Shown: piece by piece, positions 1 through 61,920 of the stretch
How the letters are laid out: the number at the start of each line of letters is the position of its first letter
How positions within the stretch are numbered: the stretch's first letter is position 1
DNA from: Cytophagales bacterium
Lineage (GTDB): Bacteria > Bacteroidota > Bacteroidia > Cytophagales > Cyclobacteriaceae
DNA length: 61,920 nucleotides
Direction: 5' to 3'
Assembly: GCA_017303805.1 (NCBI GenBank)
Contig: JAFLBQ010000012.1
Location: 1 to 61,920 of the forward strand
Program-made: the position numbers and the translations under genes
Notes under the pieces: model-generated
The model's database searches: none
Seen by the model: only the letters and a program-made list of their open reading frames with translations
Told to the model about the DNA's origin: nothing

Positions 1-64
1 GGCTACAGGTAATGGTTATGAAATAAATGCCATCGTATTCAGGTATCTCCCTGCGTACACTCAT
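1..64 (-). pseudogene. RAYT-type transposase, 5' end only (cut by window edge)
   Basis: Read on the minus strand from the ATG at 64, this encodes the first 21 residues of a REP-associated tyrosine transposase, beginning MSVRREIPEYDG and running into the conserved YFITITC strand. It is identical to the N-terminus of the copy that starts at 3226. The rest of the gene, if present, lies left of the window, so intactness cannot be judged. RAYTs are single-strand HUH/Y1 transposases related to IS200 that act on short palindromic REP elements; REP-like hairpins lie close by at 199 and 1709. Confidence 0.7.
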
Positions 65-186
65 AACCTAAATTTAGCAGTTCTGATTCTATCATTAAAG
101 GTATAGGTTCATTGTTTGCGCAGAGTTTTCGAAACGGAAAAGAAATACCGGCAATGGCGAGAAGTAATTATCTTTAATGCATCGGT

Positions 187-465
187 TCATTTGCTTGCGC
201 AGAGTTCTCGAAACGAGTAACTCTGCGAAGAAAGAGCAAAAGCAATTCCTGCACTTACTCCCGTTCCGTAACCCAAACCTGGCGCAAAAGTGGAATACTT
301 AGCAACGGAAAATTCGTTAGTATTCTCATTGTATATTAAACCATAACTGAAGGTTAGCTCCAGCTTACCAAGAGCTTGCCCCATAAATGATCTATTGAAA
401 AGTATTGCCCATCTGCCATTACTATCACCAGAATTTAGACAAATATGCTTTAGCTTTCCTTTCTC
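187..465 (-). pseudogene. Remnant of an unknown protein, 3' end replaced by a REP-like hairpin
   Basis: An open frame on the minus strand runs from about 465 to 187, closed upstream by a stop. An internal ATG at 384 would give 65 residues, but the frame continues upstream without a start codon, suggesting a fragment. Its glycine-rich middle (GLGYGTGVSAGIAF) looks like the end of a larger secreted or membrane-inserting protein. The last 16 or so codons come from the hairpin repeat at 199-226, so the true C-terminus is lost. I do not recognise the family. Confidence 0.4.
199..226. repeat. REP-like 28-nt hairpin
   Basis: Arms GCAGAGTT and AACTCTGC pair outside an inner CTCG/CGAG stem with an AAA loop. 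Same length and layout as the elements at 1709, 2063, 3361 and 3563. Probably the target sequence of the neighbouring RAYT enzymes (inference). Confidence 0.7.
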
Positions 466-765
466 TTAAGTAGTCAAAAAAACTAATAAGTGATGAAACT
501 ATAAGGTAAGCCGAAATAATAATAACCGCAGCTCTTAGATATCGATTCATTATCTTTTTATTGAAAAGGAGCCTAAAGGTTTATCCCTTACCAAATCTGA
601 GGTTCCTGTACCCCAAGACATTGCCACCTGGTAGCGGGGGATCATTTTATCAAGTATCAACTTTCATCATGCACGTTGGAGAAGAACTCCAACGTGGGCG
701 TGGGGAAGAAAACTCTATTTTTAACCTGTTCAAAAAAAAACAGCCAGTACCTAAGGGCTTGGTCT
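466..765. other. Gene-free stretch with one palindrome
   Basis: No convincing gene. A reading frame at 561-794 on the plus strand gives a low-complexity peptide without family features. A perfect inverted repeat lies at 672-696 (CACGTTGGAG, 5-nt loop, CTCCAACGTG), a different sequence from the GCNGAGT hairpins nearby but similar in size. Confidence 0.5.
672..696. repeat. Perfect 10-bp inverted repeat
   Basis: CACGTTGGAG at 672-681 and CTCCAACGTG at 687-696 around AAGAA. No poly-T run follows, so it is not an obvious terminator; it could be another REP-like unit. Confidence 0.65.
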
Positions 766-1329
766 TTATTTACAAATTCCATCTTCATCAATAGAGCGTT
801 GAGTCACAGAAGAAAGTGATTTCAATATTCTATTTTTTTTCAAATCAGCTTTACACATCAAAACAGTCCATGACTCAAAATCATTAAATAGTCCTCTATC
901 CCATTGTTGAATTACTCCGTCTTTAACTTCAATCAATAATTTATTCCTTTTTAATTCTTCGGTCATCCTAATTCTGTCAAAATCAATTTTCTCATCATAG
1001 TAAAAAAAAATATTTCTTTGCCTGTCTTTAGAATATACAACATATCTAAAAGGAATCACAACACCCTCTAATGGTCTTGAGGAAAGACTAATTTCTGCTT
1101 TATATAAATTATTATTTACTGAGGTCTCATATGTAATATTCACATAGCAGGTATCAGGGATTTCCCTTCTCTTTCTTAAGTCTTCAATGAATAAGTTAGA
1201 TATACTATCAACAATGTGGTAAGTGGCTGTATCTTTTGATGTCTTGATGGCAATATCAGTTTGCTTACTCCCACAAGAGAGTAAGGAGTATGCTAGTAAC
1301 AACCAAACTATGTTATTTCTATTTTCCAT
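766..1329 (-). CDS. Hypothetical lipoprotein, possible immunity partner
   Basis: 187 residues from the ATG at 1329. The N-terminus has a short charged stretch, a hydrophobic segment and a lipobox (LLSC, Cys at about residue 20), so it should be a lipid-anchored envelope protein. The rest is charged and beta-rich with no family that I recognise. The start lies 11 nt inside the 3' end of the upstream JAMM-motif gene, so the two are translationally coupled. A small lipoprotein coupled to a polymorphic-toxin-like C-terminus fits a periplasmic immunity protein, but that is inference from context only. Confidence 0.65.
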   Translation of the reverse strand: MENRNNIVWLLLAYSLLSCGSKQTDIAIKTSKDTATYHIVDSISNLFIEDLRKRREIPDTCYVNITYETSVNNNLYKAEISLSSRPLEGVVIPFRYVVYSKDRQRNIFFYYDEKIDFDRIRMTEELKRNKLLIEVKDGVIQQWDRGLFNDFESWTVLMCKADLKKNRILKSLSSVTQRSIDEDGICK

Positions 1330-1708
1330 CTGAACAAATAGCCCCAATTCCACCTCTTCCGCCAAAAATTAAGCCATCCAAGCAAAAATACTTTGACGCA
1401 TTTTTATCGCCTGAACTTGGATCTACATAACCGAATCCTTCCCTGTTTGCACCTGGATGCGTATGAAACCACTTAGTAAAGCTATATACCGTATTACCAA
1501 TTGTAAAGGATTGGTTTTCACGATTATACTGACCAATTGATAGGAAGTTATTCAGACCGGGACTTGCATCATCGAAGAGATTTTGCCCCATTGGCGTAAT
1601 AATTAAATCGTCTACTCCATCCTTTGAGTTAACAAAAAAGCCAGCCGCTTCCCTATCCACCTCCATTGAATAAGTCAAAATGAAATCTGTATAAGACTCC
1701 CCTTCCAA
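1319..1708 (-). pseudogene. JAMM/JAB-motif protein, C-terminal piece of a possible polymorphic toxin
   Basis: The frame encodes about 129 residues. Near residue 83 it has H-T-H-P, followed by S-S-G-D about 15 residues on, the order of the zinc ligands in JAMM (MPN+) metallo-isopeptidases (H-x-H ... S-x-x-D). A glycine-rich tail (LIFGGRGGIG) follows. The only 5' start is a TTG that directly abuts the hairpin at 1709-1736, so the original N-terminus is probably gone. JAB-like domains occur as C-terminal toxin tips of Rhs/polymorphic toxins. The coupled lipoprotein downstream supports that reading. Activity is not shown by the sequence. Confidence 0.5.
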
Positions 1709-1736
1709 GCGGAGTCTCCCGCCTCGGGGACTCCGC
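1709..1736. repeat. REP-like 28-nt hairpin, nearly perfect
   Basis: GCGGAGTCTCCCG and CGGGGACTCCGC pair around a short CCT loop. It sits immediately upstream of the TTG-initiated JAMM fragment, which it probably truncated. Confidence 0.75.
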
Positions 1737-1814
1737 GTATAAATTTAAAAAAACTATCCTTCTCCTGTTGCCTGTGTTAAATCAATATCTTCCAACAAAC
1801 CACATTGGAGTACT

Positions 1815-2021
1815 TCATAAGCACCTAAATGCAATCAACCCGTGCAAGTGGTTAGGCATAATCACATATCCGGTTACATAGTGACCAAATTGTTTCAGAT
1901 AATCAAACCATTTATACACAATGCTGTATCCCTTGATAGACTCAAACAGTGGCATCCATTCATAGCAGGTAATGGTAATAAAGTAAATACCGGATGACTC
2001 ATCAATTTGCCGCTTTGTAAC
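1815..2021 (-). pseudogene. RAYT-type transposase fragment, second subfamily
   Basis: The minus strand reads VTKRQIDESSGIYF, then the YFITITC strand, and the HUH signature MPNHLHGLIAF near its end, then a stop. Upstream in frame is a stop instead of a start codon, and the tyrosine-bearing C-terminal half is absent. It is clearly related to, but distinct from, the transposase at 2622-3226. Non-functional as it stands. Confidence 0.75.
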
Positions 2022-2101
2022 TCACATATACAAATTACAAAATACGGCATGAATTGTAACGCGCGGAGTCCCCGAAACGGGAGACTCTGCTGGGAAAGAG
2101 G
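1898..2101. repeat. Direct repeat B, copy 1 (204 bp)
   Basis: Recurs at 3398-3601 at an offset of exactly 1,500 bases, with about two mismatches seen by eye. It covers the N-terminal part of the second RAYT subfamily, its upstream region and the hairpin at 2063-2090. Confidence 0.9.
2063..2090. repeat. REP-like 28-nt hairpin
   Basis: GCGGAGTCCCCG pairs with CGGGAGACTCTGC around an AAA loop, with small mismatches. It lies upstream of a RAYT fragment, the usual place of REPs in a REPtron. Confidence 0.7.
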
Positions 2102-2116
2102 AAAATATTCGACTAA

Positions 2117-2611
2117 CTAGTTTTTCTGCGCTTCAAAAAGTTGATTATGCGCGCTATCAAAATATCTAATGACATTCCAATTATCAAAAACATCCTTTAT
2201 CTCATTATTAATGGATTCAACAGAATCTGCATTGACAATATCTGAAGCAATCGCACTATAATGAATCTGGAGAATAAGATTTAAAGAATCCCCTGGCTTC
2301 AGAAGAGTTTGCTCATAACACTCCTCACAACTTGCGCTAAACAATTCCAAAGAGTCGACTTCATCATTGTAATATAACCAAAACGAACCACCGGTGGGTG
2401 GGGGAATTCGACCATAATTTTTAACATAGATACTAGTTTCACTATTGCCGATATTTTTTACTGTAGTTGAGAAGGTTACGTGTGGAAGATCATAGTGATT
2501 CAAATCGTAATGAGGAGTAACCTTAGTAACTCGCCCCTCCAATAAGGCTGATTTTACCTGACATGAGTTTAAAAAAAAGAGAAATACCAAACTTGCAATA
2601 GAAATTCTCAT
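2117..2611 (-). CDS. Hypothetical lipoprotein
   Basis: 164 residues with a type II signal (MRISIASLVFLFFLNSC), the lipobox Cys being residue 17. The mature part reads as an immunoglobulin-like beta sandwich (TTVKNIGNSETSIYVKN, then LLKPGDSLNLILQI), as in many Bacteroidota periplasmic proteins that sense or bind ligands. No catalytic motif is visible. It is isolated between RAYT remnants and may be cargo of the same accessory strip. Function unknown. Confidence 0.6.
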   Translation of the reverse strand: MRISIASLVFLFFLNSCQVKSALLEGRVTKVTPHYDLNHYDLPHVTFSTTVKNIGNSETSIYVKNYGRIPPPTGGSFWLYYNDEVDSLELFSASCEECYEQTLLKPGDSLNLILQIHYSAIASDIVNADSVESINNEIKDVFDNWNVIRYFDSAHNQLFEAQKN

Positions 2612-2621
2612 TGGCCTGAGT

Positions 2622-3226
2622 TTAATTTTTGTTGATTGACACTTTTATAAGTGGAAATTGTAGTTTTACAAATTCTGTATAGTTGGTTACTGCGTATATC
2701 CCTTCCCCCGTATCATAATGCTTTGCCGAACTGTGAGCATACTCCGTCTCTGTTGTTACTAAATTCCATATTCCGCGACATGGATTGGCGTGTATGTAAT
2801 TTAGTTTTGATCAATAAACTTATTACTCCTGCACTCCTTCCAATCAAACGATGGTTCAAAAACTTCATGCCGTTTACCTCGCTTTTTATCTGTTGCATTT
2901 ACCAGCGTTGACAATTTACCAAGTACTTAGGATTCATTCTTTTCCTTAAGCCTTCTCACAAGCCCATACGACATAAACCGCTTGCCCTCTCCAACTATTG
3001 AGTTGATGGAAACGCCCTGCGTATTTCTGAATGCGATGAGTACGTGAATATGGTTAGGCATGATTACATACCCGGCAATGAAATGCCCTTTACTTTTCAG
3101 ATGATCGAACCATTTGTACACTTCTTTATATCCGTTCGATAGCTCAAACAGATGAAGCCATTGGCTACAGGTAATGGTTATGAAATAAATGCCATCGTAT
3201 TCAGGTATCTCCCTGCGTACACTCAT
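2622..3226 (-). pseudogene. RAYT-type transposase, near full length, broken by a stop and a frameshift
   Basis: From the ATG at 3226 the frame reads MSVRREIPEYDG, the YFITITC strand and the HUH motif MPNHIHVLIAF (two His metal ligands), then stops at 2927. The same frame reopens past that TAA and encodes KRHEVFEPSFDWKECRS. Near 2815 the homology shifts frame and continues as KLNYIHANPCRGIW, which carries the conserved Tyr region, ending in a TAA at 2622. So a complete RAYT of about 200 residues is present but disabled by one nonsense codon and one frameshift. The family nicks single-stranded REP hairpins; copies of these lie on both sides. Confidence 0.85.
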
Positions 3227-3398
3227 AACCTAAATTTAGCAGTTCTGATTCTATCATTAAAGGTATAGGTTCATTGTTTGCGCAGAGTTCTCGAAACGGA
3301 AAAGAAATACCGGCAATGGCGAGAAGTAATTATCTTTAATGCATCGGTTCATTTGCTTGCGCAGAGTTCTCGAAACGAGTAACTCTGCGAAGAAAGAG
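3163..3398. repeat. Direct repeat A, copy 2
   Basis: Second copy of bases 1-236. It includes the 5' end of the RAYT pseudogene and the hairpin at 3361-3388, and is joined directly to repeat B copy 2 at 3398-3400. Confidence 0.9.
3361..3388. repeat. REP-like 28-nt hairpin
   Basis: Identical to the element at 199-226: outer arms GCAGAGTT/AACTCTGC, inner CTCG/CGAG, AAA loop. Confidence 0.75.
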
Positions 3399-3521
3399 AT
3401 AATCAAACCATTTATACACAATGCTGTATCCCTTGATAGACTCAAACAGTGGCATCCATTCATTGCAGGTAATGGTAATAAAGTAAATACCGGATGACTC
3501 ATCAATTTGCCGCTTTGTAAC
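3398..3521 (-). pseudogene. RAYT fragment, second subfamily, copy 2
   Basis: Minus-strand duplicate of the N-terminal part of the fragment at 1815-2021 (KRQIDESSGIYF onward to IVYKWFDYL), cut at 3398 where repeat A begins. It lacks the HUH motif and the catalytic tyrosine and cannot be functional. Confidence 0.7.
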
Positions 3522-3562
3522 TCACATATACAAATTACAAAATACGGCATGAATTGTAACGC

Positions 3563-3590
3563 GCGGAGTCCCTGAAACGGGAGACTCTGC
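3563..3590. repeat. REP-like 28-nt hairpin
   Basis: Same element as 2063-2090 with one base changed (CCCTG for CCCCG). Confidence 0.7.
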
Positions 3591-3677
3591 TGGGAAAGAG
3601 GCTAACGGTATCATTAAAAAAAACACATCAATACCCCTCAAAATAAGCTACTCCATCGTTGGTATGATGGTTGTTTG

Positions 3678-3685
3678 TATTTTTG
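3678..3685 (+). promoter_or_regulatory. Bacteroidota -7 box (TATTTTTG)
   Basis: Matches TAnnTTTG, the -7 element used by the Bacteroidota primary sigma factor, about 20 bp before the TTG start of the AsmA-like gene. A TTG at 3659-3661 could be the -33 element, though the spacing is a few bases short of the usual 19-21. Confidence 0.45.
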
Positions 3686-3705
3686 CCTAACCATTTTTTA
3701 AACTT

Positions 3706-6183
3706 TTGAAGCGGCTCAAGAAAATTCTTATTTACACAGGGGTGGTGCTGGCCATACTTTTTGCCAGTGCTGTCCTCTCGGTTTTCCTGTTTAAGGATAA
3801 AATTATCCGCCAGTTTGTTAACGAAGCCAACAAGCATTTAAACACTCCGGTAAAAATCGGCAAGATGGATGTTTCGCTTTTTGCCGACTTCCCCAACCTG
3901 GCCATCGTGCTAACCGATGTGTACGTGGAAGACAGCCACTCTGGCGTTTACCCACTGCTAACAGCCGATCATATTGCGTTTACCCTTAACCTGGTAGAAC
4001 TATGGCGGGGAAACTACTCCATCCGCGGCCTTACTGTGGCTGGTAGCGAAACCAACCTTCGTATCAACAGCACGGGTAAGGCGAACTACATTATTATGAA
4101 AGAGACTACCGACAGCCAACAAGGCGGCATTGTAAAGTTTGACTTACGTAATGTAAAATTAACCCGCAGCGTGGTAAGCTATATCGATCAGCAGGCTAAC
4201 CAGCACCACGTATTCAACAGCGAAAAACTTAAAGCCACTGTACTTGTAAACGGAGCCCAGTACACCATACAAGCCACGGGCGATGTGAAAACAGAACAGA
4301 TTGGCGTTGGCAACGCGCTTTTTTTAACTAATAAAACGTTCGATGTAAATGCACAGGTAAACTATGATGATGCTAAAAAAGAAGTTGCTTTCAACTCGTC
4401 TGTTCTTAAAATAGGACACTCGGTGTTTGCCCTGGGCGGCAACTATTTGTTTAAAGAAAAGAATCTCATTGACCTTAAAGTTGAAGGCAAAAACACCAGC
4501 ATTCAAACTTTGCTTTCGCTTTTGCCCGATGAGGCCAGCAAAAAACTGCGACAATACCGTAGCGAGGGCGATGTGTTTTTTAATCTCACGTTGAAAGGTG
4601 AAATCAGCGAAAAGAAAAGTCCACTCATTTCGGTGGCCTTTGGCTGCACTGAGGCTACCGTGTTTCACCCCGAATACAAAAGCAAGCTTTCGCGGCTTAC
4701 ACTCAATGGCTCGTTTGCAAGCCCCTCGCTTACCGATTTTGCCGATGCCAAATTATTTTTGAAAAACATGCAAGGTCAACTTAACGATAAATCGTTTAGC
4801 GGTAACCTGAGTATCAGCAAATTTAACGACCCCTACATTACATTCGATTTCAAAGGAGAACTGGATGCAGCTTCGCTCAACAATTTTTACCCGATACCCC
4901 TTGTAAATGAACTAAGTGGTTTACTGCAAGCCGACATCATGTTTGAAGGCCAGACATCGTTGCTGAGGCGAAAAGCCACCGCTCAAAAAGTAAAGACCAA
5001 CGGAGCCATTACATTAAGTCACCTTAACTTTAGCTACGGCAAACAACAAATCCCTTTCAAAGACATCAACGGAACGCTGCAGTTTAACAACAACGACCTG
5101 GCTCTTAGTAACGTGTCGGGCTATTTTGGTAAGAGCGACTTTCAATTGAATGGGTTCTTCAAAAATATCATCACCTTTCTGCTTTTCGAAAATCAACCCA
5201 TAGGCATTGAAACAGATTTAAAATCTAAGTTCTTAGACCTGGACGAAATGTTTGCCATCGGCTTTGGCCAGGAAGAATCGGCCGAGTACCAATTTAATAT
5301 CTCGCCCAATCTGCAACTAAATTTTAACTGCGATATCGGGCGCATGCAATACAGGCGCTTCAAAGCCAAAGTTGTTAAAGGCGATCTGCTGGTTAAGAAT
5401 CAGGTAGCTGTTTCGCGCAACATTACCATGAAAACCATGGGCGGAAATCTTACGCTTAACGGAATTGTAGATGCTAAAAATAACAAGGCGATTGATGTAA
5501 TCAGTTCGTTTAAGCTAGATGGTATTTACGTGGACAGTGTGTTTTACGTATTCGAAAATTTTTACCAGAATTTTATTGTGGATAAACACCTGAAAGGCCA
5601 GGCCTATGCCGATGTAGATTTAGAAATGACGCTGGATGAACACCTCTACCTCCTATCGCCCACGTTGGTGGCCGATATAAGCGCTACCATTAAAAACGGA
5701 GAGCTCAATAACTTTGAGCCCATGAAAAAACTAAATAAATACTTAGACGATGAGGGGCTAAGTAAACTGCGCTTTGCCGATTTGAAAAACGATATTCACA
5801 TTGAAAAGCAAACCATTTACCTGCCGCAAATGGAAATTAAGAGTAACGTAACCGGTATACAATTGAGCGGCACACATACGTTCGATCAGCGCATCGATTA
5901 CCGGGTAGTAGCACCCCTTCGCAACAAAAAGAGAATTGACCCGGACGAGGCTTTTGGGGCCATCGAAGAAGATGGCACCGGTAAAACCAAAATCTTTTTA
6001 AAAATTACCGGCACTACCGATAAGTATGAGGTAAGCCTGGATAAGGATGCAGTAAAGAAAAAAATTGCTTCTGACCTGAAAAAAGAAGTGCAGGAATTAA
6101 AAGACGCCTTCAAGCTAAAAGGCCAGAAAAAGAAAAAAGAACTGGAACTGAGCGAAGAGGAGTTTGAGTGGAATGATAACTAG
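3706..6183 (+). CDS. AsmA-like inner-membrane-anchored protein
   Basis: 825 residues from a TTG codon, chosen because the basic start (MKRLKK) and transmembrane helix (about residues 7-29) follow at once. The remainder is long, repetitive beta-strand sequence typical of AsmA/TamB-like bridge proteins, which span the periplasm and are thought to move lipid between membranes. The N-terminal block (VKIGKMDVSLFADFPNLAI) and the C-terminal AsmA_2-type region with a lysine/glutamate-rich tail are characteristic of Bacteroidota homologues. Its stop overlaps that of convergent mazG. Expression probably comes from the box at 3678. Confidence 0.85.
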   Translation: MKRLKKILIYTGVVLAILFASAVLSVFLFKDKIIRQFVNEANKHLNTPVKIGKMDVSLFADFPNLAIVLTDVYVEDSHSGVYPLLTADHIAFTLNLVELWRGNYSIRGLTVAGSETNLRINSTGKANYIIMKETTDSQQGGIVKFDLRNVKLTRSVVSYIDQQANQHHVFNSEKLKATVLVNGAQYTIQATGDVKTEQIGVGNALFLTNKTFDVNAQVNYDDAKKEVAFNSSVLKIGHSVFALGGNYLFKEKNLIDLKVEGKNTSIQTLLSLLPDEASKKLRQYRSEGDVFFNLTLKGEISEKKSPLISVAFGCTEATVFHPEYKSKLSRLTLNGSFASPSLTDFADAKLFLKNMQGQLNDKSFSGNLSISKFNDPYITFDFKGELDAASLNNFYPIPLVNELSGLLQADIMFEGQTSLLRRKATAQKVKTNGAITLSHLNFSYGKQQIPFKDINGTLQFNNNDLALSNVSGYFGKSDFQLNGFFKNIITFLLFENQPIGIETDLKSKFLDLDEMFAIGFGQEESAEYQFNISPNLQLNFNCDIGRMQYRRFKAKVVKGDLLVKNQVAVSRNITMKTMGGNLTLNGIVDAKNNKAIDVISSFKLDGIYVDSVFYVFENFYQNFIVDKHLKGQAYADVDLEMTLDEHLYLLSPTLVADISATIKNGELNNFEPMKKLNKYLDDEGLSKLRFADLKNDIHIEKQTIYLPQMEIKSNVTGIQLSGTHTFDQRIDYRVVAPLRNKKRIDPDEAFGAIEEDGTGKTKIFLKITGTTDKYEVSLDKDAVKKKIASDLKKEVQELKDAFKLKGQKKKKELELSEEEFEWNDN

Positions 6184-6995
6184 AGCTGCTTGGCCCGGTT
6201 CCAGTATTCATCCATTTCGGCTAACGTCATTTCACCCATTCGCTTTCCATCTTTTGCCGATTCCGTTTCGAGGTATTGAAAGCGCTTGATAAATTTTTTA
6301 TTGGTGCGCTCCAACGCTTCTTCCGGATCGATATTAATAAACCGCGCATAGTTCACCAACGAAAACAACAAATCACCAAACTCGGCCAGGGCCTTTTCTT
6401 TGTTGAGCGCATCGTGCGATGATGCGTTAAACTCTGCTTTAAATTCCTGCATTTCCTCTTCCACCTTCTCCCATACTTGTTCTTTTCGTTCCCAATCAAA
6501 CCCTACGCCACGCGCTTTATCCTGAATGCGAATAGCCTTTACCAATGCCGGCAAAGATTTTGGCACACCTTCCAATACCGATTTATTTCCGGTTCTCAAT
6601 TTTATCTTCTCCCAGTTTTCTTTTACCGTTTGTTCATCATCAGCAATTACATCGCCATACACATGTGGATGCCGCTCTATTAACTTATCGCAAATAGCAT
6701 TCAGCACATCGGCTATATCGAACACACCTTGTTCAGATGCAATACGGGCATAGAACACATTGTGTAGCATTAAATCGCCCAGTTCTTTCTTTACTTCATT
6801 CAAATTGCCTTCCAGAATTGCATCCGATAGTTCATAGGTTTCTTCTATGGTTAAATGCCGCAACGATTCCAGTGTTTGTTTTTTATCCCACGGACAGTTT
6901 TCGCGCAGTTCATTCATTACGGTAAGCAGCCGGTCAAACGCTTTTAATTTTGCTTCGCGGTTTAAATCGGGCGTAGAAAGTGGTTTTTTTTTCAT
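6180..6995 (-). CDS. mazG: Nucleoside triphosphate pyrophosphohydrolase MazG
   Basis: 271 residues, close to the 263 of E. coli MazG, with two tandem MazG domains. The first has the metal-binding pattern E-E-x-x-E ... E-x-x-D (IEETYELSDAI, then KKELGDLMLH) and the conserved N-CPWD block near residue 34. The second begins around residue 165 (GVGFDW) with a further E-x-x-E helix. The enzyme hydrolyses canonical and aberrant NTPs to NMP and PPi. It stands alone, convergent with the AsmA-like gene, their stop codons overlapping by 3-4 bases. Confidence 0.95.
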   Translation of the reverse strand: MKKKPLSTPDLNREAKLKAFDRLLTVMNELRENCPWDKKQTLESLRHLTIEETYELSDAILEGNLNEVKKELGDLMLHNVFYARIASEQGVFDIADVLNAICDKLIERHPHVYGDVIADDEQTVKENWEKIKLRTGNKSVLEGVPKSLPALVKAIRIQDKARGVGFDWERKEQVWEKVEEEMQEFKAEFNASSHDALNKEKALAEFGDLLFSLVNYARFINIDPEEALERTNKKFIKRFQYLETESAKDGKRMGEMTLAEMDEYWNRAKQL

Positions 6996-7029
6996 GATAG
7001 GGAAACTTAACTATACACCGTATCTGTTG

Positions 7030-7037
7030 TATTTTTG
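7030..7037 (+). promoter_or_regulatory. Bacteroidota -7 box (TATTTTTG)
   Basis: TAnnTTTG match about 43 bp before the ATG at 7081. No clear TTG -33 element at the expected distance. Confidence 0.4.
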
Positions 7038-7080
7038 TGCACGCAAAAATCGCAATTCATTATCTCAAAACCTTACCGGT

Positions 7081-7329
7081 ATGGCCATCTTTCTGCTTAC
7101 GTTAGGAATATTTGCACTCTTCTTCATACTTATGTCGGTGCGATTGCTGTTTGTAAAAAATGGCGAGTTCAGAGGCACTTGCGCAACACAAAGTCCGTTT
7201 TTGGCCAAAGAAGGAATTACCTGTGGGTATTGTGGTAAAACAATAGGCGAGGGCGACCCTTGTGGCGATCCGGAAAAAGAAAAGGCGAAAGCCATTGCCG
7301 AATTGCCCGAGATCAGAAAGAAGGGTTAG
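7081..7329 (+). CDS. Small single-span membrane protein with a CxxC pair
   Basis: 82 residues from the ATG at 7081, which directly precedes the transmembrane helix (about residues 2-24). An upstream extension of the frame overlaps mazG and is not credible. After the helix come a basic stretch, a Cys (GTCA), a CGYCG motif and a further Cys (GDPCG), which could bind metal or form disulfides, then a charged tail. Similar short membrane-or-secreted proteins are widespread in Bacteroidota without known function. It precedes glmM by 68 bp. Confidence 0.7.
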   Translation: MAIFLLTLGIFALFFILMSVRLLFVKNGEFRGTCATQSPFLAKEGITCGYCGKTIGEGDPCGDPEKEKAKAIAELPEIRKKG

Positions 7330-7364
7330 GTTTTCCCAACCACACCAACTCCCGCTTCCTTTCT

Positions 7365-7372
7365 TAAATTTG
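7365..7372 (+). promoter_or_regulatory. Bacteroidota -7 box (TAAATTTG)
   Basis: TAnnTTTG match 25 bp before the GTG start of glmM. No obvious -33 TTG. Confidence 0.4.
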
Positions 7373-7397
7373 CAGTCATTATTACAATTCTTTAATC

Positions 7398-8783
7398 GTG
7401 ACCTTAATCAAATCTATTTCGGGCATACGCGGCACCATTGGAGGTGCTCCAAGCGAAGCCCTAACTCCTGTTGATGTTGTAAAATTTGCCGCTGCATTTG
7501 GAACCTGGGTAAAAGCCCGGGGTGGAAAAAAAATTATCATCGGGCGCGATGCCCGACCCTCCGGCCAAATGGTAAGTCAGTTGGTGGCCGCCACCCTGCA
7601 AGGCCTGGGCCTGCATGTTATTGACCTGGGCTTATCCACCACGCCCACTGTAGAAATTGCCGTGCCCATCGAAAAAGCCGGAGGTGGTATTATCCTTACG
7701 GCCAGCCATAACCCGGTACAATGGAATGCCCTCAAATTATTAAACGAAAAGGGCGAGTTTATTTCGGCCGAAGACGGAGCGGAAGTACTTCAACTCGCAC
7801 AAAAAGATAGTTTCGATTTTGCCGTTGTTACAGCGCTCGGAAATTACACGCAGAACGATACCTACATTCAAAAGCACATCAACCTGATTCTAAAACACAA
7901 GCTGGTTGACAAGCGCGCTATTCAAAACGCAAAATTTAAAATTGCCATTGATGCCGTTAACTCAACAGGCGGTATTGCCCTTCCCATGCTGTTAAAAGCG
8001 TTGGGGGTAAAAAAGATTGTGCCCTTGTATTGCGAACCCAATGGAAAATTTCCGCACAACCCAGAGCCACTTCCTGAACACCTTAAGAAAATTACAGCTG
8101 TAGTTAAAAAGGGAAAGTGCGATCTGGGTATTGTGGTTGATCCGGATGTAGATCGGTTGGCTTTGATACAGGAAGACGGCAAACCGTTTGGCGAAGAATA
8201 TACGCTGGTGGCTGTGGCCGATTACATCCTGAAAAAGAAAAAAGGAAACACAGTTTCCAATCTGTCTTCCACGCGGGCTTTGCGCGATGTTACCGAAAAG
8301 GCCGGGGGGCAATACGCTGCCGCTGCGGTAGGCGAGGTAAACGTGGTAAACAAGATGAAAGCCGTTAAGGCTGTAATTGGTGGCGAAGGTAATGGCGGTG
8401 TTATCGTACCTGATTTTCATTACGGCCGCGATGCGCTAATGGGCGTTGCCCTATTCTTAAGTCATTTGGCCAAATCAAAACTGAAAGCCTCTGAACTTCG
8501 AAAAAGCTACCCGGCCTATTTCATTTCTAAAAATAAGATTGAGCTTACCCCCCACATTAATGTGGACGAAGTGTTGGAAAAAATAAAAGCCCGATACGCC
8601 CATGAAAACATCAATACCCTTGATGGCGTTAAAATCGACTTCGAAAATGAAAAGGAATGGGTACACCTTCGCAAGAGTAATACCGAGCCCATTATTCGAA
8701 TCTATGCCGAATCGCAGAACGAAAAGAAAGCCGCCCAATTGGCGCAACGGATAATCAATGACATTAAACAAATTATTCAATAA
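7398..8783 (+). CDS. glmM: Phosphoglucosamine mutase (phosphohexomutase family)
   Basis: 461 residues from a GTG codon; the conserved SISGIRGTIGG opening fixes the start. All four phosphohexomutase signatures are present: the phosphoserine loop TASHNP (101-106, Ser103 carrying the phosphate), the Mg loop DPDVDR (248-253), the sugar-binding loop GGEGNGGV (328-335) and the C-terminal phosphate-binding RKSNTEPIIRIY. GlmM converts glucosamine-6-P to glucosamine-1-P for UDP-GlcNAc and cell-wall synthesis. Phosphomannomutase activity cannot be excluded from sequence alone. It is followed after 9 bp by a cysteine desulfurase gene. Confidence 0.9.
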   Translation: MTLIKSISGIRGTIGGAPSEALTPVDVVKFAAAFGTWVKARGGKKIIIGRDARPSGQMVSQLVAATLQGLGLHVIDLGLSTTPTVEIAVPIEKAGGGIILTASHNPVQWNALKLLNEKGEFISAEDGAEVLQLAQKDSFDFAVVTALGNYTQNDTYIQKHINLILKHKLVDKRAIQNAKFKIAIDAVNSTGGIALPMLLKALGVKKIVPLYCEPNGKFPHNPEPLPEHLKKITAVVKKGKCDLGIVVDPDVDRLALIQEDGKPFGEEYTLVAVADYILKKKKGNTVSNLSSTRALRDVTEKAGGQYAAAAVGEVNVVNKMKAVKAVIGGEGNGGVIVPDFHYGRDALMGVALFLSHLAKSKLKASELRKSYPAYFISKNKIELTPHINVDEVLEKIKARYAHENINTLDGVKIDFENEKEWVHLRKSNTEPIIRIYAESQNEKKAAQLAQRIINDIKQIIQ

Positions 8784-8788
8784 TTTTG
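8781..8788 (+). promoter_or_regulatory. Possible -7 box (TAATTTTG) overlapping the glmM stop
   Basis: TAnnTTTG match starting in the glmM stop codon and lying only 4 bp before the next ATG. If used, the transcript would be leaderless or start inside the gene, so it may be chance. Confidence 0.25.
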
Positions 8789-8792
8789 CGCC

Positions 8793-9938
8793 ATGCGAGT
8801 TTACCTGGATAATGCCGCCACTACCCCACTGGACCCAGAAGTATTTGAGGCCATGAAGCCTTTTATGTTGGAAGATTTTGGAAATCCTTCATCTACGCAT
8901 GCTCACGGGCGAAAAGTGCGGGCTGCTATTGAATCATCGCGAAAGAAAATTGCTGAGTTATTGAACTGTACCCCGGGTGAAATCATTTTCACATCTGGTG
9001 GTACGGAGGCCGATAACGCCATTATTCGTTGCGCGGTTGAAACCTACCACATAAAGCATGCAATCTCTACGCCCATAGAACACCATGCCGTTACGCATAC
9101 CCTCGAAGTATTGGAAAAACAAGGGGCGCTTGAACTGCATTTTGTAAACCTGGATGCATACGGAAGTGTGGATTTACAACACCTGGAAGAATTGTTGAAA
9201 GCATATCCTAATGCCTTGGTATCGCTCATGCATGCCAATAACGAAATTGGTAATCTGTTAAACCTGGAAACAGTGGGCACCCTTTGCGAGCAGTACGGAG
9301 CCTATTTTCACTCCGATACCGTACAGACCATGGGCCACTATCGCCACGACATGAAGAAACTAAAAGTGCACGGTATGACAGCCGCTGCACACAAGTTTCA
9401 TGGACCAAAAGGAGTGGGCTTTATGTACATCAACAAAGACAAAAAGATAAAACAGTTTGTACATGGCGGGGCGCAAGAACGCAACATGCGGGGCGGCACC
9501 GAAAATGTGTACGGCATTATTGGCATGGCCAAAGCCCTGGAAATTTGTTATCGCGAAATGGATGAACATCAGGCTTACATTACTGCGCTAAAGAAAGCGA
9601 TGATTGAAAAGCTCAATGTAACTCTACCGGGCATCAGTTTTCATGGCCACTCAGCCAACCTGGAAAAAAGTTTGTACACGGTATTGAATGTATGCTTGCC
9701 CGAAAGTGAAGAGAATGAAATGCTGTTATTCAATCTCGACATGGCCGGCATCTCCGCCTCGGGTGGCAGCGCCTGTTCGAGTGGGGCCAGCACAGGCTCG
9801 CATGTGTTGGGCGCTATTTATCCCAACTCAAAAAGGGGTGCGGTTCGGTTCTCGTTCAGTAAATACAACACCCCGGAAGAGATTGAATTTGTAGTGGCAA
9901 AGTTGGCTGAGATTTACAAGGTTGCCGCAACAATCTAG
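8793..9938 (+). CDS. Cysteine desulfurase (NifS/IscS family)
   Basis: 381 residues, a class V PLP aminotransferase fold. The PLP-binding Lys is in AAHKFHGPKG (Lys201). The catalytic Cys is in the SGGSACSSG loop (Cys328), the short group I (NifS/IscS) form. The N-terminal YLDNAATTPL block is also typical. It removes sulfur from cysteine for Fe-S clusters, thiolated tRNA or cofactors. No iscU or suf genes are adjacent, so its acceptor is not shown; hence no iscS/nifS symbol is given. Confidence 0.92.
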   Translation: MRVYLDNAATTPLDPEVFEAMKPFMLEDFGNPSSTHAHGRKVRAAIESSRKKIAELLNCTPGEIIFTSGGTEADNAIIRCAVETYHIKHAISTPIEHHAVTHTLEVLEKQGALELHFVNLDAYGSVDLQHLEELLKAYPNALVSLMHANNEIGNLLNLETVGTLCEQYGAYFHSDTVQTMGHYRHDMKKLKVHGMTAAAHKFHGPKGVGFMYINKDKKIKQFVHGGAQERNMRGGTENVYGIIGMAKALEICYREMDEHQAYITALKKAMIEKLNVTLPGISFHGHSANLEKSLYTVLNVCLPESEENEMLLFNLDMAGISASGGSACSSGASTGSHVLGAIYPNSKRGAVRFSFSKYNTPEEIEFVVAKLAEIYKVAATI

Positions 9939-9959
9939 TCTCAAATTTCTATGTAAGCT

Positions 9960-11255
9960 TTACTGCACCGCAAACTGGCGGCTGCCAAAGCGCTTGATTA
10001 TTTCCTGTTCCAACATCTCCCGATTGTTCGGGTGCGCAATATTTAGTAGTGCCAAGGCGCGCTGGTGTAAATTCTTGCCATACAAATTCGCAATACCGTA
10101 TTCGGTTACTACGTAATGCACATGGGCTCTTGTGGAAACCACACCGGCCCCAGGTTTCAAGAACGGAACAATTTTCGACTCACCCTTTTTAGTAGCCGAT
10201 GCAAGCGTAATAATCGGTTTACCACCTTCCGATAAGGAAGCCCCACGAATAAAATCCATTTGTCCGCCTACACCGGAATATTGATACGTACCAATCGAAT
10301 CGGCACACACTTGCCCGGTTAAATCAATTTCTATGGCACTGTTAATGGCCACCACTTTCGGGTTCGCCCGGATTACACGTGTATCGTTTACGTAATCTGC
10401 TTCCAGAAAGCCAAAGCTGGGGTTATCATCAATAAAATGATACAACTTATCAGTACCAATCGCGAAAGCGGAAACTACTTTGCCGCGGTGTTTCTTTTTG
10501 TAGGCGTTGGTTATCACGCCTTGCTTTACCAGGTCTATTACTCCATCCGAAAACATTTCGGTGTGCACACCCAAATCTTTGCAGTGGCCAAGCGATTGCA
10601 AAACGGCATCGGGTATAGCGCCAATACCCATCTGCAGAGTGCTTCTGTCTTCAACCAACTCTGCCACCTTCCGCCCGATAATCCGATCTGTCTCCGAAAT
10701 GCGTGCGCCATAATTTATCTGCGGCAACGTATCATGCGCTTCCACCATGGCATCCAGTTTACTTACATGAATAAAGCCATCACCATGGGTGCGGGGCATG
10801 TTGGGATTTACCTGTGCAATAATTTTCTTGGCATGTTTAACAGCTGATTTAGCTACATCTACGGAAGTGCCCAACGAACAAAACCCATGTTTATCGGGTG
10901 GCGAAATGTGGATCAGGGCCACATCGATCGTTAAAATTCCTTTTTCAAACAGGCGCGAAATCTCACTTAAAAAAATCGGTATGTATTCACCGTTATCGCC
11001 ATTCACGCACGCACGGATATTTTCAGAAACAAAAAGCGAATTGAAATAAAACCGTTCTTTAAACTCGGGCCTGGCAATATCCAATTGCCCCAGCGTACTC
11101 ACTGCCGTTAACTCCACTTGCCTTAAATGTTCTGAGTTTTCGGCAAGCGCCTTTAATAAAACCTGCGGTGTAGCGGCACTTCCGTGGATAAACACACGAT
11201 CGCCTGATTGAATAAGTTTGACAGCCTCCGCAGCTGTGGTGTAGTTGATATTCAT
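9960..11255 (-). CDS. Acetyl-CoA hydrolase / CoA-transferase (Cat1 family)
   Basis: 431 residues from the ATG at 11255; upstream in-frame codons lack a better start. It matches the AcH/4-hydroxybutyrate CoA-transferase fold: an N-terminal half with GDRVFIHGSAATP, and a C-terminal half with the catalytic glutamate in NSAIEIDLTGQV followed by the glycine-rich YSGVGGQMDF oxyanion region. It moves CoA between acyl-CoA and a carboxylate, typically acetate or succinate, in the cytosol. Convergent with the cysteine desulfurase gene and divergent from the DUF2520 gene. Substrate undetermined. Confidence 0.9.
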   Translation of the reverse strand: MNINYTTAAEAVKLIQSGDRVFIHGSAATPQVLLKALAENSEHLRQVELTAVSTLGQLDIARPEFKERFYFNSLFVSENIRACVNGDNGEYIPIFLSEISRLFEKGILTIDVALIHISPPDKHGFCSLGTSVDVAKSAVKHAKKIIAQVNPNMPRTHGDGFIHVSKLDAMVEAHDTLPQINYGARISETDRIIGRKVAELVEDRSTLQMGIGAIPDAVLQSLGHCKDLGVHTEMFSDGVIDLVKQGVITNAYKKKHRGKVVSAFAIGTDKLYHFIDDNPSFGFLEADYVNDTRVIRANPKVVAINSAIEIDLTGQVCADSIGTYQYSGVGGQMDFIRGASLSEGGKPIITLASATKKGESKIVPFLKPGAGVVSTRAHVHYVVTEYGIANLYGKNLHQRALALLNIAHPNNREMLEQEIIKRFGSRQFAVQ

Positions 11256-11342
11256 AGAAATCTGACTTTGATGGCCGAAAGGTAGCATGCGATTTTACAC
11301 ACCGGACTGATTTATATCAGGTATTTACCTAATTTTAATCGC

Positions 11343-12134
11343 ATGGCTACACAGGTTTTTTTATCATTTATCGGCTCGGGTAACCTGGCCTGGCATTTGG
11401 CCCCTGCAGTCGATAATGCCGGCTTTGTGGTGAAAGAAGTTTACAGCCCCAACCCCCAGCATGCCGAAGCACTTACCGAACGCCTTTATCAGGCCGAAGT
11501 AAAAGCAACGTTAGATTTTTCTACCAGCACTTCATCTATTTTTATCTTGGCTGTGCGCGATGAAGCCATTGCACAAATAGCCCGTGAAATTATTTTACCC
11601 GATGATGCCGTATTAATTCACACCTCGGGAAGTATTTCTATTACCGAACTACAATATGCAGCCACTCCGCATGTAGGAGTTTTGTATCCTTTGCAAACGT
11701 TTAGTAAAGAGCGCAAGGTTGATTTCTCAACCATTCCGCTTTTTGTAGAAACGCTAACCGATGAAGCCGCGGCCGTTGTTCTGGCTTTGGCAAAAGGGTT
11801 GAGTAAGCAGGTCCGTAAAATAACATCGGAAGAACGCAAGGCATTACATGTGGCTGCTGTTTTTGCTTCTAACTTTACTAATCACATGCTTACGTTGGCA
11901 CAGCAAATTATGCAGCAAAATTCACTTGATTACAACTTGCTCAAACCACTCATTACCGAAACGCTTCAAAAAGGATTGACCATCGGACCGAAAAATTCAC
12001 AAACAGGCCCGGCTAAACGGGGCGACCTTGAAATTCTGGATAGTCATTTACAATTTCTGAATGAAGATGAACGGGTAAGTGAAATTTACCGTGTAATCAG
12101 CCAGCATATTATTGATACGTATCATACCGATTAA
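11343..12134 (+). CDS. DUF2520 / Rossmann-like NADP-binding protein
   Basis: 263 residues with an N-terminal Rossmann fold (FIGSGNLAWHLAPA, a GxGxxxxxLA nucleotide loop) and a C-terminal all-helical DUF2520 domain beginning near residue 130 (HVGVLYPLQTFS). The layout resembles pyrroline-5-carboxylate or ketopantoate reductases. Members are common in Bacteroidota, but the substrate is unknown. A typical conserved block (HVAAVFASNFTNHM) is present. Confidence 0.85.
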   Translation: MATQVFLSFIGSGNLAWHLAPAVDNAGFVVKEVYSPNPQHAEALTERLYQAEVKATLDFSTSTSSIFILAVRDEAIAQIAREIILPDDAVLIHTSGSISITELQYAATPHVGVLYPLQTFSKERKVDFSTIPLFVETLTDEAAAVVLALAKGLSKQVRKITSEERKALHVAAVFASNFTNHMLTLAQQIMQQNSLDYNLLKPLITETLQKGLTIGPKNSQTGPAKRGDLEILDSHLQFLNEDERVSEIYRVISQHIIDTYHTD

Positions 12135-12164
12135 TTATTTATCTTTAATTAAAATCTCAACAGT

Positions 12165-12605
12165 ATGAAAACTCTGGTAACGCTTGTATTGGTATTTGTT
12201 GGCACTTGGTGCTTTGCGCAAGACCCAACAAAAGAAGAGAAAAAAGAAGACCCGATAATTGTAATCGATGGAATCAAATACTTACGCTCAGATTCAACCA
12301 ACGCCTTGCAGAAGTTAAATCCTGAAAAGATAAAAGAGATAAAAGTTTTGAGAGGACAGGACGCCATTAATCTGTATGGTGAAGACGGCAAGAGTGGCGT
12401 AATTCTGGTAACTACCAAAGCGAACCTTGCTAATAAACCACTTTTTTTATTGGATGGCGAACGGGTTGATGATCTGGCTTCTATAGACCCAACTAGTATT
12501 CAATCGATAGAAGTAATTAAAGACCCTGCAAAGTTGCAACCCTTTGGTGACGCAGGAAGTGGCGGTGTGGTTAAGATTACGAAACGAAAAGGCCAACTGG
12601 AATAA
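12165..12605 (+). CDS. Secreted protein made of two TonB-plug-like repeats
   Basis: 146 residues with a signal peptide (cleavage likely after CFAQ, residue 20). Two consecutive units each follow the plug pattern of SusC-type receptors: a strand naming an item (VIVIDGIKYL / LFLLDGERVD), a KI-KEI or SIQSIEV strand with Asp/Lys, then a glycine loop and strand (GKSGVILVTTK / GSGGVVKITKRK). No barrel follows. It could be a periplasmic partner of a TonB receptor or an orphan carboxypeptidase/plug domain. Function unknown. Followed by a strong terminator. Confidence 0.7.
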   Translation: MKTLVTLVLVFVGTWCFAQDPTKEEKKEDPIIVIDGIKYLRSDSTNALQKLNPEKIKEIKVLRGQDAINLYGEDGKSGVILVTTKANLANKPLFLLDGERVDDLASIDPTSIQSIEVIKDPAKLQPFGDAGSGGVVKITKRKGQLE

Positions 12606-12610
12606 AGCAA

Positions 12611-12636
12611 AAAAGTCAGGTCTTCACCTGACTTTT
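12611..12636. terminator. Strong bidirectional intrinsic terminator
   Basis: AAAAGTCAGGT and ACCTGACTTTT form a perfect 11-bp stem with a CTTC tetraloop. It has a U-run on each strand, and so ends both the plus-strand gene at 12605 and the convergent DUF1573 gene at 12662. Confidence 0.9.
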
Positions 12637-12661
12637 TATTTTCACTGTCTTTCAGCAATAA

Positions 12662-13093
12662 TTACTTACCCACTTCCGTAGGTTGCACTTCGCCTTTTAT
12701 GGTTAGTTGAATAAATCCGGTTTCAATATTAGCCGTTACCGTTACCGTTTTATTAAAAGCCCCAGCCGATGCCGCATTGTAGGTGGCTTTGATAAAGCCC
12801 TGGCCACCGGGTAACACCGGTTCCTTAGTCCACGAAGGGGTAGTGCAACCACACGAAGCCTGCACATTGGTAATCACCAACGGTACTTTACCGGTGTTGG
12901 TAAATTTAAATTCGTGCGTAACGGGTGTGCCTTGTTTTACTTTGCCAAAATCGTGCGTGGTATTATCCCAGGTAAACACAGCCACATCGGTTTTTACTTC
13001 ATTTTTGTTTACAGAAGTAGGCTGCGGTACCTGCTGGGCATACACAGCCGCTGCACAAAAAACAAGGGCCGCTACAAACATCCAATTTTTCAT
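12662..13093 (-). CDS. DUF1573 periplasmic protein
   Basis: 143 residues from the ATG at 13093, which begins a standard signal peptide ending AAAVYAQ. The mature protein is a DUF1573 (HYDIN/ASH-like Ig) domain: THDFGKVKQGTPVTHEFKFTNTG, then the hallmark ASCGCT with neighbouring cysteines and a final ITIKGEV-like strand (LTIKGEVQP). These domains are abundant in Bacteroidota and their role is unclear. Its 5' end faces the divergent kinase gene. Confidence 0.85.
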   Translation of the reverse strand: MKNWMFVAALVFCAAAVYAQQVPQPTSVNKNEVKTDVAVFTWDNTTHDFGKVKQGTPVTHEFKFTNTGKVPLVITNVQASCGCTTPSWTKEPVLPGGQGFIKATYNAASAGAFNKTVTVTANIETGFIQLTIKGEVQPTEVGK

Positions 13094-13232
13094 AATTCTC
13101 AATTTAAGGTTTAAACTTACTCGGTTTCTTTTAACCATACAAACATCGCGCTCTTTTTGAGGCCCCCGTGTTAAGAGCCTGCCAAATGGTGTTAACGACT
13201 TGTTAATCTCTAAACGGCTGTTAAATACTGCC

Positions 13233-13240
13233 TACCTTTG
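13233..13240 (+). promoter_or_regulatory. Bacteroidota -7 box (TACCTTTG)
   Basis: TAnnTTTG match 4 bp before the GTG at 13245. It implies a nearly leaderless transcript for the two-component operon if this GTG is the start. No TTG at the expected -33 distance. Confidence 0.35.
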
Positions 13241-13244
13241 TAAG

Positions 13245-14498
13245 GTGAGCCGTTTTACCCTGCGAATTGTAATTGTTTTAGCTGCCCTGAGCATTGCGGG
13301 TATTACCACCACCCAAATTTACTGGGTGCGCAAAGCCTTCGATCTTAGAAAAAACCAGTTTAACCAAGACGTAACGGCCGCACTAACCAACGTGGCCAAT
13401 AAAATCCTGGAGATCAATCAGACCCCCTCGCCTGCCAACAACCTGGTAAACCAGATTACCACCAACTACTTTACCGTGCTGGTAAACGGTCCTATCGATA
13501 ATAACCTGCTGGAGTTTTTGCTGGTAACTGAATTTGAAAAACGCCATGTAACAGCCGATTTTGAATACGGAGTTTATGATTGCGCCAGCAAATGTATGGC
13601 CGGTGGCAGTTATGTGTCGCCCAAAAAAGTTTTGCCTGCCAGTTTTTCGGAACTGCCCACATGGCATAACGATGGCTATTATTTTGGGGTTCGCTTTCCG
13701 TTGGTGGAAGCAAACCTCATCAGCCAAATGGGTATCTGGGGGTTTTCATCGGCTGTGCTATTGGTAGTAATTTTCTTTTTTGTTTATACGCTGCTGGTAA
13801 TTTTGAAACAAAGACGCTTGTCTGAAATTCAAAAAGACTTTATCAACAACATGACCCATGAGTTTAAAACTCCGCTTTCTACCATTGCAATTTCAACAGC
13901 CGTATTAAAAGATCCCAGCATAGTAAAAGCGCCCGAGCGATTGCTCAATTATGCCACCATTATTGAGAATGAAAATCAGCGACTCAAACAGCAGGTGGAG
14001 CGTGTTTTGCAGATGGCCCGGTTAGAGAAAGAAGACATTGGCCTCAAAAAAGAACAGGTAAATGTGCACGAACTAATTCAGGATGCGGTAAAAACCAATG
14101 CGCTCAATTCCAAGGCTACGATCACGCTCAATTTGCAAGCTGCACACACGCTTCTCACAGCCGATAAATTACACCTCACCAACGTGTTTTTTAACCTGTT
14201 GGATAATGCTATAAAATACAACACCCATTCGCCTGAAATTCAGATTCGCAGTTGCAATGTGACTGGCAGTATTCAAATCGAAATTCAAGACAACGGCATT
14301 GGCATTAAACCTGAAGATCAGCGCAAGATTTTCTTCCGGTTTTACCGGGTGCCCACCGGCAACCTGCACGATGTAAAAGGTTTTGGACTGGGCCTTAGCT
14401 ATGTAAAATTAATTGTTGAAGCCCACAAAGGAAAAATAACGGTGAAGAGCGAGCCCGGCAACGGAAGTTGCTTTTCTATCGTATTACCTCTTGTTTAA
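13245..14498 (+). CDS. Sensor histidine kinase
   Basis: 417 residues from the GTG at 13245, which places the first transmembrane helix at 6-24; a TTG 45 bp upstream is an alternative. A periplasmic sensor loop spans about 30-160 and contains three Cys (YDCASKC region), then the second helix at about 165-187. The DHp domain has FINNMTHEFKTPLS with the phospho-accepting His205. The HATPase domain shows the N box (FNLLDNAIKYN), G1 (DNGIGI) and G2 (GFGLGLSYV). There is no HAMP domain, the usual Bacteroidota compact form. It is followed after 6 bp by its response regulator. Confidence 0.93.
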   Translation: MSRFTLRIVIVLAALSIAGITTTQIYWVRKAFDLRKNQFNQDVTAALTNVANKILEINQTPSPANNLVNQITTNYFTVLVNGPIDNNLLEFLLVTEFEKRHVTADFEYGVYDCASKCMAGGSYVSPKKVLPASFSELPTWHNDGYYFGVRFPLVEANLISQMGIWGFSSAVLLVVIFFFVYTLLVILKQRRLSEIQKDFINNMTHEFKTPLSTIAISTAVLKDPSIVKAPERLLNYATIIENENQRLKQQVERVLQMARLEKEDIGLKKEQVNVHELIQDAVKTNALNSKATITLNLQAAHTLLTADKLHLTNVFFNLLDNAIKYNTHSPEIQIRSCNVTGSIQIEIQDNGIGIKPEDQRKIFFRFYRVPTGNLHDVKGFGLGLSYVKLIVEAHKGKITVKSEPGNGSCFSIVLPLV

Positions 14499-14504
14499 CA
14501 AACT

Positions 14505-15185
14505 ATGGCGGCAAAAATACTTTTAACAGAAGACGACCCCAGCCTGGGCTTTGTAATTAAAGACAACCTGGAGCAGCGCGGCTATCAGGTTACGTTATGC
14601 AAAGATGGTGAAGAAGGGTTAGCTACCTTTAGGCAAGCACTCTTTGATGTATGCGTGGTGGATGTAATGATGCCCAAAAAAGATGGCTTTACGTTAGCGC
14701 AGCAGATCAGAAGTTACAATAAAAATGTGCCCATTCTATTTGTTACTGCCAAAGGCATGCTGGAAGATAAAATAGAGGGTTTTAAAAAGGGCGGTGACGA
14801 CTACATTGTAAAACCCTTTAGCATGGAAGAGCTTTGCCTGCGTATAGAAGTGTTTCTGCGAAGAAGTACTGCCGATGCTCAACCCGATAATTTTGCACTG
14901 GGCAACTTCCGGTTTGATTGCAGAAATTTTACACTCAAACTGGAAGACACCGAAAAATCATTAACCCAAAAAGAAGCCGAGGTTTTAAAACTCTTATGCC
15001 AGCATAAAGACCGGGTATTAAAGCGGGAAGAAATCTTAAATGCGGTTTGGGGTAACGATGATTATTTTCTTGGTCGCTCTATGGATGTATTCATCTCAAA
15101 GCTTAGAAAGTATTTGAAAGATGACCCGCGCGTGCAGATAGTAAACTATCATGGGGTTGGGTTTAAGCTGGAGGTAGCGTCTTAA
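14505..15185 (+). CDS. OmpR/PhoB-family response regulator
   Basis: 226 residues. The receiver domain (1-120) has the acidic pair (EDD, 10-12), phospho-acceptor Asp53 (VVDVMMP), switch Thr81 and Lys103 (YIVKPF). The C-terminal winged helix (about 130-226) has the recognition region MDVFISKLRKYL and the final hairpin VNYHGVGFKL. It is co-transcribed with the kinase at 13245 and should act as its DNA-binding output. Target genes are unknown; this arrangement resembles the RprX/RprY pairs of Bacteroidota. Confidence 0.95.
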   Translation: MAAKILLTEDDPSLGFVIKDNLEQRGYQVTLCKDGEEGLATFRQALFDVCVVDVMMPKKDGFTLAQQIRSYNKNVPILFVTAKGMLEDKIEGFKKGGDDYIVKPFSMEELCLRIEVFLRRSTADAQPDNFALGNFRFDCRNFTLKLEDTEKSLTQKEAEVLKLLCQHKDRVLKREEILNAVWGNDDYFLGRSMDVFISKLRKYLKDDPRVQIVNYHGVGFKLEVAS

Positions 15186-15187
15186 GC

Positions 15188-16150
15188 TTACAGCAACTTT
15201 TCAATCAGGTTATCCACACTCACACCTTCGGCCTCTGCTTTGAAGTTACGCACAATGCGATGGCGCAACACCGGCCTTGCAACTGCTTGCACATCTTCAA
15301 TATCGGGTGAATACTTTCCGTTGATTAATGCATTACATTTTGCGCCTAACACCAGATACTGAGAAGCACGCGGGCCGGCACCCCACTCCAAAAATTCGGT
15401 GGCTATCTTGTTGCCCTGTGTACCCGGGCGTGTAGCCTGAGTTAACTTTACCGCATACTCCACCACATTATCGGCCACCGGCACCCTGCGCACCAGGTGT
15501 TGAAAGGCAATGATTTCTGTTGCCGCCAGTACCTTATTCACCTTGCGGGCATCATCGGCTGTGGTGCTTTTAACAATTTCTACTTCTTGCTGGTAGGTGG
15601 GATAGTCCAACCAGATATTGAACATAAACCGATCGAGCTGTGCTTCCGGCAACGGGTAGGTTCCTTCCTGTTCAATCGGGTTTTGTGTTGCCAAAACAAA
15701 AAATGGCTGCGGCAGTGCATAGCTTTTCCCGGCTATGGTAACAGCGTATTCCTGCATAGACTCCAACAAGGCGGCCTGCGTTTTGGGCGGAGTACGGTTA
15801 ATCTCGTCAGCCAGAATTATATTGGCGAAGATGGGGCCTTTTACAAATTGAAAGTTACGTTCCTTATCCAGCGTTTCAGCGCCCACAATATCCGAGGGCA
15901 TCAGATCGGGGGTAAATTGAATGCGCTTGAAATCCAGATCGAGGGCGGTTGAAATGGTTTGCACCAACAAGGTTTTGGCAAGCCCGGGTACGCCCACCAG
16001 CAGCGAGTGGCCCTGGCAAAAAATTCCGGTAAGTACCAGCCGCACCACATCATCTTGCCCAACCACCACTTTTGCAATTTCTGCTTTTAGCGTGGTGTAG
16101 GCTTTTTGAAGAGCATCTGCGGCTTCAACATCGTTGGAAAAAGTTGCCAT
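15188..16150 (-). CDS. MoxR-family AAA+ ATPase
   Basis: 320 residues. Walker A is GVPGLAKT (53-60), Walker B is IILADEINR (111-119), followed by the MoxR-specific PPKTQAALLESMQE and the sensor ATQNPIEQEGTYPLPEAQLDRF. The C-terminal lid is complete. MoxR ATPases act as chaperones that often work with VWA-domain proteins; none is adjacent here. It is the last gene of the minus-strand block that starts with the PPIase genes, 62 bp after the SurA-like gene. Confidence 0.94.
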   Translation of the reverse strand: MATFSNDVEAADALQKAYTTLKAEIAKVVVGQDDVVRLVLTGIFCQGHSLLVGVPGLAKTLLVQTISTALDLDFKRIQFTPDLMPSDIVGAETLDKERNFQFVKGPIFANIILADEINRTPPKTQAALLESMQEYAVTIAGKSYALPQPFFVLATQNPIEQEGTYPLPEAQLDRFMFNIWLDYPTYQQEVEIVKSTTADDARKVNKVLAATEIIAFQHLVRRVPVADNVVEYAVKLTQATRPGTQGNKIATEFLEWGAGPRASQYLVLGAKCNALINGKYSPDIEDVQAVARPVLRHRIVRNFKAEAEGVSVDNLIEKLL

Positions 16151-16212
16151 GTTTATTGTTTAAAGCAAATTACGGGATTTATGGAATTGCGTTGGCAGAA
16201 CTACACCAGCGG

Positions 16213-17568
16213 TTACTGATCCAGCAGCCTGCACGTATCGTAGGCTTTATCAATGTTAATAAAAACATCTTTGCGTGCCTTGCTAAACCATTTGTCCAAT
16301 GCGATATCTTTCTTTTCGGCTAAGGCAGCCGATTGGATACGACTCCAATCGTCTTTCAGGTTAGCTACATGGGGTGGCAATTTCGTTTTAAAAAATAGTA
16401 TCCGTACTGCCTCTTTGTTGTCATCGGTGCGGTAGCGCATGGGCAAGGAAATATGGCCTACCTTCATGGTGTCTATAGCCATGTACACAACGGGGTCAAT
16501 ATCGCGCATCGAAATCCGGGTAGAGCCATCGTCATCCGAAAAGAAACCGCCTTTACCTTTGGTCGCGGCATCGTCCGAAATCTCTTTGGCCACCTGTTCA
16601 AACTTTAACTTATCGGTAATAATTTTTGAGCGCACGCTGTCTAAGAATTTTTCGGCTGCGGCAATGTCGGTGCTGGAGGGAACGGCCGAAATTAGAATAT
16701 GACGCGAGTTGTACTCATTACCCCTGCGGTCTATCAATTGCATAATGTGAAAACCAAAGGGAGATTTGAAGGGCTGTGAAATCTCACCCAGTTTAAGTTT
16801 AAATGCCTGGGCTTCAAACTCGGGCACCATGGCCCCGCGGCCTACATAACCCATTTCGCCACCATTATACTGGGCGCTGGGGTCTTCCGAATTTTTCATG
16901 GCCAGCTCCGTAAAGTTTTCGCCACGCAGCAAGCGCTCGCGCAAGTCATTAAGTTTGACCCGGGCTTCTTCTTCCTGCGATTCGCTCACTTTTGCCACCC
17001 GCACAATCTGCGCCACCTCCACATCCGATGAATAAAATGGCAAGCTATCGGCCGGAATTTTATTGAAGAACCTCCGGATTTCTGCCGGTGTTACCGAAAT
17101 ACCTTTGGTTATCCGGCTCGTCATTTCGCGGGCCAGTAGCTGCTCCCGAATTTGTTCGCGCAGTTCTACTTTAATCTGCTCCATGGTTTTTCCATAAGCC
17201 CGCTCCAATTGCTCGGGCGAGTTGCCGGAGTTCTGCAAAATCATCGCCATCCGCTGCTCGGTATTGCCATCCACTTCAAGGTCGGTTACAATTACCGAGT
17301 CTATTTCGGCTTTGGCTACCATCAGTTTATTAATAATTAACCGGTTAAATAACTCGCATTTTGCGTCTTGCGATTGTGGGTTGCCTTCGGCCAAAAACGA
17401 TTGGTACGCCATTTCCAATTCGCTCTTCAACACAATGTAGTTATCTACCTTGGCTATTATCTTGTCAACCACAAAGGCGTTGTCTTGCGCCCTGGCGGGA
17501 ATAATAAATCCCATAACCACCAGGCACCAGCTAGCGATAAATTTCAAAGTCTTTCCGTTTTGCGGCAT
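16213..17568 (-). CDS. SurA-like periplasmic peptidylprolyl isomerase
   Basis: About 451 residues with a signal peptide ending PARAQ. Starts at 17568, 17574 or 17580 are all possible; all overlap the upstream gene. A SurA N-terminal chaperone region (VVDKIIAKVDNYIVLKSELE) is followed by a parvulin PPIase domain, with the parvulin marks GGEMGYVGRG, PEFEAQAFKL and SPFGFHIMQL. A second parvulin repeat (SRHILI ... GGFFSDDDG) is more divergent. It helps fold outer-membrane beta-barrels. It is the third of three folding-factor genes in a row and overlaps the upstream lipoprotein gene. Confidence 0.9.
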   Translation of the reverse strand: MPQNGKTLKFIASWCLVVMGFIIPARAQDNAFVVDKIIAKVDNYIVLKSELEMAYQSFLAEGNPQSQDAKCELFNRLIINKLMVAKAEIDSVIVTDLEVDGNTEQRMAMILQNSGNSPEQLERAYGKTMEQIKVELREQIREQLLAREMTSRITKGISVTPAEIRRFFNKIPADSLPFYSSDVEVAQIVRVAKVSESQEEEARVKLNDLRERLLRGENFTELAMKNSEDPSAQYNGGEMGYVGRGAMVPEFEAQAFKLKLGEISQPFKSPFGFHIMQLIDRRGNEYNSRHILISAVPSSTDIAAAEKFLDSVRSKIITDKLKFEQVAKEISDDAATKGKGGFFSDDDGSTRISMRDIDPVVYMAIDTMKVGHISLPMRYRTDDNKEAVRILFFKTKLPPHVANLKDDWSRIQSAALAEKKDIALDKWFSKARKDVFINIDKAYDTCRLLDQ

Positions 17569-18409
17569 TTTCATACACATCGTCTTCCAGTTTACGTGCA
17601 AGTTCTACTTTTCGCTTATTTAAGATAATATTTTTAATGTCCTTCCTTACAAATTCCAGTGGCGAAATATTATCGGAAATTTTATAGGCATCAATTTTAA
17701 GGTAGTACAAGAAGTTGTTGTCGGAGGTTTCGTAGTAATTGTAGCTTCTTAAGAACTGAACCTTGTTGGGTATTTCGGCAAGTGGCGAATTCACCACCAG
17801 TTTATCAAATTCTATCCACGAAGAATCGGCCAGATGGTAAACGGCCGAAAAGCTAAGACAATACGAGCGCAGTTCAGCCAGGTCTTTTTCTTTTTTCGAA
17901 AAAATGAGGTCTTTAATGTGTTTGGTGCGGGGAGCTTCTTTGGGTACTTTAATGTACGTGCCGCGGATAATGTTCTGCTTCAACACAAAATTATCTAACC
18001 GGGCCTTGTAGTAGTCTTCGATTTCCTGGTCGCTCACGCTGTCTTGCAGATTTTTGCGAATGTAGTAATTCTGATATTCGTACCCGATGAGGCTATAGCG
18101 GTAGTCCAGCACTTTGCGCTCTACTTCGGCTTCGTTGATATCAATATTTTTAGTGGCTTCGTAAATAACCAGTTGCTTACGAATCCAACTATTGATGTAC
18201 GTGGTAACGCGGGCTATACTATCGGTTGCTGACGTGCCCACCGGAGTTATTCCAACCAGTTCATCTTCGTAAAGATACGAAGTGTGCACGCGGGCTACAG
18301 CCTTGCGGGCTTCTTCCAGTGCGGCCTTTTCCTGCTTCATGCGAATAAGATCGCAGCCGGCCATAGCCACCACTAAGATTATAAAAAGATAGAACCGCGT
18401 GCCTTTCAT
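17531..18409 (-). CDS. SurA-like lipoprotein without a parvulin domain
   Basis: 292 residues with a lipobox (MAGC, Cys19). The sequence is helical and charged; a SurA/PpiC N-terminal type region (INSWIRKQLVIYEA, then VSDQEIEDYYKARLDNF) is followed by a C-terminal helical part (KRKVELARKLEDDVYENA), but the PPIase core is missing. It starts with an ATGA overlap with the stop of the upstream PPIase gene and overlaps the downstream SurA gene, so the three products are made together. Likely a chaperone-only member of an outer-membrane-protein folding set. Confidence 0.75.
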   Translation of the reverse strand: MKGTRFYLFIILVVAMAGCDLIRMKQEKAALEEARKAVARVHTSYLYEDELVGITPVGTSATDSIARVTTYINSWIRKQLVIYEATKNIDINEAEVERKVLDYRYSLIGYEYQNYYIRKNLQDSVSDQEIEDYYKARLDNFVLKQNIIRGTYIKVPKEAPRTKHIKDLIFSKKEKDLAELRSYCLSFSAVYHLADSSWIEFDKLVVNSPLAEIPNKVQFLRSYNYYETSDNNFLYYLKIDAYKISDNISPLEFVRKDIKNIILNKRKVELARKLEDDVYENAAKRKDFEIYR

Positions 18410-20340
18410 TTTTTTGTAAGCTCTGCTACAACGCCTTTTCGAACCTTGTTATTGATCTTTACCGGAAATTTTTTGCGCAAACTACTCAACCATTGCTTCT
18501 CCAGATAATCCTGGTATTCTGAAATAAGTTGCGCCCGGGCTTCCTGAAAACTTTTTATTCCAGGGGGCACCAGGCGTTTTATCTCCACAAGGTAAAATAA
18601 ACCATCTGCTTCTGCTTGTTGCAGCCCGGTGGCCCAGGTTACTGCATCAACTGCCTTGCTATCCTTACGCTCGTAATTACGATAAGGCTGCACTACTTTT
18701 AACTTTCTCAAATCAGCCTGCGTTAAGGTATCGCCTTTAGTTACTTTACTTATTAATTCGGTAATGGCCGCCTTATCGCTTGCAGCAAACAGCCGTGCCT
18801 CCACGCGGTCGCCAGCCTGGTACCGTTGCTTGTTGGCCTCGTAATACCTGCGCTGGCCAACTGTGTCTTCTGCCGCTTTATTCCAGATTTCCTTTTCCAT
18901 TATCTCAAACAAAAGAATGCCCTCGCGGTATTCGTTCAGCAAATTTCTGAAATCCGGATTCTGCTGCTTTAGTTTCTCTTCTTCGGTTTCGTCCAGCTTT
19001 TCTTCAACCCATTGCTCGTACAGTTGCCGTGCATACGCGCGCGGCTCCAGCCGGCTTAGTTGCTGATTTCTTTTGGCAAAGCGAACAAACTGACCCACGG
19101 TATAAGGAGTGCCCGAAATGGAAAAAAGTTTTTCGGCAGCCCGGCTTGCATCGGGCTTAAATGCCCAGTTGGCGTTGGTAAGAGTGCTATCTGCTTTTGC
19201 CATAAGTTGCTCAATGGCCTGCGGCTGCTCAATAAATTGCAATGCCTTTTTTCGTTGATCTTTTTGTGCTTGTTGTGATTGCTGCACGCGGTCATCGCGG
19301 CCTAACCTGCGCCTGAGCGAGGCCTCCATTTCTTTCTGCGCTGGCAAAGGAATTTTACGCTCTAATCGAATAATATGCCAACCCAGGGCCGACTGGAAGG
19401 GATCGGAAATTTGCCCCGGCTGTTGTAAAGAAAAAGCCATGGCCTCAAACTCCGGTACAGAAGCTAACGCGCCTATTCCAAATGCCCGCAGGCGGCCGCC
19501 TTGCTCGCGCGTGTTAGTATCGTCCGAAAACTCTTTGCAAACCTCGTCCCAGCTACGGCCACCCTGTAGTTGATCATGAATTGTAAAAGCTTTATTGCGC
19601 AGGGCCTCATCGGTGCCGGAACTCCGTAGCAAAATATGCGATACCTCCACCTCGCCACTGGAGGGCCTGCGCCCTTTTACCTGAATAAGATGATAGCCAA
19701 ACCGCGTGCGCACAATAGGCGACAGGCCGTCAACAGGGGTTGTATAGGCGGCCTCTTCAAACGGAGCCACCATTTGCAAGGCAGTGAAAAAACCTAAATC
19801 ACCACCGTTTACTTTTGCAGACGGATCTTGCGAAAATTCGCGCGCTAACTTTTCAAAACTTTCGCCACTAACAATGCGGCTGCGCAACTCCTGCATGCGT
19901 TGGTAAACAGCAGCCGTATCGGCAGGTGGCGCCTCGGCATTTACCGATAGCAGGATGTGCGCTGCCCGTACTTCTTCGTGCAGGCGCTGGTATGTTTGCT
20001 GCACCAGCTTTTCCAGCATGTCTTCTTCTGCTTTGTATGGTTTCTTTAATTCGCTGCGATAGGTTTTAAACTCGGTGTTGAAATGGGCTGTGGTATCCAG
20101 GCCCCGGGCTTTGGCTTCAGTTACTTTTAGTTTAAAGTTTATAAACAGATCGAGGTACTCGTTTACTTTTTCGGCAGTAAAGTCTTGCGGGTTGTGTTGA
20201 TGATTTTTTTTAAAGGTGTAGATAAACTCTTCGGCACTTACCGGGGTAGATGCAACTTTAAACAGCGGTTTGGTTCCTTTTTGAGCCTGCGCACTGCAGG
20301 CAATCAACAGAAAAAAGAAAAGACTACGAGGCACTCTCAT
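18406..20340 (-). CDS. Large periplasmic peptidylprolyl isomerase with two parvulin domains
   Basis: 644 residues with a signal peptide ending CSAQAQ. Two PpiC/parvulin domains lie at about 120-220 (RAAHILLS ... GGDLGFFTALQM ... FGYHLIQVKG) and 230-330 (VSHILLRSS ... GGRLRAFGIG ... LGWHIIRLE). The flanking segments are SurA-like chaperone helices, and a long charged C-terminal part follows. It acts on proteins crossing the periplasm. First of the three folding-factor genes; 74 bp separate it from the anti-sigma-kinase gene upstream. Confidence 0.9.
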   Translation of the reverse strand: MRVPRSLFFFLLIACSAQAQKGTKPLFKVASTPVSAEEFIYTFKKNHQHNPQDFTAEKVNEYLDLFINFKLKVTEAKARGLDTTAHFNTEFKTYRSELKKPYKAEEDMLEKLVQQTYQRLHEEVRAAHILLSVNAEAPPADTAAVYQRMQELRSRIVSGESFEKLAREFSQDPSAKVNGGDLGFFTALQMVAPFEEAAYTTPVDGLSPIVRTRFGYHLIQVKGRRPSSGEVEVSHILLRSSGTDEALRNKAFTIHDQLQGGRSWDEVCKEFSDDTNTREQGGRLRAFGIGALASVPEFEAMAFSLQQPGQISDPFQSALGWHIIRLERKIPLPAQKEMEASLRRRLGRDDRVQQSQQAQKDQRKKALQFIEQPQAIEQLMAKADSTLTNANWAFKPDASRAAEKLFSISGTPYTVGQFVRFAKRNQQLSRLEPRAYARQLYEQWVEEKLDETEEEKLKQQNPDFRNLLNEYREGILLFEIMEKEIWNKAAEDTVGQRRYYEANKQRYQAGDRVEARLFAASDKAAITELISKVTKGDTLTQADLRKLKVVQPYRNYERKDSKAVDAVTWATGLQQAEADGLFYLVEIKRLVPPGIKSFQEARAQLISEYQDYLEKQWLSSLRKKFPVKINNKVRKGVVAELTKK

Positions 20341-20414
20341 ACGCGGTTACAAACACTAAAACAAGGGCGTAAAAATAGGAGTTTTTTTGAGGCGGGAATA
20401 CCCGGAAATGCGGC

Positions 20415-20828
20415 CTATTTAACCTGTTTTACAAGCCGGCATACGTTTTTATCATCCCGTTTAAAATACTCTACGCTATCCATAATAGCTTTTACGAGGC
20501 GTATGCCGAGGCCGCCTTTGCGTTTTTGGTGCACCAGGTTGCCCAGCTCGGGTTCGTGAAATTCGTTGATATCGAACACGGAGCCATCATCCACAATTTC
20601 AAAAATAAATTTGCCGCGTTGCGGTATGTCAATGTGTAGTTCCAGTATATGATTAGGGTTACAGTGATGGGCATGAATCATCAGGTTAGAGCACATCTCG
20701 TCCAGGGCCAGTACGATGGCGCTCATTTCAATTTCAGGTACCTGCTGGTCTTTCAGCGAAGTTCTTACAAACTCGCGTATGCCCTTCAGGTTGCTGAGGC
20801 TACATCCTATGTTAAACTGAAAGTTCAT
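20415..20828 (-). CDS. RsbW/SpoIIAB-type serine kinase (HATPase_c anti-sigma regulator)
   Basis: 137 residues from the ATG at 20828, which overlaps the upstream STAS gene by 17 bp. The GHKL ATPase signatures are visible: N box (LALDEMCSNLMIHAHH), G1 box (DDGSVFD) and G2 (KGGLGIRLVKAIMD). Such proteins bind a sigma factor or other target and phosphorylate a STAS partner. It forms a partner-switch with the STAS protein and SpoIIE-type phosphatase immediately upstream. No sigma factor gene is nearby, so the output is unknown. Confidence 0.88.
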   Translation of the reverse strand: MNFQFNIGCSLSNLKGIREFVRTSLKDQQVPEIEMSAIVLALDEMCSNLMIHAHHCNPNHILELHIDIPQRGKFIFEIVDDGSVFDINEFHEPELGNLVHQKRKGGLGIRLVKAIMDSVEYFKRDDKNVCRLVKQVK

Positions 20829-21162
20829 TGGCCAACTTCTTTGCTTCCGGCTTTGAGGGCACAATGTGCAGCAACTCGGCCAGTCCTAAAATGCTAAATG
20901 TGTTTTCTACTTTTTCTTTCATTCCAAACAACACCATGGGTATGTTCTTGTCTTTTAGTTCTTCGATGTACGACATAAAAACCCCCAGCCCGGCCGATGA
21001 AATGTATTCGAGCGCGCTGCAATCCACCAGAATTCTTTTAAAACCTTCGCCTACGCTTTTGGCAATGGCCAGGTCTAATTCGATGGACGAGCTCGCATCA
21101 ATTTCACCAATTACCGAGATTATGTCCGCTCCATCCTCCTGTAATCGTTTAATATGCACCAT
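20812..21162 (-). CDS. STAS-domain anti-sigma factor antagonist
   Basis: 116 residues, a single STAS domain of SpoIIAA/RsbV type. The phosphorylatable serine is in the conserved EYISSAGLGVF loop (about residue 56). Unphosphorylated, such proteins titrate the HATPase kinase encoded by the overlapping downstream gene. The upstream phosphatase would reactivate it. Confidence 0.9.
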   Translation of the reverse strand: MVHIKRLQEDGADIISVIGEIDASSSIELDLAIAKSVGEGFKRILVDCSALEYISSAGLGVFMSYIEELKDKNIPMVLFGMKEKVENTFSILGLAELLHIVPSKPEAKKLANELSV

Positions 21163-21207
21163 GGGTAAGTCGTTTTAACGGTTTTAAATAGTTTATGTTC
21201 GCCATTC

Positions 21208-23271
21208 CTATCTGAACTTTATAATCATAGCGGTGTAGTCGTCATTTATTATTGTTGAGCCCGAAAACTCATATAATTTCTCAATGATATGTTTTTCAAT
21301 TTCGTGGGAACTTTTTTGAGCCACGTCTTGTAAGGCGCACTCTAACCGGTGGTAGTCAAACTCTTCGCCTTTTCTGTTCTTTGCTTCGGTAATTCCATCG
21401 GTGTACAGCACCATTACATCTCCACCGGCATATTGAAACTCGTTGTTTTCTACAAACCGGTAATAATCGCGCGAGCGCACCATGCCCAGGGCGGTGCCGC
21501 GGTCTTTTAAATAATGGGTTTGCTTTTGTGCTGCATTGTAATACAACACAGGGCAATGGCCGGCACGTGAGTAGCGCACGGTTTTGGTTTTGGTATCTAC
21601 CACAAAATAAGTAGCCGAAATAAATGAACCCCGCTCCAGGCAAAACGTAAGCGCACGGTTGGCGCGTTGCATAAATTCTTTCGGATCGAGCTCTTGTTGG
21701 GCCAGGCTGTGAAAAATTCCTTTCATCTGCGACATGTGGAAGGCAGCCGTAGTTCCCTTACCCGAAACATCGGCAATGATAAGCGCCACCTGATGCTCGT
21801 TGATGCGCAGGGTATCGTAGTAATCGCCACCTACCTCATCGGCCGATTGCGCAAAGGCTGAAATCTCGAAGTCGGCATCTATCTCCAACTTGGTGGGCAG
21901 TAAACTCTTTTGAACCGTTTTGGCAATCTTAAGTTCTTCTTTGTAGCGTTCGGTTTGAAACGCCTCTTCCATAAGGCGGAAGTTTTCTATTGAAATGCCG
22001 GCCTGGTTTGCAAAGGTTGACACAATGCGCGTCATCTCTTTATTAAATCCTTCGGGTAATTCTTTAAGCAAGGCCAGCGTACCAATCGTTTCGCCTTTTA
22101 CTACAATAGGAAAAGCGATGAGCGAACGAAAACGCGAACCCCGCAGCGAGGCGAGGTGGCGCGAGAGATTTTTGGTTTTGTCGCTGCTTTGATCCAACGC
22201 TCCTTTTACACTACGCTCTTCCAGGTGGTTGCGGATTTGGCGCGACTCCTGTTCGCTGATCTTGTACGGATAATACTTTGTTCCTTCATGTTGGCTTGTA
22301 ATCTCCAGCCAGGCCGCATCGGCAAACACCGCACTAACCGAACTCTCCAGCAAAATGTTATACACACTTTCTTCATTTTGCTCGGTTTGGATAGACTGGC
22401 TGATGCGTTGAAAGTTTACCACCTCTTCCAACTTTTGTTCGAACACCGAAGAGGTGGGCAGGTTGAATAAAATAACCAGGAAGGAAAAAGTGCTGTACAC
22501 TAATACAAAACACAGCAAGCAGATATTGAAGATGTGGCTGCTGAAATCGCGGAAAACCGGGGCCGCCATGTGTATATAAGCAGAAATGGAATTTACGGTA
22601 AACAAGAAATAACCGAGATAGAAAAAGCTTAGTAGCAACAACAGCAGGCTGGTCCACTTTTGTTTAAAGTTGAGATAGGCTACCCAACGCATGTTGGCCG
22701 AAAGCACAATTACCAACAGCGCAATAATGATAATGATGATGGTATTGGCAGTAGCCGGCAGCGTAATCTGAAAACTGTCGTAGAGCAGTATCAGAAATAA
22801 GCCCAACTCAAACACCATCCATGTGCGGATAAGCCACTTGGATTTTTGATAGAGAATTAACCGCTTCCACGAAGTATAGGCCGAAAGCAAAAAACTGAGA
22901 AACAGCGCCAGGTTAATCTGGTAAATAAAATCCTTGAACAGCGGATCGGATGCGAGTTTGGTGGTGCCCAATAAGTACTCGCCCAGCCTGAACACCAACG
23001 AAACCACGGTGGCAATTAAGCCGGTGGCAAAAACCTTCCACAGCAAATCGGTAAAGCTTAGGCTCTCGTCTTTTTCTATGCGATAGCGATAGTAATAAAA
23101 AAGACAAACGATAAATAAATCGAGCATCAGGCTGGGTAGCCAGCGTGGCACACCGGGTGGCAGTTGCCTGATTTGACTATATAAAACTGTTATGTCTGAA
23201 AATACCAATACCAACCATGCCAGGATGGAGCCCAGGAAAAGTAAGCGAATGATGGCTTTGGTTTTAAACAC
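21208..23271 (-). CDS. Membrane SpoIIE/RsbU-type PP2C phosphatase with GAF domain
   Basis: 687 residues. The first 270 or so hold about seven hydrophobic helices, a membrane sensor. A GAF-like domain follows (about 300-440: SIQTEQNEESVYNILLE, then FPIVVKGETIGTLALL), then a coiled stretch and the SpoIIE PP2C domain. The metal ligands are visible as GGDYYD, IADVSGKG, YTDGITEA and NDDYT. It should dephosphorylate the STAS protein encoded 45 bp downstream in response to a membrane or ligand signal. With the kinase it makes a complete three-part switch. Confidence 0.92.
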   Translation of the reverse strand: MFKTKAIIRLLFLGSILAWLVLVFSDITVLYSQIRQLPPGVPRWLPSLMLDLFIVCLFYYYRYRIEKDESLSFTDLLWKVFATGLIATVVSLVFRLGEYLLGTTKLASDPLFKDFIYQINLALFLSFLLSAYTSWKRLILYQKSKWLIRTWMVFELGLFLILLYDSFQITLPATANTIIIIIIALLVIVLSANMRWVAYLNFKQKWTSLLLLLLSFFYLGYFLFTVNSISAYIHMAAPVFRDFSSHIFNICLLCFVLVYSTFSFLVILFNLPTSSVFEQKLEEVVNFQRISQSIQTEQNEESVYNILLESSVSAVFADAAWLEITSQHEGTKYYPYKISEQESRQIRNHLEERSVKGALDQSSDKTKNLSRHLASLRGSRFRSLIAFPIVVKGETIGTLALLKELPEGFNKEMTRIVSTFANQAGISIENFRLMEEAFQTERYKEELKIAKTVQKSLLPTKLEIDADFEISAFAQSADEVGGDYYDTLRINEHQVALIIADVSGKGTTAAFHMSQMKGIFHSLAQQELDPKEFMQRANRALTFCLERGSFISATYFVVDTKTKTVRYSRAGHCPVLYYNAAQKQTHYLKDRGTALGMVRSRDYYRFVENNEFQYAGGDVMVLYTDGITEAKNRKGEEFDYHRLECALQDVAQKSSHEIEKHIIEKLYEFSGSTIINDDYTAMIIKFR

Positions 23272-23355
23272 GATTTTTTAAAAATTATGCAACGCACCCA
23301 CGGTGCAAGCATTTTACAAGTATACCGCAATGAGGCCGCAAACAGAAACCGCGTT

Positions 23356-24828
23356 TTATTTGCGGCTGTAATTAGGCGCTTCGCGGGTAATGGTTACATC
23401 GTGTGGGTGGCTTTCGTGCACCCCGGCCGGGGTTATCTTCACAAATTTTGCTGCCTTAAGTTTTTCTAAATTCTTTGCCCCACAGTAACCCATACCGGCT
23501 TTAAGGCCACCCACCAATTGGTAAAGCACTTCTGCCACCGAACCTTTGAAGGGAACACGACCTGAAATGCCTTCGGGCACCAGCTTTTTGATGTCGTCTT
23601 CGGCATCCTGAAAGTAGCGATCTTTCGAGCCATCGTCCATCGCTTCGAGCGAGCCCATGCCCCGATACGATTTAAACTTGCGACCCTCGTAAATGATTAC
23701 TTCGCCCGGGGCTTCTTCGGTGCCGGCCAGCAACGAACCAATCATTACACTATCGGCACCGGCCGCAAGCGCTTTTACTACATCGCCCGAAAAACGAATG
23801 CCGCCATCGGCAATTACTTTTACATCGCTGCCTCGCAGTGCTTTGGCTGCTTCGTACACAGCCGAAAGTTGTGGCAACCCAATACCTGCCACAATACGCG
23901 TAGTGCAAATACTGCCCGGGCCCACACCTACTTTTACGGCATCGGCCCCAGCCTTGGCCAGGGCTTTGGCTGCTTCGCCTGTGGCAATGTTGCCCACCAC
24001 CATCTGCAAGTCCGCAAACTTTTTACGAACACTTTTCGCGGCCTCAATTACTCCTTTCGAATGGCCATGCGCAGTATCAATGCTGATAATATCTACCCCG
24101 GAGTTTTTCAACGCGGCAATGCGCTCTATTACATCGGGCGTTACACCCACGGCTGCACCCACCCGCAACCTACCGTACTGATCGTGGCAGGCATTGGGTT
24201 TGTTCTTCTTCTTTAAAATGTCTTTGTAGGTAACCAGGCCGGTAAGCTTCCCTTTCTTGTTTACTATCGGCAGTTTCTCAATTTTATATTTCTGAAGAAT
24301 CACTTCGGCCTTTTCTAAGGTAATGCCTTCGGGTGCCGTAATCAGATTTTCTTTGGTCATTATCTGTTCTATCGGCAACGACATATCTTTTTGAAAGCGC
24401 AGATCGCGGTTGGTGATAATGCCGGCCAGCTTGCCATTGCCATCCACAACCGGAATGCCGCCTATCTTAAACTCGCGCATAATTTTTTCGGCATCGCGCA
24501 CGGTAGCGTTAATCTGCAACGTAACCGGATCGAGAATTAGGCCGCTTTGCGAACGCTTTACTTTACGCACCTGCTCGGCCTGCTCGCCAATGCTCATATT
24601 TTTGTGGATAAACCCAAGCCCGCCTTCCAGCGCAATACCAATCGCTAACTCCGCCTCGGTAACGGTATCCATGGCGGCCGAAATAATTGGAATATTAAGT
24701 TTAATTTTTTTGGTTAACCAGCCGGTTGTCTGCGCTTCGCGCGGAAGCACCTCGCTGTAGGCCGGCACCAGCAGCACATCATCGTAAGTAAGGGCTTCAA
24801 AAAGGAATTTGGAAGAATCGAGGGCCAT
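23356..24828 (-). CDS. guaB: Inosine-5'-monophosphate dehydrogenase
   Basis: 490 residues, full length. A (beta/alpha)8 barrel is interrupted by two CBS domains (about 95-210). The active-site loop GPGSICTTR carries the catalytic Cys, the GGIRFSGDV phosphate site and the mobile flap with Arg/Tyr (KDRYFQ) are present. It oxidises IMP to XMP with NAD+, the committed step to GTP. A textbook promoter lies 34 bp upstream. Divergent from rlpA. Confidence 0.98.
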
Positions 24829-24861
24829 GGCAAATAAGATTAGGATTCGTTATTTGCCGGG

Positions 24862-24891
24862 CAAAGTTAACTTAAAATGCCCGATTACCAA
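24862..24891 (-). promoter_or_regulatory. Bacteroidota promoter of guaB (TTG - 19 bp - TAACTTTG)
   Basis: On the minus strand a -33 TTG (24889-24891) is separated by 19 bp from a -7 TAACTTTG (24862-24869). This matches the consensus of the Bacteroidota housekeeping sigma factor and is the best promoter seen in the window. It predicts a leader of roughly 25-30 nt. Confidence 0.7.
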
Positions 24892-24995
24892 CTCTGGATT
24901 TAAAACAAAACCACCCGTTGCCCAGGTAGTTCAATTATACCTAAACTGCCCAAAAGGTGTGGCAACCAACAACCAACGTTGCTACCTTTACGACC

Positions 24996-25688
24996 ATGAA
25001 AAAAATTGTCTTGCTATTTTTTGCCATTTGCACAGGCGGGCTTGTGCTGGCGCAGACCCAAACTGGAAAAGCTTCTTTTTATGCCGACAAATTTGAAGGC
25101 GCCCCCACTGCCAGTGGCGAAAAATATAAACACGCTAAGCTTACCGGTGCCCACAAAACATTACCCTTTGGAACCAAAGTGCGGGTAACTAACCTGGCCA
25201 ATAACGAAAGTGTGGAGGTGGTTATTAATGATCGGGGCCCCTACGTAGATGGTCGTATTATCGACCTGTCTAAATCCGCAGCCGAAAAACTCGGATTTGT
25301 TAACCAGGGGTTGGCCGAAGTAAAGCTGGAAGTAGTAGATGCCGGTGATGGAAAGAACAAACCCAAAGGTGAAGGCCCGGCCAGCATTGAGCATGTTTCG
25401 GTAGATGAGAAAGAATACTACGATTTTGAAATTGAGCGCTTAATTCCCAAAGGCTTTGGCGTGCAGATTGGAACCTACCAGGAATTGGTAAACCTGATGC
25501 GGCTTTCTGATAACCTGAAAAATTCTTACAAAAAGAATGTGGTGGTGCAGGTAAAAGTTATTAACGGTGTTAAATATTACAGTTTACTATTGGGCCCCGT
25601 AACTACACGGCCAAAGGCTGAAGATCTGCTTGCCGAAGTGAAAAAGAAATTTCCTGACTCTTTTATCGTGGATTACAGTCGCCCGTAA
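24996..25688 (+). CDS. RlpA-like septal lytic transglycosylase with SPOR domain
   Basis: 230 residues from the ATG at 24996, which begins a signal peptide (cleavage after VLAQ). The double-psi beta-barrel domain (about 22-120) shows GKASFYADKFEG, the TASGE loop, LPFGTKVRVTN and the catalytic Asp in VINDRGPYVDGR. A SPOR domain closes the protein (about 155-230: GFGVQIGTYQ ... YYSLLLGPV), which binds denuded glycan at division sites. It should cut stripped peptidoglycan at the septum. Confidence 0.93.
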   Translation: MKKIVLLFFAICTGGLVLAQTQTGKASFYADKFEGAPTASGEKYKHAKLTGAHKTLPFGTKVRVTNLANNESVEVVINDRGPYVDGRIIDLSKSAAEKLGFVNQGLAEVKLEVVDAGDGKNKPKGEGPASIEHVSVDEKEYYDFEIERLIPKGFGVQIGTYQELVNLMRLSDNLKNSYKKNVVVQVKVINGVKYYSLLLGPVTTRPKAEDLLAEVKKKFPDSFIVDYSRP

Positions 25689-25694
25689 CACAGC

Positions 25695-26498
25695 TTGATT
25701 TCTGTTTTTGAAATACTTGGCTATTTAGCTGCCACCCTGGTAGGAGTGGTGTTGGGCGCTTTGGGGGGCGGTGGCTCCATTCTTTCTATCCCTATATTGG
25801 TTTATTTGTTTGGCATTGAGCCGGTGCTGGCCTCTGCTTACTCTTTATTTATTGTTGGCGCTACCAGCTTGGTGGGTGCCATTCCTAAATACCGCGAGCA
25901 TTTAATTAACCTGCGCACCGGGATTCTGTTCGGCATTCCATCAATTACTGCAATCTTCTGTACCCGTAAGTGGATTGTGCCCGCCCTGCCCGATGTGATT
26001 CTTCAAACTGCACACTTTACAGTAACCAAACGAGTATTGTTGTTAGGCTTATTTGGTTTGTTGATGGTGCTGGCTTCCGTTCCAATGATTCGCAATCGAA
26101 GCGAGCGACCAAAAAAAAATAAACGCTTCAGAATTTTTCTTGTAATTATTGAAGGAACGCTGATTGGATTTTTAACCGGGCTGGTGGGCGCAGGTGGGGG
26201 GTTCTTGATTATCCCGGCTCTCGTACTGCTTACCGGTTTAAATTTTAAAACAGCCGTAGGCACTTCATTATTTATTATCGCCATTAATTCACTGCTTGGC
26301 TTTTTAGGCGATGTGCTTACCTACTCCATGGATTGGCCCTTTCTGTTATCCGTTACCAGCCTGGCTATAGCCGGTATTTTTGCAGGCAACTTATTAGCCC
26401 GAAGGCTTGCGGCCGACAAGCTGCGCAAGGCTTTCGGCTGGCTTACGCTGGCTGTTGGTATTTTCATTTTGGTGCGGGAGAGCTGGCTGACACCTTAA
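25695..26498 (+). CDS. TauE/SafE-family membrane permease
   Basis: 267 residues from a TTG codon 6 bp after rlpA. About eight transmembrane helices in two halves, each opening with the TauE repeat signature: GVVLGALGGGGSILSIP near residue 16, and GFLTGLVGAGGGFLIIP near residue 157. The family exports sulfite or other sulfonates and organic anions. The substrate is not evident. The two-gene spacing suggests co-transcription with rlpA, though no functional link is known. Confidence 0.9.
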   Translation: MISVFEILGYLAATLVGVVLGALGGGGSILSIPILVYLFGIEPVLASAYSLFIVGATSLVGAIPKYREHLINLRTGILFGIPSITAIFCTRKWIVPALPDVILQTAHFTVTKRVLLLGLFGLLMVLASVPMIRNRSERPKKNKRFRIFLVIIEGTLIGFLTGLVGAGGGFLIIPALVLLTGLNFKTAVGTSLFIIAINSLLGFLGDVLTYSMDWPFLLSVTSLAIAGIFAGNLLARRLAADKLRKAFGWLTLAVGIFILVRESWLTP

Positions 26499-26568
26499 AG
26501 AAGCTATTTTTTGAGCAAAATTCAACCTTTTTAAAATTTCTTACCTGCTTTTGCAACAATTTGGTTTT

Positions 26569-26607
26569 ACTATCGGTTAAGATAGTGTTACTATCAAAAA
26601 AGATAGT
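26569..26607. promoter_or_regulatory. Tandem palindromic operator of the TetR gene
   Basis: Two perfect inverted repeats ACTATC-N6-GATAGT lie at 26569-26586 and 26590-26607, separated by GTT. The second ends 10 bp before the tetR ATG. Period 21 bp, so both face the same side of the helix. This is a typical autoregulatory operator for a TetR dimer pair. Confidence 0.8.
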
Positions 26608-26617
26608 GACAATACCA

Positions 26618-27301
26618 ATGCCTACACTCAACTTTAAGCTAAACCCGCACCTGTTTCTGCGCGACCCGCAGCATACCGAACTGGGGCAGAGAATTATCAG
26701 CGCCAGCGTAAAACTTATTGACACGTTGGGGTTTGAGCAGTTTACATTTAAAAAAATGGCCGAAGAAATCGACTCCACCGAAGCTTCGGTTTATCGTTAC
26801 TTCGAAAACAAACACCGCCTGTTATTATACCTGGTGGCCTGGTATTGGAACTGGCTGGAGTACCGCATCGATTTGTACACGAGCAGCCTTGCATCGCCCC
26901 ACGAAAAGTTAAAGGCCTGCATACGCATATTGGCAGCCGAAAAAAAATTTGATAACTCATTTGAGTTTATCGATGAAGAGGCCCTGCACCGCATTGTGGT
27001 GGCCGAGTTGGATAAGACCTACTTAACCAAGCAAGTTGACAGCGACAATAAAGAAGGATTGTTTGGCGGATTTAAATCGCTCTGCAAAAAAATTGGCACC
27101 TGGGTGTGCGAAATCAACCCGGCCTATCCGTACCCGCATGCTCTGGTAAGTACTTTATTGCTTACCGCTAAGCATCAGCAGTTTTTTGCTGAGCACCTGC
27201 CTTCGCTAACCAACTTACCGCAAGTACCCAACCGGTACACTGCCCTGGAAAAGTTTTTAGAAAATGTGGTATTCCATTCAATAGCCGAAATCCATGCTTA
27301 G
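26618..27301 (+). CDS. TetR-family transcriptional regulator of the efflux operon
   Basis: 227 residues from the ATG at 26618. The N-terminal helix-turn-helix spans about 20-70 (RIISASVKLIDTLGFEQFTFKKMA, then EASVYRYFENKHRLL). The C-terminal ligand domain is long and unlike named subfamilies. Its stop overlaps the ATG of the ABC gene by 8 bases. With the double operator just upstream it probably represses itself and the whole transporter operon. Confidence 0.92.
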   Translation: MPTLNFKLNPHLFLRDPQHTELGQRIISASVKLIDTLGFEQFTFKKMAEEIDSTEASVYRYFENKHRLLLYLVAWYWNWLEYRIDLYTSSLASPHEKLKACIRILAAEKKFDNSFEFIDEEALHRIVVAELDKTYLTKQVDSDNKEGLFGGFKSLCKKIGTWVCEINPAYPYPHALVSTLLLTAKHQQFFAEHLPSLTNLPQVPNRYTALEKFLENVVFHSIAEIHA

Positions 27302-29462
27302 TAACGATCAGATAGTGCGCTGCCTGCGCGAGGTAGCTTTTAAACTCAGGCACGATTACGCTTCGGAAGATTTGCACGATGTAGAGGCCAACCAGCGTAC
27401 CTACCTGGAAGAAGACCTTACCGAATTTAAACGCGACCTGATTGAGGCTGGCAACAAAATGCGGCTTCTGTTTTTACCCTATAAGCTCGATCGGGCTGCG
27501 TTTGAAGAATTCTTTGTTAATCAGCCCGGGCCGGTACTTACATTCATGCAAAAGGCCGATCACATCATTCCGGTGTTGCTTTCGCCTGGCAAAAGAAAAA
27601 TTGAAGCCACCACCATCGAAGCGGAAGTTGACCGCGAAGAAACCTTTCGCTCGCTGCAAGACGTTTCGCTTTATGTACAAGGATTAAACGAAGTAGAATT
27701 TTTTGCGGTGTTTGCCTATGAGAGCCCGGTAAGCATGGAGGCCACCGATGGCAAAAAGCCAACACCCGTAAAGCGCTTGCTACGGCTGCTGGGTACCGAA
27801 AAGAAAGAGATCTTTTATATTCTACTCTATGCGGTAATTATCGGGTTAATCGGGCTGGTAATTCCACTGGGAATCCAAACTACCGTAGAATTGATTTCGG
27901 GAGGCGTGTTTTTCAGCTCGGTGTATGTGCTGATTGTATTGGTGATACTGGGCGTGCTGCTAAGTGGAGGTTTGCAGGTGGTGCAAATAAGCCTGGTAGA
28001 ATTTTTACAGCGGAGAATTTTTGCCAAGGCATCGCTTGAGTTTGCGTTTCGCATTCCGCGCATTCGTATGGAAGCGTTGCAGCGCAACTACGCTCCGGAA
28101 TTGATCAACCGTTTTTTTGATGTAGTAAATATTCAAAAAGGCTTGCCTAAACTTCTTATCGATCTCTCCTCGGCAGCTATTCAGATTTTGTTTGGCTTGT
28201 TACTCATTTCGCTCTATCACCCCTTCTTTGTTTTCTTTGGCTTGGTGTTGGTGCTTATTTTAGGACTAATTTTTACACTCACCGGCCCGCGCGGACTTAG
28301 CTCCAGCATAGAAGAATCGAAGTACAAATACAAAGTTGCCCAGTGGCTGGAAGAACTGGGGCGCGCGCTGCACTCATTTAAATTGGGCGGCTCTACTGAC
28401 TTACCCCTGCGCAAAACCGATTACAACCTTAACAACTACCTTAAAAACCGAAAGGTGCACTTTCGGGTGTTACTAACGCAGTTTTCATTTATCGTTTTAT
28501 TCAAAGCCCTTATTACCGGTGGGTTGCTTATTATGGGAACGCTGCTGGTGGTAGATCGGCAAATTACCCTTGGGCAGTTTGTGGCATCTGAAATCGTAAT
28601 CATTCTTATCCTGAATGCGGTAGAGAAAATTATCATGTACATGGATGTGATTTACGATTTGTTAACTGCCGTGGATAAAGTAGCCCAGGTAACAGACCTG
28701 CCCACCGAGCGCTCGGGCGGATTGGACTTTCCAACAGCAAGCCGCGAGGGGTTTCACTTGCGCACACTTAATCTTAAGTACCGCTACAGCAGCAGCGGGT
28801 ATTATGCGCTTAAAGGAGTTAATCTGGAAATTAAACCAGGCGAGATAGTGTGCGTGAGCGGCAAAGGAAATTCCGGTAAAACCACTTTAATGAATGTGAT
28901 TACCGGTTTGTACACCGATTTTGAAGGTGGTGTGATTTATAATAATTATTCGCTGCGCGACTTAGACTTAACGCATTTGCGCGATCAAATTGCAAAAAAT
29001 ATTTCGCAGGAAGATTTGTTTGACGGCACCATTTTAGAAAACATAACCCTGGGCCGCAGAACTACCACAGTGCACGATGCCCTCTATGCACTGGAGCAAG
29101 TAGGCCTGAGCGATACCATCAACTCGTTACCCAAAGGATTGGAAACACCCATTATCAGCGGGGGCAAAGGGCTTACCAAAACGATTATTCACAAACTGAT
29201 TTTAGCCCGTTGCATTGCCAAGCGGCCGCGCTTGCTGGTGTTGAATGATTTTTTTGCACCGCTTTCCAAAAACGACAAACTGGATTTGATGCGGTGCATT
29301 ACGCAGCCACAGCACCAGTGGACGGTGCTCATAGTTTCTAAAGACCCGTTGGTTATGAGCGCCTGCGACCGCATTCTTATTTTAGAAGAAGGCCAGGTTG
29401 CACACGAAGGAACATTTGAAGTACTAACTCAACAAGGAGCATTAAAAGATTTAATTGCATAG
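27294..29462 (+). CDS. ABC transporter (membrane plus nucleotide-binding) with degenerate ATPase motifs
   Basis: 722 residues in the order: N-terminal region of about 170 residues without known motif, membrane domain with about six helices (about 180-460), and nucleotide-binding domain (about 490-722). Walker A is intact (GKGNSGKTT, about 522-530). The signature that should be LSGGQ reads ISGGKGLT (about 620) and Walker B reads LLVLND (about 646), with Asn and Asp where Asp-Glu is expected. Hydrolysis may therefore be weak. Layout and neighbours (HlyD, TolC) fit a type I-like exporter without peptidase domain. Confidence 0.88.
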   Translation: MLSNDQIVRCLREVAFKLRHDYASEDLHDVEANQRTYLEEDLTEFKRDLIEAGNKMRLLFLPYKLDRAAFEEFFVNQPGPVLTFMQKADHIIPVLLSPGKRKIEATTIEAEVDREETFRSLQDVSLYVQGLNEVEFFAVFAYESPVSMEATDGKKPTPVKRLLRLLGTEKKEIFYILLYAVIIGLIGLVIPLGIQTTVELISGGVFFSSVYVLIVLVILGVLLSGGLQVVQISLVEFLQRRIFAKASLEFAFRIPRIRMEALQRNYAPELINRFFDVVNIQKGLPKLLIDLSSAAIQILFGLLLISLYHPFFVFFGLVLVLILGLIFTLTGPRGLSSSIEESKYKYKVAQWLEELGRALHSFKLGGSTDLPLRKTDYNLNNYLKNRKVHFRVLLTQFSFIVLFKALITGGLLIMGTLLVVDRQITLGQFVASEIVIILILNAVEKIIMYMDVIYDLLTAVDKVAQVTDLPTERSGGLDFPTASREGFHLRTLNLKYRYSSSGYYALKGVNLEIKPGEIVCVSGKGNSGKTTLMNVITGLYTDFEGGVIYNNYSLRDLDLTHLRDQIAKNISQEDLFDGTILENITLGRRTTTVHDALYALEQVGLSDTINSLPKGLETPIISGGKGLTKTIIHKLILARCIAKRPRLLVLNDFFAPLSKNDKLDLMRCITQPQHQWTVLIVSKDPLVMSACDRILILEEGQVAHEGTFEVLTQQGALKDLIA

Positions 29463-29465
29463 GCC

Positions 29466-30752
29466 ATGCTAAATATTTCTAATAAGTCAGTAGAGAAAAT
29501 GATGCCGCAAGACCGGCTTTACTCGCTGCGTTCGTTGCGTACACCCATGGCTGGAAAAATTCTGGCCCGGTGGCTTATGGGCATTGGTATAATCTTTTTT
29601 ATTATTCTGTTTGCCCCGTGGCAACAGAACATCCGGGGCACCGGCAAAATTACTGCCCTTAACCCGGCTAACCGCCCGCAAACTGTTGAAACCGTTATTG
29701 CCGGAAGAATTCAAACCTGGAAGGTGAACGAAGGGCAGTACGTAAGCAAAGGCGATACAATAGCTATTGTAAGCGAGGTAAAAGAAAAATATTTCGATCC
29801 GCAATTGCTGGTACGCTTGCGCGAAGTAATAGCATCTAAAGAGAGCAGCCTGCAATCGAAAGACGATAAGGCCAAAGCCTTGCGCAAACAAATAGCGGCA
29901 CTGCACGAAGCCATGCGTACCAAAGTAGAACAATCGAAAGCGAAATTGGAAGCTGAACAGGTAAAGTATAACAACGCAAAAAATCAATTTGAGCGAAATC
30001 AAAAATTGTTCGAGGCTGGCAATATTCCGCTCACCAAATTTCAGGATGTAGAGTACAAGTACCAGGGTGCCGAAGCTGATTACGTAAATGCGAAGATTGA
30101 GATTGACCGGGTGCAAGCCGAATACTTAGACAAGATAAACAAGGCCGAATCGGATCTGAACAACACGTTAGCCGAACAATTTGATACACAGGCCGAGCTG
30201 GCCAAGCTGCGCAACGAGTTGGTGAATATGGAAATTCGTAGCCAGCAGTATGTTATTCGGGCACCACAAAATGGTTTTGTGGTAAAAGCCAGCCGCGCGG
30301 GTATTGGCGAAACATTGAAAGAAGGAGAACCGGTTTGCACCATTATGCCTCAATCGGCCGATGTAGCTGTAGAGATGTATGTGAAAGCGATGGATGTGCC
30401 CCTCATCAGCAAAGGGCGCAAAGTGCGCATTGAGTTCGATGGCTTTCCGGCACTGCAATTCAGTGGGTGGCCCAGTGTGTCGGTTGGTTCGTTTGGCGGC
30501 CTGGTAGAAGTAATTGATTTTGTAAACTCCAAACCCGGAGAGTTTCGCATACTGGTAGTGCCCGACCCAAATGATGACCCGTGGCCGCGGCAAATCCGCA
30601 ACGGCTCCGGCACCCAGGGTTGGGTAATGCTTGACGATGTGCCAGTGTGGTATGAAATCTGGCGACAGCTAAATGGCTTTCCTCCAAGCCTGTACGAAGA
30701 ACCCCTGGACGCACAACTTGCCTCACCCGAAAAACCTGCCAAGTCGAAATGA
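29466..30752 (+). CDS. HlyD-family periplasmic adaptor
   Basis: 428 residues with a single transmembrane helix (about 33-52), a lipoyl/barrel-sandwich half (RPQTVETVIAGRIQTWKVNEGQ), a long coiled coil (about 110-255, rich in K/E/A/Q) and a second barrel half (VIRAPQNGFVVKASRAG). It bridges the ABC transporter to the outer-membrane channel. It follows the ABC gene by 3 bp and overlaps the TolC gene by 4. Confidence 0.93.
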   Translation: MLNISNKSVEKMMPQDRLYSLRSLRTPMAGKILARWLMGIGIIFFIILFAPWQQNIRGTGKITALNPANRPQTVETVIAGRIQTWKVNEGQYVSKGDTIAIVSEVKEKYFDPQLLVRLREVIASKESSLQSKDDKAKALRKQIAALHEAMRTKVEQSKAKLEAEQVKYNNAKNQFERNQKLFEAGNIPLTKFQDVEYKYQGAEADYVNAKIEIDRVQAEYLDKINKAESDLNNTLAEQFDTQAELAKLRNELVNMEIRSQQYVIRAPQNGFVVKASRAGIGETLKEGEPVCTIMPQSADVAVEMYVKAMDVPLISKGRKVRIEFDGFPALQFSGWPSVSVGSFGGLVEVIDFVNSKPGEFRILVVPDPNDDPWPRQIRNGSGTQGWVMLDDVPVWYEIWRQLNGFPPSLYEEPLDAQLASPEKPAKSK

Positions 30753-32209
30753 GAGCTGCACTTATTATCTGTTGGGGTATTGTAGGGATAAGCTTGCGCG
30801 CACAGCCTGCTTTACAGGAGGCGCTCTTGCTACCTGATAGCGTAACCACATTTACGATCGGTAATTTATACGGTGCCATGTGGCAGTACCATCCGGTAAT
30901 AAAACAAGCTGCGTTGTTATCTGAAGGAGCGCAACAAGACATTCGCTTTGCAAAGGGAAGCTTCGACCCCAAGATAGAAGTACAGGGAAACCTGAAAGAA
31001 TACGATACGAAAGAATATTATAACAAGTGGTACGGAGCTTTTACGGTACCTACGTGGTTTCCGGTTGACCCCAAGGTGGGCATTGAACGCAACACCGGCA
31101 CCTACCTGAGCACTGAAAACTTATTGCCGGCCGAAGACTACAACCGGCAATTGTTTGCAGGCCTTTCGTTGCCGCTTGGCCGGGGTTTGCTTACCGATGA
31201 ACGCAGAGCCACTTTAAAGCAGGCGCAGTTGGGCCTTGCGTTGGCCGAAGCTGAAAAAATCAAAATGATAAACAAAGTATTGCTGGAAGCAGCCAAGGAT
31301 TATTGGCAATGGTACTTTGCGTATTACAACTACCAGTTGAATGCCCGCAACGCACAGGTAGCAGAAGAAATTTTTAAACGCGTGCGCTTGAATGCAAAGA
31401 TGGGCGAAGCCAGTGCGTTGGATACCCTGCAGGCTGACATAACCCGCCAGCAACGGATGGTAGAACGACAAGAAGCTTATCTTGATCTGATTAACTCATC
31501 GGTTAAACTTTCCAACCATTTGTGGGATTCGCTCGGCAACCCGCTGCAAGTAACCGCCCGGCTTGCTCCGCAGCCCTTGTCCAATGCCGAGTTACTTTCA
31601 GATGCCCTGCTACAACAATTGCTTCAGTTGGCATCCGAAAACCATCCGGACCTTCAAAAAATTACGGTGAAGCTTGATCAGTTAGAGATTGAGCGCAAAC
31701 TCGCGGTGGAGTTTTTAAAACCCCGTCTAAATCTCAATTACAATTTTCTTAACCAACCCCTGCGCCCCACCGGTGAGCTTCAAAGTTTTTCTTTCTTAAC
31801 CAACTACAAGTTTGGTTTGGATTTTTATATGCCGTTGTTGCTGCGAAAAGAACGCGCCAAAGTAGCTCAAACCCGGTTAAAGATTTTAAACACCACCTAC
31901 GAACGCACCCAAACGCAGCGTGAAATTTTGAATCAAGTGCAAACAACCTACAATCAGATTGTAAACACGCATACCCTATTGCAACAACAAAACGCCATGA
32001 CGAGCAATTACCAGCGGTTGTTGCAAGGCGAGTTATTAAATCTGGAAAATGGCGAAAGTGATTTGTTTAAAATTAATGTGCAACAGGAGAAAGTAATTCT
32101 TGCTCAGTCTAAACTCTTAAAGCTGCGCGCAGAATACGAAAAGCAAAAAGCGTTACTGTGGTGGGCAGCCGGCTTAATAAATTCTGAGTTTGGTAATTCA
32201 AATAGGTAA
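30749..32209 (+). CDS. TolC-family outer-membrane channel
   Basis: 486 residues with a signal peptide ending SLRAQ and no lipobox. The helical hairpins characteristic of TolC (TLKQAQLGLALAEAEKIKMINKV region; LDTLQADITRQQRMVERQEAYLD) alternate with strand pairs. The ATGA start overlaps hlyD. Completes a tripartite exporter; the cargo is unknown, no adjacent candidate peptide gene is visible. Confidence 0.92.
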   Translation: MRAALIICWGIVGISLRAQPALQEALLLPDSVTTFTIGNLYGAMWQYHPVIKQAALLSEGAQQDIRFAKGSFDPKIEVQGNLKEYDTKEYYNKWYGAFTVPTWFPVDPKVGIERNTGTYLSTENLLPAEDYNRQLFAGLSLPLGRGLLTDERRATLKQAQLGLALAEAEKIKMINKVLLEAAKDYWQWYFAYYNYQLNARNAQVAEEIFKRVRLNAKMGEASALDTLQADITRQQRMVERQEAYLDLINSSVKLSNHLWDSLGNPLQVTARLAPQPLSNAELLSDALLQQLLQLASENHPDLQKITVKLDQLEIERKLAVEFLKPRLNLNYNFLNQPLRPTGELQSFSFLTNYKFGLDFYMPLLLRKERAKVAQTRLKILNTTYERTQTQREILNQVQTTYNQIVNTHTLLQQQNAMTSNYQRLLQGELLNLENGESDLFKINVQQEKVILAQSKLLKLRAEYEKQKALLWWAAGLINSEFGNSNR

Positions 32210-32303
32210 CCGGTTTCGCTCCAGCGACTTCGAATGCTCCAAATTAAAATTTCACCTTAATTGAAATGCGTGTACCAGGTGTTGAGATTTGTAACTCAAA
32301 AAC

Positions 32304-33554
32304 TCAATTACCTACAACCCACGCAGTAAGGTAATGCCGTGGTGATTTTACAAGCACTTTATAAAAAGAAGATTTGACTTCGGGTTGAAAGCTGAATTTC
32401 ATTTGGTGAGCTGCTACAGTTTTAACCTTTTTGTACGCATCGGCCGAGCCGGTTGAAAAGTTATTGGTAGTGGCGATAAAAACTTCCAGGCTATCCAAAT
32501 CAAGATTTAGTAGTTCCCATTCAACCAAAATGCTATCGGCCTCGTGCCTGGCCTTTAATGCCGCAATATCTACAGCTCCAATAAACGGCACTCCGTCTAA
32601 TTCCTGCTTTGTTGCTTCAGGAATAATCAGGGTAAGATGTGCAGCAATAGAGGGCATAATATCAACCATGGCGGGAGTTTCTCTAAAGTGTGCATTCAAA
32701 TTTTTACTATTGGTAGTAATCCACGTCAGACGCTCACGCTCAGACTGGCCCCCGTGGTGTTTGCCCGTAGCCGCATCCCGGCCGTGGTCAGTTGTAATTA
32801 CAATCAACCAGTCTTCTTTAAACTTCTCCTCCCGCGCTTTTATCGCATTCCAGATTTTTCCTATCTGCGCATCGGCTGTTTGCACGGCCTCATGCAATTG
32901 CGGACTGTCGCCATACATGTGGCCCGTGTCATCGGTAAACTCCAGGTACACCCAGGTTAAATCGGGTGCATGGTTGGTAACGGCCTCGGCCGCAGCGGTT
33001 GTTACGGCATCATCAATTTGCTGAATAAACTTTCGATCGGGGCGGTGGGGAAAGCGAAGGGTATCGTACTCCAGGCTATCGTACTTAAAATTTAGTTTAG
33101 GAGCTCCGGCCGCAGGCAAGCCTTCGCCTATCAACTTGGTGCGGTTATCCAACCAGGTAGAAAAAATGGCCGTAGTAAGGGGCTTGGGTTGCGTAGCCGC
33201 AATTCTGAAGATATTCCAGTAGTTGTAATTGGGTTCGGCTATATCGTTATCCCACACATTGTGTTTATTGGCCCATGTGCCGGTAATTAAACTATTGTAA
33301 CCCACCGCAGAGATGGTGGGCGTTTTACTGTAGCCGTTTGCATTGCCCCCGGTGTAGGCGCGGGTATAGCCGCCCACTTGTGCAATTTCTTTAAGCGTGG
33401 GTAAGTCAAGCTTTTCAATAACATCGGCTGGTATGCCATCAACAATAATGAATAAGGCTTTTGGTTGGAGGGCGGTACCTTCTGGCGCTTTTGGCAGACA
33501 CCCTGTAACCGAAAAAATTGCAACCAGAATAAAGATTTTAAAAAGCTTTTGCAT
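32304..33554 (-). CDS. Alkaline-phosphatase-superfamily lipoprotein (type I phosphodiesterase-like)
   Basis: 416 residues with a lipobox (VTGC, Cys19). The type I phosphodiesterase/nucleotide pyrophosphatase core has its metal ligands in order: Asp in [10 protein letters not shown], nucleophile Thr in the [16 protein letters not shown] region, Asp/His in DDTGHMYGD, Asp-His in TTDHGRD and His in GKHHGGQ. A short C-terminal Ig/FN3-like domain ([17 protein letters not shown]) follows. It probably cleaves phosphate esters at the cell surface or periplasm. Last gene of the SusCD operon. Confidence 0.9.
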
Positions 33555-33557
33555 AAA

Positions 33558-34472
33558 CTATTGCGTGTTCAGTGAGTAGGTAGCAACTACAGCAAAATGA
33601 TCGGATGCGTAGCCCTCTACCGAAATTCCCGATCCATCCAATGGGCCACCAACTAACCGAATGTCGTTCAAAGAATACGCATTATCAGGAGAATGATAAA
33701 TTATATCGATCCGGTCGTAAACTTCATCGGGTGTTCTAATGGGTGTCCATGTATTACCGGGAAAGTTAGCGGCATTTGAAAATTTCAGCCGATAGGCATC
33801 TATCAGCCCGGCATCGGCAACCGCATTACTTACCGGCCAGGATACTGTTTTTCCAAAATGAAGGTTGCTGGCTGCGGTCGTTGCGTTCCAGTCAAGGTGC
33901 GAGGGCTCGTTGAAATCACCTGTTACAAAAACCGGAATGTTTTCAGCTTTCATCGATTCGATCTGAGTTATAACGGGGCCGATTTCCGGTAGGCGAGTTT
34001 GTGAAGCACTACCTATTGCCTGCTCGGGCGTTGTAATTATACCGTCTCTGAAATCGTACGGTTCGTACGGGTATGGCGAAAGATGAACTGTAAATACCGC
34101 CACCTGAAGATTCTTGTTTACCTGTACTACCACACCATCGGTAAGCAAGCGAACAATAGGAAACCGGCTTAAAATTCCGGTATCCTGATTACTCATGTTT
34201 GCTCTTGTTTTAGGAAAGTGGTGCTGGTGATACTTTAGTTTGGTGGCCAGGTCATTTAATTTCTCTACGGAGATTTCCTGAAATCCGATTACATCGGGAA
34301 AAGTTTCGCGTAGCACCTTAAGCGTTATGCTATTATCTACAGAATACAGCACGTTAAAGGTCATTACCTTGAGTTCATTGAACTCTTCTTCGACCTTCGG
34401 CACCACCGATGACCGATCGCACCCGCTTGCTACCGCCAGCAATAATAGAAAATACAGCCCCGCCTGTCGCAT
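33558..34472 (-). CDS. Endonuclease/exonuclease/phosphatase-family lipoprotein
   Basis: 304 residues from the ATG at 34472, which opens a lipobox signal (LAVASGC). The EEP fold is complete: LKVMTFNVLY, metal ligand Glu in VIGFQEIS, VFVTGDFNEP, and the catalytic Asp-His in YASDHFAVV. Family members include sphingomyelinases, inositol phosphatases and nucleases. The 3-bp gap to the next phosphoesterase gene and lipid anchors on both suggest joint surface processing of one class of phosphate ester. Confidence 0.92.
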   Translation of the reverse strand: MRQAGLYFLLLLAVASGCDRSSVVPKVEEEFNELKVMTFNVLYSVDNSITLKVLRETFPDVIGFQEISVEKLNDLATKLKYHQHHFPKTRANMSNQDTGILSRFPIVRLLTDGVVVQVNKNLQVAVFTVHLSPYPYEPYDFRDGIITTPEQAIGSASQTRLPEIGPVITQIESMKAENIPVFVTGDFNEPSHLDWNATTAASNLHFGKTVSWPVSNAVADAGLIDAYRLKFSNAANFPGNTWTPIRTPDEVYDRIDIIYHSPDNAYSLNDIRLVGGPLDGSGISVEGYASDHFAVVATYSLNTQ

Positions 34473-34489
34473 CAAAAGTAGATTAACGT

Positions 34490-35335
34490 CTAAACAGAAA
34501 ACACATTCGTTACGGAGTACCAATAAACCCAGGCCGAACCATCTTTGTAATAAATATCGTATGCTATGGAAACCGTTTCGGCACAAACATCAAATCTGCC
34601 AGTTCCGGTTTGTACGAATTTATATTCGTATCCATCATTGTCCGTTCCAGCCAGATACTCACCAAACGTGGCTGTACCTCTTGTTGCGCCAGAAAATGCC
34701 GGAGTAAGCGTGAGCACTACTTTTGCATTGGGGAACGCACCATAGTCGATAAGATTACCGATAAGTGTGAGCTGGCTTCCACTTAAAACACTCGTGGCGG
34801 CTTTGAGCACATCATCTCCACCCCAATTTATTGCATTTGTTAAGGTTCCATTAAAAATGGAAAGCGGTGTAGTGCACTCATCATCAACGATGGTAAATAA
34901 AATACTCGTATTAGCAGGATTGGTTATTCCTAACCCAACTTTAATATTAGGCTGGCTGGTTGACAAAAGTTTTACCTCCACCTTCCTGGGCAACGTGGAC
35001 ACTTCTTCATTGTCAATTGTCTTTATCCACAATGTATCCGAAACCAGTTTACCGGATTTAATTTTAAGGGTGGTTGTTGAAAGTAGAAAATCGGTACCCG
35101 ATGTTGCATTCGTGCCGGTAGCCTGAAACGTAAGATCAATATCTTGAGCATACGGTTGTGCGGCCCACAATTGCACAAGAACCGGGTAGCCCACTTCGCT
35201 ATTTGAAAATTCGTTGAGGTTTGCAGTTTGATTTCCCTTTATTGCCGCAAATTCATATACCGGGTCAATAATCTTCTCATCATTCTCACAGGCAATAAAA
35301 ATTATCGAAATAGATAGTAGTAGTAGCTTTTTCAT
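34490..35335 (-). CDS. Surface lipoprotein with Calx-beta-like domain (SusE/F position)
   Basis: 281 residues with a lipobox (FIAC). After the anchor comes a domain with Calx-beta features (GTNATSGTDFLLSTTTLKI, KSGKLVSDTLWIKTIDNEE), then a beta-rich C-terminal half (about 150-281) with Trp/Tyr-rich end. It sits directly after susD, where SusE/F-type ligand-binding lipoproteins are found. No enzyme motif. Likely helps capture the imported substrate. Confidence 0.75.
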   Translation of the reverse strand: MKKLLLLSISIIFIACENDEKIIDPVYEFAAIKGNQTANLNEFSNSEVGYPVLVQLWAAQPYAQDIDLTFQATGTNATSGTDFLLSTTTLKIKSGKLVSDTLWIKTIDNEEVSTLPRKVEVKLLSTSQPNIKVGLGITNPANTSILFTIVDDECTTPLSIFNGTLTNAINWGGDDVLKAATSVLSGSQLTLIGNLIDYGAFPNAKVVLTLTPAFSGATRGTATFGEYLAGTDNDGYEYKFVQTGTGRFDVCAETVSIAYDIYYKDGSAWVYWYSVTNVFSV

Positions 35336-35341
35336 AGTCAA

Positions 35342-36790
35342 TCAATTTTTTAGTAACCACATCTCACCGTTAATATTGTCAGTTGCATATTGCCGTTGTA
35401 TGGCGGCCTCCACGTTTTGTTTGTTATACAGCAATTCGTTTTGCGGATACATCCAGCGCTTGGGCACAAGTTGGTCATTCAGCACTCCGCCTCCGGAAAC
35501 TGAAAACACCGGGAAGCCGGTGCGGAGATTATTATAAAATCCCTCCCAGCCTCCGTTCATAAAAAAGTTAATGTATTTCTGCGTTACAATCTGCCTAATG
35601 CCATTAGCTGGATTGTACGCACCCGCACCTAGCAGGTATGCATTAGCGCCTGCCACGCCAAAAAACTGAAAGGAGGCCCGTACGCCATTATCATAATGAT
35701 CTTTGGCGGTAGCCGAAATCCAACCTCTTGCCGCTGCTTCGGCCAAAATAAACTCTACCTCTGCATAAGAAAGTAAGTTGCTGGCCTCATTTACCGGACT
35801 ATCGTAATACCGGAGATTTACTTTCGAAACTTCGCCAGCTACTACCCGATTGGTGTTGGTGGCCAAAGGCGCACTGCCATCTAACCCATCGTAGGCTGCA
35901 AAGTCAGTTGCGGGAATATTACTATCTACCGCATCAGGCGTACGATCGGCAAATACAAAAAGGCGTGGGTCCGACAAATTTTTCAACAGGTTAACAAAAG
36001 ATTCTTCCATGTAGTACGCTGTTTTCAAACTATTGCTGTTAAAGAATGGGTATCGGTTACCCACCAGGTCCAAAAATTTAAGCGATGCATTATCTTGATT
36101 GGATTCGAAAATAGGATAGGTAGCCGGGTTGGATACAATCGTATTAAACCGGTTAACCACCTGGGTACCGGTGGCACCTCCTTTTTTAGACATGCTCATC
36201 AATACCCGAAGGGTGAAAGAGTTGATAAGCTTTTTCCATTTCGTGATCTCGCCCTCATAGATAATATCTCCGGTAATTACACCATTGCTGGCGTTTAGCA
36301 TACTGTTCGCTTCTTCCAGGTCGGCCAGTACCTTCAGGTAAATTTGTTCTTGCGTATCGTAGGCAGGACTAAACACCCCCTCCTCAGCCTGCAAGGCTTC
36401 GGTGTAGGGCACATCGCCAAATACTTTTGTTAGTTCAAGTATTTGCACCGACTTTAAAAACAGGGCGAGTGCCCTGTAGTTTATCAGGTTAAGCCGTTCA
36501 GCCTCCTGATCCATTTTAACAATTTGGCGTAGGGTATTGTAGCGACCAAAACCAGCACGTTGCCAGTTATAATATTGTTCGCCCGAGGCGCCATCGGTAA
36601 ATGCCAATTGACGAGAAGCCAGTGACGCCCCGATATCGATGTAATTAAAGGTGATTGCTTCGATGTTCGTTAACAGCAGGGCCGGGTGCGTTTGAGTAGC
36701 CCGGTTAGGGTCAACTTGTAAATCTTCCAAATCGCTACAGGAAGAAACTAAGGCGGCAAGTAGTAGAAATGTATAAGTTAATGCTCTCAT
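35342..36790 (-). CDS. SusD/RagB-family outer-membrane lipoprotein
   Basis: 482 residues with a lipobox (LVSSC, Cys18). The sequence follows the SusD-like TPR-helical family: early SDLEDLQVDPNRATQTHP, the mid EVEFILAEAAARGW helix and the C-terminal PKRWMYPQNELLYNKQNVEAA block. It acts as the lid and substrate-binding partner of the SusC channel encoded 12 bp upstream. Confidence 0.93.
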   Translation of the reverse strand: MRALTYTFLLLAALVSSCSDLEDLQVDPNRATQTHPALLLTNIEAITFNYIDIGASLASRQLAFTDGASGEQYYNWQRAGFGRYNTLRQIVKMDQEAERLNLINYRALALFLKSVQILELTKVFGDVPYTEALQAEEGVFSPAYDTQEQIYLKVLADLEEANSMLNASNGVITGDIIYEGEITKWKKLINSFTLRVLMSMSKKGGATGTQVVNRFNTIVSNPATYPIFESNQDNASLKFLDLVGNRYPFFNSNSLKTAYYMEESFVNLLKNLSDPRLFVFADRTPDAVDSNIPATDFAAYDGLDGSAPLATNTNRVVAGEVSKVNLRYYDSPVNEASNLLSYAEVEFILAEAAARGWISATAKDHYDNGVRASFQFFGVAGANAYLLGAGAYNPANGIRQIVTQKYINFFMNGGWEGFYNNLRTGFPVFSVSGGGVLNDQLVPKRWMYPQNELLYNKQNVEAAIQRQYATDNINGEMWLLKN

Positions 36791-36802
36791 GGTTTCTTGA
36801 AT

Positions 36803-39800
36803 TTAAAAAGTCAAGTTCAGATTAAAACCGATATTACGGGTAGAAGGAGTTTGAAGGTTATCGCTACCCGGGTCTGGATCTACATTGGGCATCTTAGACC
36901 ACAATGCCAGGTTGCGGCCAACTAACCCAATGCTGGCGCGAGAAATAAATGTTTTAGACAAAATACTTTCAGGAACCTGATACATTAAAGTTATCTCTCT
37001 AAGTTTTACAAAAGATTGATTGTAATAGTGCGTGAGATATGCATTGCTCGTGTTAATGTTCCACGCAATGTAGTTTACAGGAGTAATGTTGGGCGCATAC
37101 ACGCGGGTGTCGCTTATAATATTGCCATCGCTATCATATTCTGCATTTCCTTCTACTACTACCAACCCGGGTGCTATGTACGAGGCAATTCCCCGATTGG
37201 CATCATCCCGATACGAATTAACTGTTCCCGGATGCGTACCACCCCACCACATTTTCTGGTTTGTGGTGGAGTACATTACTCCGCCAACACGTCCATCGAA
37301 TGAAACACCCAGCGTGTAGTTCTTGTAAGAGAAATTATTAGCAACACCAAAAATAAAATCCGGATCAGAGTACCCTTGTGGTCGCTGGTAGGGATCACTG
37401 AGTGGAAATCCGTTAGAACCCAGTATTAGCTTTCCACCGGGCGACCGCAGATAGTTAAACCAATAATTCTGATCCATCCGTTCGCCCACTTTTATCAACC
37501 CCAGGCGATCCGATCCATCAAAAGAAGATTTTAAGTACCGATGATACTGGCTGTAGTTGGCAATAATATTCCAGCTAAAAAATCCAGATTTGACAGGTAA
37601 CGCGGTAACCGTTATTTCAAATCCCTTTCTCAAAAATTCGCCTCCATTCACCAACCGGGCTGTGTACCCGCTGGCATTAGACATGGGCAATTCATAGATA
37701 TTATTAAAATCCCGAATGCTATACACGGCCGCATCAATACCTATTTTGTTGGAAAGAAACCGTACATCTATACCCGCTTCAAATGTCTCTGATGTTTCCG
37801 GGCTAATGTTGGGGTCGATTAATGTGCCCGGGAATTGCAAGGAAGGTGTGCCACCCCAATTAACCCCGGGGTCGTAGCCAGGTATATGCTGGTACGGATA
37901 CGTGCCCCGCACTTTTATCTGGCCATCGGTAACCTGCGACCACGAACCACGCACTTTTAAAAATGAAATTTTAGCGGCTGTTAAATCCATAAAATCAGAA
38001 ATTACACCCGCGAGCGAAACCGAAGGGTAGAAAAACGAATTGTTTTTAATCGGCATGGTAGAAACCCAATCCTGCCGGCCCGTTAAGCCAAGAAAAATTC
38101 CATTATAAAACTCGAGGTCGAGCGTACCAAATGCGCTGTTTACATTTTCTTCTTCAACACTATTGGTGCCGCGCAAGGGGTTCGCAGAATTACTCAGGTT
38201 ATAAAATCCCGGAATAACCAATCCATCCGTATTTTGTGTCTGGCTTCGGAAATTCCTCCATCGATTAGCCACACCAAAACTTGCCCGCAGAGCAATGTTT
38301 TCTCCAAGGCTTCTTTTGTATTGGGCTAACAGATCGGTATTAATATTCAGATACGATTGTGTGGAGAGTGAGAAATTACCAAGCGACACGTAATCGTAGG
38401 CTACATAACTCTTAGGTTCTTTCCAGGTGCGGTTAAGGCTGTATTGATTTATACCTGTCCGGAGCATTACATCCAGCCCAGGCATGATAGTGTAGTCTAA
38501 CTTTAATTGCCCGAAAACATTATCCTTATAGTAACCCCGCAGGTATTCATACGCTTGAAAATAAGGGTTGTTGTACCACGATTTATTATAGTTGCGTTGT
38601 TGAATCCCTTCGTTGCCTTTCTCCCAGTAGTTACGCAGGTCATTCACATCAATATCGGGCCCGGTCCATAACACAAGATTGTACAGGTAGTTAGTGGGGC
38701 CGTAGCCGGTTTCAGGAAAGTTATCGGTGTATTGGCGGTTATAGGTAAGGGAGGCATCGGCTTTAAAGTTTTTTGCCAGTTTATACCCGCCAGCAATACC
38801 AAACGAAGTATTATTTAATTGCGAATTGGGTACAATGCCGCGTTGGTAGTTGTTGGATACAGACAACCGGAAGTTGCCATCGGCATTGCCATTGCTAATG
38901 CTAACATTGTTGGTAGAGATTATTCCGGTTTGAAAAAAATCCCGCACATTATTTTTACCCCTCGATAAAAAGGGTGTGGGGATGCGGTCTCCGGTTATCT
39001 CATCTATTGGGCTATTGAATTGGGTCGTTTCCCAAAAACCGCTGGGCGTGGACGGATCCGGTTGATTTAATTTTGGACCCCATATCCAGCCCCCACCTTC
39101 TGTGCCGCCACCAGAACCATCTACATACGCATACTGACCATTGTAGCCATTACCATAGGTTGTTTGTACTTCTGGGATGCGGATAAACCCAGTCTGAAAC
39201 ATCGTGCTTGAATTTAGCTCCACCGTAGTTTTAGCTTTACTTCCTCTTTTGGTGGTAATCATTATGGCCCCGTTTCTTCCAATAGCACCATACAAAGCCG
39301 AAGCATTAGCTCCCTTCAGTACATCAAAGCTTTCGATGTCATCGGCATTTATTTTCCAGATGTCGGCATCTACATTGGGTACGCCATCTATTACAACCAG
39401 CGGTGTTGCTCCGCGCAACCGAATGCCCGGGTCTTGAAATAAGTCGGTTTGGTTGCGGATCTCTAAACCGGCCACTTTACCCGTTAGCGAATTGATCACA
39501 TTGGGTTCGCGGGCTTTTTGTATGGTGTTGCCATCTACTTTTTGTACGGCATACCCTAAAGATTTTACATCTTTTTGCACACCCAGGGCGGTAACAACCA
39601 CCTCGCTGAGTGCGGTTACATCTTCTTGTAACACAATCTCTAGCTGCGTTTGATTGTTTACGGCTACCTCTACGGTTTTATAGCCGATAAAACTAAGCGC
39701 CAACGTGGCGTTTGCCGAACTTAACGACAAGGTGAATCTTCCTTCGGCATCGGTAGAAGTTCCATTGGCGGTTCCCCGCTCCAAAACCGTTACCCCGGGT

Positions 39801-39949
39801 AGCGGCACATTACCATCAGAAACACGGCCAGAAACTAAAAAACCTTGCCCGTGTACCTGGGTAGTCATTGCAAGCATCCAAAAAATAGCGATAACCACAT
39901 ATCGTATTTCGGTGCCCGTTCTTTTGTGGTGAAGTAAAATTTGCATCAT
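36803..39949 (-). CDS. SusC/RagA-family TonB-dependent outer-membrane receptor
   Basis: 1048 residues from the first of two ATGs at 39949; signal peptide ends TQVHGQ. A carboxypeptidase-regulatory-like domain (about 40-115: VSGRVSDGNVPLPGVTVLERG) is followed by the TonB plug (PGIRLRGATPLVVIDG ... GRNGAIMITTKRG) and a large barrel ending in the aromatic NIGFNLNLTF. Energy-coupled importer working with the SusD protein. The operon continues with three lipoproteins, two of them phosphoesterases. A palindrome lies 14 bp upstream of the start. Confidence 0.96.
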   Translation of the reverse strand: MMQILLHHKRTGTEIRYVVIAIFWMLAMTTQVHGQGFLVSGRVSDGNVPLPGVTVLERGTANGTSTDAEGRFTLSLSSANATLALSFIGYKTVEVAVNNQTQLEIVLQEDVTALSEVVVTALGVQKDVKSLGYAVQKVDGNTIQKAREPNVINSLTGKVAGLEIRNQTDLFQDPGIRLRGATPLVVIDGVPNVDADIWKINADDIESFDVLKGANASALYGAIGRNGAIMITTKRGSKAKTTVELNSSTMFQTGFIRIPEVQTTYGNGYNGQYAYVDGSGGGTEGGGWIWGPKLNQPDPSTPSGFWETTQFNSPIDEITGDRIPTPFLSRGKNNVRDFFQTGIISTNNVSISNGNADGNFRLSVSNNYQRGIVPNSQLNNTSFGIAGGYKLAKNFKADASLTYNRQYTDNFPETGYGPTNYLYNLVLWTGPDIDVNDLRNYWEKGNEGIQQRNYNKSWYNNPYFQAYEYLRGYYKDNVFGQLKLDYTIMPGLDVMLRTGINQYSLNRTWKEPKSYVAYDYVSLGNFSLSTQSYLNINTDLLAQYKRSLGENIALRASFGVANRWRNFRSQTQNTDGLVIPGFYNLSNSANPLRGTNSVEEENVNSAFGTLDLEFYNGIFLGLTGRQDWVSTMPIKNNSFFYPSVSLAGVISDFMDLTAAKISFLKVRGSWSQVTDGQIKVRGTYPYQHIPGYDPGVNWGGTPSLQFPGTLIDPNISPETSETFEAGIDVRFLSNKIGIDAAVYSIRDFNNIYELPMSNASGYTARLVNGGEFLRKGFEITVTALPVKSGFFSWNIIANYSQYHRYLKSSFDGSDRLGLIKVGERMDQNYWFNYLRSPGGKLILGSNGFPLSDPYQRPQGYSDPDFIFGVANNFSYKNYTLGVSFDGRVGGVMYSTTNQKMWWGGTHPGTVNSYRDDANRGIASYIAPGLVVVEGNAEYDSDGNIISDTRVYAPNITPVNYIAWNINTSNAYLTHYYNQSFVKLREITLMYQVPESILSKTFISRASIGLVGRNLALWSKMPNVDPDPGSDNLQTPSTRNIGFNLNLTF

Positions 39950-39962
39950 GCGTAATTTATTT

Positions 39963-39980
39963 ATTGAATGATTATTCAAT
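39963..39980. promoter_or_regulatory. Palindrome ATTGAAT-N4-ATTCAAT between susC and a TetR gene
   Basis: A perfect 7-bp inverted repeat in the 101-bp AT-rich gap between the divergent susC-like and tetR genes. Half-site content (TTGAAT/ATTCAA) is typical of TetR-family operators, so it probably controls one or both genes. Confidence 0.6.
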
Positions 39981-40050
39981 TTATTTTTCTAACAAATAAA
40001 TGTATTTTTTTTAATTTTAAAAACAAGTATTGGTTACTTTACTGTTAACA

Positions 40051-40653
40051 ATGGGACGAAAAAATTTAATTCAGGTACGCCAAAAAGGTATTATCCTGGC
40101 CTTTTATAAAGTTGCGCGGAAACAAGGACTCGAAAATGCATCCATAGCCAAAGTGGCCGATGCGATGCAGGTAAATCCAAGTTTGATAATGCACTACTTT
40201 AAAACCAAGCAGGACCTTATTCATGGACTGATAGAATATATCTTAGAGCGGTACCGGCTCATTTATACTCCTATAAATGAAATTGCCGATCCGCAGGAGC
40301 GGCTTGAACAGATTATTGAAAACCTCTTTTCAAGAAAGTGGGATAAGCTGTTTGATGATGGAGTTTTTTACAGTTGCTTCTCGCTTATTTTTCGCGACAA
40401 GAAGATAAAAAAACACTACAAAGAATTGCACGACAACCTACGGCACATGTTAACTGAAACCCTTACAGCATGCCAGGAGGCCGGCCATTTGGAAATTGAG
40501 GATATTGAAAAAACTGCGGATTTGATTTTCGTGTTTGTAGAGGGGGTTTATTACTACCTGAGTATGGTCTCTAACAAAGAAGACTATAACATCAAAATGA
40601 CCTATTACAGAAAAACTGTGCTAACAATGCTCTCGTTATCGGTACCTGCGTAA
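40051..40653 (+). CDS. TetR-family transcriptional regulator
   Basis: 200 residues from the ATG at 40051; a TTG 21 bp upstream is also possible. The helix-turn-helix is at about 20-60 (NASIAKVADAMQVNPSLIMHYFKTKQDLI). The C-terminal domain (FYSCFSLIFRDKKIKKHY) is BetI-like in length. Divergent from the SusCD operon, with a shared palindrome, so it is the likely regulator of that operon. Confidence 0.9.
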   Translation: MGRKNLIQVRQKGIILAFYKVARKQGLENASIAKVADAMQVNPSLIMHYFKTKQDLIHGLIEYILERYRLIYTPINEIADPQERLEQIIENLFSRKWDKLFDDGVFYSCFSLIFRDKKIKKHYKELHDNLRHMLTETLTACQEAGHLEIEDIEKTADLIFVFVEGVYYYLSMVSNKEDYNIKMTYYRKTVLTMLSLSVPA

Positions 40654-40658
40654 GCTGC

Positions 40659-40898
40659 TTACTTTTTGTTGAAGTAGTACAACGCAAAAAGACCAATTAC
40701 TGCCCACACGGCATTTACAAAAACATTGGGATAGTCTAATTGGCTCAAAGCGTTTACAACCATTAACACGCCTCCGGCAATATTAAGCCAGTGAAAAAGT
40801 GGCTTGTCGGCCTGAATTCGTTTTGTGCTTACCAGAAAGTATGCGGATATGTAAGACAATGCCCCCACCCAACCTAACAATGTAAAGACATTCAGCAC
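40659..40898 (-). CDS. Small three-helix membrane protein (CBU_0592-like)
   Basis: 79 residues with three hydrophobic segments (about 5-24, 36-52, 57-75) and the pattern LGWVGALSYISAYFLVS ... HWLNIAGGVLMVVNALS seen in the CBU_0592 membrane family. No known function. It lies convergent with the TetR gene. Confidence 0.75.
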   Translation of the reverse strand: MLNVFTLLGWVGALSYISAYFLVSTKRIQADKPLFHWLNIAGGVLMVVNALSQLDYPNVFVNAVWAVIGLFALYYFNKK

Positions 40899-40923
40899 GG
40901 TTGCTCGTTACAAGTGAATTTTC

Positions 40924-42363
40924 TCAGGCAAACAAAATAGAAAGCACCACTTCTTCGGCTACGCGCTCGGCCGAGTTGAGCGCCCCGTTTACTGTGCCGG
41001 CATCACCCTTGCTATCGGTGGCCTCGCCTGCAAAAAATACCTTACCATTTATCGGTGCCGAGAAATTAATCCGGTCTTGCACGCTTGAGCCTGGTGGCAA
41101 ATACGACATGCCGCCTTTAAAAAATTCATCTTTACCCCAATCGGCTTTAAACCACACCCGGTCGCCTTCGGTAAAATCGCTGTTAAGAATCTTGCGAATG
41201 TACAAGGTGGCCAGGCCATCAAAAATAGCATCTAATTCAGCCAGTACGGCATCTAACATTCCATCGCCCAAATCTGAAAGCTCCTTTGCTTTAGGTCCAT
41301 GTACTGTTACCGAGAGCGTACGGTAAAACTGGCTACGCGAAACCCCGGTATTAAAATAGGCTGGCCCTTCGGTGCCGCCCCATAAGTAGCCTGTGCTATC
41401 GCCCCAAAAGTTGCGTTTAAAATCAATCACCAACCGCAGGCAATGATCCATGTTGATCTTGTTCATAGCCGAGGTAGTAGCTGCTGGTAATGCCGGACTG
41501 AAGGAGATCCCGCCACTCTTTAACACACCCAAAGGCACCGTTACGATTACCTTCCCCGCTTCAATCAGATTCCCGGCCTGATCGGTAAGTATTACCCCCT
41601 CGCCAGCATAGTTAATCGTTTTAATTTGTGTATTCAGTTTTACTTTGCCCAGCACTCCGCTAAAGCGCGAGTTGATGATATCCTGCAACGGATTGGTTTT
41701 AATTAGGTAGGCTGTATTATCGTGTTCGATTAAACTCAATGCTTCCGCAAGACCTTTGGCTCCCACTCTGTCGGCACTGGAGCCGAACCGGTTTGCCGCC
41801 AAAGAGTTTAACAATGCATTTGCCCGGGTAGAAACCCCGGCTGCCTGTTGCACCGATACATCGGCACCACTATAGGTGGGCAGGTTAGCAACAAAATCTT
41901 GTACCGCTGCCAGGTCGCTATCGGTACCCCAGTCTGCTGCAGTGCGCGCCTCGCTATCCAACACAAACTGATCGGTAGCAGTTACCGCTAATGGTATTTT
42001 GGTAAGATTATAATTGCGGATAATATTACCCCAGGCCGAGTTGATACCATACACTACCTCGGTGCCTAATTCTACCGGATAGTCGGCTAAAGTTTGTAGG
42101 GTTATTTCGTGCTGATTGCGCAGCGACCGTACGCGACCACCCAACTGATTGCCGGCTTCAAGAATAACTACTTTAATGCCTTTGCTGCTTAGGATATCAG
42201 CCGCGTACAAACCGGCTGCCCCTGCTCCAATTATGGCTACTACGCCATCGTAAGGAACCTCCGGCCCCGGATCATCTTTTTTACAGGACGTTAGTGCCGA
42301 TGGAAACCATAACCCTGCGGTTAACCCCAGGCCAATGCTTTTAATTGCTTTTCTGCGCTTCAC
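40924..42363 (-). CDS. Flavin amine-oxidase-like lipoprotein
   Basis: 479 residues. The N-terminus has a twin-arginine-like motif (KRRKAIKSIGLG) followed by a lipobox-like LTSC, suggesting export in folded form and lipid anchoring. The FAD-binding Rossmann motif is IIGAGAAGLYAADILSSKG (about 43-61), followed by ILEAGNQLGGRVRSL. The C-terminal FAD motif is FFAGEATDSKGDAGTVNGA. This is the monoamine-oxidase/phytoene-desaturase superfamily. Substrate unknown. It stands 25 bp upstream of the small membrane protein gene on the same strand. Confidence 0.9.
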   Translation of the reverse strand: MKRRKAIKSIGLGLTAGLWFPSALTSCKKDDPGPEVPYDGVVAIIGAGAAGLYAADILSSKGIKVVILEAGNQLGGRVRSLRNQHEITLQTLADYPVELGTEVVYGINSAWGNIIRNYNLTKIPLAVTATDQFVLDSEARTAADWGTDSDLAAVQDFVANLPTYSGADVSVQQAAGVSTRANALLNSLAANRFGSSADRVGAKGLAEALSLIEHDNTAYLIKTNPLQDIINSRFSGVLGKVKLNTQIKTINYAGEGVILTDQAGNLIEAGKVIVTVPLGVLKSGGISFSPALPAATTSAMNKINMDHCLRLVIDFKRNFWGDSTGYLWGGTEGPAYFNTGVSRSQFYRTLSVTVHGPKAKELSDLGDGMLDAVLAELDAIFDGLATLYIRKILNSDFTEGDRVWFKADWGKDEFFKGGMSYLPPGSSVQDRINFSAPINGKVFFAGEATDSKGDAGTVNGALNSAERVAEEVVLSILFA

Positions 42364-42480
42364 ACATCAAAAAGTTTAGCGAAAGATAAATATATACACC
42401 CGATTGGCGAAACCTGTAAGCAGGCTCCACCTTCCGGTAAGCAATTAAATGGCTATTTTGCCGAAAAAGTAAACACCTGC

Positions 42481-43011
42481 ATGGCATTGCCCCCTGTAAA
42501 AAAGGTTTGCATAATAGGCCCCGAGTGTACCGGTAAGTCTGAGCTATCTAAATTTCTTGCCGCGCATTTTTCTACACCCTGGGTGCCCGAGTATGCACGG
42601 GCCTACCTGGACAGATTGAGCCACCCCTACCAGCAATCGGATCTTACCAAAATTGCACATGGCCAACTACGCATGGAAGACGAGTGGCAGCGGGATGCCA
42701 ACCGGATTTTAATTTGCGATACCAACCTGGTAACTATTAAAATCTGGAGTGAATATAAATACGGTACCTGCGATGCCGAACTTTTAAATCTGTTACACAG
42801 CAGAACATACGATTTATACTTGCTGTGTTTCATCGATGTGCCCTGGGTTCACGATCCGCAGCGCGAACATCCGGATAAGCGGGAATATTTCTGGCAACGC
42901 TTTCAGCAAGAAATTGCGCAAACCACAACCCCGGTAATTGAAATCAGAGGTAATTGGGAGCAACGGCAACAAACAGCCATTAAGGCAGTGGAAGAATTGC
43001 TTGCGAAGTAA
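42481..43011 (+). CDS. NadR-like ATPase / nicotinamide riboside kinase domain
   Basis: 176 residues. The P-loop is GPECTGKSEL (about 13-22), followed by the NadR-specific WVPEYARAYLD, the Walker B-like ILICDTNLVTIKIW and a lid rich in basic residues (DPQREHPDKREYF). This matches the kinase half of NadR, which phosphorylates nicotinamide riboside to NMN; the adenylyltransferase half is absent. Single-gene unit, divergent from the amine-oxidase-like gene. Confidence 0.85.
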   Translation: MALPPVKKVCIIGPECTGKSELSKFLAAHFSTPWVPEYARAYLDRLSHPYQQSDLTKIAHGQLRMEDEWQRDANRILICDTNLVTIKIWSEYKYGTCDAELLNLLHSRTYDLYLLCFIDVPWVHDPQREHPDKREYFWQRFQQEIAQTTTPVIEIRGNWEQRQQTAIKAVEELLAK

Positions 43012-43046
43012 ATTTCAAGATTTAAGAAATTTGAGTTGAGCCGGCC

Positions 43047-43814
43047 TTAGTAATCAATGGAATTATATGTTACCTGCTGTATCTGGTTGAGCCATTCTCT
43101 TTCCAACTGGGTTAGAGTAAGGTTAGCTGGTAATCCCCTTTTCAGGCCCTTCTTCCAAAGATCAAGAACCGCTGCGTGTCCATATTTTTGATTCAAAAAC
43201 TTGAAAAAACTACCAAGCAAAGGATAGGAAAGTCTGTCATCAATACGTCTAAAACGTTTTGCAAGCGAGCGCAGCGGAACGTACCTGTTTTGATCTATGA
43301 GGTAATGGGTTAATTGAAACAAATCGAAACCATGCCACTTGTTATCGCATGCAACAGCCATCCCTTCATTAATCCACGTTTCCGGCACTCCCCACTCATT
43401 CATTGCCATGGTATGAAAAAATTCGTGCCGTGTAATACTCCACAAATTTGCTGAGGCAATTCTTGTAACCACATTCTCTTTGTAGAAGGCAACGCCATTT
43501 GTTTCCCTGCCAATCAACTTTTCCATATACGCGCGCGACTCAACCACAAATAAGTGAATACGCTTATTATAAAATGGTATTTTCATGAATCTGCTTACAG
43601 AATCAATTTCCAGATCAATCCTTTTTCGCACCCTACCTATGCGTTGTGACAGGTAACTATCTCTTTCAAAGTATATAGTAAGCTGTGCAGAAATACTATC
43701 TTCTATCCATGCAAAGTGCCCGTTTTCTCTAAGTTCCTTTAAACTTTTCTCAATTTGTCCACTTGCAGAGAAAGAAATAGACAAGATTAGTACTCCAATC
43801 AGTTTGATTGCCAT
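43047..43814 (-). CDS. Secreted zincin (peptidase MA-like)
   Basis: 255 residues from the ATG at 43814 with a signal peptide ending SFSASGQ. The zinc motif HEFFH (about residue 134) is followed by the third-ligand region PETWINEGMAV, which gives the HExxH...E arrangement of gluzincin-type (MA clan) peptidases. The C-terminal helical part (YPLLGSFFKFLNQKYG) matches peptidase_MA_2 proteins. Last gene of a four-gene minus-strand operon of envelope genes. Confidence 0.82.
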   Translation of the reverse strand: MAIKLIGVLILSISFSASGQIEKSLKELRENGHFAWIEDSISAQLTIYFERDSYLSQRIGRVRKRIDLEIDSVSRFMKIPFYNKRIHLFVVESRAYMEKLIGRETNGVAFYKENVVTRIASANLWSITRHEFFHTMAMNEWGVPETWINEGMAVACDNKWHGFDLFQLTHYLIDQNRYVPLRSLAKRFRRIDDRLSYPLLGSFFKFLNQKYGHAAVLDLWKKGLKRGLPANLTLTQLEREWLNQIQQVTYNSIDY

Positions 43815-43824
43815 AACCAAATCC

Positions 43825-44586
43825 TCAACTATAAAAATCCTTTGGTTGGGTTTGTGCCACTTCTAAAAAAAACCGCGCTACTTTTTGGGTTACAGCCTTA
43901 AAATACTTCTCACCCTTTTCGGCTGTTGCTTTGCGCGGATCGCCCACGCCTGTGTCATTTGTTACCTGCATCCACTTGCGTTCGGCCCAGGCCCAACCTT
44001 CTTGTATTGCTTTAAAGCGAAACTTCCTTGCGTGGCCAGCGCCAGCCTCGTGTAGCGGGCGCACTAAATGCGGGCGCAAATACAAAAGCAAACTGGTCTC
44101 CATTTCACCGGCATGGTCGTCTTTGTTTTCAAAAAATTCTTTCTGGTCGATGCTTTTAAACCAATCGCAGGCGCATAAAAACATTTTTGGAAACTTCAGT
44201 CCCAACTCGCGAATCATGGTCTTAAAGTCGTTACCACCATGGCTGTTGAGAATTATCAGTTTGTAAATGCCTTGCCGGTTTAAGGTTTCAACTACATCGC
44301 GCAGCACCAGCAACTGAGTAGATGGATTCATGTTCATATCCAGCAACACATCGTGCTGGCCGGTATTTACACCAAAGGGAATTGCCGGCAACACAATGAG
44401 TTGAGCACCTTGTTCGCAGGCAAGTCGTGCGCTTTCAGCAGCAATTTCCTCGGCTTCTATAATATCGGTACCATAGGGTAAATGATAGTTGTGTGCTTCG
44501 CAAGCACCCCAGGGTAATACAGCAACCTCAAACGTTGCCGCCTTTATGTTTTTCCAATTGTTTTCGGCCAGCAAGTAGGGGCGCAT
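43825..44586 (-). CDS. Creatininase-family amidohydrolase
   Basis: 253 residues. Metal ligands appear in order as LPWGACEAHNYHLPYGTD, LNSHGGND and HAGEMETS, the creatininase/MftE/FAPy-deformylase signature. Substrate is not predictable from sequence; creatinine is unlikely to be the physiological substrate here. It ends 10 bp before the zincin gene. Confidence 0.9.
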   Translation of the reverse strand: MRPYLLAENNWKNIKAATFEVAVLPWGACEAHNYHLPYGTDIIEAEEIAAESARLACEQGAQLIVLPAIPFGVNTGQHDVLLDMNMNPSTQLLVLRDVVETLNRQGIYKLIILNSHGGNDFKTMIRELGLKFPKMFLCACDWFKSIDQKEFFENKDDHAGEMETSLLLYLRPHLVRPLHEAGAGHARKFRFKAIQEGWAWAERKWMQVTNDTGVGDPRKATAEKGEKYFKAVTQKVARFFLEVAQTQPKDFYS

Positions 44587-44588
44587 AG

Positions 44589-45524
44589 TTAAACTGGTAA
44601 TGCGATGTGATAAACTTTGCCTTTTTTAACGGTAAGCTTTGGTTGGCGCAGCCAGGGGTTGTGCCGTTTTAGAATTTTATAATTGCTGCCCTGGCTTTTG
44701 GCAAAAGTAACCAGGCTGGGCAGGGTTTCGGTAACGGTTACCAATTTCAATTCTTCGGGTTGGTACAAATGCTCGGCTTTTAGTTTAAAGCCGTATTTAT
44801 CGGGATGTTCAAATATTTCTTTTATTGCCAGAATGCGAAACACATAGCGGGCGGTTTCATCATTTAAGTGCGCATCGTAATAATCATCCACCTGTTGATC
44901 TTGCAAATCGCTTTTTATACCGGCCACCCCGCGGTTGTACGATGCGGCCGCGAGTGTCCAACTGCCCAGTTTGGTGTAGGCATTTTTTAAATACTTACAG
45001 GCGGCCTCTGTCGATTTAAGCGGATCGTAGCGTTCGTCCACTTCGTTGGTAATTTCCATTCCCAACTCTTTGCCGGCTGCTTCGCGAATCTGCCAATACC
45101 CTACCGCTTCCTTTGGCGAAACACCGTTTACGAGGCCGCTCTCAATCAAGGGCAAGTACTTAAAATCATCGGGTATGTTGTGGGCTTTTAAAATCTCAGT
45201 CATGCGGGGCAACCATCGGTTTGCGCGCTTTAACATAAAGAGGGTGCTGCTTTGCAGGTAAATATTCACCTGCAACTCGCGGTCCAGCCGCTCGCGTACA
45301 TCGGGTTGTTGCAAGGGCACGGCCTCGCCTGCAAAAGAAATACTTTGTGGCAAATCGTACGACACTGCCACAAAAGGTTGAAAGTTTTCCGATACGGGTA
45401 TCGGTTCTAACTCAGGCGAAGCTACAGCCGGGGGTTCTTCCACACGGGTACTTTGGTCGAACAGCACATAGACAAGCAATAACCCGATTGATAACGGGGC
45501 AAGAAAATTGATAAACCGTTGCAT
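44589..45524 (-). CDS. MltD-like membrane-bound lytic transglycosylase
   Basis: 311 residues with an N-terminal anchor (about 8-24). The SLT domain (about 100-220) has the catalytic Glu in LPLIESGLVN, then GYWQIREAAG and the AAASYNRG motif. The C-terminal 60 residues (LVTVTETLPSLVTFAKSQG ... LTVKKGKVYHIALPV) resemble a degenerate LysM. It cuts peptidoglycan glycan strands without water addition. Gap of 2-3 bp to both neighbours. Confidence 0.88.
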   Translation of the reverse strand: MQRFINFLAPLSIGLLLVYVLFDQSTRVEEPPAVASPELEPIPVSENFQPFVAVSYDLPQSISFAGEAVPLQQPDVRERLDRELQVNIYLQSSTLFMLKRANRWLPRMTEILKAHNIPDDFKYLPLIESGLVNGVSPKEAVGYWQIREAAGKELGMEITNEVDERYDPLKSTEAACKYLKNAYTKLGSWTLAAASYNRGVAGIKSDLQDQQVDDYYDAHLNDETARYVFRILAIKEIFEHPDKYGFKLKAEHLYQPEELKLVTVTETLPSLVTFAKSQGSNYKILKRHNPWLRQPKLTVKKGKVYHIALPV

Positions 45525-45527
45525 CGT

Positions 45528-46283
45528 TTAAAAGTTGGGAGATAATAAATAGCGGGCGTAGAATTCGTCAATTACTTTTACAGCCTCTTTGGGTGTGTCC
45601 ACCAGGTTAATCAGGTTTAAATCTTCGGGGTTGATCATTTTTTCATCTACCAGTACTTCTTTTACCCACTTAAGCCAACCAGCCCAAAACTTTTTACCTA
45701 CCATTACAATGGGAAAGCGCCCGATCTTTTTGGTTTGAATAAGCGTAAGAGCTTCGGTTAATTCATCCAGCGTACCAAACCCACCTGGCATAATGATAAA
45801 CCCCTGCGAGTATTTCACAAACATAAGTTTGCGCACAAAGAAATAATCAAATGTGATCAGCTTGTCCGCATCGATGTACGGATTGCCCTTTTGTTCGAAG
45901 GGAAGAAAAATATTTAATCCTACTGATTTTCCACCGGCCCGGTTGGCGCCCCGGTTACCGGCTTCCATAATGCCGGGGCCACCCCCGGTTATTACTCCGT
46001 AGCCGTGGTGCACCAACTCGGCAGCAATATCTTCGGCTATTTTATAATACGGATGGCTGGGCTTGGTGCGGGCCGACCCGAAAATAGTTACGCACGGACC
46101 AATCTTAGCCAATTTCTCAAAGCCTTCTACAAACTCACTCATCACTTTAAAGATCATCCACGAATCGGAACTCTTTATCTCAGCCCAATCCTTATCTTTA
46201 AATGCATTGCGAATTCGGTTTTCATTTTCAAGTACCTGATCTAAATCAAGATCTGTTTTTTTCTTTTTCACACGTGATGCCAT
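45528..46283 (-). CDS. LOG-family protein (TIGR00730 type)
   Basis: 251 residues from the ATG at 46283. It has the Rossmann nucleotide motif GGGPGIMEAGNRGA and the PGGFGTLDE motif shared by LOG cytokinin-activating phosphoribohydrolases (often misnamed lysine decarboxylases). These hydrolyse nucleotide 5'-monophosphates to base and ribose-5-P. First gene of the operon that continues with the lytic transglycosylase. Confidence 0.92.
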   Translation of the reverse strand: MASRVKKKKTDLDLDQVLENENRIRNAFKDKDWAEIKSSDSWMIFKVMSEFVEGFEKLAKIGPCVTIFGSARTKPSHPYYKIAEDIAAELVHHGYGVITGGGPGIMEAGNRGANRAGGKSVGLNIFLPFEQKGNPYIDADKLITFDYFFVRKLMFVKYSQGFIIMPGGFGTLDELTEALTLIQTKKIGRFPIVMVGKKFWAGWLKWVKEVLVDEKMINPEDLNLINLVDTPKEAVKVIDEFYARYLLSPNF

Positions 46284-46412
46284 ACCTTTCGATTCAAATA
46301 TTTTCTTCAAGTTACTAAATGAATTGTAATTCTATGAAATGGTCTTGCAGCGATCGCCCAAACGGGAGTGATTATTCTAACCCATGTGTTTTAAAACAAA
46401 AACTATAACCAG

Positions 46413-47519
46413 ATGAAACAGAGAGCTCCCCTTGGATTAATCGCGGCTATTCTTGCGTTGGCCATTACCTGCATGTACTGTACCACCCCGGAGCATCGCA
46501 ATGCCTTTGCCAACGACAGTACCTGGGCGCTGTTGCCTTTTCATAAAGTGAACGAAGCTAACCCCATTCTGGCAGCCGGTACGGGAACATTTACCTGTCC
46601 TATCCTTCAACGAGAAGTAAAGTGGGAAGAAAAAGATGTGTTTAACCCGGCAGCCGTGGTGCGCAACGGGGCCGTTTATCTTTTTTACCGAGCCGAAGAT
46701 ACCATTGGAAAACATGCAGGCACTTCGCGCATTGGGGTGGCTATAAGCACCGATGGCATCCGGTTTAACCGCATGCACGAGCCGGTACTTTACCCGGCCG
46801 AAGATTTTATGAAAGTATATGAGTGGGAAGGTGGCCTTGAAGATCCGCGGATTGTAGAAAGTGACCTGGGTACTTACATCATGACCTACACAGCATACGA
46901 TGGCAGCGTGGCCCGGTTGTGTGTGGCCTCTTCAACCGACTTACTAAACTGGACCAAGCATGGATTGGTACTTAAAAACAACCCGGCAGATTGGAGTAAA
47001 TCGGGCGCTATTGTAGCGCGCCAACAAGGCAATAGAATTGTGGCCGAAAAAGTAAACGGCCGTTACTGGATGTACTTTGGTGATACTGATTTGTTTATGG
47101 CCACTTCAGAAGATTTAATTAACTGGCAACCGATGGCAGACGAAGCGGGAAATTTAAAGCCGGTGTTACAACCGAGGCGTGGTATGTTTGACAGCCGGCT
47201 GGTTGAAAGCGGGCCTTATGCACTGCGCACAGAACACGGCATTCTACTTTTATACAACGGTATGAATCTGGATTCAGGCGGAGATAGGAAGCTGCCGGCA
47301 GGCGCCTATTGCTCAGGCCAGGCATTGTTTAGTGCGGACAATCCCACACAAGTGATAGATCGCATGGACACTTATTTTCTAAAACCCGATCAGCCCTATG
47401 AAACAGAAGGCCAGGTAAACCAGGTATGTTTTATTGAGGGCTTGGTTCCCTTTAACGGAAAATGGTTTTTGTACTACGGTACGGCCGACTCAAAAATTGG
47501 AGTGGCTGTAACTCCGTAA
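46413..47519 (+). CDS. GH130-family glycoside phosphorylase/hydrolase, secreted
   Basis: 368 residues with an N-terminal hydrophobic signal containing Cys (LAITCMYC), a probable lipoprotein signal. The five-bladed propeller features of GH130 are visible: VFNPAAVVRNG, LFYRAEDT, GVAISTDG, the GGLEDPRI block with the catalytic acid, MTYTAYDG, and DSRLVESGP near the end. GH130 enzymes act on beta-mannosides; secreted GH130_2-type members are hydrolases or act on mannan side-chains. Specificity not determined. Confidence 0.88.
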   Translation: MKQRAPLGLIAAILALAITCMYCTTPEHRNAFANDSTWALLPFHKVNEANPILAAGTGTFTCPILQREVKWEEKDVFNPAAVVRNGAVYLFYRAEDTIGKHAGTSRIGVAISTDGIRFNRMHEPVLYPAEDFMKVYEWEGGLEDPRIVESDLGTYIMTYTAYDGSVARLCVASSTDLLNWTKHGLVLKNNPADWSKSGAIVARQQGNRIVAEKVNGRYWMYFGDTDLFMATSEDLINWQPMADEAGNLKPVLQPRRGMFDSRLVESGPYALRTEHGILLLYNGMNLDSGGDRKLPAGAYCSGQALFSADNPTQVIDRMDTYFLKPDQPYETEGQVNQVCFIEGLVPFNGKWFLYYGTADSKIGVAVTP

Positions 47520-47910
47520 GAATTAGGATTACTTTTAAAGTATCAGCACTTAAGGCAGCTATTAAGCAAAGCTGGGGGTGGCAGTTGGTCCGCTTTGCTA
47601 ACCTCAATTCGTAAGTTTTCTAACGTGCAACTTTAAAGTGTATATTTTCCTTGGGCTATGGCATAAGCATTTTGTGACCACGTTGGTGCACCCAACTCGC
47701 TTATTTCTTTTACAATGATAATGAGTGTGGTCTGGAGTGATATTTTGGTAATGCAAGTCTAAAGGTTAAGCCCGACCTGCTCCGAACTGTCCCCCGTGAC
47801 CGAACTATATTGTGAAACATAAACTTTAATTTAACACCAAACCCCCGCATTGCATAAACATTTTGTTAGCGGGCCGTTGTTTTTTTCTTCCATTCTTGTC
47901 TGTTCGCCTA
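47520..47910. other. Gene-free strip with attC-like half sites
   Basis: No gene. Two related short motifs are present: 47656-47682 (CTATGGCATAAGC ... TTTTGTGACC) and 47842-47874 (CCCCCGCATTGCATAAAC ... TTGTTAGCGGG). The stretch just before the second (ACTGTCC ... ACTTTAA ... AACACC) resembles the interior of the palindromic elements at 50.8-51.9 kb. Confidence 0.5.
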
Positions 47911-48741
47911 TTATACGAAAGATTTAAGTTTAGCTAAAACAAGTTCATATTCGTCTCCGAACCACAGCATATGTCCCCAACGATTATTAAAAATCGTCAG
48001 GTTTGAGTTCTTAATCTTATCCTTAGCATTTTGTGCATGTGAAACATCAACTTGATTGTCGGTATTACTATGCACGATTAATGTAGGACAAACAATTTTC
48101 TGTAAAATTTCTTGGTCAATATTTTGGTCAAGGTCATTATAAAAACCTTGTCCTGAACGCATATTTATGATCATCTGTTTCAGCTCATGAAATTCAGTCT
48201 GTGTATATTGAACAGGTCGGTATTTTGATAATGCTTTAAACATAATCCTTGTCATTGATTTGGGGAGAAGCGAAAAAAATAACTTGTAAAAAAGCCAAGT
48301 AATCCTTTCTATCTTGGGATTGAAAATTATTTTGCTGCTTCTGTAAGTCTTATCTGTTTCAGTAAACCATTTTTTAGTCAGTGCGGACATTAATACTAAA
48401 TTATCAACACGATCAGGAAAATTTGCTGCAATTTCTAATGCGGTTAAGCCACCGGCAGAAATACCAATCACGGTCACCCTTTTTTTCTGAAGTTTGTCTA
48501 AAAGAGCAACATAAAGTTCTGCTGCCTGTTTCGGTGTTTTGTTTGTTTCAGTCAAAGGAGTATTTCCGTAGCCTGGTCTGGATGGAGTAAGAAAACAAAA
48601 CTTATTTGGGTCTAATCTTTTCTGAAAAATTGCTTCCCTACAATTTATGTGTCCACCATGAATTATCAAAATTGTTCTGCCTTGCCCGTGCAAGCAATAT
48701 TCTATCATGCCTTTTTCTGTCGCAGTTGTCTTTATTGTCAT
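47911..48741 (-). CDS. Alpha/beta hydrolase
   Basis: 276 residues with the oxyanion His-Gly (IIHGGHINCRE), nucleophile elbow GISAGG (Ser at about 95), acid Asp in IVHSNTDNQVD and catalytic His in NRWGHMLW. No signal peptide, so cytosolic. Low-GC codon use typical of the accessory strip. It ends a five-gene minus-strand run. Confidence 0.9.
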   Translation of the reverse strand: MTIKTTATEKGMIEYCLHGQGRTILIIHGGHINCREAIFQKRLDPNKFCFLTPSRPGYGNTPLTETNKTPKQAAELYVALLDKLQKKRVTVIGISAGGLTALEIAANFPDRVDNLVLMSALTKKWFTETDKTYRSSKIIFNPKIERITWLFYKLFFSLLPKSMTRIMFKALSKYRPVQYTQTEFHELKQMIINMRSGQGFYNDLDQNIDQEILQKIVCPTLIVHSNTDNQVDVSHAQNAKDKIKNSNLTIFNNRWGHMLWFGDEYELVLAKLKSFV

Positions 48742-48754
48742 TAATTCCTCATTC

Positions 48755-49228
48755 TTAACTATCAGTTTTTGAGTTTAGATTTTTTCGCCTGAAACGAATT
48801 ATTGCCAATCCGCCAAGGATTATACCGGCCAGCCCAATTAAAAGTGCTTGAGCACTACCAAGTACGCCATTACCACTACCTGGGCCTCCATTTGAAGTTG
48901 CTAAATTAAATACACTTCCAATTATAGCAATCAACCCAGTGACGATTGCTACAACAGGCCAGTTTTTGCCATGTAGAATGTCGGTATGATCTGCGGATTT
49001 ACGAAAAGTCCGCCAGCCAATAATTGCACTTAGCAATGCAAGCCCAAGTGCAACAAGGGCAAATTGTCGCTTTGAAGTAAGCCCATAAACAGTTGATGGA
49101 GCTGAACTAGACACATTGGCCACTATCAATATTACATGTACAAGCCCAAAGTATAGAGCAATTACAGCGAGTGCAATCATGGTATTAATCAAGATTCGCT
49201 TTACATTAATTTCTTTTAGTGGTTTCAT
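48755..49228 (-). CDS. Four-helix membrane protein (DUF6223-like)
   Basis: 157 residues with four hydrophobic segments (about 12-35, 50-68, 88-108, 122-143), the GPGSGNGVLGSAQALLIG loop and a basic C-terminus (RFRRKN). The resemblance to DUF6223 is from memory and uncertain. 13 bp upstream of the hydrolase gene. Confidence 0.65.
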   Translation of the reverse strand: MKPLKEINVKRILINTMIALAVIALYFGLVHVILIVANVSSSAPSTVYGLTSKRQFALVALGLALLSAIIGWRTFRKSADHTDILHGKNWPVVAIVTGLIAIIGSVFNLATSNGGPGSGNGVLGSAQALLIGLAGIILGGLAIIRFRRKNLNSKTDS

Positions 49229-49250
49229 TAAATTGTGAGTATTATCATGG

Positions 49251-49787
49251 TTATTGATTTTCTAAGAGTGATTTTGCCGCTAATAAATTATTCTGCATTC
49301 TTTTATATACCCTATCTGAGAAAACTGACAACATGATATTTGTGGGATAACTCATTGAAAGCAAATATGAGAACTTAACTTTTGTGAGGGTGGTATCAAC
49401 CGGTTCAAGAATAATAGTAAATGGGTCATTGGAAGCAAATGGTTTTTTGAACCTGATTTGTGTTTCAATTCTTTTAAAAGGAACCAGCCTGATAATTTCC
49501 TGTTCACCAACTCCTACTTCTTTTACACTACTTGCCCATGAATAGATAAACCCAACTTCACCATCAGTTCCTTTAAACTCCTTGGTCATTTGTGTATCCA
49601 GTGTCCTGATTTTATTATATAAATCCTGATTTTTTAATTTGCTGAGGAATGAATAAACATCCTGTACCGGTTTATTGATTGTCAATTCAACCTCCACCAA
49701 TGTTGATTTTGCCCTGAAAAAGGCATAAATAAGTATTATTACTATAAGCATTGCAATGCCCATAGCTGTGTATTTCAGTATTGCCAT
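49251..49787 (-). CDS. SRPBCC-family protein with membrane anchor
   Basis: 178 residues. A transmembrane helix (about 7-25) is followed by a START-like SRPBCC domain (VEVELTINKPVQDVYSFL ... TLTKVKFSYLLSMSYP), with the typical polyketide-cyclase pattern of a ligand-binding cavity. Function unknown; the position between a membrane protein and a VOC protein gives no pathway. Confidence 0.85.
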   Translation of the reverse strand: MAILKYTAMGIAMLIVIILIYAFFRAKSTLVEVELTINKPVQDVYSFLSKLKNQDLYNKIRTLDTQMTKEFKGTDGEVGFIYSWASSVKEVGVGEQEIIRLVPFKRIETQIRFKKPFASNDPFTIILEPVDTTLTKVKFSYLLSMSYPTNIMLSVFSDRVYKRMQNNLLAAKSLLENQ

Positions 49788-49845
49788 TTAAAATAATTTA
49801 GGAATGTGTATGAAAATCGCCTGTGAAAAGTATTTAAAGGACTTA

Positions 49846-50235
49846 TCAAAGCTTTTGCACCAACTGAATGTTATTGCCACATGTATCATCCAGAACAGCC
49901 ATGATAACCGGCCCCATTGTCTTCGGCTCCATACTAAATTTCACACCTTCGGATTTTAATCTTTCGTATTCCTTATTCAGGTCATCTACCTTAAACGAAG
50001 TCAATGGAATGCCGGCATCTTTCAATGCTTTTTGATAAGTTTTTGCAGGCTCAAAACCAATGGGCTCTAATACCAGTTCAACTCCGTTTAGTTCATTGGC
50101 AGCTACCACCGTTAGCCACTTATGCTCCCCTAAAGGAATTTCTGTTTTCTTTACAAAGCCTAATTTTTCTGTGTAGAATTTTAGTGCTTTCTCCTGGTCG
50201 TCAACCAGCAAACTAGTTACATGTATTTTTATCAT
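49846..50235 (-). CDS. VOC-superfamily (glyoxalase-like) protein
   Basis: 129 residues with two beta-alpha-beta-beta-beta modules (MIKIHVTSLLVDDQEKALKFY; the second ending DDTCGNNIQLVQ). Metal ligands His5 and C-terminal acidic/Asn positions are partly altered, so catalytic activity is uncertain. VOC genes of this type are often paired with AraC regulators, as here. Confidence 0.9.
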   Translation of the reverse strand: MIKIHVTSLLVDDQEKALKFYTEKLGFVKKTEIPLGEHKWLTVVAANELNGVELVLEPIGFEPAKTYQKALKDAGIPLTSFKVDDLNKEYERLKSEGVKFSMEPKTMGPVIMAVLDDTCGNNIQLVQKL

Positions 50236-50286
50236 GTTGAATATTTTTAATTCGGGGCAAAGCTATTTTATCGAATGTCGGCAAAC

Positions 50287-50685
50287 TTATTCCCGATTGC
50301 TAATATTCATTTTCTGATACTCCCTGGGAGAAAAACCGGTTCCTCTTTTAAATGCGCTGGAAAAGGTTTGTAAACTGTCGTAGCCTACTTCATAGCATAC
50401 CTGCGCAACGGACAAACCATTTTTGATGAGTTCTTTAGCTTTATTGATGCGTAAGTCTTTCAGGTATTGCCGTGGAGTAGTGCCATATATCGTTTGAAAC
50501 AGACGGATATAATGGAAACGGGACATACAGGCTGCCATGGCTATCTTATCTAACTCTATCTTTTCTGAATAGCATTTTTCCATGAAATCTTTTGACTGTC
50601 TTACCTGCAAGTAATGATATTCAGGCAAGGCAGATTGTTCTATAACTTTTTCTAATTGCGTTTCATAATATGTTTTCTTTTTCAT
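50287..50685 (-). CDS. AraC-family transcriptional regulator (HTH domain only)
   Basis: 132 residues, mostly the double helix-turn-helix (about 30-130): MSRFHYIRLFQTIYGTTPRQYL, then NGLSVAQVCYEVGYDSLQTFSSAFKRGTG. No ligand-binding domain. Likely regulates the adjacent VOC gene (51 bp downstream) and perhaps the rest of the run. Confidence 0.92.
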   Translation of the reverse strand: MKKKTYYETQLEKVIEQSALPEYHYLQVRQSKDFMEKCYSEKIELDKIAMAACMSRFHYIRLFQTIYGTTPRQYLKDLRINKAKELIKNGLSVAQVCYEVGYDSLQTFSSAFKRGTGFSPREYQKMNISNRE

Positions 50686-50787
50686 GCCATATATGTGGTA
50701 TGGTTTGTATAATAATCAACTCCGGGTTGGACGTTCAATTAATATCAGTGGAGCAGAAACCATGTTGTTGTATGTCACCCTACAATG

Positions 50788-50921
50788 CCCGCTAACGTTT
50801 GTGCATAAGCAGTGGCGGGTGTTCGAAGCGCGTCACTGTCCCATGAAACCAAACGTAACTTTAAAACCAAACTACAAATTTACACTGAACCCCGCCATTG
50901 ATTATGCATTTTGTTGTGGCC
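50788..50921. repeat. attC-like imperfect palindrome 1 (134 bp)
   Basis: Left arm CCCGCTAACGTTTGTGCATA... ending GGCGGG at 50819; right arm CCCCGCCATTGATTATGC... ending GTTGTGGCC at 50921. The arms are related inverted copies separated by about 70 bp containing ACTGTCC and ACTTTAAAACC. Confidence 0.55.
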
Positions 50922-51362
50922 AGTTGGGCTTCGTCCGTAATCATCACACGACTCTTAATTTTTTCTCGGTCGATTATTTGAAGTCGGCCAGTTGTAAACT
51001 GTCAACGAAGCCCATATTTTATTGAGTCGATGTCGTTTTACTTTTTAGAGTCCACCGTCACTGTCCGCGGAAACGAAATTGAGTCCCCGTGTTGCGACCT
51101 GTCTGCCGAACCAGTCGTCTGTAGAATTGTAAACTGTCAGCGAAGAGAAAGTGGATTACCTAAAGCAGATATTCTTACTGTTTGCTTACAGTCGGCTCTG
51201 GGTCGCTTTTCTTGCTAAATACTCTTTTCACCTTCTTCCAGTTGGTGAAAATCGCTGCAAATAATAGTTCAAGAACTGTCTCCATTTTTGAATCCTTTAA
51301 AGAATATAAAGGTACACAATTTTATCCTTTGTCGTCTCTGTCCACGAAGCCGGCCGGCCCAA

Positions 51363-51498
51363 TTGGCCACAACGTTGGTGTTTGCGGTCGGGCGGGGTTT
51401 TTGAACTACGCCTTGTCCGCGTGTTGGCACTGCGAAAGATAACGGAAAGTTATGAGGACACCACACCCCCGCCTGACGCAAACACAGTGTTGTGCACA
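51363..51498. repeat. attC-like imperfect palindrome 2 (136 bp)
   Basis: Left arm TTGGCCACAACGTTGGTGTT... running to GGGCGGGGT (51398); right arm ACCCCCGCCTGACGCAAAC... running to GTTGTGCACA (51498). Arms pair CAAC/GTTG, GTTTGCG/CGCAAAC and GGGCGGGGT/ACCCCCGCC. Confidence 0.6.
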
Positions 51499-51758
51499 GG
51501 CGCCCAGACGACTTGTCCGCGGGGCAGCGACTTGTCGCCTGGCAGAATGGTGGAGCGGAAGACGCGGGGTCGGCCGTTATCCACGAAGTGCAGCAGATCA
51601 AAAACTGATGAACGTTCCATCGCGCGGTCGGCCGTTATAGAATGTCGCGTGGTTTGAAACTGCGACTTGTCGCAGTGTTGAATTTGCATTTGAAACGTTG
51701 TCGCCCGTGCGGCTGGAGCGCAAGTGGCCGACTGCCGTGCGGTCGGCTGCATTGCGCT

Positions 51759-51898
51759 TGTGCACAACGTTTTTGCGCTTGGCGTTCGTGCGGGATTTCA
51801 GGGCACAAAACTGTCAACCCAGCACTAAAGTTGATTTGAAAAACTGAACTTGAATTTAAGCACTTCACCCCGCATGACGCCAAACGCATGTTACCAGC
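51759..51898. repeat. attC-like imperfect palindrome 3 (140 bp)
   Basis: Left arm TTGTGCACAACGTTTTTGC... running to GTGCGGG (51794); right arm ACCCCGCATGACGCCAAAC... running to GTTACCAGC (51898). Same plan as the two elements before it: end core with GTT, GC(C)AAAC block and CCCGC inner arm. Confidence 0.55.
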
Positions 51899-52240
51899 TG
51901 GCGTTCTTGTCCACCGTGTCTGTAAACCATTGTCTTTATTGAGTTTTACTATCTTTTTCGTGTCGGTCTGTGCGGTTGGGTATTTTTTATTTTCAGAAGG
52001 GGAGGAGATTTTTTTTAATTCAAATTTGCCTGCTTGGGAAAGGTGGAAGCTCTTTTGCAAGCTTTGGTCTGTGCTTGGGCTTGTGCGGCTTGCAAATGTG
52101 CTTACACCTGTGAGATGGTTTGTCCTCATAACGACATTTTTACTCCGTTCCTTTTTAACCAGTTTTCATGTTCTCTGAAGTCAGGCATTTTTTTATCTAA
52201 TTCATTCCAAAACTCTGTCGAGTGGTTTGGATGCTTTAAG

Positions 52241-52247
52241 TGAACCC
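52241..52247. other. Probable chimeric junction between two genomes
   Basis: Composition and codon use switch abruptly here from AT-rich to very GC-rich, at a run of eight C. An in-frame TGA (52241-52243) belongs to the left side while a conserved glycosyltransferase tail is open from 52244 onward. Confidence 0.8.
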
Positions 52248-52591
52248 CCCCCGCCGAACGCGCCGCCACCGGCATCCTCGCCAGCAACTACGGAGAAGCC
52301 GGAGCCCTCGTCCACTACGGCCCCGCCCTCAACCTCCCCCCCGTCATGTCCCGTGTCAATTCCTTCTGGCTCCGTGGCTACGACCCCCGCCAACCCCAAA
52401 CCCTCATCGCCACCGGCTTCTCCCGCGAATTCGTCGAGCAACACTTCCAGTCCTGCGAACTCAAAGCCCAAATCACCAACTCACTAAACGTCGCCAACGA
52501 AGAGACAAAGTACAACAAGTACATCTGGCTCTGCCGCAACCCCCGCGACCCCTGGCCCATCCTCTGGCAAAAAATCCGCGTCTGGTCTTAG
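52244..52591 (+). CDS. Glycosyltransferase family 39 (ArnT/PMT-like), C-terminal fragment
   Basis: About 115 residues open from the junction to a TAG at 52591. The stretch PAERAATGILASNYGEAGAL, then YGPALNLPPVMSRVNSFWLRGY matches the periplasmic C-terminal domain of GT39 dolichyl-phosphate-mannose-type transferases, where the NYGEAGA motif is conserved. The membrane-spanning N-terminal two thirds are missing because the DNA on the left belongs to another genome. Its stop overlaps that of the convergent oxidoreductase gene. Confidence 0.7.
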   Translation, partial: TPPAERAATGILASNYGEAGALVHYGPALNLPPVMSRVNSFWLRGYDPRQPQTLIATGFSREFVEQHFQSCELKAQITNSLNVANEETKYNKYIWLCRNPRDPWPILWQKIRVWS

Positions 52592-54399
52592 CCGCTCCTC
52601 CGCCCCCGCCAAACCCCCTCAATCCACTCCCCACGCCGCCGCGCCTTCGGCATCTCCTTCACCCCCGCCGCCCGCGCCAACTCCCGCCACCGCCGCTCCG
52701 TCTCCCCATCCAACTCCTTCTCCAACTGCACCGCATGCCCCGGATACGCCCGGAAATACTGCCCCTCGATATTCGGACCCCGTTGTCCCGGTTGCCCCGG
52801 CGCAGGCTCCAACCCGTGCAGCCCGCCCTGCAAACCCCACCACTGCACCGCCGCAAACAGCCCGTGCTCCGGCCCCACATCGCTCACATACATCGTCGCC
52901 GCCCGCGCCTTGTGCAACCGCTCCTGCAGCGCCGCCACATCCACCTTCTGCACTGCCACCCGCCCCCGCCGCGCCTGCGCCGCCGCATGGCCCGCCGCCT
53001 GACCCAGCGCCATCCAAATCGGCTCCAGCCGAAGCGCGCAAAACCCCACATGCGACGAACTCACCGCCCCCGCTACCAGCAGGTTCTCCACCTCCTTCGG
53101 CACAAGCGTCCCATACGGCGCCTGGTACGGCATCACCGCTTTATAAAACTCCCCCACATGCTTCCCGCCGAACTTCGGACCCTCATGCGACGTCCCATGG
53201 CAGTTGTGGCTGTAATCCCCCATCGCCACCGCATCGCGATGCAACTTCGCCCGCGCATCCCCCGCCGCCTGCTCCGTGTCCCGCTCCGTGTAGACGTGCA
53301 AACCCGTCATCCGCCGCGCCTCGCGCACATACAACTGCGGCGGCAAATGCCCGCTCTCCACAAACTCATCGCGGCACCACCCGTACTCCCGCGACTCCGC
53401 ACGAAACCGCTCCGGCACCGCCGCATCGTTCTGCAGAAAATACAGCAGCCCCACATTCCACCGCACATGCCGCTCAAACACCCGCCGCCGCGCCGCTTCG
53501 TCGCCCTCCGGCCACTCCAAATTCTCCCCCGGCAGCGACAACCGCACCGCGCTCAACGACACATCGTTGATGTCATACTTCCCATTCGGCAGCATCGGAA
53601 TCTGCGCCTTGAAAATGCACGCGCTCGGATAGCCGAACACGCTCTTGATCCGCCCATCGGCCAGCAGCGGCAATACCCCTTCAAACTCCTCGCGCCGGTA
53701 CCCCGCCGGCTTCTCCACCGCCACCCGGTTCGCCGTCACCTTCGTCGCCGCAAACCGGAAGTTGTACGCCTGCAGTTGCTTGTCCCCCACCTCAGGCGCA
53801 AGCGACTCCCCATACTCCGCACGCCCCTCGCGACCCACCCGGTACGGCACCCCCGCCGCCGCCAGCAAATCGCCCTCATAGCTCGCATCGATGAACTGCC
53901 ACGCGCCGAACTCTACCTGTTTCCCGCCAACCTCGAACACAACCTTCCGTATCCGCCGCCCCTCGCGCTTCACCTCGCGCAGCACATGACTCGTCACCAC
54001 CCGCACCCCGCGCCGCTCGGCCAGCATCGCCTCAAACACCGCCAGGTTCACCTTCGGCTCGGCCTGCGTCCCGCGCCAGCAATCGCGCGCCTGCTGCGAG
54101 TCCTTCCCATACGCGCTCTCATAATGAGCCAGCACCCTCCGCGTGAACGCATAGTGCGCCCCCGACATCCCCTCAAACGTCCGGAAATCGGTATGCGACA
54201 GCCCGCACGTCACCAAACCGCCAATGCGCGCCGTCGGCTCCACCAGCAACACCCGCTCGCCGTCATCGGCCGCCGCCCACGCCGCCGCAATCCCCGCCGG
54301 CGTCGCGCCATAGATGACGACATCCCACTCCCCGCCCGTCTGCGCCGCGCCAAAGCCCACCGCGGCCGAGGCCGCCACGAATTCCCGTCTTCCGATCAT
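52588..54399 (-). CDS. Exported FAD-dependent oxidoreductase (FAD_oxidored family)
   Basis: 603 residues. A Tat-like leader (MIGRREFVAASAAVGFG) precedes the FAD Rossmann motif VVIYGATPAGIAAAWAAA and LLVEPTARIGG. Conserved downstream blocks include QFIDASYEGDLLAAAGV, EARRMTGL and SSSHVGFCALRLEPIWM near the end. Members (pfam12831 type, sometimes called xanthan-lyase-like) are numerous in Acidobacteriota and Planctomycetota, probably in sugar or secondary metabolite breakdown. Very GC-rich codon use unlike genes left of 52,240. Confidence 0.88.
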   Translation of the reverse strand: MIGRREFVAASAAVGFGAAQTGGEWDVVIYGATPAGIAAAWAAADDGERVLLVEPTARIGGLVTCGLSHTDFRTFEGMSGAHYAFTRRVLAHYESAYGKDSQQARDCWRGTQAEPKVNLAVFEAMLAERRGVRVVTSHVLREVKREGRRIRKVVFEVGGKQVEFGAWQFIDASYEGDLLAAAGVPYRVGREGRAEYGESLAPEVGDKQLQAYNFRFAATKVTANRVAVEKPAGYRREEFEGVLPLLADGRIKSVFGYPSACIFKAQIPMLPNGKYDINDVSLSAVRLSLPGENLEWPEGDEAARRRVFERHVRWNVGLLYFLQNDAAVPERFRAESREYGWCRDEFVESGHLPPQLYVREARRMTGLHVYTERDTEQAAGDARAKLHRDAVAMGDYSHNCHGTSHEGPKFGGKHVGEFYKAVMPYQAPYGTLVPKEVENLLVAGAVSSSHVGFCALRLEPIWMALGQAAGHAAAQARRGRVAVQKVDVAALQERLHKARAATMYVSDVGPEHGLFAAVQWWGLQGGLHGLEPAPGQPGQRGPNIEGQYFRAYPGHAVQLEKELDGETERRWRELARAAGVKEMPKARRRGEWIEGVWRGRRSG

Positions 54400-54441
54400 C
54401 GCCCGCTATCCTACCAGCGCCCAGGCCGCGCCGCCTCACAC

Positions 54442-54876
54442 CTACGAACCGATCTTGAACGGGTCGGGCGTCCACGGCAGATTCAACTGGTCGCCCAGTG
54501 CCAGATAAACAGGCCTGTTAATCCGAAACAACCGCACGTCCATCGCGAACAGCGTGCTGAAGGCCCCCGAGGAGAACGTCGCATCCGAATCTCCCACCCC
54601 GCCGCTCCTCGACGGCAGCGGATCGATCACCCCATCAGCCACCATCCGGAACCCGCGCTTCACCCCATTCGTCTGGTACTGCAAAATCGCCGCCCCCAGT
54701 GCCGCGTCAAACGGCCCCGTCGCCGCCACCGGCGGAATCCCCGCCGTCAATGGATCGCCCCCCTGCTGCAGCTTGATCAACAACTGCCGGATCAACTGCA
54801 CATCCTGATCCAAGTTGGGCTTCTTCGGCCCAACCGCTTTGTCCACGTCATACAGCGGCAAGTTCCGCTTCGCCAT
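54442..54876 (-). CDS. Hypothetical protein, possible peptidoglycan-binding-like fold
   Basis: 144 residues from the ATG at 54876, preceded by GGAGG at proper spacing. The segment NLDQDVQLIRQLLIKLQQG ... GPFDAALGAAILQYQTNGVKRGFRMVADGVIDPLP resembles a PG_binding_1 repeat (helix, F-x-x-x-x-x-A-I-x-x-Y/F-Q, DGxIDP). No signal peptide. Function unknown. Confidence 0.7.
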   Translation of the reverse strand: MAKRNLPLYDVDKAVGPKKPNLDQDVQLIRQLLIKLQQGGDPLTAGIPPVAATGPFDAALGAAILQYQTNGVKRGFRMVADGVIDPLPSRSGGVGDSDATFSSGAFSTLFAMDVRLFRINRPVYLALGDQLNLPWTPDPFKIGS

Positions 54877-54912
54877 CACGCCTCCGATGCACGGCGCCCA
54901 GCAGCGCCTCTG

Positions 54913-56133
54913 TTACTGCGCCATCCCCCGCGCTGCTATCGCCCAAACCGCCTCCACCTGCCCGCCCCGTGTGCAGTAAATGCGGTCATACAAATTCACC
55001 GTCGGATCGCAGTGCGGCGCGATCACCTCCACCCGGTCGCCCACCTGCAACTTCAGGGCGCCCTCCGTCGACGTCACCTTGGCATGTTCATCGCCGTTGA
55101 ACGCAAACTTGACGCCCGCCATCTTCAACAGCGGCACAAACGGCCGGTCCGTCGCCATCGCCTTATAGCCCGAATCGATGATCACATGCGCATCCGTCGG
55201 CCGGCTTACCACCGTCGCCTGAATCGTCAGCGCATTGCCAAAGTCCGCATAGTTCTCGCCCGTCTCCTTGCCGCCAATCAGGTTGTAATCCGTATCCATG
55301 AACATGAAGCTGCCCGGCTGCAACTCCGTGATCCCGTCAATCCCTGAGTCGATGTTGTACGTCCCCGTCGACCCCCCGCTCAGCCACGGCGTCTCCACGC
55401 CCCGCTTGTTCAACTCCGCCCGCGTCTCAATCGCCGGCGTCATCGCCGCAATCGACGCCGCCTTGCGCTTTTCCCATCCCTTCGTGTGCGACGCCCCGCC
55501 CGCATACGCCTGAATCCCTTTGAACCGCAGGTTGCCCAACTTCGCAATCTGCTCGCCTAGCGCCACCGCCGGAGCCCCCGGCATGATGCCAGTCCGCCCC
55601 GACACACACAAATCAATCGCCACCCACAGCTTCCGCTTCGCCGCCCCCGCCGCGTCGTTCAGGTCCTGCGCATTCTGCGCATTGTCCACGCAGAAAATCG
55701 TATCGGGCGCCACACCCGCCAACCGCACCGCCCGCTCAATCTTATGCTTGCCCACCACCGCCGTCGTCACCAGCAGCCCGCGCACGCCATGCGCCGCGAA
55801 CACCTCGGCCTCGCTCAACTTCGCCGCGCACGCCCCCAGCGCACCCTGCTTCACGATGTACTTCGCAATCTCCGGACACTTGTGCGTCTTCCCATGCGGC
55901 CGCAACGCGCGGTTGTTCGCCTTCGCATGCGCCACCATCTTCTTCACGTTTGCCTCGAACAAATCGAGGTCCAGCATCAGCGCCGGCGTCGGCACCTCGT
56001 CCTTCGCAATCCGCCCCTTCACATTCCCGCTCGCCATGATCTTTTCGATCTCCGCCCATGAGCGGGTCGTCGCCCCACGCAGCACCGCTGGTGCCGCCAT
56101 CGCTGCCGCCAAAAAGGTTCGCCGGTTCGTCAT
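54913..56133 (-). CDS. DSD1-family PLP-dependent enzyme (D-threonine aldolase / D-serine dehydratase-like)
   Basis: 406 residues with a Tat-like leader (MTNRRTFLAAAMAAPAVLRG). The alanine-racemase-type barrel has the PLP lysine in LRPHGKTHKCPE and GG-type phosphate loop in LSGGSTGTY. The C-terminal beta domain carries the zinc ligands His-x-Cys (APHCDPTVN). Homologues cleave D-threo-beta-hydroxy amino acids or dehydrate D-serine. The leader implies a periplasmic location, common for this family in Acidobacteriota. Confidence 0.9.
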   Translation of the reverse strand: MTNRRTFLAAAMAAPAVLRGATTRSWAEIEKIMASGNVKGRIAKDEVPTPALMLDLDLFEANVKKMVAHAKANNRALRPHGKTHKCPEIAKYIVKQGALGACAAKLSEAEVFAAHGVRGLLVTTAVVGKHKIERAVRLAGVAPDTIFCVDNAQNAQDLNDAAGAAKRKLWVAIDLCVSGRTGIMPGAPAVALGEQIAKLGNLRFKGIQAYAGGASHTKGWEKRKAASIAAMTPAIETRAELNKRGVETPWLSGGSTGTYNIDSGIDGITELQPGSFMFMDTDYNLIGGKETGENYADFGNALTIQATVVSRPTDAHVIIDSGYKAMATDRPFVPLLKMAGVKFAFNGDEHAKVTSTEGALKLQVGDRVEVIAPHCDPTVNLYDRIYCTRGGQVEAVWAIAARGMAQ

Positions 56134-56169
56134 AGTGATCCAGTGTAACCCGCTCTACCGCACCGCACC

Positions 56170-57129
56170 TTACCGCCCCCCACGCCGGAACCACAACACC
56201 ACGTCCGGCCGCGCCCCCGCCAGCAACTCCCCCTCCGCCGTCAGGTTCAACACATGCTGCCCTTGATACGACTCCACCATCCCCAACACCTTCCCTGACT
56301 CCCGATCCAACCGCAAGAACCACCCCGGCGCGCCATTCGGCTCGTTGAAGTGCTGCACGCCCACCCAAATGCCATCCCGCGCCGCCGCAATCGAAAACAC
56401 CTTCCCATGCATCTCCCACGTCCCCACATGCCGCCCCTCCATCGTGAACCGCTGCACGCGCCCGTTCTCCCGGTCGGCCACATACACCAGCCCCCGCGCA
56501 TCCACCGCAATCCCATGCGGCAAATGAAACTCCCCATCGCCCGCACCCGCGCGCCCCCACTCCCTCACCCGCTTCCCCGCGCTCGTAAACTCCACCACGC
56601 GCGCATTCCCATAACCATCGCTCACAAACACCCGCCCGCCCTCGCCAAACGCCACATCCGTCGTCCCGTTGAACCCGCTCTTGCCCGCCGGCTGCCCGCC
56701 CACCGCAATCTCCAGCAGCTTCTCGCCCCTCGCCGTGAACTTCATCACTCGCGAACTCGCCGCATCCACCGTCCACACATGCCCCGCCGCATCCACGCGA
56801 ATGCTATGCGCAATCGCAAACATCCCCTTCCCCCATGACCGCACGATGCGCCCCGCACCATCTACCACCAGCACCGGATCGGCCTTCTCCCCCCGCTGCA
56901 GCACATACAACAATCCGTCCCCACCCATCGCCACCGCCGACGGAAACCCCATCTCCCAACCCGCCCCCGGCGCCTTCACCTTCACCACCGTCTTCGTTAA
57001 CGCCAACCGCGGCGTCGCCCCCACCAGAGCCCGCAGTTTCGCCGCCTCGCCCTCCAAATCCCCCTTAACCGGCGCCTGCCCCCAAGCACACACCACCGTC
57101 GCCACAAACCCAGCAATCAACGCGCGCAT
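56170..57129 (-). CDS. Secreted NHL-repeat beta-propeller protein
   Basis: 319 residues from the ATG at 57129 with a signal peptide (VCAWGQA). At least four NHL-type repeats follow, for example DGLLYVLQRGEKADPVLVVD, GHVWTVDAASSRVMKF, GRVFVSDGYGNARVVEF and GLVYVADRENGRVQRF, each with the V(A/S)D...R(V/I) pattern. Likely a binding scaffold or a peptidyl-amidating-lyase relative; no catalytic residues can be assigned. Confidence 0.87.
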   Translation of the reverse strand: MRALIAGFVATVVCAWGQAPVKGDLEGEAAKLRALVGATPRLALTKTVVKVKAPGAGWEMGFPSAVAMGGDGLLYVLQRGEKADPVLVVDGAGRIVRSWGKGMFAIAHSIRVDAAGHVWTVDAASSRVMKFTARGEKLLEIAVGGQPAGKSGFNGTTDVAFGEGGRVFVSDGYGNARVVEFTSAGKRVREWGRAGAGDGEFHLPHGIAVDARGLVYVADRENGRVQRFTMEGRHVGTWEMHGKVFSIAAARDGIWVGVQHFNEPNGAPGWFLRLDRESGKVLGMVESYQGQHVLNLTAEGELLAGARPDVVLWFRRGGR

Positions 57130-57140
57130 GGGCAAGGAGT

Positions 57141-57578
57141 CTATCGCGCGCCCACGCCCCCGGCAAGCCCGGCCTCCTGAAAGCCCGCAAATCCCGGCCG
57201 CCGCCACAGCAGCAATGCCAGCAGAACCCCAGCGCCAACGTCATACGACATGCAGAACCCAGGCCAGTACGACGGCACCCCCCCGTTCTCAATCAAAAGG
57301 TGATGGAAGACATCGAACACCCCATGCCCCACCAGCCCCGCCGCCGCCCACCACAAGTTCTGTCTGAATCCCATCACCGCCGCTACGACAAACGCACCTG
57401 CCACCAACAACTCGCTCACCAGCGCCGCCCTCGATCCCCCCATCACGGCAAACAGGATGTAGTAACTGGCAACCACCACCGTCACCGTCGGATAGAAAAC
57501 CCGCTCGCGATCAAACCCCGTCAGCCAGGCGAACACGAATACCCCCACCGCCAGCCCACCCCCAACCAGGTATTCCAT
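57141..57578 (-). CDS. Integral membrane protein, unknown function
   Basis: 145 residues with about five hydrophobic segments (YLVGGGLAVGVFVFAWL, YILFAVMG, LLVAGAFVVAAVMGF, WWAAAGLVGHGVFDVFHH, VGAGVLLALLLW). The GHGVFDVFHHLL stretch with histidines in a helix resembles DUF6010-type proteins (from memory). It lies 11 bp upstream of the NHL gene. Confidence 0.6.
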   Translation of the reverse strand: MEYLVGGGLAVGVFVFAWLTGFDRERVFYPTVTVVVASYYILFAVMGGSRAALVSELLVAGAFVVAAVMGFRQNLWWAAAGLVGHGVFDVFHHLLIENGGVPSYWPGFCMSYDVGAGVLLALLLWRRPGFAGFQEAGLAGGVGAR

Positions 57579-57609
57579 GCATTCCTCCCCGCGCGATCAG
57601 CTCCCGACT

Positions 57610-58143
57610 CTACCTCACCGGCGTCCCATACGGCACCAGCGTCTTCACCCGCGCGGTCTCCTCCAGCCGCGCAATCTTCCACTCCCCACTCACCTCCACC
57701 ACAAACATCACCTGCACCTCATTCCGGTCCGCATACACATACTCCACCCGCGCCTTCACCTCGCGCCCGGTCAACCGCTCCGGCTCCGTAATCGCAATCC
57801 CCTTGATCGGCGCATTCGTCCGCTTCAAATACTCCGCAAACTTTGCCTCGCCGTTCTCCGCCAGCGATTGTTCCAGCAGCGTCGTCATCTGCCCCGTGAA
57901 GTACCCCATGTACGCCCGCACATCGCCCGCCCGCGCCGCATCCAACATCCCGTAGATCGCGTCCTGCGGCGACGGCGGCGCTTTCTCCAGCGGCGGCCCG
58001 CTTGCGTTCGACACCACATCGCTCACCGCGCCCCCCACATCCCCCGGCGCAAACCCCCGCTGCCGCGCCACCAGAAACACGGCGATCGCCGCGATCAGCA
58101 GACCCGTCAACGCCTGCGCCTTACGGTTTTGCTGTCGGCCCAT
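57610..58143 (-). CDS. Membrane-anchored protein with NTF2-like domain, linked to the SPFH operon
   Basis: 177 residues with one N-terminal helix (about 11-26), a low-complexity linker (SGPPLEKAPPSPQ) and a C-terminal SnoaL/NTF2-like region (AIYGMLDAARAGDVRAYMGYF ... VQVMFVVEVSGEWKIARLE). The ATG overlaps the end of the upstream HflK gene by 23 bp, so it is translated with it and probably works at the same membrane complex. Confidence 0.65.
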   Translation of the reverse strand: MGRQQNRKAQALTGLLIAAIAVFLVARQRGFAPGDVGGAVSDVVSNASGPPLEKAPPSPQDAIYGMLDAARAGDVRAYMGYFTGQMTTLLEQSLAENGEAKFAEYLKRTNAPIKGIAITEPERLTGREVKARVEYVYADRNEVQVMFVVEVSGEWKIARLEETARVKTLVPYGTPVR

Positions 58144-59149
58144 CGCCCTTCCGGATGATCGTCAAATCCAAATTCCCCCGGCTATCCACGATCAGCTTCT
58201 TGATCCGAGGCAGAATCTCCTCCATCGCCTCGGCATAGATCCGCCGCCCGTTCACATCCGCCGCCCGACCATACTCCACCGCCACCTGTGTGAACCGCGA
58301 AGCATCGCCCTGCGCCTCATTCACCTTCCGCAACTTATACCCCTGCGCCGCCTCCAGTAACTGCTGCCCCTCGCCGCGCGCCCTCGGAATCACATCGTTC
58401 GCATACCCCTGCGCCTCGCTCACAATCCGCGACGAGTCAGCCCGCGCACTGGCCACATCGCGAAACGCATCCGCTGCCTCCGGCGGCGGCGAGGCATTCT
58501 CAATGTTCACGCTCGCCAACTGCACCCCCGCCCGGTACTCGTTCAACACCCGCTGCGCCCCCGCCCTCACCTCCTCCTGAATCGCCGCCTTCTCCGTCGT
58601 CAACACCGAATCCACCGTCCGCCGTGCGATCCGCCGCGCCAGTTCGCTCTCCACCACCGCCCCGGTCAACTGCGCCACATCCGCGCTGCGAAACAGATAA
58701 TCCGCCGGAACAGCCACCGAATACTGCGTCACCACGCGTAAGTGCAAGATGTTCTGATCGCCCGTCAAAAACTGCGACGCCAGCGGCTGCAAACGTCCCA
58801 GCACCGTATCCGGCGCATCCCCTCCAATCACCCGCCGCTGAAACTGCCTTACCTTCAACTTAGTCACCGAATCCACAGGCCACGGCAGCGCATAGTGAAT
58901 CCCCGGCATCACCCGCGGCTCCACCACCGCCCCAAACCGCGTCACCACCGCCTGCTGATCCGCGCTCACGATGTACAACCCGCTCAGCACCCACAACAGC
59001 GCCGCGCCCCCCAACCAACGCCGCTTGTCCATGCCGCGCAGCTTGCCGAAATCCAGCCATTCCCAATGCAACAGGGGCAGGGAAGCGCCCTCCCCCCCAT
59101 GATCATGCCCATGCGAGTGCCCGCCGCCATGCGAGTGCGAATGCTCCAT
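58121..59149 (-). CDS. HflK-like SPFH protein with histidine-rich N-terminus
   Basis: 342 residues from the ATG at 59149; a GTG directly before it would also serve. The first 20 residues hold nine histidines in HSHSHGGGHSHGHDHGG, like metal-binding tails of CDF and P1B transporters. One transmembrane helix (about 46-62) is followed by the SPFH/band 7 domain (ADQQAVVTRFGAVVEPRVMPGIHYALPWPVD) and a long coiled region (GEGQQLLEAAQGY). HflK normally pairs with HflC to cage the FtsH protease. TGATG junction with the hflC stop. Confidence 0.88.
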   Translation of the reverse strand: MEHSHSHGGGHSHGHDHGGEGASLPLLHWEWLDFGKLRGMDKRRWLGGAALLWVLSGLYIVSADQQAVVTRFGAVVEPRVMPGIHYALPWPVDSVTKLKVRQFQRRVIGGDAPDTVLGRLQPLASQFLTGDQNILHLRVVTQYSVAVPADYLFRSADVAQLTGAVVESELARRIARRTVDSVLTTEKAAIQEEVRAGAQRVLNEYRAGVQLASVNIENASPPPEAADAFRDVASARADSSRIVSEAQGYANDVIPRARGEGQQLLEAAQGYKLRKVNEAQGDASRFTQVAVEYGRAADVNGRRIYAEAMEEILPRIKKLIVDSRGNLDLTIIRKGDGPTAKP

Positions 59150-60039
59150 CACTGCGCCGTCTCTCCCCGCATCAGGATCTTTAGTAACTCCGAATCCGAA
59201 CTCAAAATCGCCGTCGTCTTATCATCGAAAATCTTCTTGTAACTCTCCAACGTCCGCAGCAACTTATAAAAGCGCGGATTCTTCGAGTACGCCGCCGAAT
59301 ACACCCGCGTCGCCTCGGCATCGCCCTCACCCTTCGTCTTCTCCGCTTCCTTGTAGGCCGCCGATACAATCTCGTCCCGCTGCCGGTCCGCATCGGCGCG
59401 AATGCTCAACGCCTGCTCCTCGCCCTCGGCCCTGTACTGCCGCGCAATCCTCTCCCGCTCGGCCCGCATGCGCGCATACACGCTCTGCTTGTTCTGTTCC
59501 GGCAGGTTCAGCCGCTTGATCCGCACATCCACCACGCGAATCCCATACTCGGCCAGCGCGCTCCGCCCCGTCGTCGACGCCAGCGCATCCAGCATCGCCC
59601 CCGCCTTCACCGCCTCCGCGCTCGGCGAAATGATCGCTTCCAGGTCATGCGTTCCCAGCGCCGCGCTCAACCCGCTCCACACGATGTCGTGCAGCCGCAT
59701 CTCGGCCGCCACCGGATCGCCCACCGTCTCCACAAACCGCTGCGGATTCTCAATCCGCCACGCCACATAGCTCTCAATCACTAAGTTCTTCTTATCCCGT
59801 GTCAGAAACTCGCTCGGCCTCGGGTTATACACCCGCAGCCGCTGATCGAAAAACGTCGCATTCTGGAAAAACCACTTCGCATGAAGCCCCGCGCTCGTCA
59901 CCGTGTACATCGGCTTCCCGAACTGCGTCACCAACACAAACTCCGTCTCCCGCACCGCATAGAACGTCTGCCACACCAACAACAGTCCGAGCACAAAGCC
60001 CGCCGCCGGAACATACTTCTGGTGCCGTTCGGCAATCAT
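59149..60039 (-). CDS. HflC-like SPFH protein
   Basis: 296 residues. Transmembrane helix about 13-29, then the band 7 domain (ETEFVLVTQFGKPMYTVTSAGLHAKWFF), the HflC-typical FLTRDKKNLVIESYVAWRIENP and a coiled segment with ADADRQRDEIVSAAYKEAEKTKGEGDAEA. In E. coli HflC and HflK form a large cage around FtsH. Its ATG overlaps the upstream fusion gene's stop by 4 bp (ATGA), and its stop touches the second hflK. Confidence 0.92.
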   Translation of the reverse strand: MIAERHQKYVPAAGFVLGLLLVWQTFYAVRETEFVLVTQFGKPMYTVTSAGLHAKWFFQNATFFDQRLRVYNPRPSEFLTRDKKNLVIESYVAWRIENPQRFVETVGDPVAAEMRLHDIVWSGLSAALGTHDLEAIISPSAEAVKAGAMLDALASTTGRSALAEYGIRVVDVRIKRLNLPEQNKQSVYARMRAERERIARQYRAEGEEQALSIRADADRQRDEIVSAAYKEAEKTKGEGDAEATRVYSAAYSKNPRFYKLLRTLESYKKIFDDKTTAILSSDSELLKILMRGETAQ

Positions 60040-61919
60040 GGCTTTTCCTCCTCCTCAAGCGTAATCGGCACCGGTGCATTCCCCGCGCCCACCGCCGGCG
60101 CACGCAACTCCGCGCCATCCTCCAGCAGCATCAAATGCCGCCGCCCCTTCGTCGAATCCACAATCATCTTCCTCTTGCCCGGTAAGATCTGTTCCATCGT
60201 TTCTAAGTACAATCGCGTCTCCGTCGTCCCCGGCGAAGCCCGGAACGCCGACTCAAATTGAGTAAACCGGCTCGCATCCCCCGCCGCCCGCGCCTTGCGG
60301 CTTGCCGAATACCCCTGCGCCGTCCGCAAACTCGCCGCCGCCCGCCCCCGCGCCAGCGCCACCTGTTCGTTGCGATACCCCTCGGCCTCATTGATCAGCC
60401 GGTTCTTCTCCTCATACGCCCCCGACACATCCCGGAACGCATCCACCACTTCCACCGACGGATGCACATCCAGCAGCTTCACCTGCAACACCTCCACCCC
60501 CGTCTCATACCGCCGCAACCGCTCCTGCAACTCCTTCTTCGCCCGCTCCTCAATTGCCCGCCGCTTCACCGTCAACGCCTCATCCAATGGCGACGACGCA
60601 ATCACCCCCTGCAGCACGCTCTCCGACGCCGTCCTCACCACCGCCTCCCCATCCAAATGCCGGAACAAAAAGTCTTCCGGCTTCGCCAACCGGTAATGCA
60701 CCACCGCCGTCAGTTCCGTCATATTCTGATCGCCCGACAACATCAACGACTCTTCCGGCCGCCGTTGAAACCGCCCCGACCGGTGCTGCACATTCCATTC
60801 ATACGCCGCCGGCTCAAACTCCTCCGTGAACGTATTCGTCGAACGGAACCCAATCTCCACCACCCGTACCCGCCGCGCCTCCACCCGCGTCAGCGTCTCA
60901 ATCGGCCAGAACAATTTGTAGTGCAGCCCCGGTTCCTTGTGCGGCAACATCTTCTTCCCAAACCGCTCGATCACCCCGATTTCATTGGGCTGCAGCACAT
61001 AGAACCCGCTCAGCAACAGATACACCAGCCCCGCTGCCGCCACCGGCCGGTACAACTTCTGCCGCTGCTCCACCACATACAGGAACCACAGCTTTGGCTC
61101 CATCCGCGAAAGCCACAGCTTCACGCGATACCCCAATAGCCGCAGCCATCCCGCGTTCATCCACTCGCCCACCCGCCGCCGCAACCGCCCCACACCGCGA
61201 TCCTCCACCTCCAACAACCGCAGCGCATTCAGCATCACCAGGAACGACCCGATCTGATGCGTGAACGCCGCCCCTAGCGGGCCCAACCGCCCCGTCGACG
61301 CCAGCGCCACCGCCACCACGTTCACCCCAATCGCAAACACCAGAATGCTCTGCCACACAATGGCTACAGCCTTGCGGCTCACCTCAATCAGCTTCGGCAA
61401 CTGATCGAGCGACTGCCCCAGATACACCACCCCCGCCGCCTCGGCCGTGATGTCGCTCGCCCCCTTCACCGCAATGCCCACATGTGCCGCGGCCAGCGCC
61501 GGCGCATCGTTCACCCCATCGCCCACCATGCCCACCACGCGCCCCTGCGACATCCAATGCCGCACGCGCTCCAGCTTCTGCTCCGGCAGCAGCTCACTCT
61601 CCACGCTCGCAATCCCCGCCTCGCGCGCAATCACCTCCGCCGCACGCCGCCGGTCGCCCGTCAGCATCACCACATGCCCGATTTCCAACTCCTCTAACTC
61701 ATGCACCGCCGCATGCACGCCCGCCCGGATCCGGTCGCGCAGCAGAATCGCCCCCACATAGCGCCCTTCATCGGCCACCAACACCGCCGTCGCCCCCAAC
61801 CGGTCGGCTTCTTCCAGCGCCTCCTGCGGCGTGATCACCCCCGCCTCCTGCAAATACGCCGCATTCCCCGCGCGCACCACCCGCCCCTGCCACACACACT
61901 CCGCCCCGCGCCCCGGCAC
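60036..61919 (-). CDS. P1B-type metal ATPase fused to an HflK-type SPFH domain (5' end beyond window)
   Basis: 627 residues are visible and the frame is open to the window edge. Residues 1-240 are the C-terminal part of a P-type ATPase: P-domain TGDR (87-90), MVGDGVNDAPALA with the hinge GDGxND (133-138), and the last two membrane helices (about 187-208, 217-236) with NALRLLEV as in heavy-metal P1B pumps. A linker (240-285) leads to another helix (about 292-308) and a complete SPFH/HflK domain (310-590: PNEIGVIERFGKKMLPHKEP, SGDQNMTELTAVVHYRL, coiled GYRNEQVALARGRAAA). No stop or frameshift separates the parts. It is followed by HflC and a His-rich HflK. Confidence 0.9.
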   Translation of the reverse strand: MPGRGAECVWQGRVVRAGNAAYLQEAGVITPQEALEEADRLGATAVLVADEGRYVGAILLRDRIRAGVHAAVHELEELEIGHVVMLTGDRRRAAEVIAREAGIASVESELLPEQKLERVRHWMSQGRVVGMVGDGVNDAPALAAAHVGIAVKGASDITAEAAGVVYLGQSLDQLPKLIEVSRKAVAIVWQSILVFAIGVNVVAVALASTGRLGPLGAAFTHQIGSFLVMLNALRLLEVEDRGVGRLRRRVGEWMNAGWLRLLGYRVKLWLSRMEPKLWFLYVVEQRQKLYRPVAAAGLVYLLLSGFYVLQPNEIGVIERFGKKMLPHKEPGLHYKLFWPIETLTRVEARRVRVVEIGFRSTNTFTEEFEPAAYEWNVQHRSGRFQRRPEESLMLSGDQNMTELTAVVHYRLAKPEDFLFRHLDGEAVVRTASESVLQGVIASSPLDEALTVKRRAIEERAKKELQERLRRYETGVEVLQVKLLDVHPSVEVVDAFRDVSGAYEEKNRLINEAEGYRNEQVALARGRAAASLRTAQGYSASRKARAAGDASRFTQFESAFRASPGTTETRLYLETMEQILPGKRKMIVDSTKGRRHLMLLEDGAELRAPAVGAGNAPVPITLEEEEKP

Positions 61920-61920
61920 C

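Follow-up and report, generated by a model that had tools for sequence, protein, structure and literature searches.

Background

P1B-type metal ATPases have eight membrane helices and end in the cytosol, and HflK/C rings hold the protease FtsH. The HflK/C assembly has been described as consisting of 24 alternating subunits (PMC12048511) and as being oriented towards the periplasm (PMC2636767). A precedent for P1B pumps held by a scaffold is provided by the PacL1-CtpC "metal efflux platforms", as described in PMC9374683.

Here we describe a locus in a window of 61920 bases, an entire contig, in which the chain of a P1B ATPase continues into HflK. It was noted that the SPFH domain, the coiled coil and the C-terminal part align with the Escherichia coli HflK/HflC complex (SPFH3 family; 7vhp, 7wi3, 9cz1, 9cz2), and that the HflC partner is encoded in the same operon in both. 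Compared to that complex, the window adds a metal exporter before HflK in the same chain and has two hflK genes, whose products (K1 and K2 below) fall outside the sampled stand-alone HflK group, from which E. coli HflK was left out. With P1B ATPases (TIGR01525; the Zn/Cd pumps 4umv and 7qbz) the window protein shares the P-domain and its TGD and GDGxND motifs, with CPC and DKTGT being seen in its relatives only. Unlike these pumps, its C-terminus continues into HflK, its last helix carries HQxxS, and the HMA domain is absent in the three relatives scanned. In the PacL1-CtpC platforms a scaffold with a metal-binding segment similarly keeps a P1B pump in a membrane assembly of high molecular weight; however, PacL1 is a separate small DUF1490 protein and not an SPFH protein, and the foci are reported not to require flotillin (PMC9374683).

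Among the open PMC papers listed in our searches, none dealt with a joining of HflK to metal exporters. The main text of a 2009 survey of prokaryotic SPFH proteins contained no word beginning with "ATPase" (PMC2636767). The fused proteins may well be listed in protein-architecture databases without comment.

Structure of the fusion gene

The sequence-only reading of the window had described a P1B P-domain, two membrane helices and HflK in a single uninterrupted frame, and this was borne out by the 627-codon open frame at 60036-61919 of the minus strand together with its Pfam and NCBIfam matches. The chain runs from the P-domain through the last two membrane helices and a basic linker to a complete HflK, with the following parts:

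60036..61919, minus strand: P1B-ATPase::HflK fusion (K1), 627 codons, cut at its 5' end by the contig end (open reading frame, Pfam and NCBIfam)
61482..61880, minus strand: HAD-type P-domain of the ATPase, residues 14-146, with LTGD and GDGVND (Pfam PF00702, Hydrolase, E 5.2e-17)
61203..61409, minus strand: last two membrane helices of the ATPase, residues 171-239, with HQIGS in the final one (AlphaFold2 helices 171-208 and 214-239, and motif)
61041..61211, minus strand: linker of 57 residues, 13 K/R against 6 D/E (residue count)
61008..61064, minus strand: predicted membrane helix of the HflK part, residues 286-304 (AlphaFold2)
60123..61004, minus strand: HflK SPFH domain, coiled coil and C-terminal part (TIGR01933; alignment to E. 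coli HflK in 7vhp, 7wi3, 9cz1 and 9cz2)

The first 236 residues constitute the ATPase end. Residues 2-235 matched the heavy-metal ATPase model TIGR01525 (E 5.5e-60), and as the gene is truncated, only positions 323-560 of the 560 in the model were covered; with the N-terminal half missing, the score was 203.8 bits against a cut-off of 346.25. In the HflK part, Pfam Band_7 was found at residues 308-514 (E 1.1e-18) and NCBIfam hflK (TIGR01933) at residues 306-599 (210.2 bits, above the cut-off of 159.4), and the SPFH domain, coiled coil and C-terminal part aligned in sequence with residues 146-356 of E. coli HflK (E 4.9e-38). By the positive-inside rule the linker would be cytosolic. The HQxxS motif of the last helix was considered as a guide to the identity of the metal and was set aside as not decisive.

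The AlphaFold2 model of the window protein (21 sequences; mean pLDDT 71.8, pTM 0.40) contained three long helices (171-208, 214-239 and 489-561), a helical linker, the helix 286-304 and an SPFH-like part. Foldseek matched this model both to HflK of HflK/C complexes (E 4.5e-14) and to P1B ATPases (E 1.1e-13). With an rmsd of about 29 A and a TM-score of 0.2 on the query and 0.45 on the target, the HflK matches tell which domains exist and not how these are arranged. All of the PDB HflK chains matched came from HflK/C or FtsH-HflK/C structures.

The fusion gene runs off the end of the contig, and the N-terminus of the ATPase is therefore absent from the assembly; the GTG "start" is meaningless, since it is simply the in-frame codon that comes first where the contig ends. 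The missing N-terminus was not found in the gene's own genome, where the six actuator domains detected lay at least 5.7 kb from contig ends.

The operon and its neighbours

Three further genes follow the fusion on the same strand:

59149..60039, minus strand: HflC, overlapping the fusion by 4 bases (TIGR01932, 219.3 bits, cut-off 134.4)
58121..59152, minus strand: second HflK (HflK2), overlapping hflC by 4 bases as listed (TIGR01933, 208.6 bits; K2 group in the trees)
59087..59146, minus strand: N-terminal tail of HflK2, rich in His with 7 in 20 residues (His count)
57610..58143, minus strand: 177-residue protein, gene four of the operon (a homologue occupies the corresponding position in 19 of 22 relative loci)

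As listed, HflK2 overlaps the gene of the 177-residue protein by 23 bases. This protein had no Pfam match at E 0.01 and none over the cut-off, and ftsH is not among the four genes. A promoter scan of 56000-61920 found none, with 1.1 expected by chance. Homologues of all four genes were encountered in the same order in 19 of the 22 relative loci, comprising 18 of the 19 from the Acidobacteriota phylum and L146. Among the others, L171 lies on a short contig that shows the fusion and hflC, L051 has an extra gene without a match to the 177-residue protein, and L147 carries the fusion alone, with neither hflC nor hflK2.

We searched 376 genomes for HflC, 18 fusion genomes included, and found it in 144. 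Another, better-scoring hflC was located elsewhere in 17 of the 18 fusion genomes, with G936 showing operon-level scores only, and on this ground the operon is a second, dedicated SPFH set. Nine neighbouring proteins were scanned without a metal regulator being recognised, and the PacL-type scaffold (DUF1490) gave no Pfam match at E 0.001 among seven window proteins. A gene for a 251-residue protein without a Pfam match over the cut-off stood upstream of the fusion in four of ten loci listed (L191, L192, L198, L204).

Occurrence of the fusion in other genomes

The covalent joining of a P1B pump to an HflK domain, as first read from the window, was confirmed by the same join in 22 other genomes. 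A frameshift or assembly error at the join can thereby be ruled out, and the fusion is real and not an artefact. The survey by phylum covered two phyla, those of an Acidobacteriota and a Planctomycetota genome. In the Acidobacteriota phylum (query L082) the fusion was present in 19 of 396 genomes (E 1e-70), in agreement with the earlier suggestion that some Acidobacteriota share it. In the Planctomycetota phylum it was present in 3 of 294 genomes, the query genome, that of L051, included (E 1e-95, two candidates scored per genome), and the other ten matches had frames of 688-882 codons and were plain pumps. In a scan of GTDB contigs, L051 (Gemmataceae), with a protein of 1138 residues consisting of a whole ATPase and then HflK, was the only one spanning both parts among the best 80 of at least 588 confirmed relatives. 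L067 and L125 were rejected as fusions, as they are plain-ATPase loci in which the matches ran slightly past the pump.

The closest relative of the window protein was the G936 fusion, with 45% identity. The fusion was full length in 21 of 22 relatives (L171 is cut by its contig end), and all 22 possessed CPC, DKTGT, TGE, TGD, GDG[VI]ND and, in the last helix, H[QE]xxS. The TGE, CPC and DKTGT motifs that had been predicted for the N-terminal part, which the window lacks, were thus found in its relatives; the metal-binding domain expected upstream was not, with no HMA domain in the three scanned with Pfam. The TIGR01525 scores of three full-length relatives were 548.7, 585.6 and 492.6 bits. When the Gemmataceae fusion was modelled (mean pLDDT 68.8, pTM 0.54), the secondary structure of a complete pump appeared as expected, followed by a linker helix, the helix 726-755 and the long helix 960-1031. 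K1, HflC and HflK2 lay on one strand in 20 of the 22 P1B fusion loci.

Other exporters joined to the K1 lineage

It was noted that K1 is also fused to cation diffusion facilitators (CDF; 4 loci), to SO_0444 Cu/Zn exporters (12 loci) and to a degenerate CDF-like domain. The P1B fusion, whose novelty had been left to be tested, is not unique, being one version of a wider K1-HflC-HflK2 operon. The order K1-HflC-HflK2 was found in all 16 CDF and SO_0444 loci, and overall on one strand in 49 of 54 loci, the rest being L147, L171 and three without a detected second HflK.

We examined six loci with a partial HflC match but no fusion match (L235-L240). In L235 and L237 K1 is joined to CDF (L235, TIGR01297, 85.0 against a cut-off of 82.35; L237 by its likeness to L235) and in L236 to an SO_0444 Cu/Zn exporter (NF033936, 385.5 against 300), all in the order K1-HflC-HflK2; the HflK and HflC of L239 are unfused, and L238 and L240 are truncated close to the ends of their contigs. 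A search for HflK in the Planctomycetota phylum gave a match in 143 of 294 genomes. Among the matches listed, 39 frames had at least 550 codons: three P1B fusions, four second HflKs already counted, and 32 that were examined, of which 29 were judged by eye to be true fusions. The remaining L271, L294 and L300 were rejected by eye, since their upstream part gives the impression of a frame that is open by chance. The 29 fusions among the matches listed comprised 11 SO_0444 (ten over the cut-off, with L273 cut by its contig end), two CDF that passed the cut-off, and 16 whose membrane domain could not be matched to a family (7 scanned with NCBIfam and 10 with Pfam, L281 with both).

In profile comparisons, the domain of these 16 matched the CDF part with 97.3% probability (E 2e-11; 8 sequences) or 95.8% (15 sequences). 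The other seven alone gave 1.0% against CDF and 98.3% against the first eight, and the 15 gave 0.1% against SO_0444 and 0.4% against P1B. Two HxxxD motifs, 101-129 residues apart, were present in all four CDF parts, and PLCSCS was present in 11 of 12 SO_0444 parts, the twelfth being cut. The HxxxD pair was found in none of the 16 CDF-like parts within the first 240 residues, which indicates that K1 is not always in need of an active exporter.

Histidine-rich segments

Stretches with at least 6 His in 20 residues were counted at the start of the SPFH proteins, in segments that were all about 115 residues long. Such stretches, which lie next to the membrane, occurred in 19 of 23 P1B loci compared to 0 of 77 loci without a fused HflK (L239, L271, L294 and L300 included), and among the other fusions in 2 of 16 family-unmatched, 0 of 12 SO_0444 and 0 of 4 CDF loci. 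When the whole exporter part was also scanned, 5 of 12 SO_0444 loci had one. The place varied among the P1B loci: the HflK2 tail in the window, the linker between pump and HflK in L171 and L188-L190, and the start of HflC in all 14 of L191-L204, whose fusion itself also starts with 5-6 His in 20. All of these places would face the cytosol if the usual topologies hold. Of the 19 His-rich loci, 14 form one group of near relatives and 4 another, so that the counts amount to about three events.

Phylogeny of the HflK, HflC and ATPase parts

A careful tree was built from 63 HflK domains. In it, stand-alone HflK (support 100/100), K2 (94/93) and all K1 (82/71) each formed one side of a branch. The stand-alone HflK were 15 sequences from three sampled sets, with E. 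coli HflK left out, and K1 did not group with them. Within K1, the P1B form was supported at 95/90 and the SO_0444 form weakly (75/57), while the family-unmatched group (100/95) stood beside two CDF forms (99/68); the four CDF-K1 forms were not one group in the HflK trees. A quick tree of 107 HflK gave the same groups, with a support of 19 for the branch between K1 and the rest. K1 as one group is only moderately supported.

For the fused ATPase parts a single origin gave an AU p of 0.824, and the tree holding them together was better by 17.6. They may be considered compatible with one origin, and such a grouping was not seen in the free quick tree. In the HflC tree, operon and other HflC needed two changes, the minimum possible being one, and the branch of L294 was very long. 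The simplest history would be one K1-C-K2 set whose exporter was exchanged.

A putative cage for metal exporters

From the fusion and its conserved operon, the intact catalytic and CPC motifs of the relatives, the joining of K1 to unrelated metal exporters, the separate dedicated SPFH set and the His-rich segments, we consider it probable that the P1B pump joined to HflK forms, together with HflC and HflK2, a dedicated HflK/C-type ring or cage carrying metal exporters at its base. The C-terminus of the pump is joined to HflK, and as P1B pumps end and HflK starts in the cytosol, both topologies would be kept by the join, with the pump domains in the cytosol and the SPFH domain and coiled coil in the periplasm. 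K1, HflC and HflK2 may then build a ring like the 24-subunit HflK/C assembly with the pumps at its base, in which the fusion copies would be held in a defined array. The His-rich cytosolic segments of one or another subunit would gather metal, which would leave through the pump into a membrane patch or chamber bounded by the ring. Such an arrangement is plausible because scaffolded P1B pumps are known from PacL1-CtpC, as described in PMC9374683. We infer the assembly, the transport, its direction and its metal; the likeliest cargo would be a divalent transition metal such as Zn.

Alternatively, the fusion may couple the pump to FtsH, with the HflK part recruiting the pump to FtsH-HflK/C so that metal sets the level of the pump or the activity of FtsH, and export is secondary. 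The source of the matched PDB chains, all from HflK/C or FtsH-HflK/C structures (as described in PMC12048511), would favour this, but K1 and K2 are separate from sampled stand-alone HflK (100/100), the four operon genes do not include ftsH, and 17 of 18 fusion genomes own another hflC, whose set probably fills the FtsH role. We therefore regard such a coupling as unlikely. It also appears improbable that the ring uses the transporter part mainly as an anchor in the membrane or as a spacer, with transport lost or incidental. The degenerate CDF-like versions seemingly behave in this way, as 16 of 29 K1 in the Planctomycetota phylum (among the matches listed) are CDF-related by profile only, without a family match or HxxxD pair. 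However, the motifs are kept in 22/22 P1B, 4/4 CDF and 11/12 SO_0444 parts (one cut), and kept catalytic and metal-site motifs count against a bare anchor, which would not need them; the His-rich segments also argue against it.

Several observations were counted against the metal-exporting cage itself. HflK/C rings are known to hold FtsH, which may be either included in or excluded from the ring proposed here. The 16 CDF-like K1 are without the HxxxD pair, L147 is without hflC and hflK2, and the His counts are not independent. SO_0444 and CDF loci showed no His stretch in the equal-length test, the support for K1 is moderate, and no metal regulator was recognised.

More tentatively, K1 could serve a second SPFH machine as its general docking subunit, at which metal exporters of unrelated families (P1B ATPase, CDF, SO_0444) were exchanged for one another. 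The ring would then make a caged array out of single pumps and let them export metal into a bounded compartment of the membrane or the periplasm. If true, this would be a new class of transport machine. The data suggest a little-known class of caged metal exporters, and that scaffolded metal efflux, known from mycobacterial PacL1-CtpC, occurs in quite different form in Acidobacteriota and Planctomycetota. Here the cage subunit is joined to exporters of known chemistry, so that the cargo is defined and an activity (metal efflux, ATP hydrolysis) can be measured, and the effect of caging on a membrane protein thereby becomes directly testable.

Provenance of the fusion-bearing segment

The fusion and its operon lie in the following stretch:

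52245..61920, no strand: high-GC stretch foreign to the remaining contig, with both ends inside open frames (GC, tetranucleotides)

The GC content was 0.64 in the 52.2-61.9 kb stretch compared to 0.45 elsewhere on the contig; in 2-kb steps it was 0.36-0.49 over 1-52 kb and 0.63-0.65 over 52-60 kb, and twelve 15-kb pieces of the genome's other contigs had 0.36-0.47. Tetranucleotide correlation with these pieces was 0.80-0.97 for the left part and -0.34 to 0.08 for the right part, which is partly a GC effect, and 9.6-kb pieces of the left part correlated with its remainder at 0.91-0.97. The sequence-only reading had missed this compositionally foreign last 9.7 kb. The left part encodes a SusC/RagA protein (36803-39979), a type of protein characteristic of Bacteroidota. 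The start of the right part, at about 52245, interrupts an open frame, and its end falls within the ATPase; the cut frame (52244-52591), presumably GT39-like from its look, had no Pfam match over the cut-off.

Because the composition is foreign and both ends of the stretch are cut mid-frame, the contig is very probably chimeric, with Acidobacteriota-like DNA on a Bacteroidota-like contig, and the 9.7-kb segment is probably foreign to the genome where it is filed. Among 58 genomes related to the host (E 1e-20) and among 395 (E 1e-45, three candidates scored per genome), its own genome alone had the fusion, and the other 57 of the first set had no fusion or HflK match. With a chimeric contig, these searches describe the relatives of the host and not those of the fusion.

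A true acquisition of the stretch by the Bacteroidota-like genome through lateral transfer, in place of a joining in assembly, would agree with the window having no N and with the discussion of lateral transfer of SPFH operons in PMC2636767. It seems quite doubtful, given the open frames cut at both ends (52245 and the contig end), the tetranucleotide composition, unlike the remainder even if partly through GC, and the 57 relatives without a fusion or HflK match, in which DNA matches to 52500-60036 were limited to two of 59 and 51 bases. A plasmid home was also considered: tblastn of plasmids (E 1e-35) returned three records, all annotated hflK, with none covering 80% of the query. Judged from its nearest relatives found here (G936), the right part appears Acidobacteriota-like.

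Exporters joined to HflK

It was noted that HflK is also joined to exporters other than P1B-ATPases, at three loci from the phylum of an Acidobacteriota genome:

L236:9329-11449, SO_0444 Cu/Zn exporter fused to HflK
L235:3356-5119, CDF exporter fused to HflK
L237:7029-8801, CDF exporter fused to HflK (CDF assigned by likeness to L235)

Among loci from Planctomycetota-phylum genomes (L281, L284-L293, L295-L298 and L301), the membrane domain fused to HflK is CDF-like but matches no known family, and it appears to be a degenerate exporter.

The linker between pump and HflK was strikingly His-rich in one P1B-ATPase fusion locus (L190:3986-7072), and K1, the HflK lineage fused to exporters, has a stretch with 10 His in 20 residues in its sister L188.

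Directly upstream of the fusion at a further P1B locus lies a gene with counterparts in L191, L192 and L198:

L204:2829-3584, 251-residue protein

This is probably a membrane protein; a Pfam scan of it matched no family over the cut-off.

Composition of the window

Stepwise GC along the window rises abruptly from ~45% to 64% at 52230-52260, within an open frame, a break that probably represents a false join of DNA from two organisms. Numerous short direct and inverted repeats were noted at 50680-52240, immediately left of the composition change.
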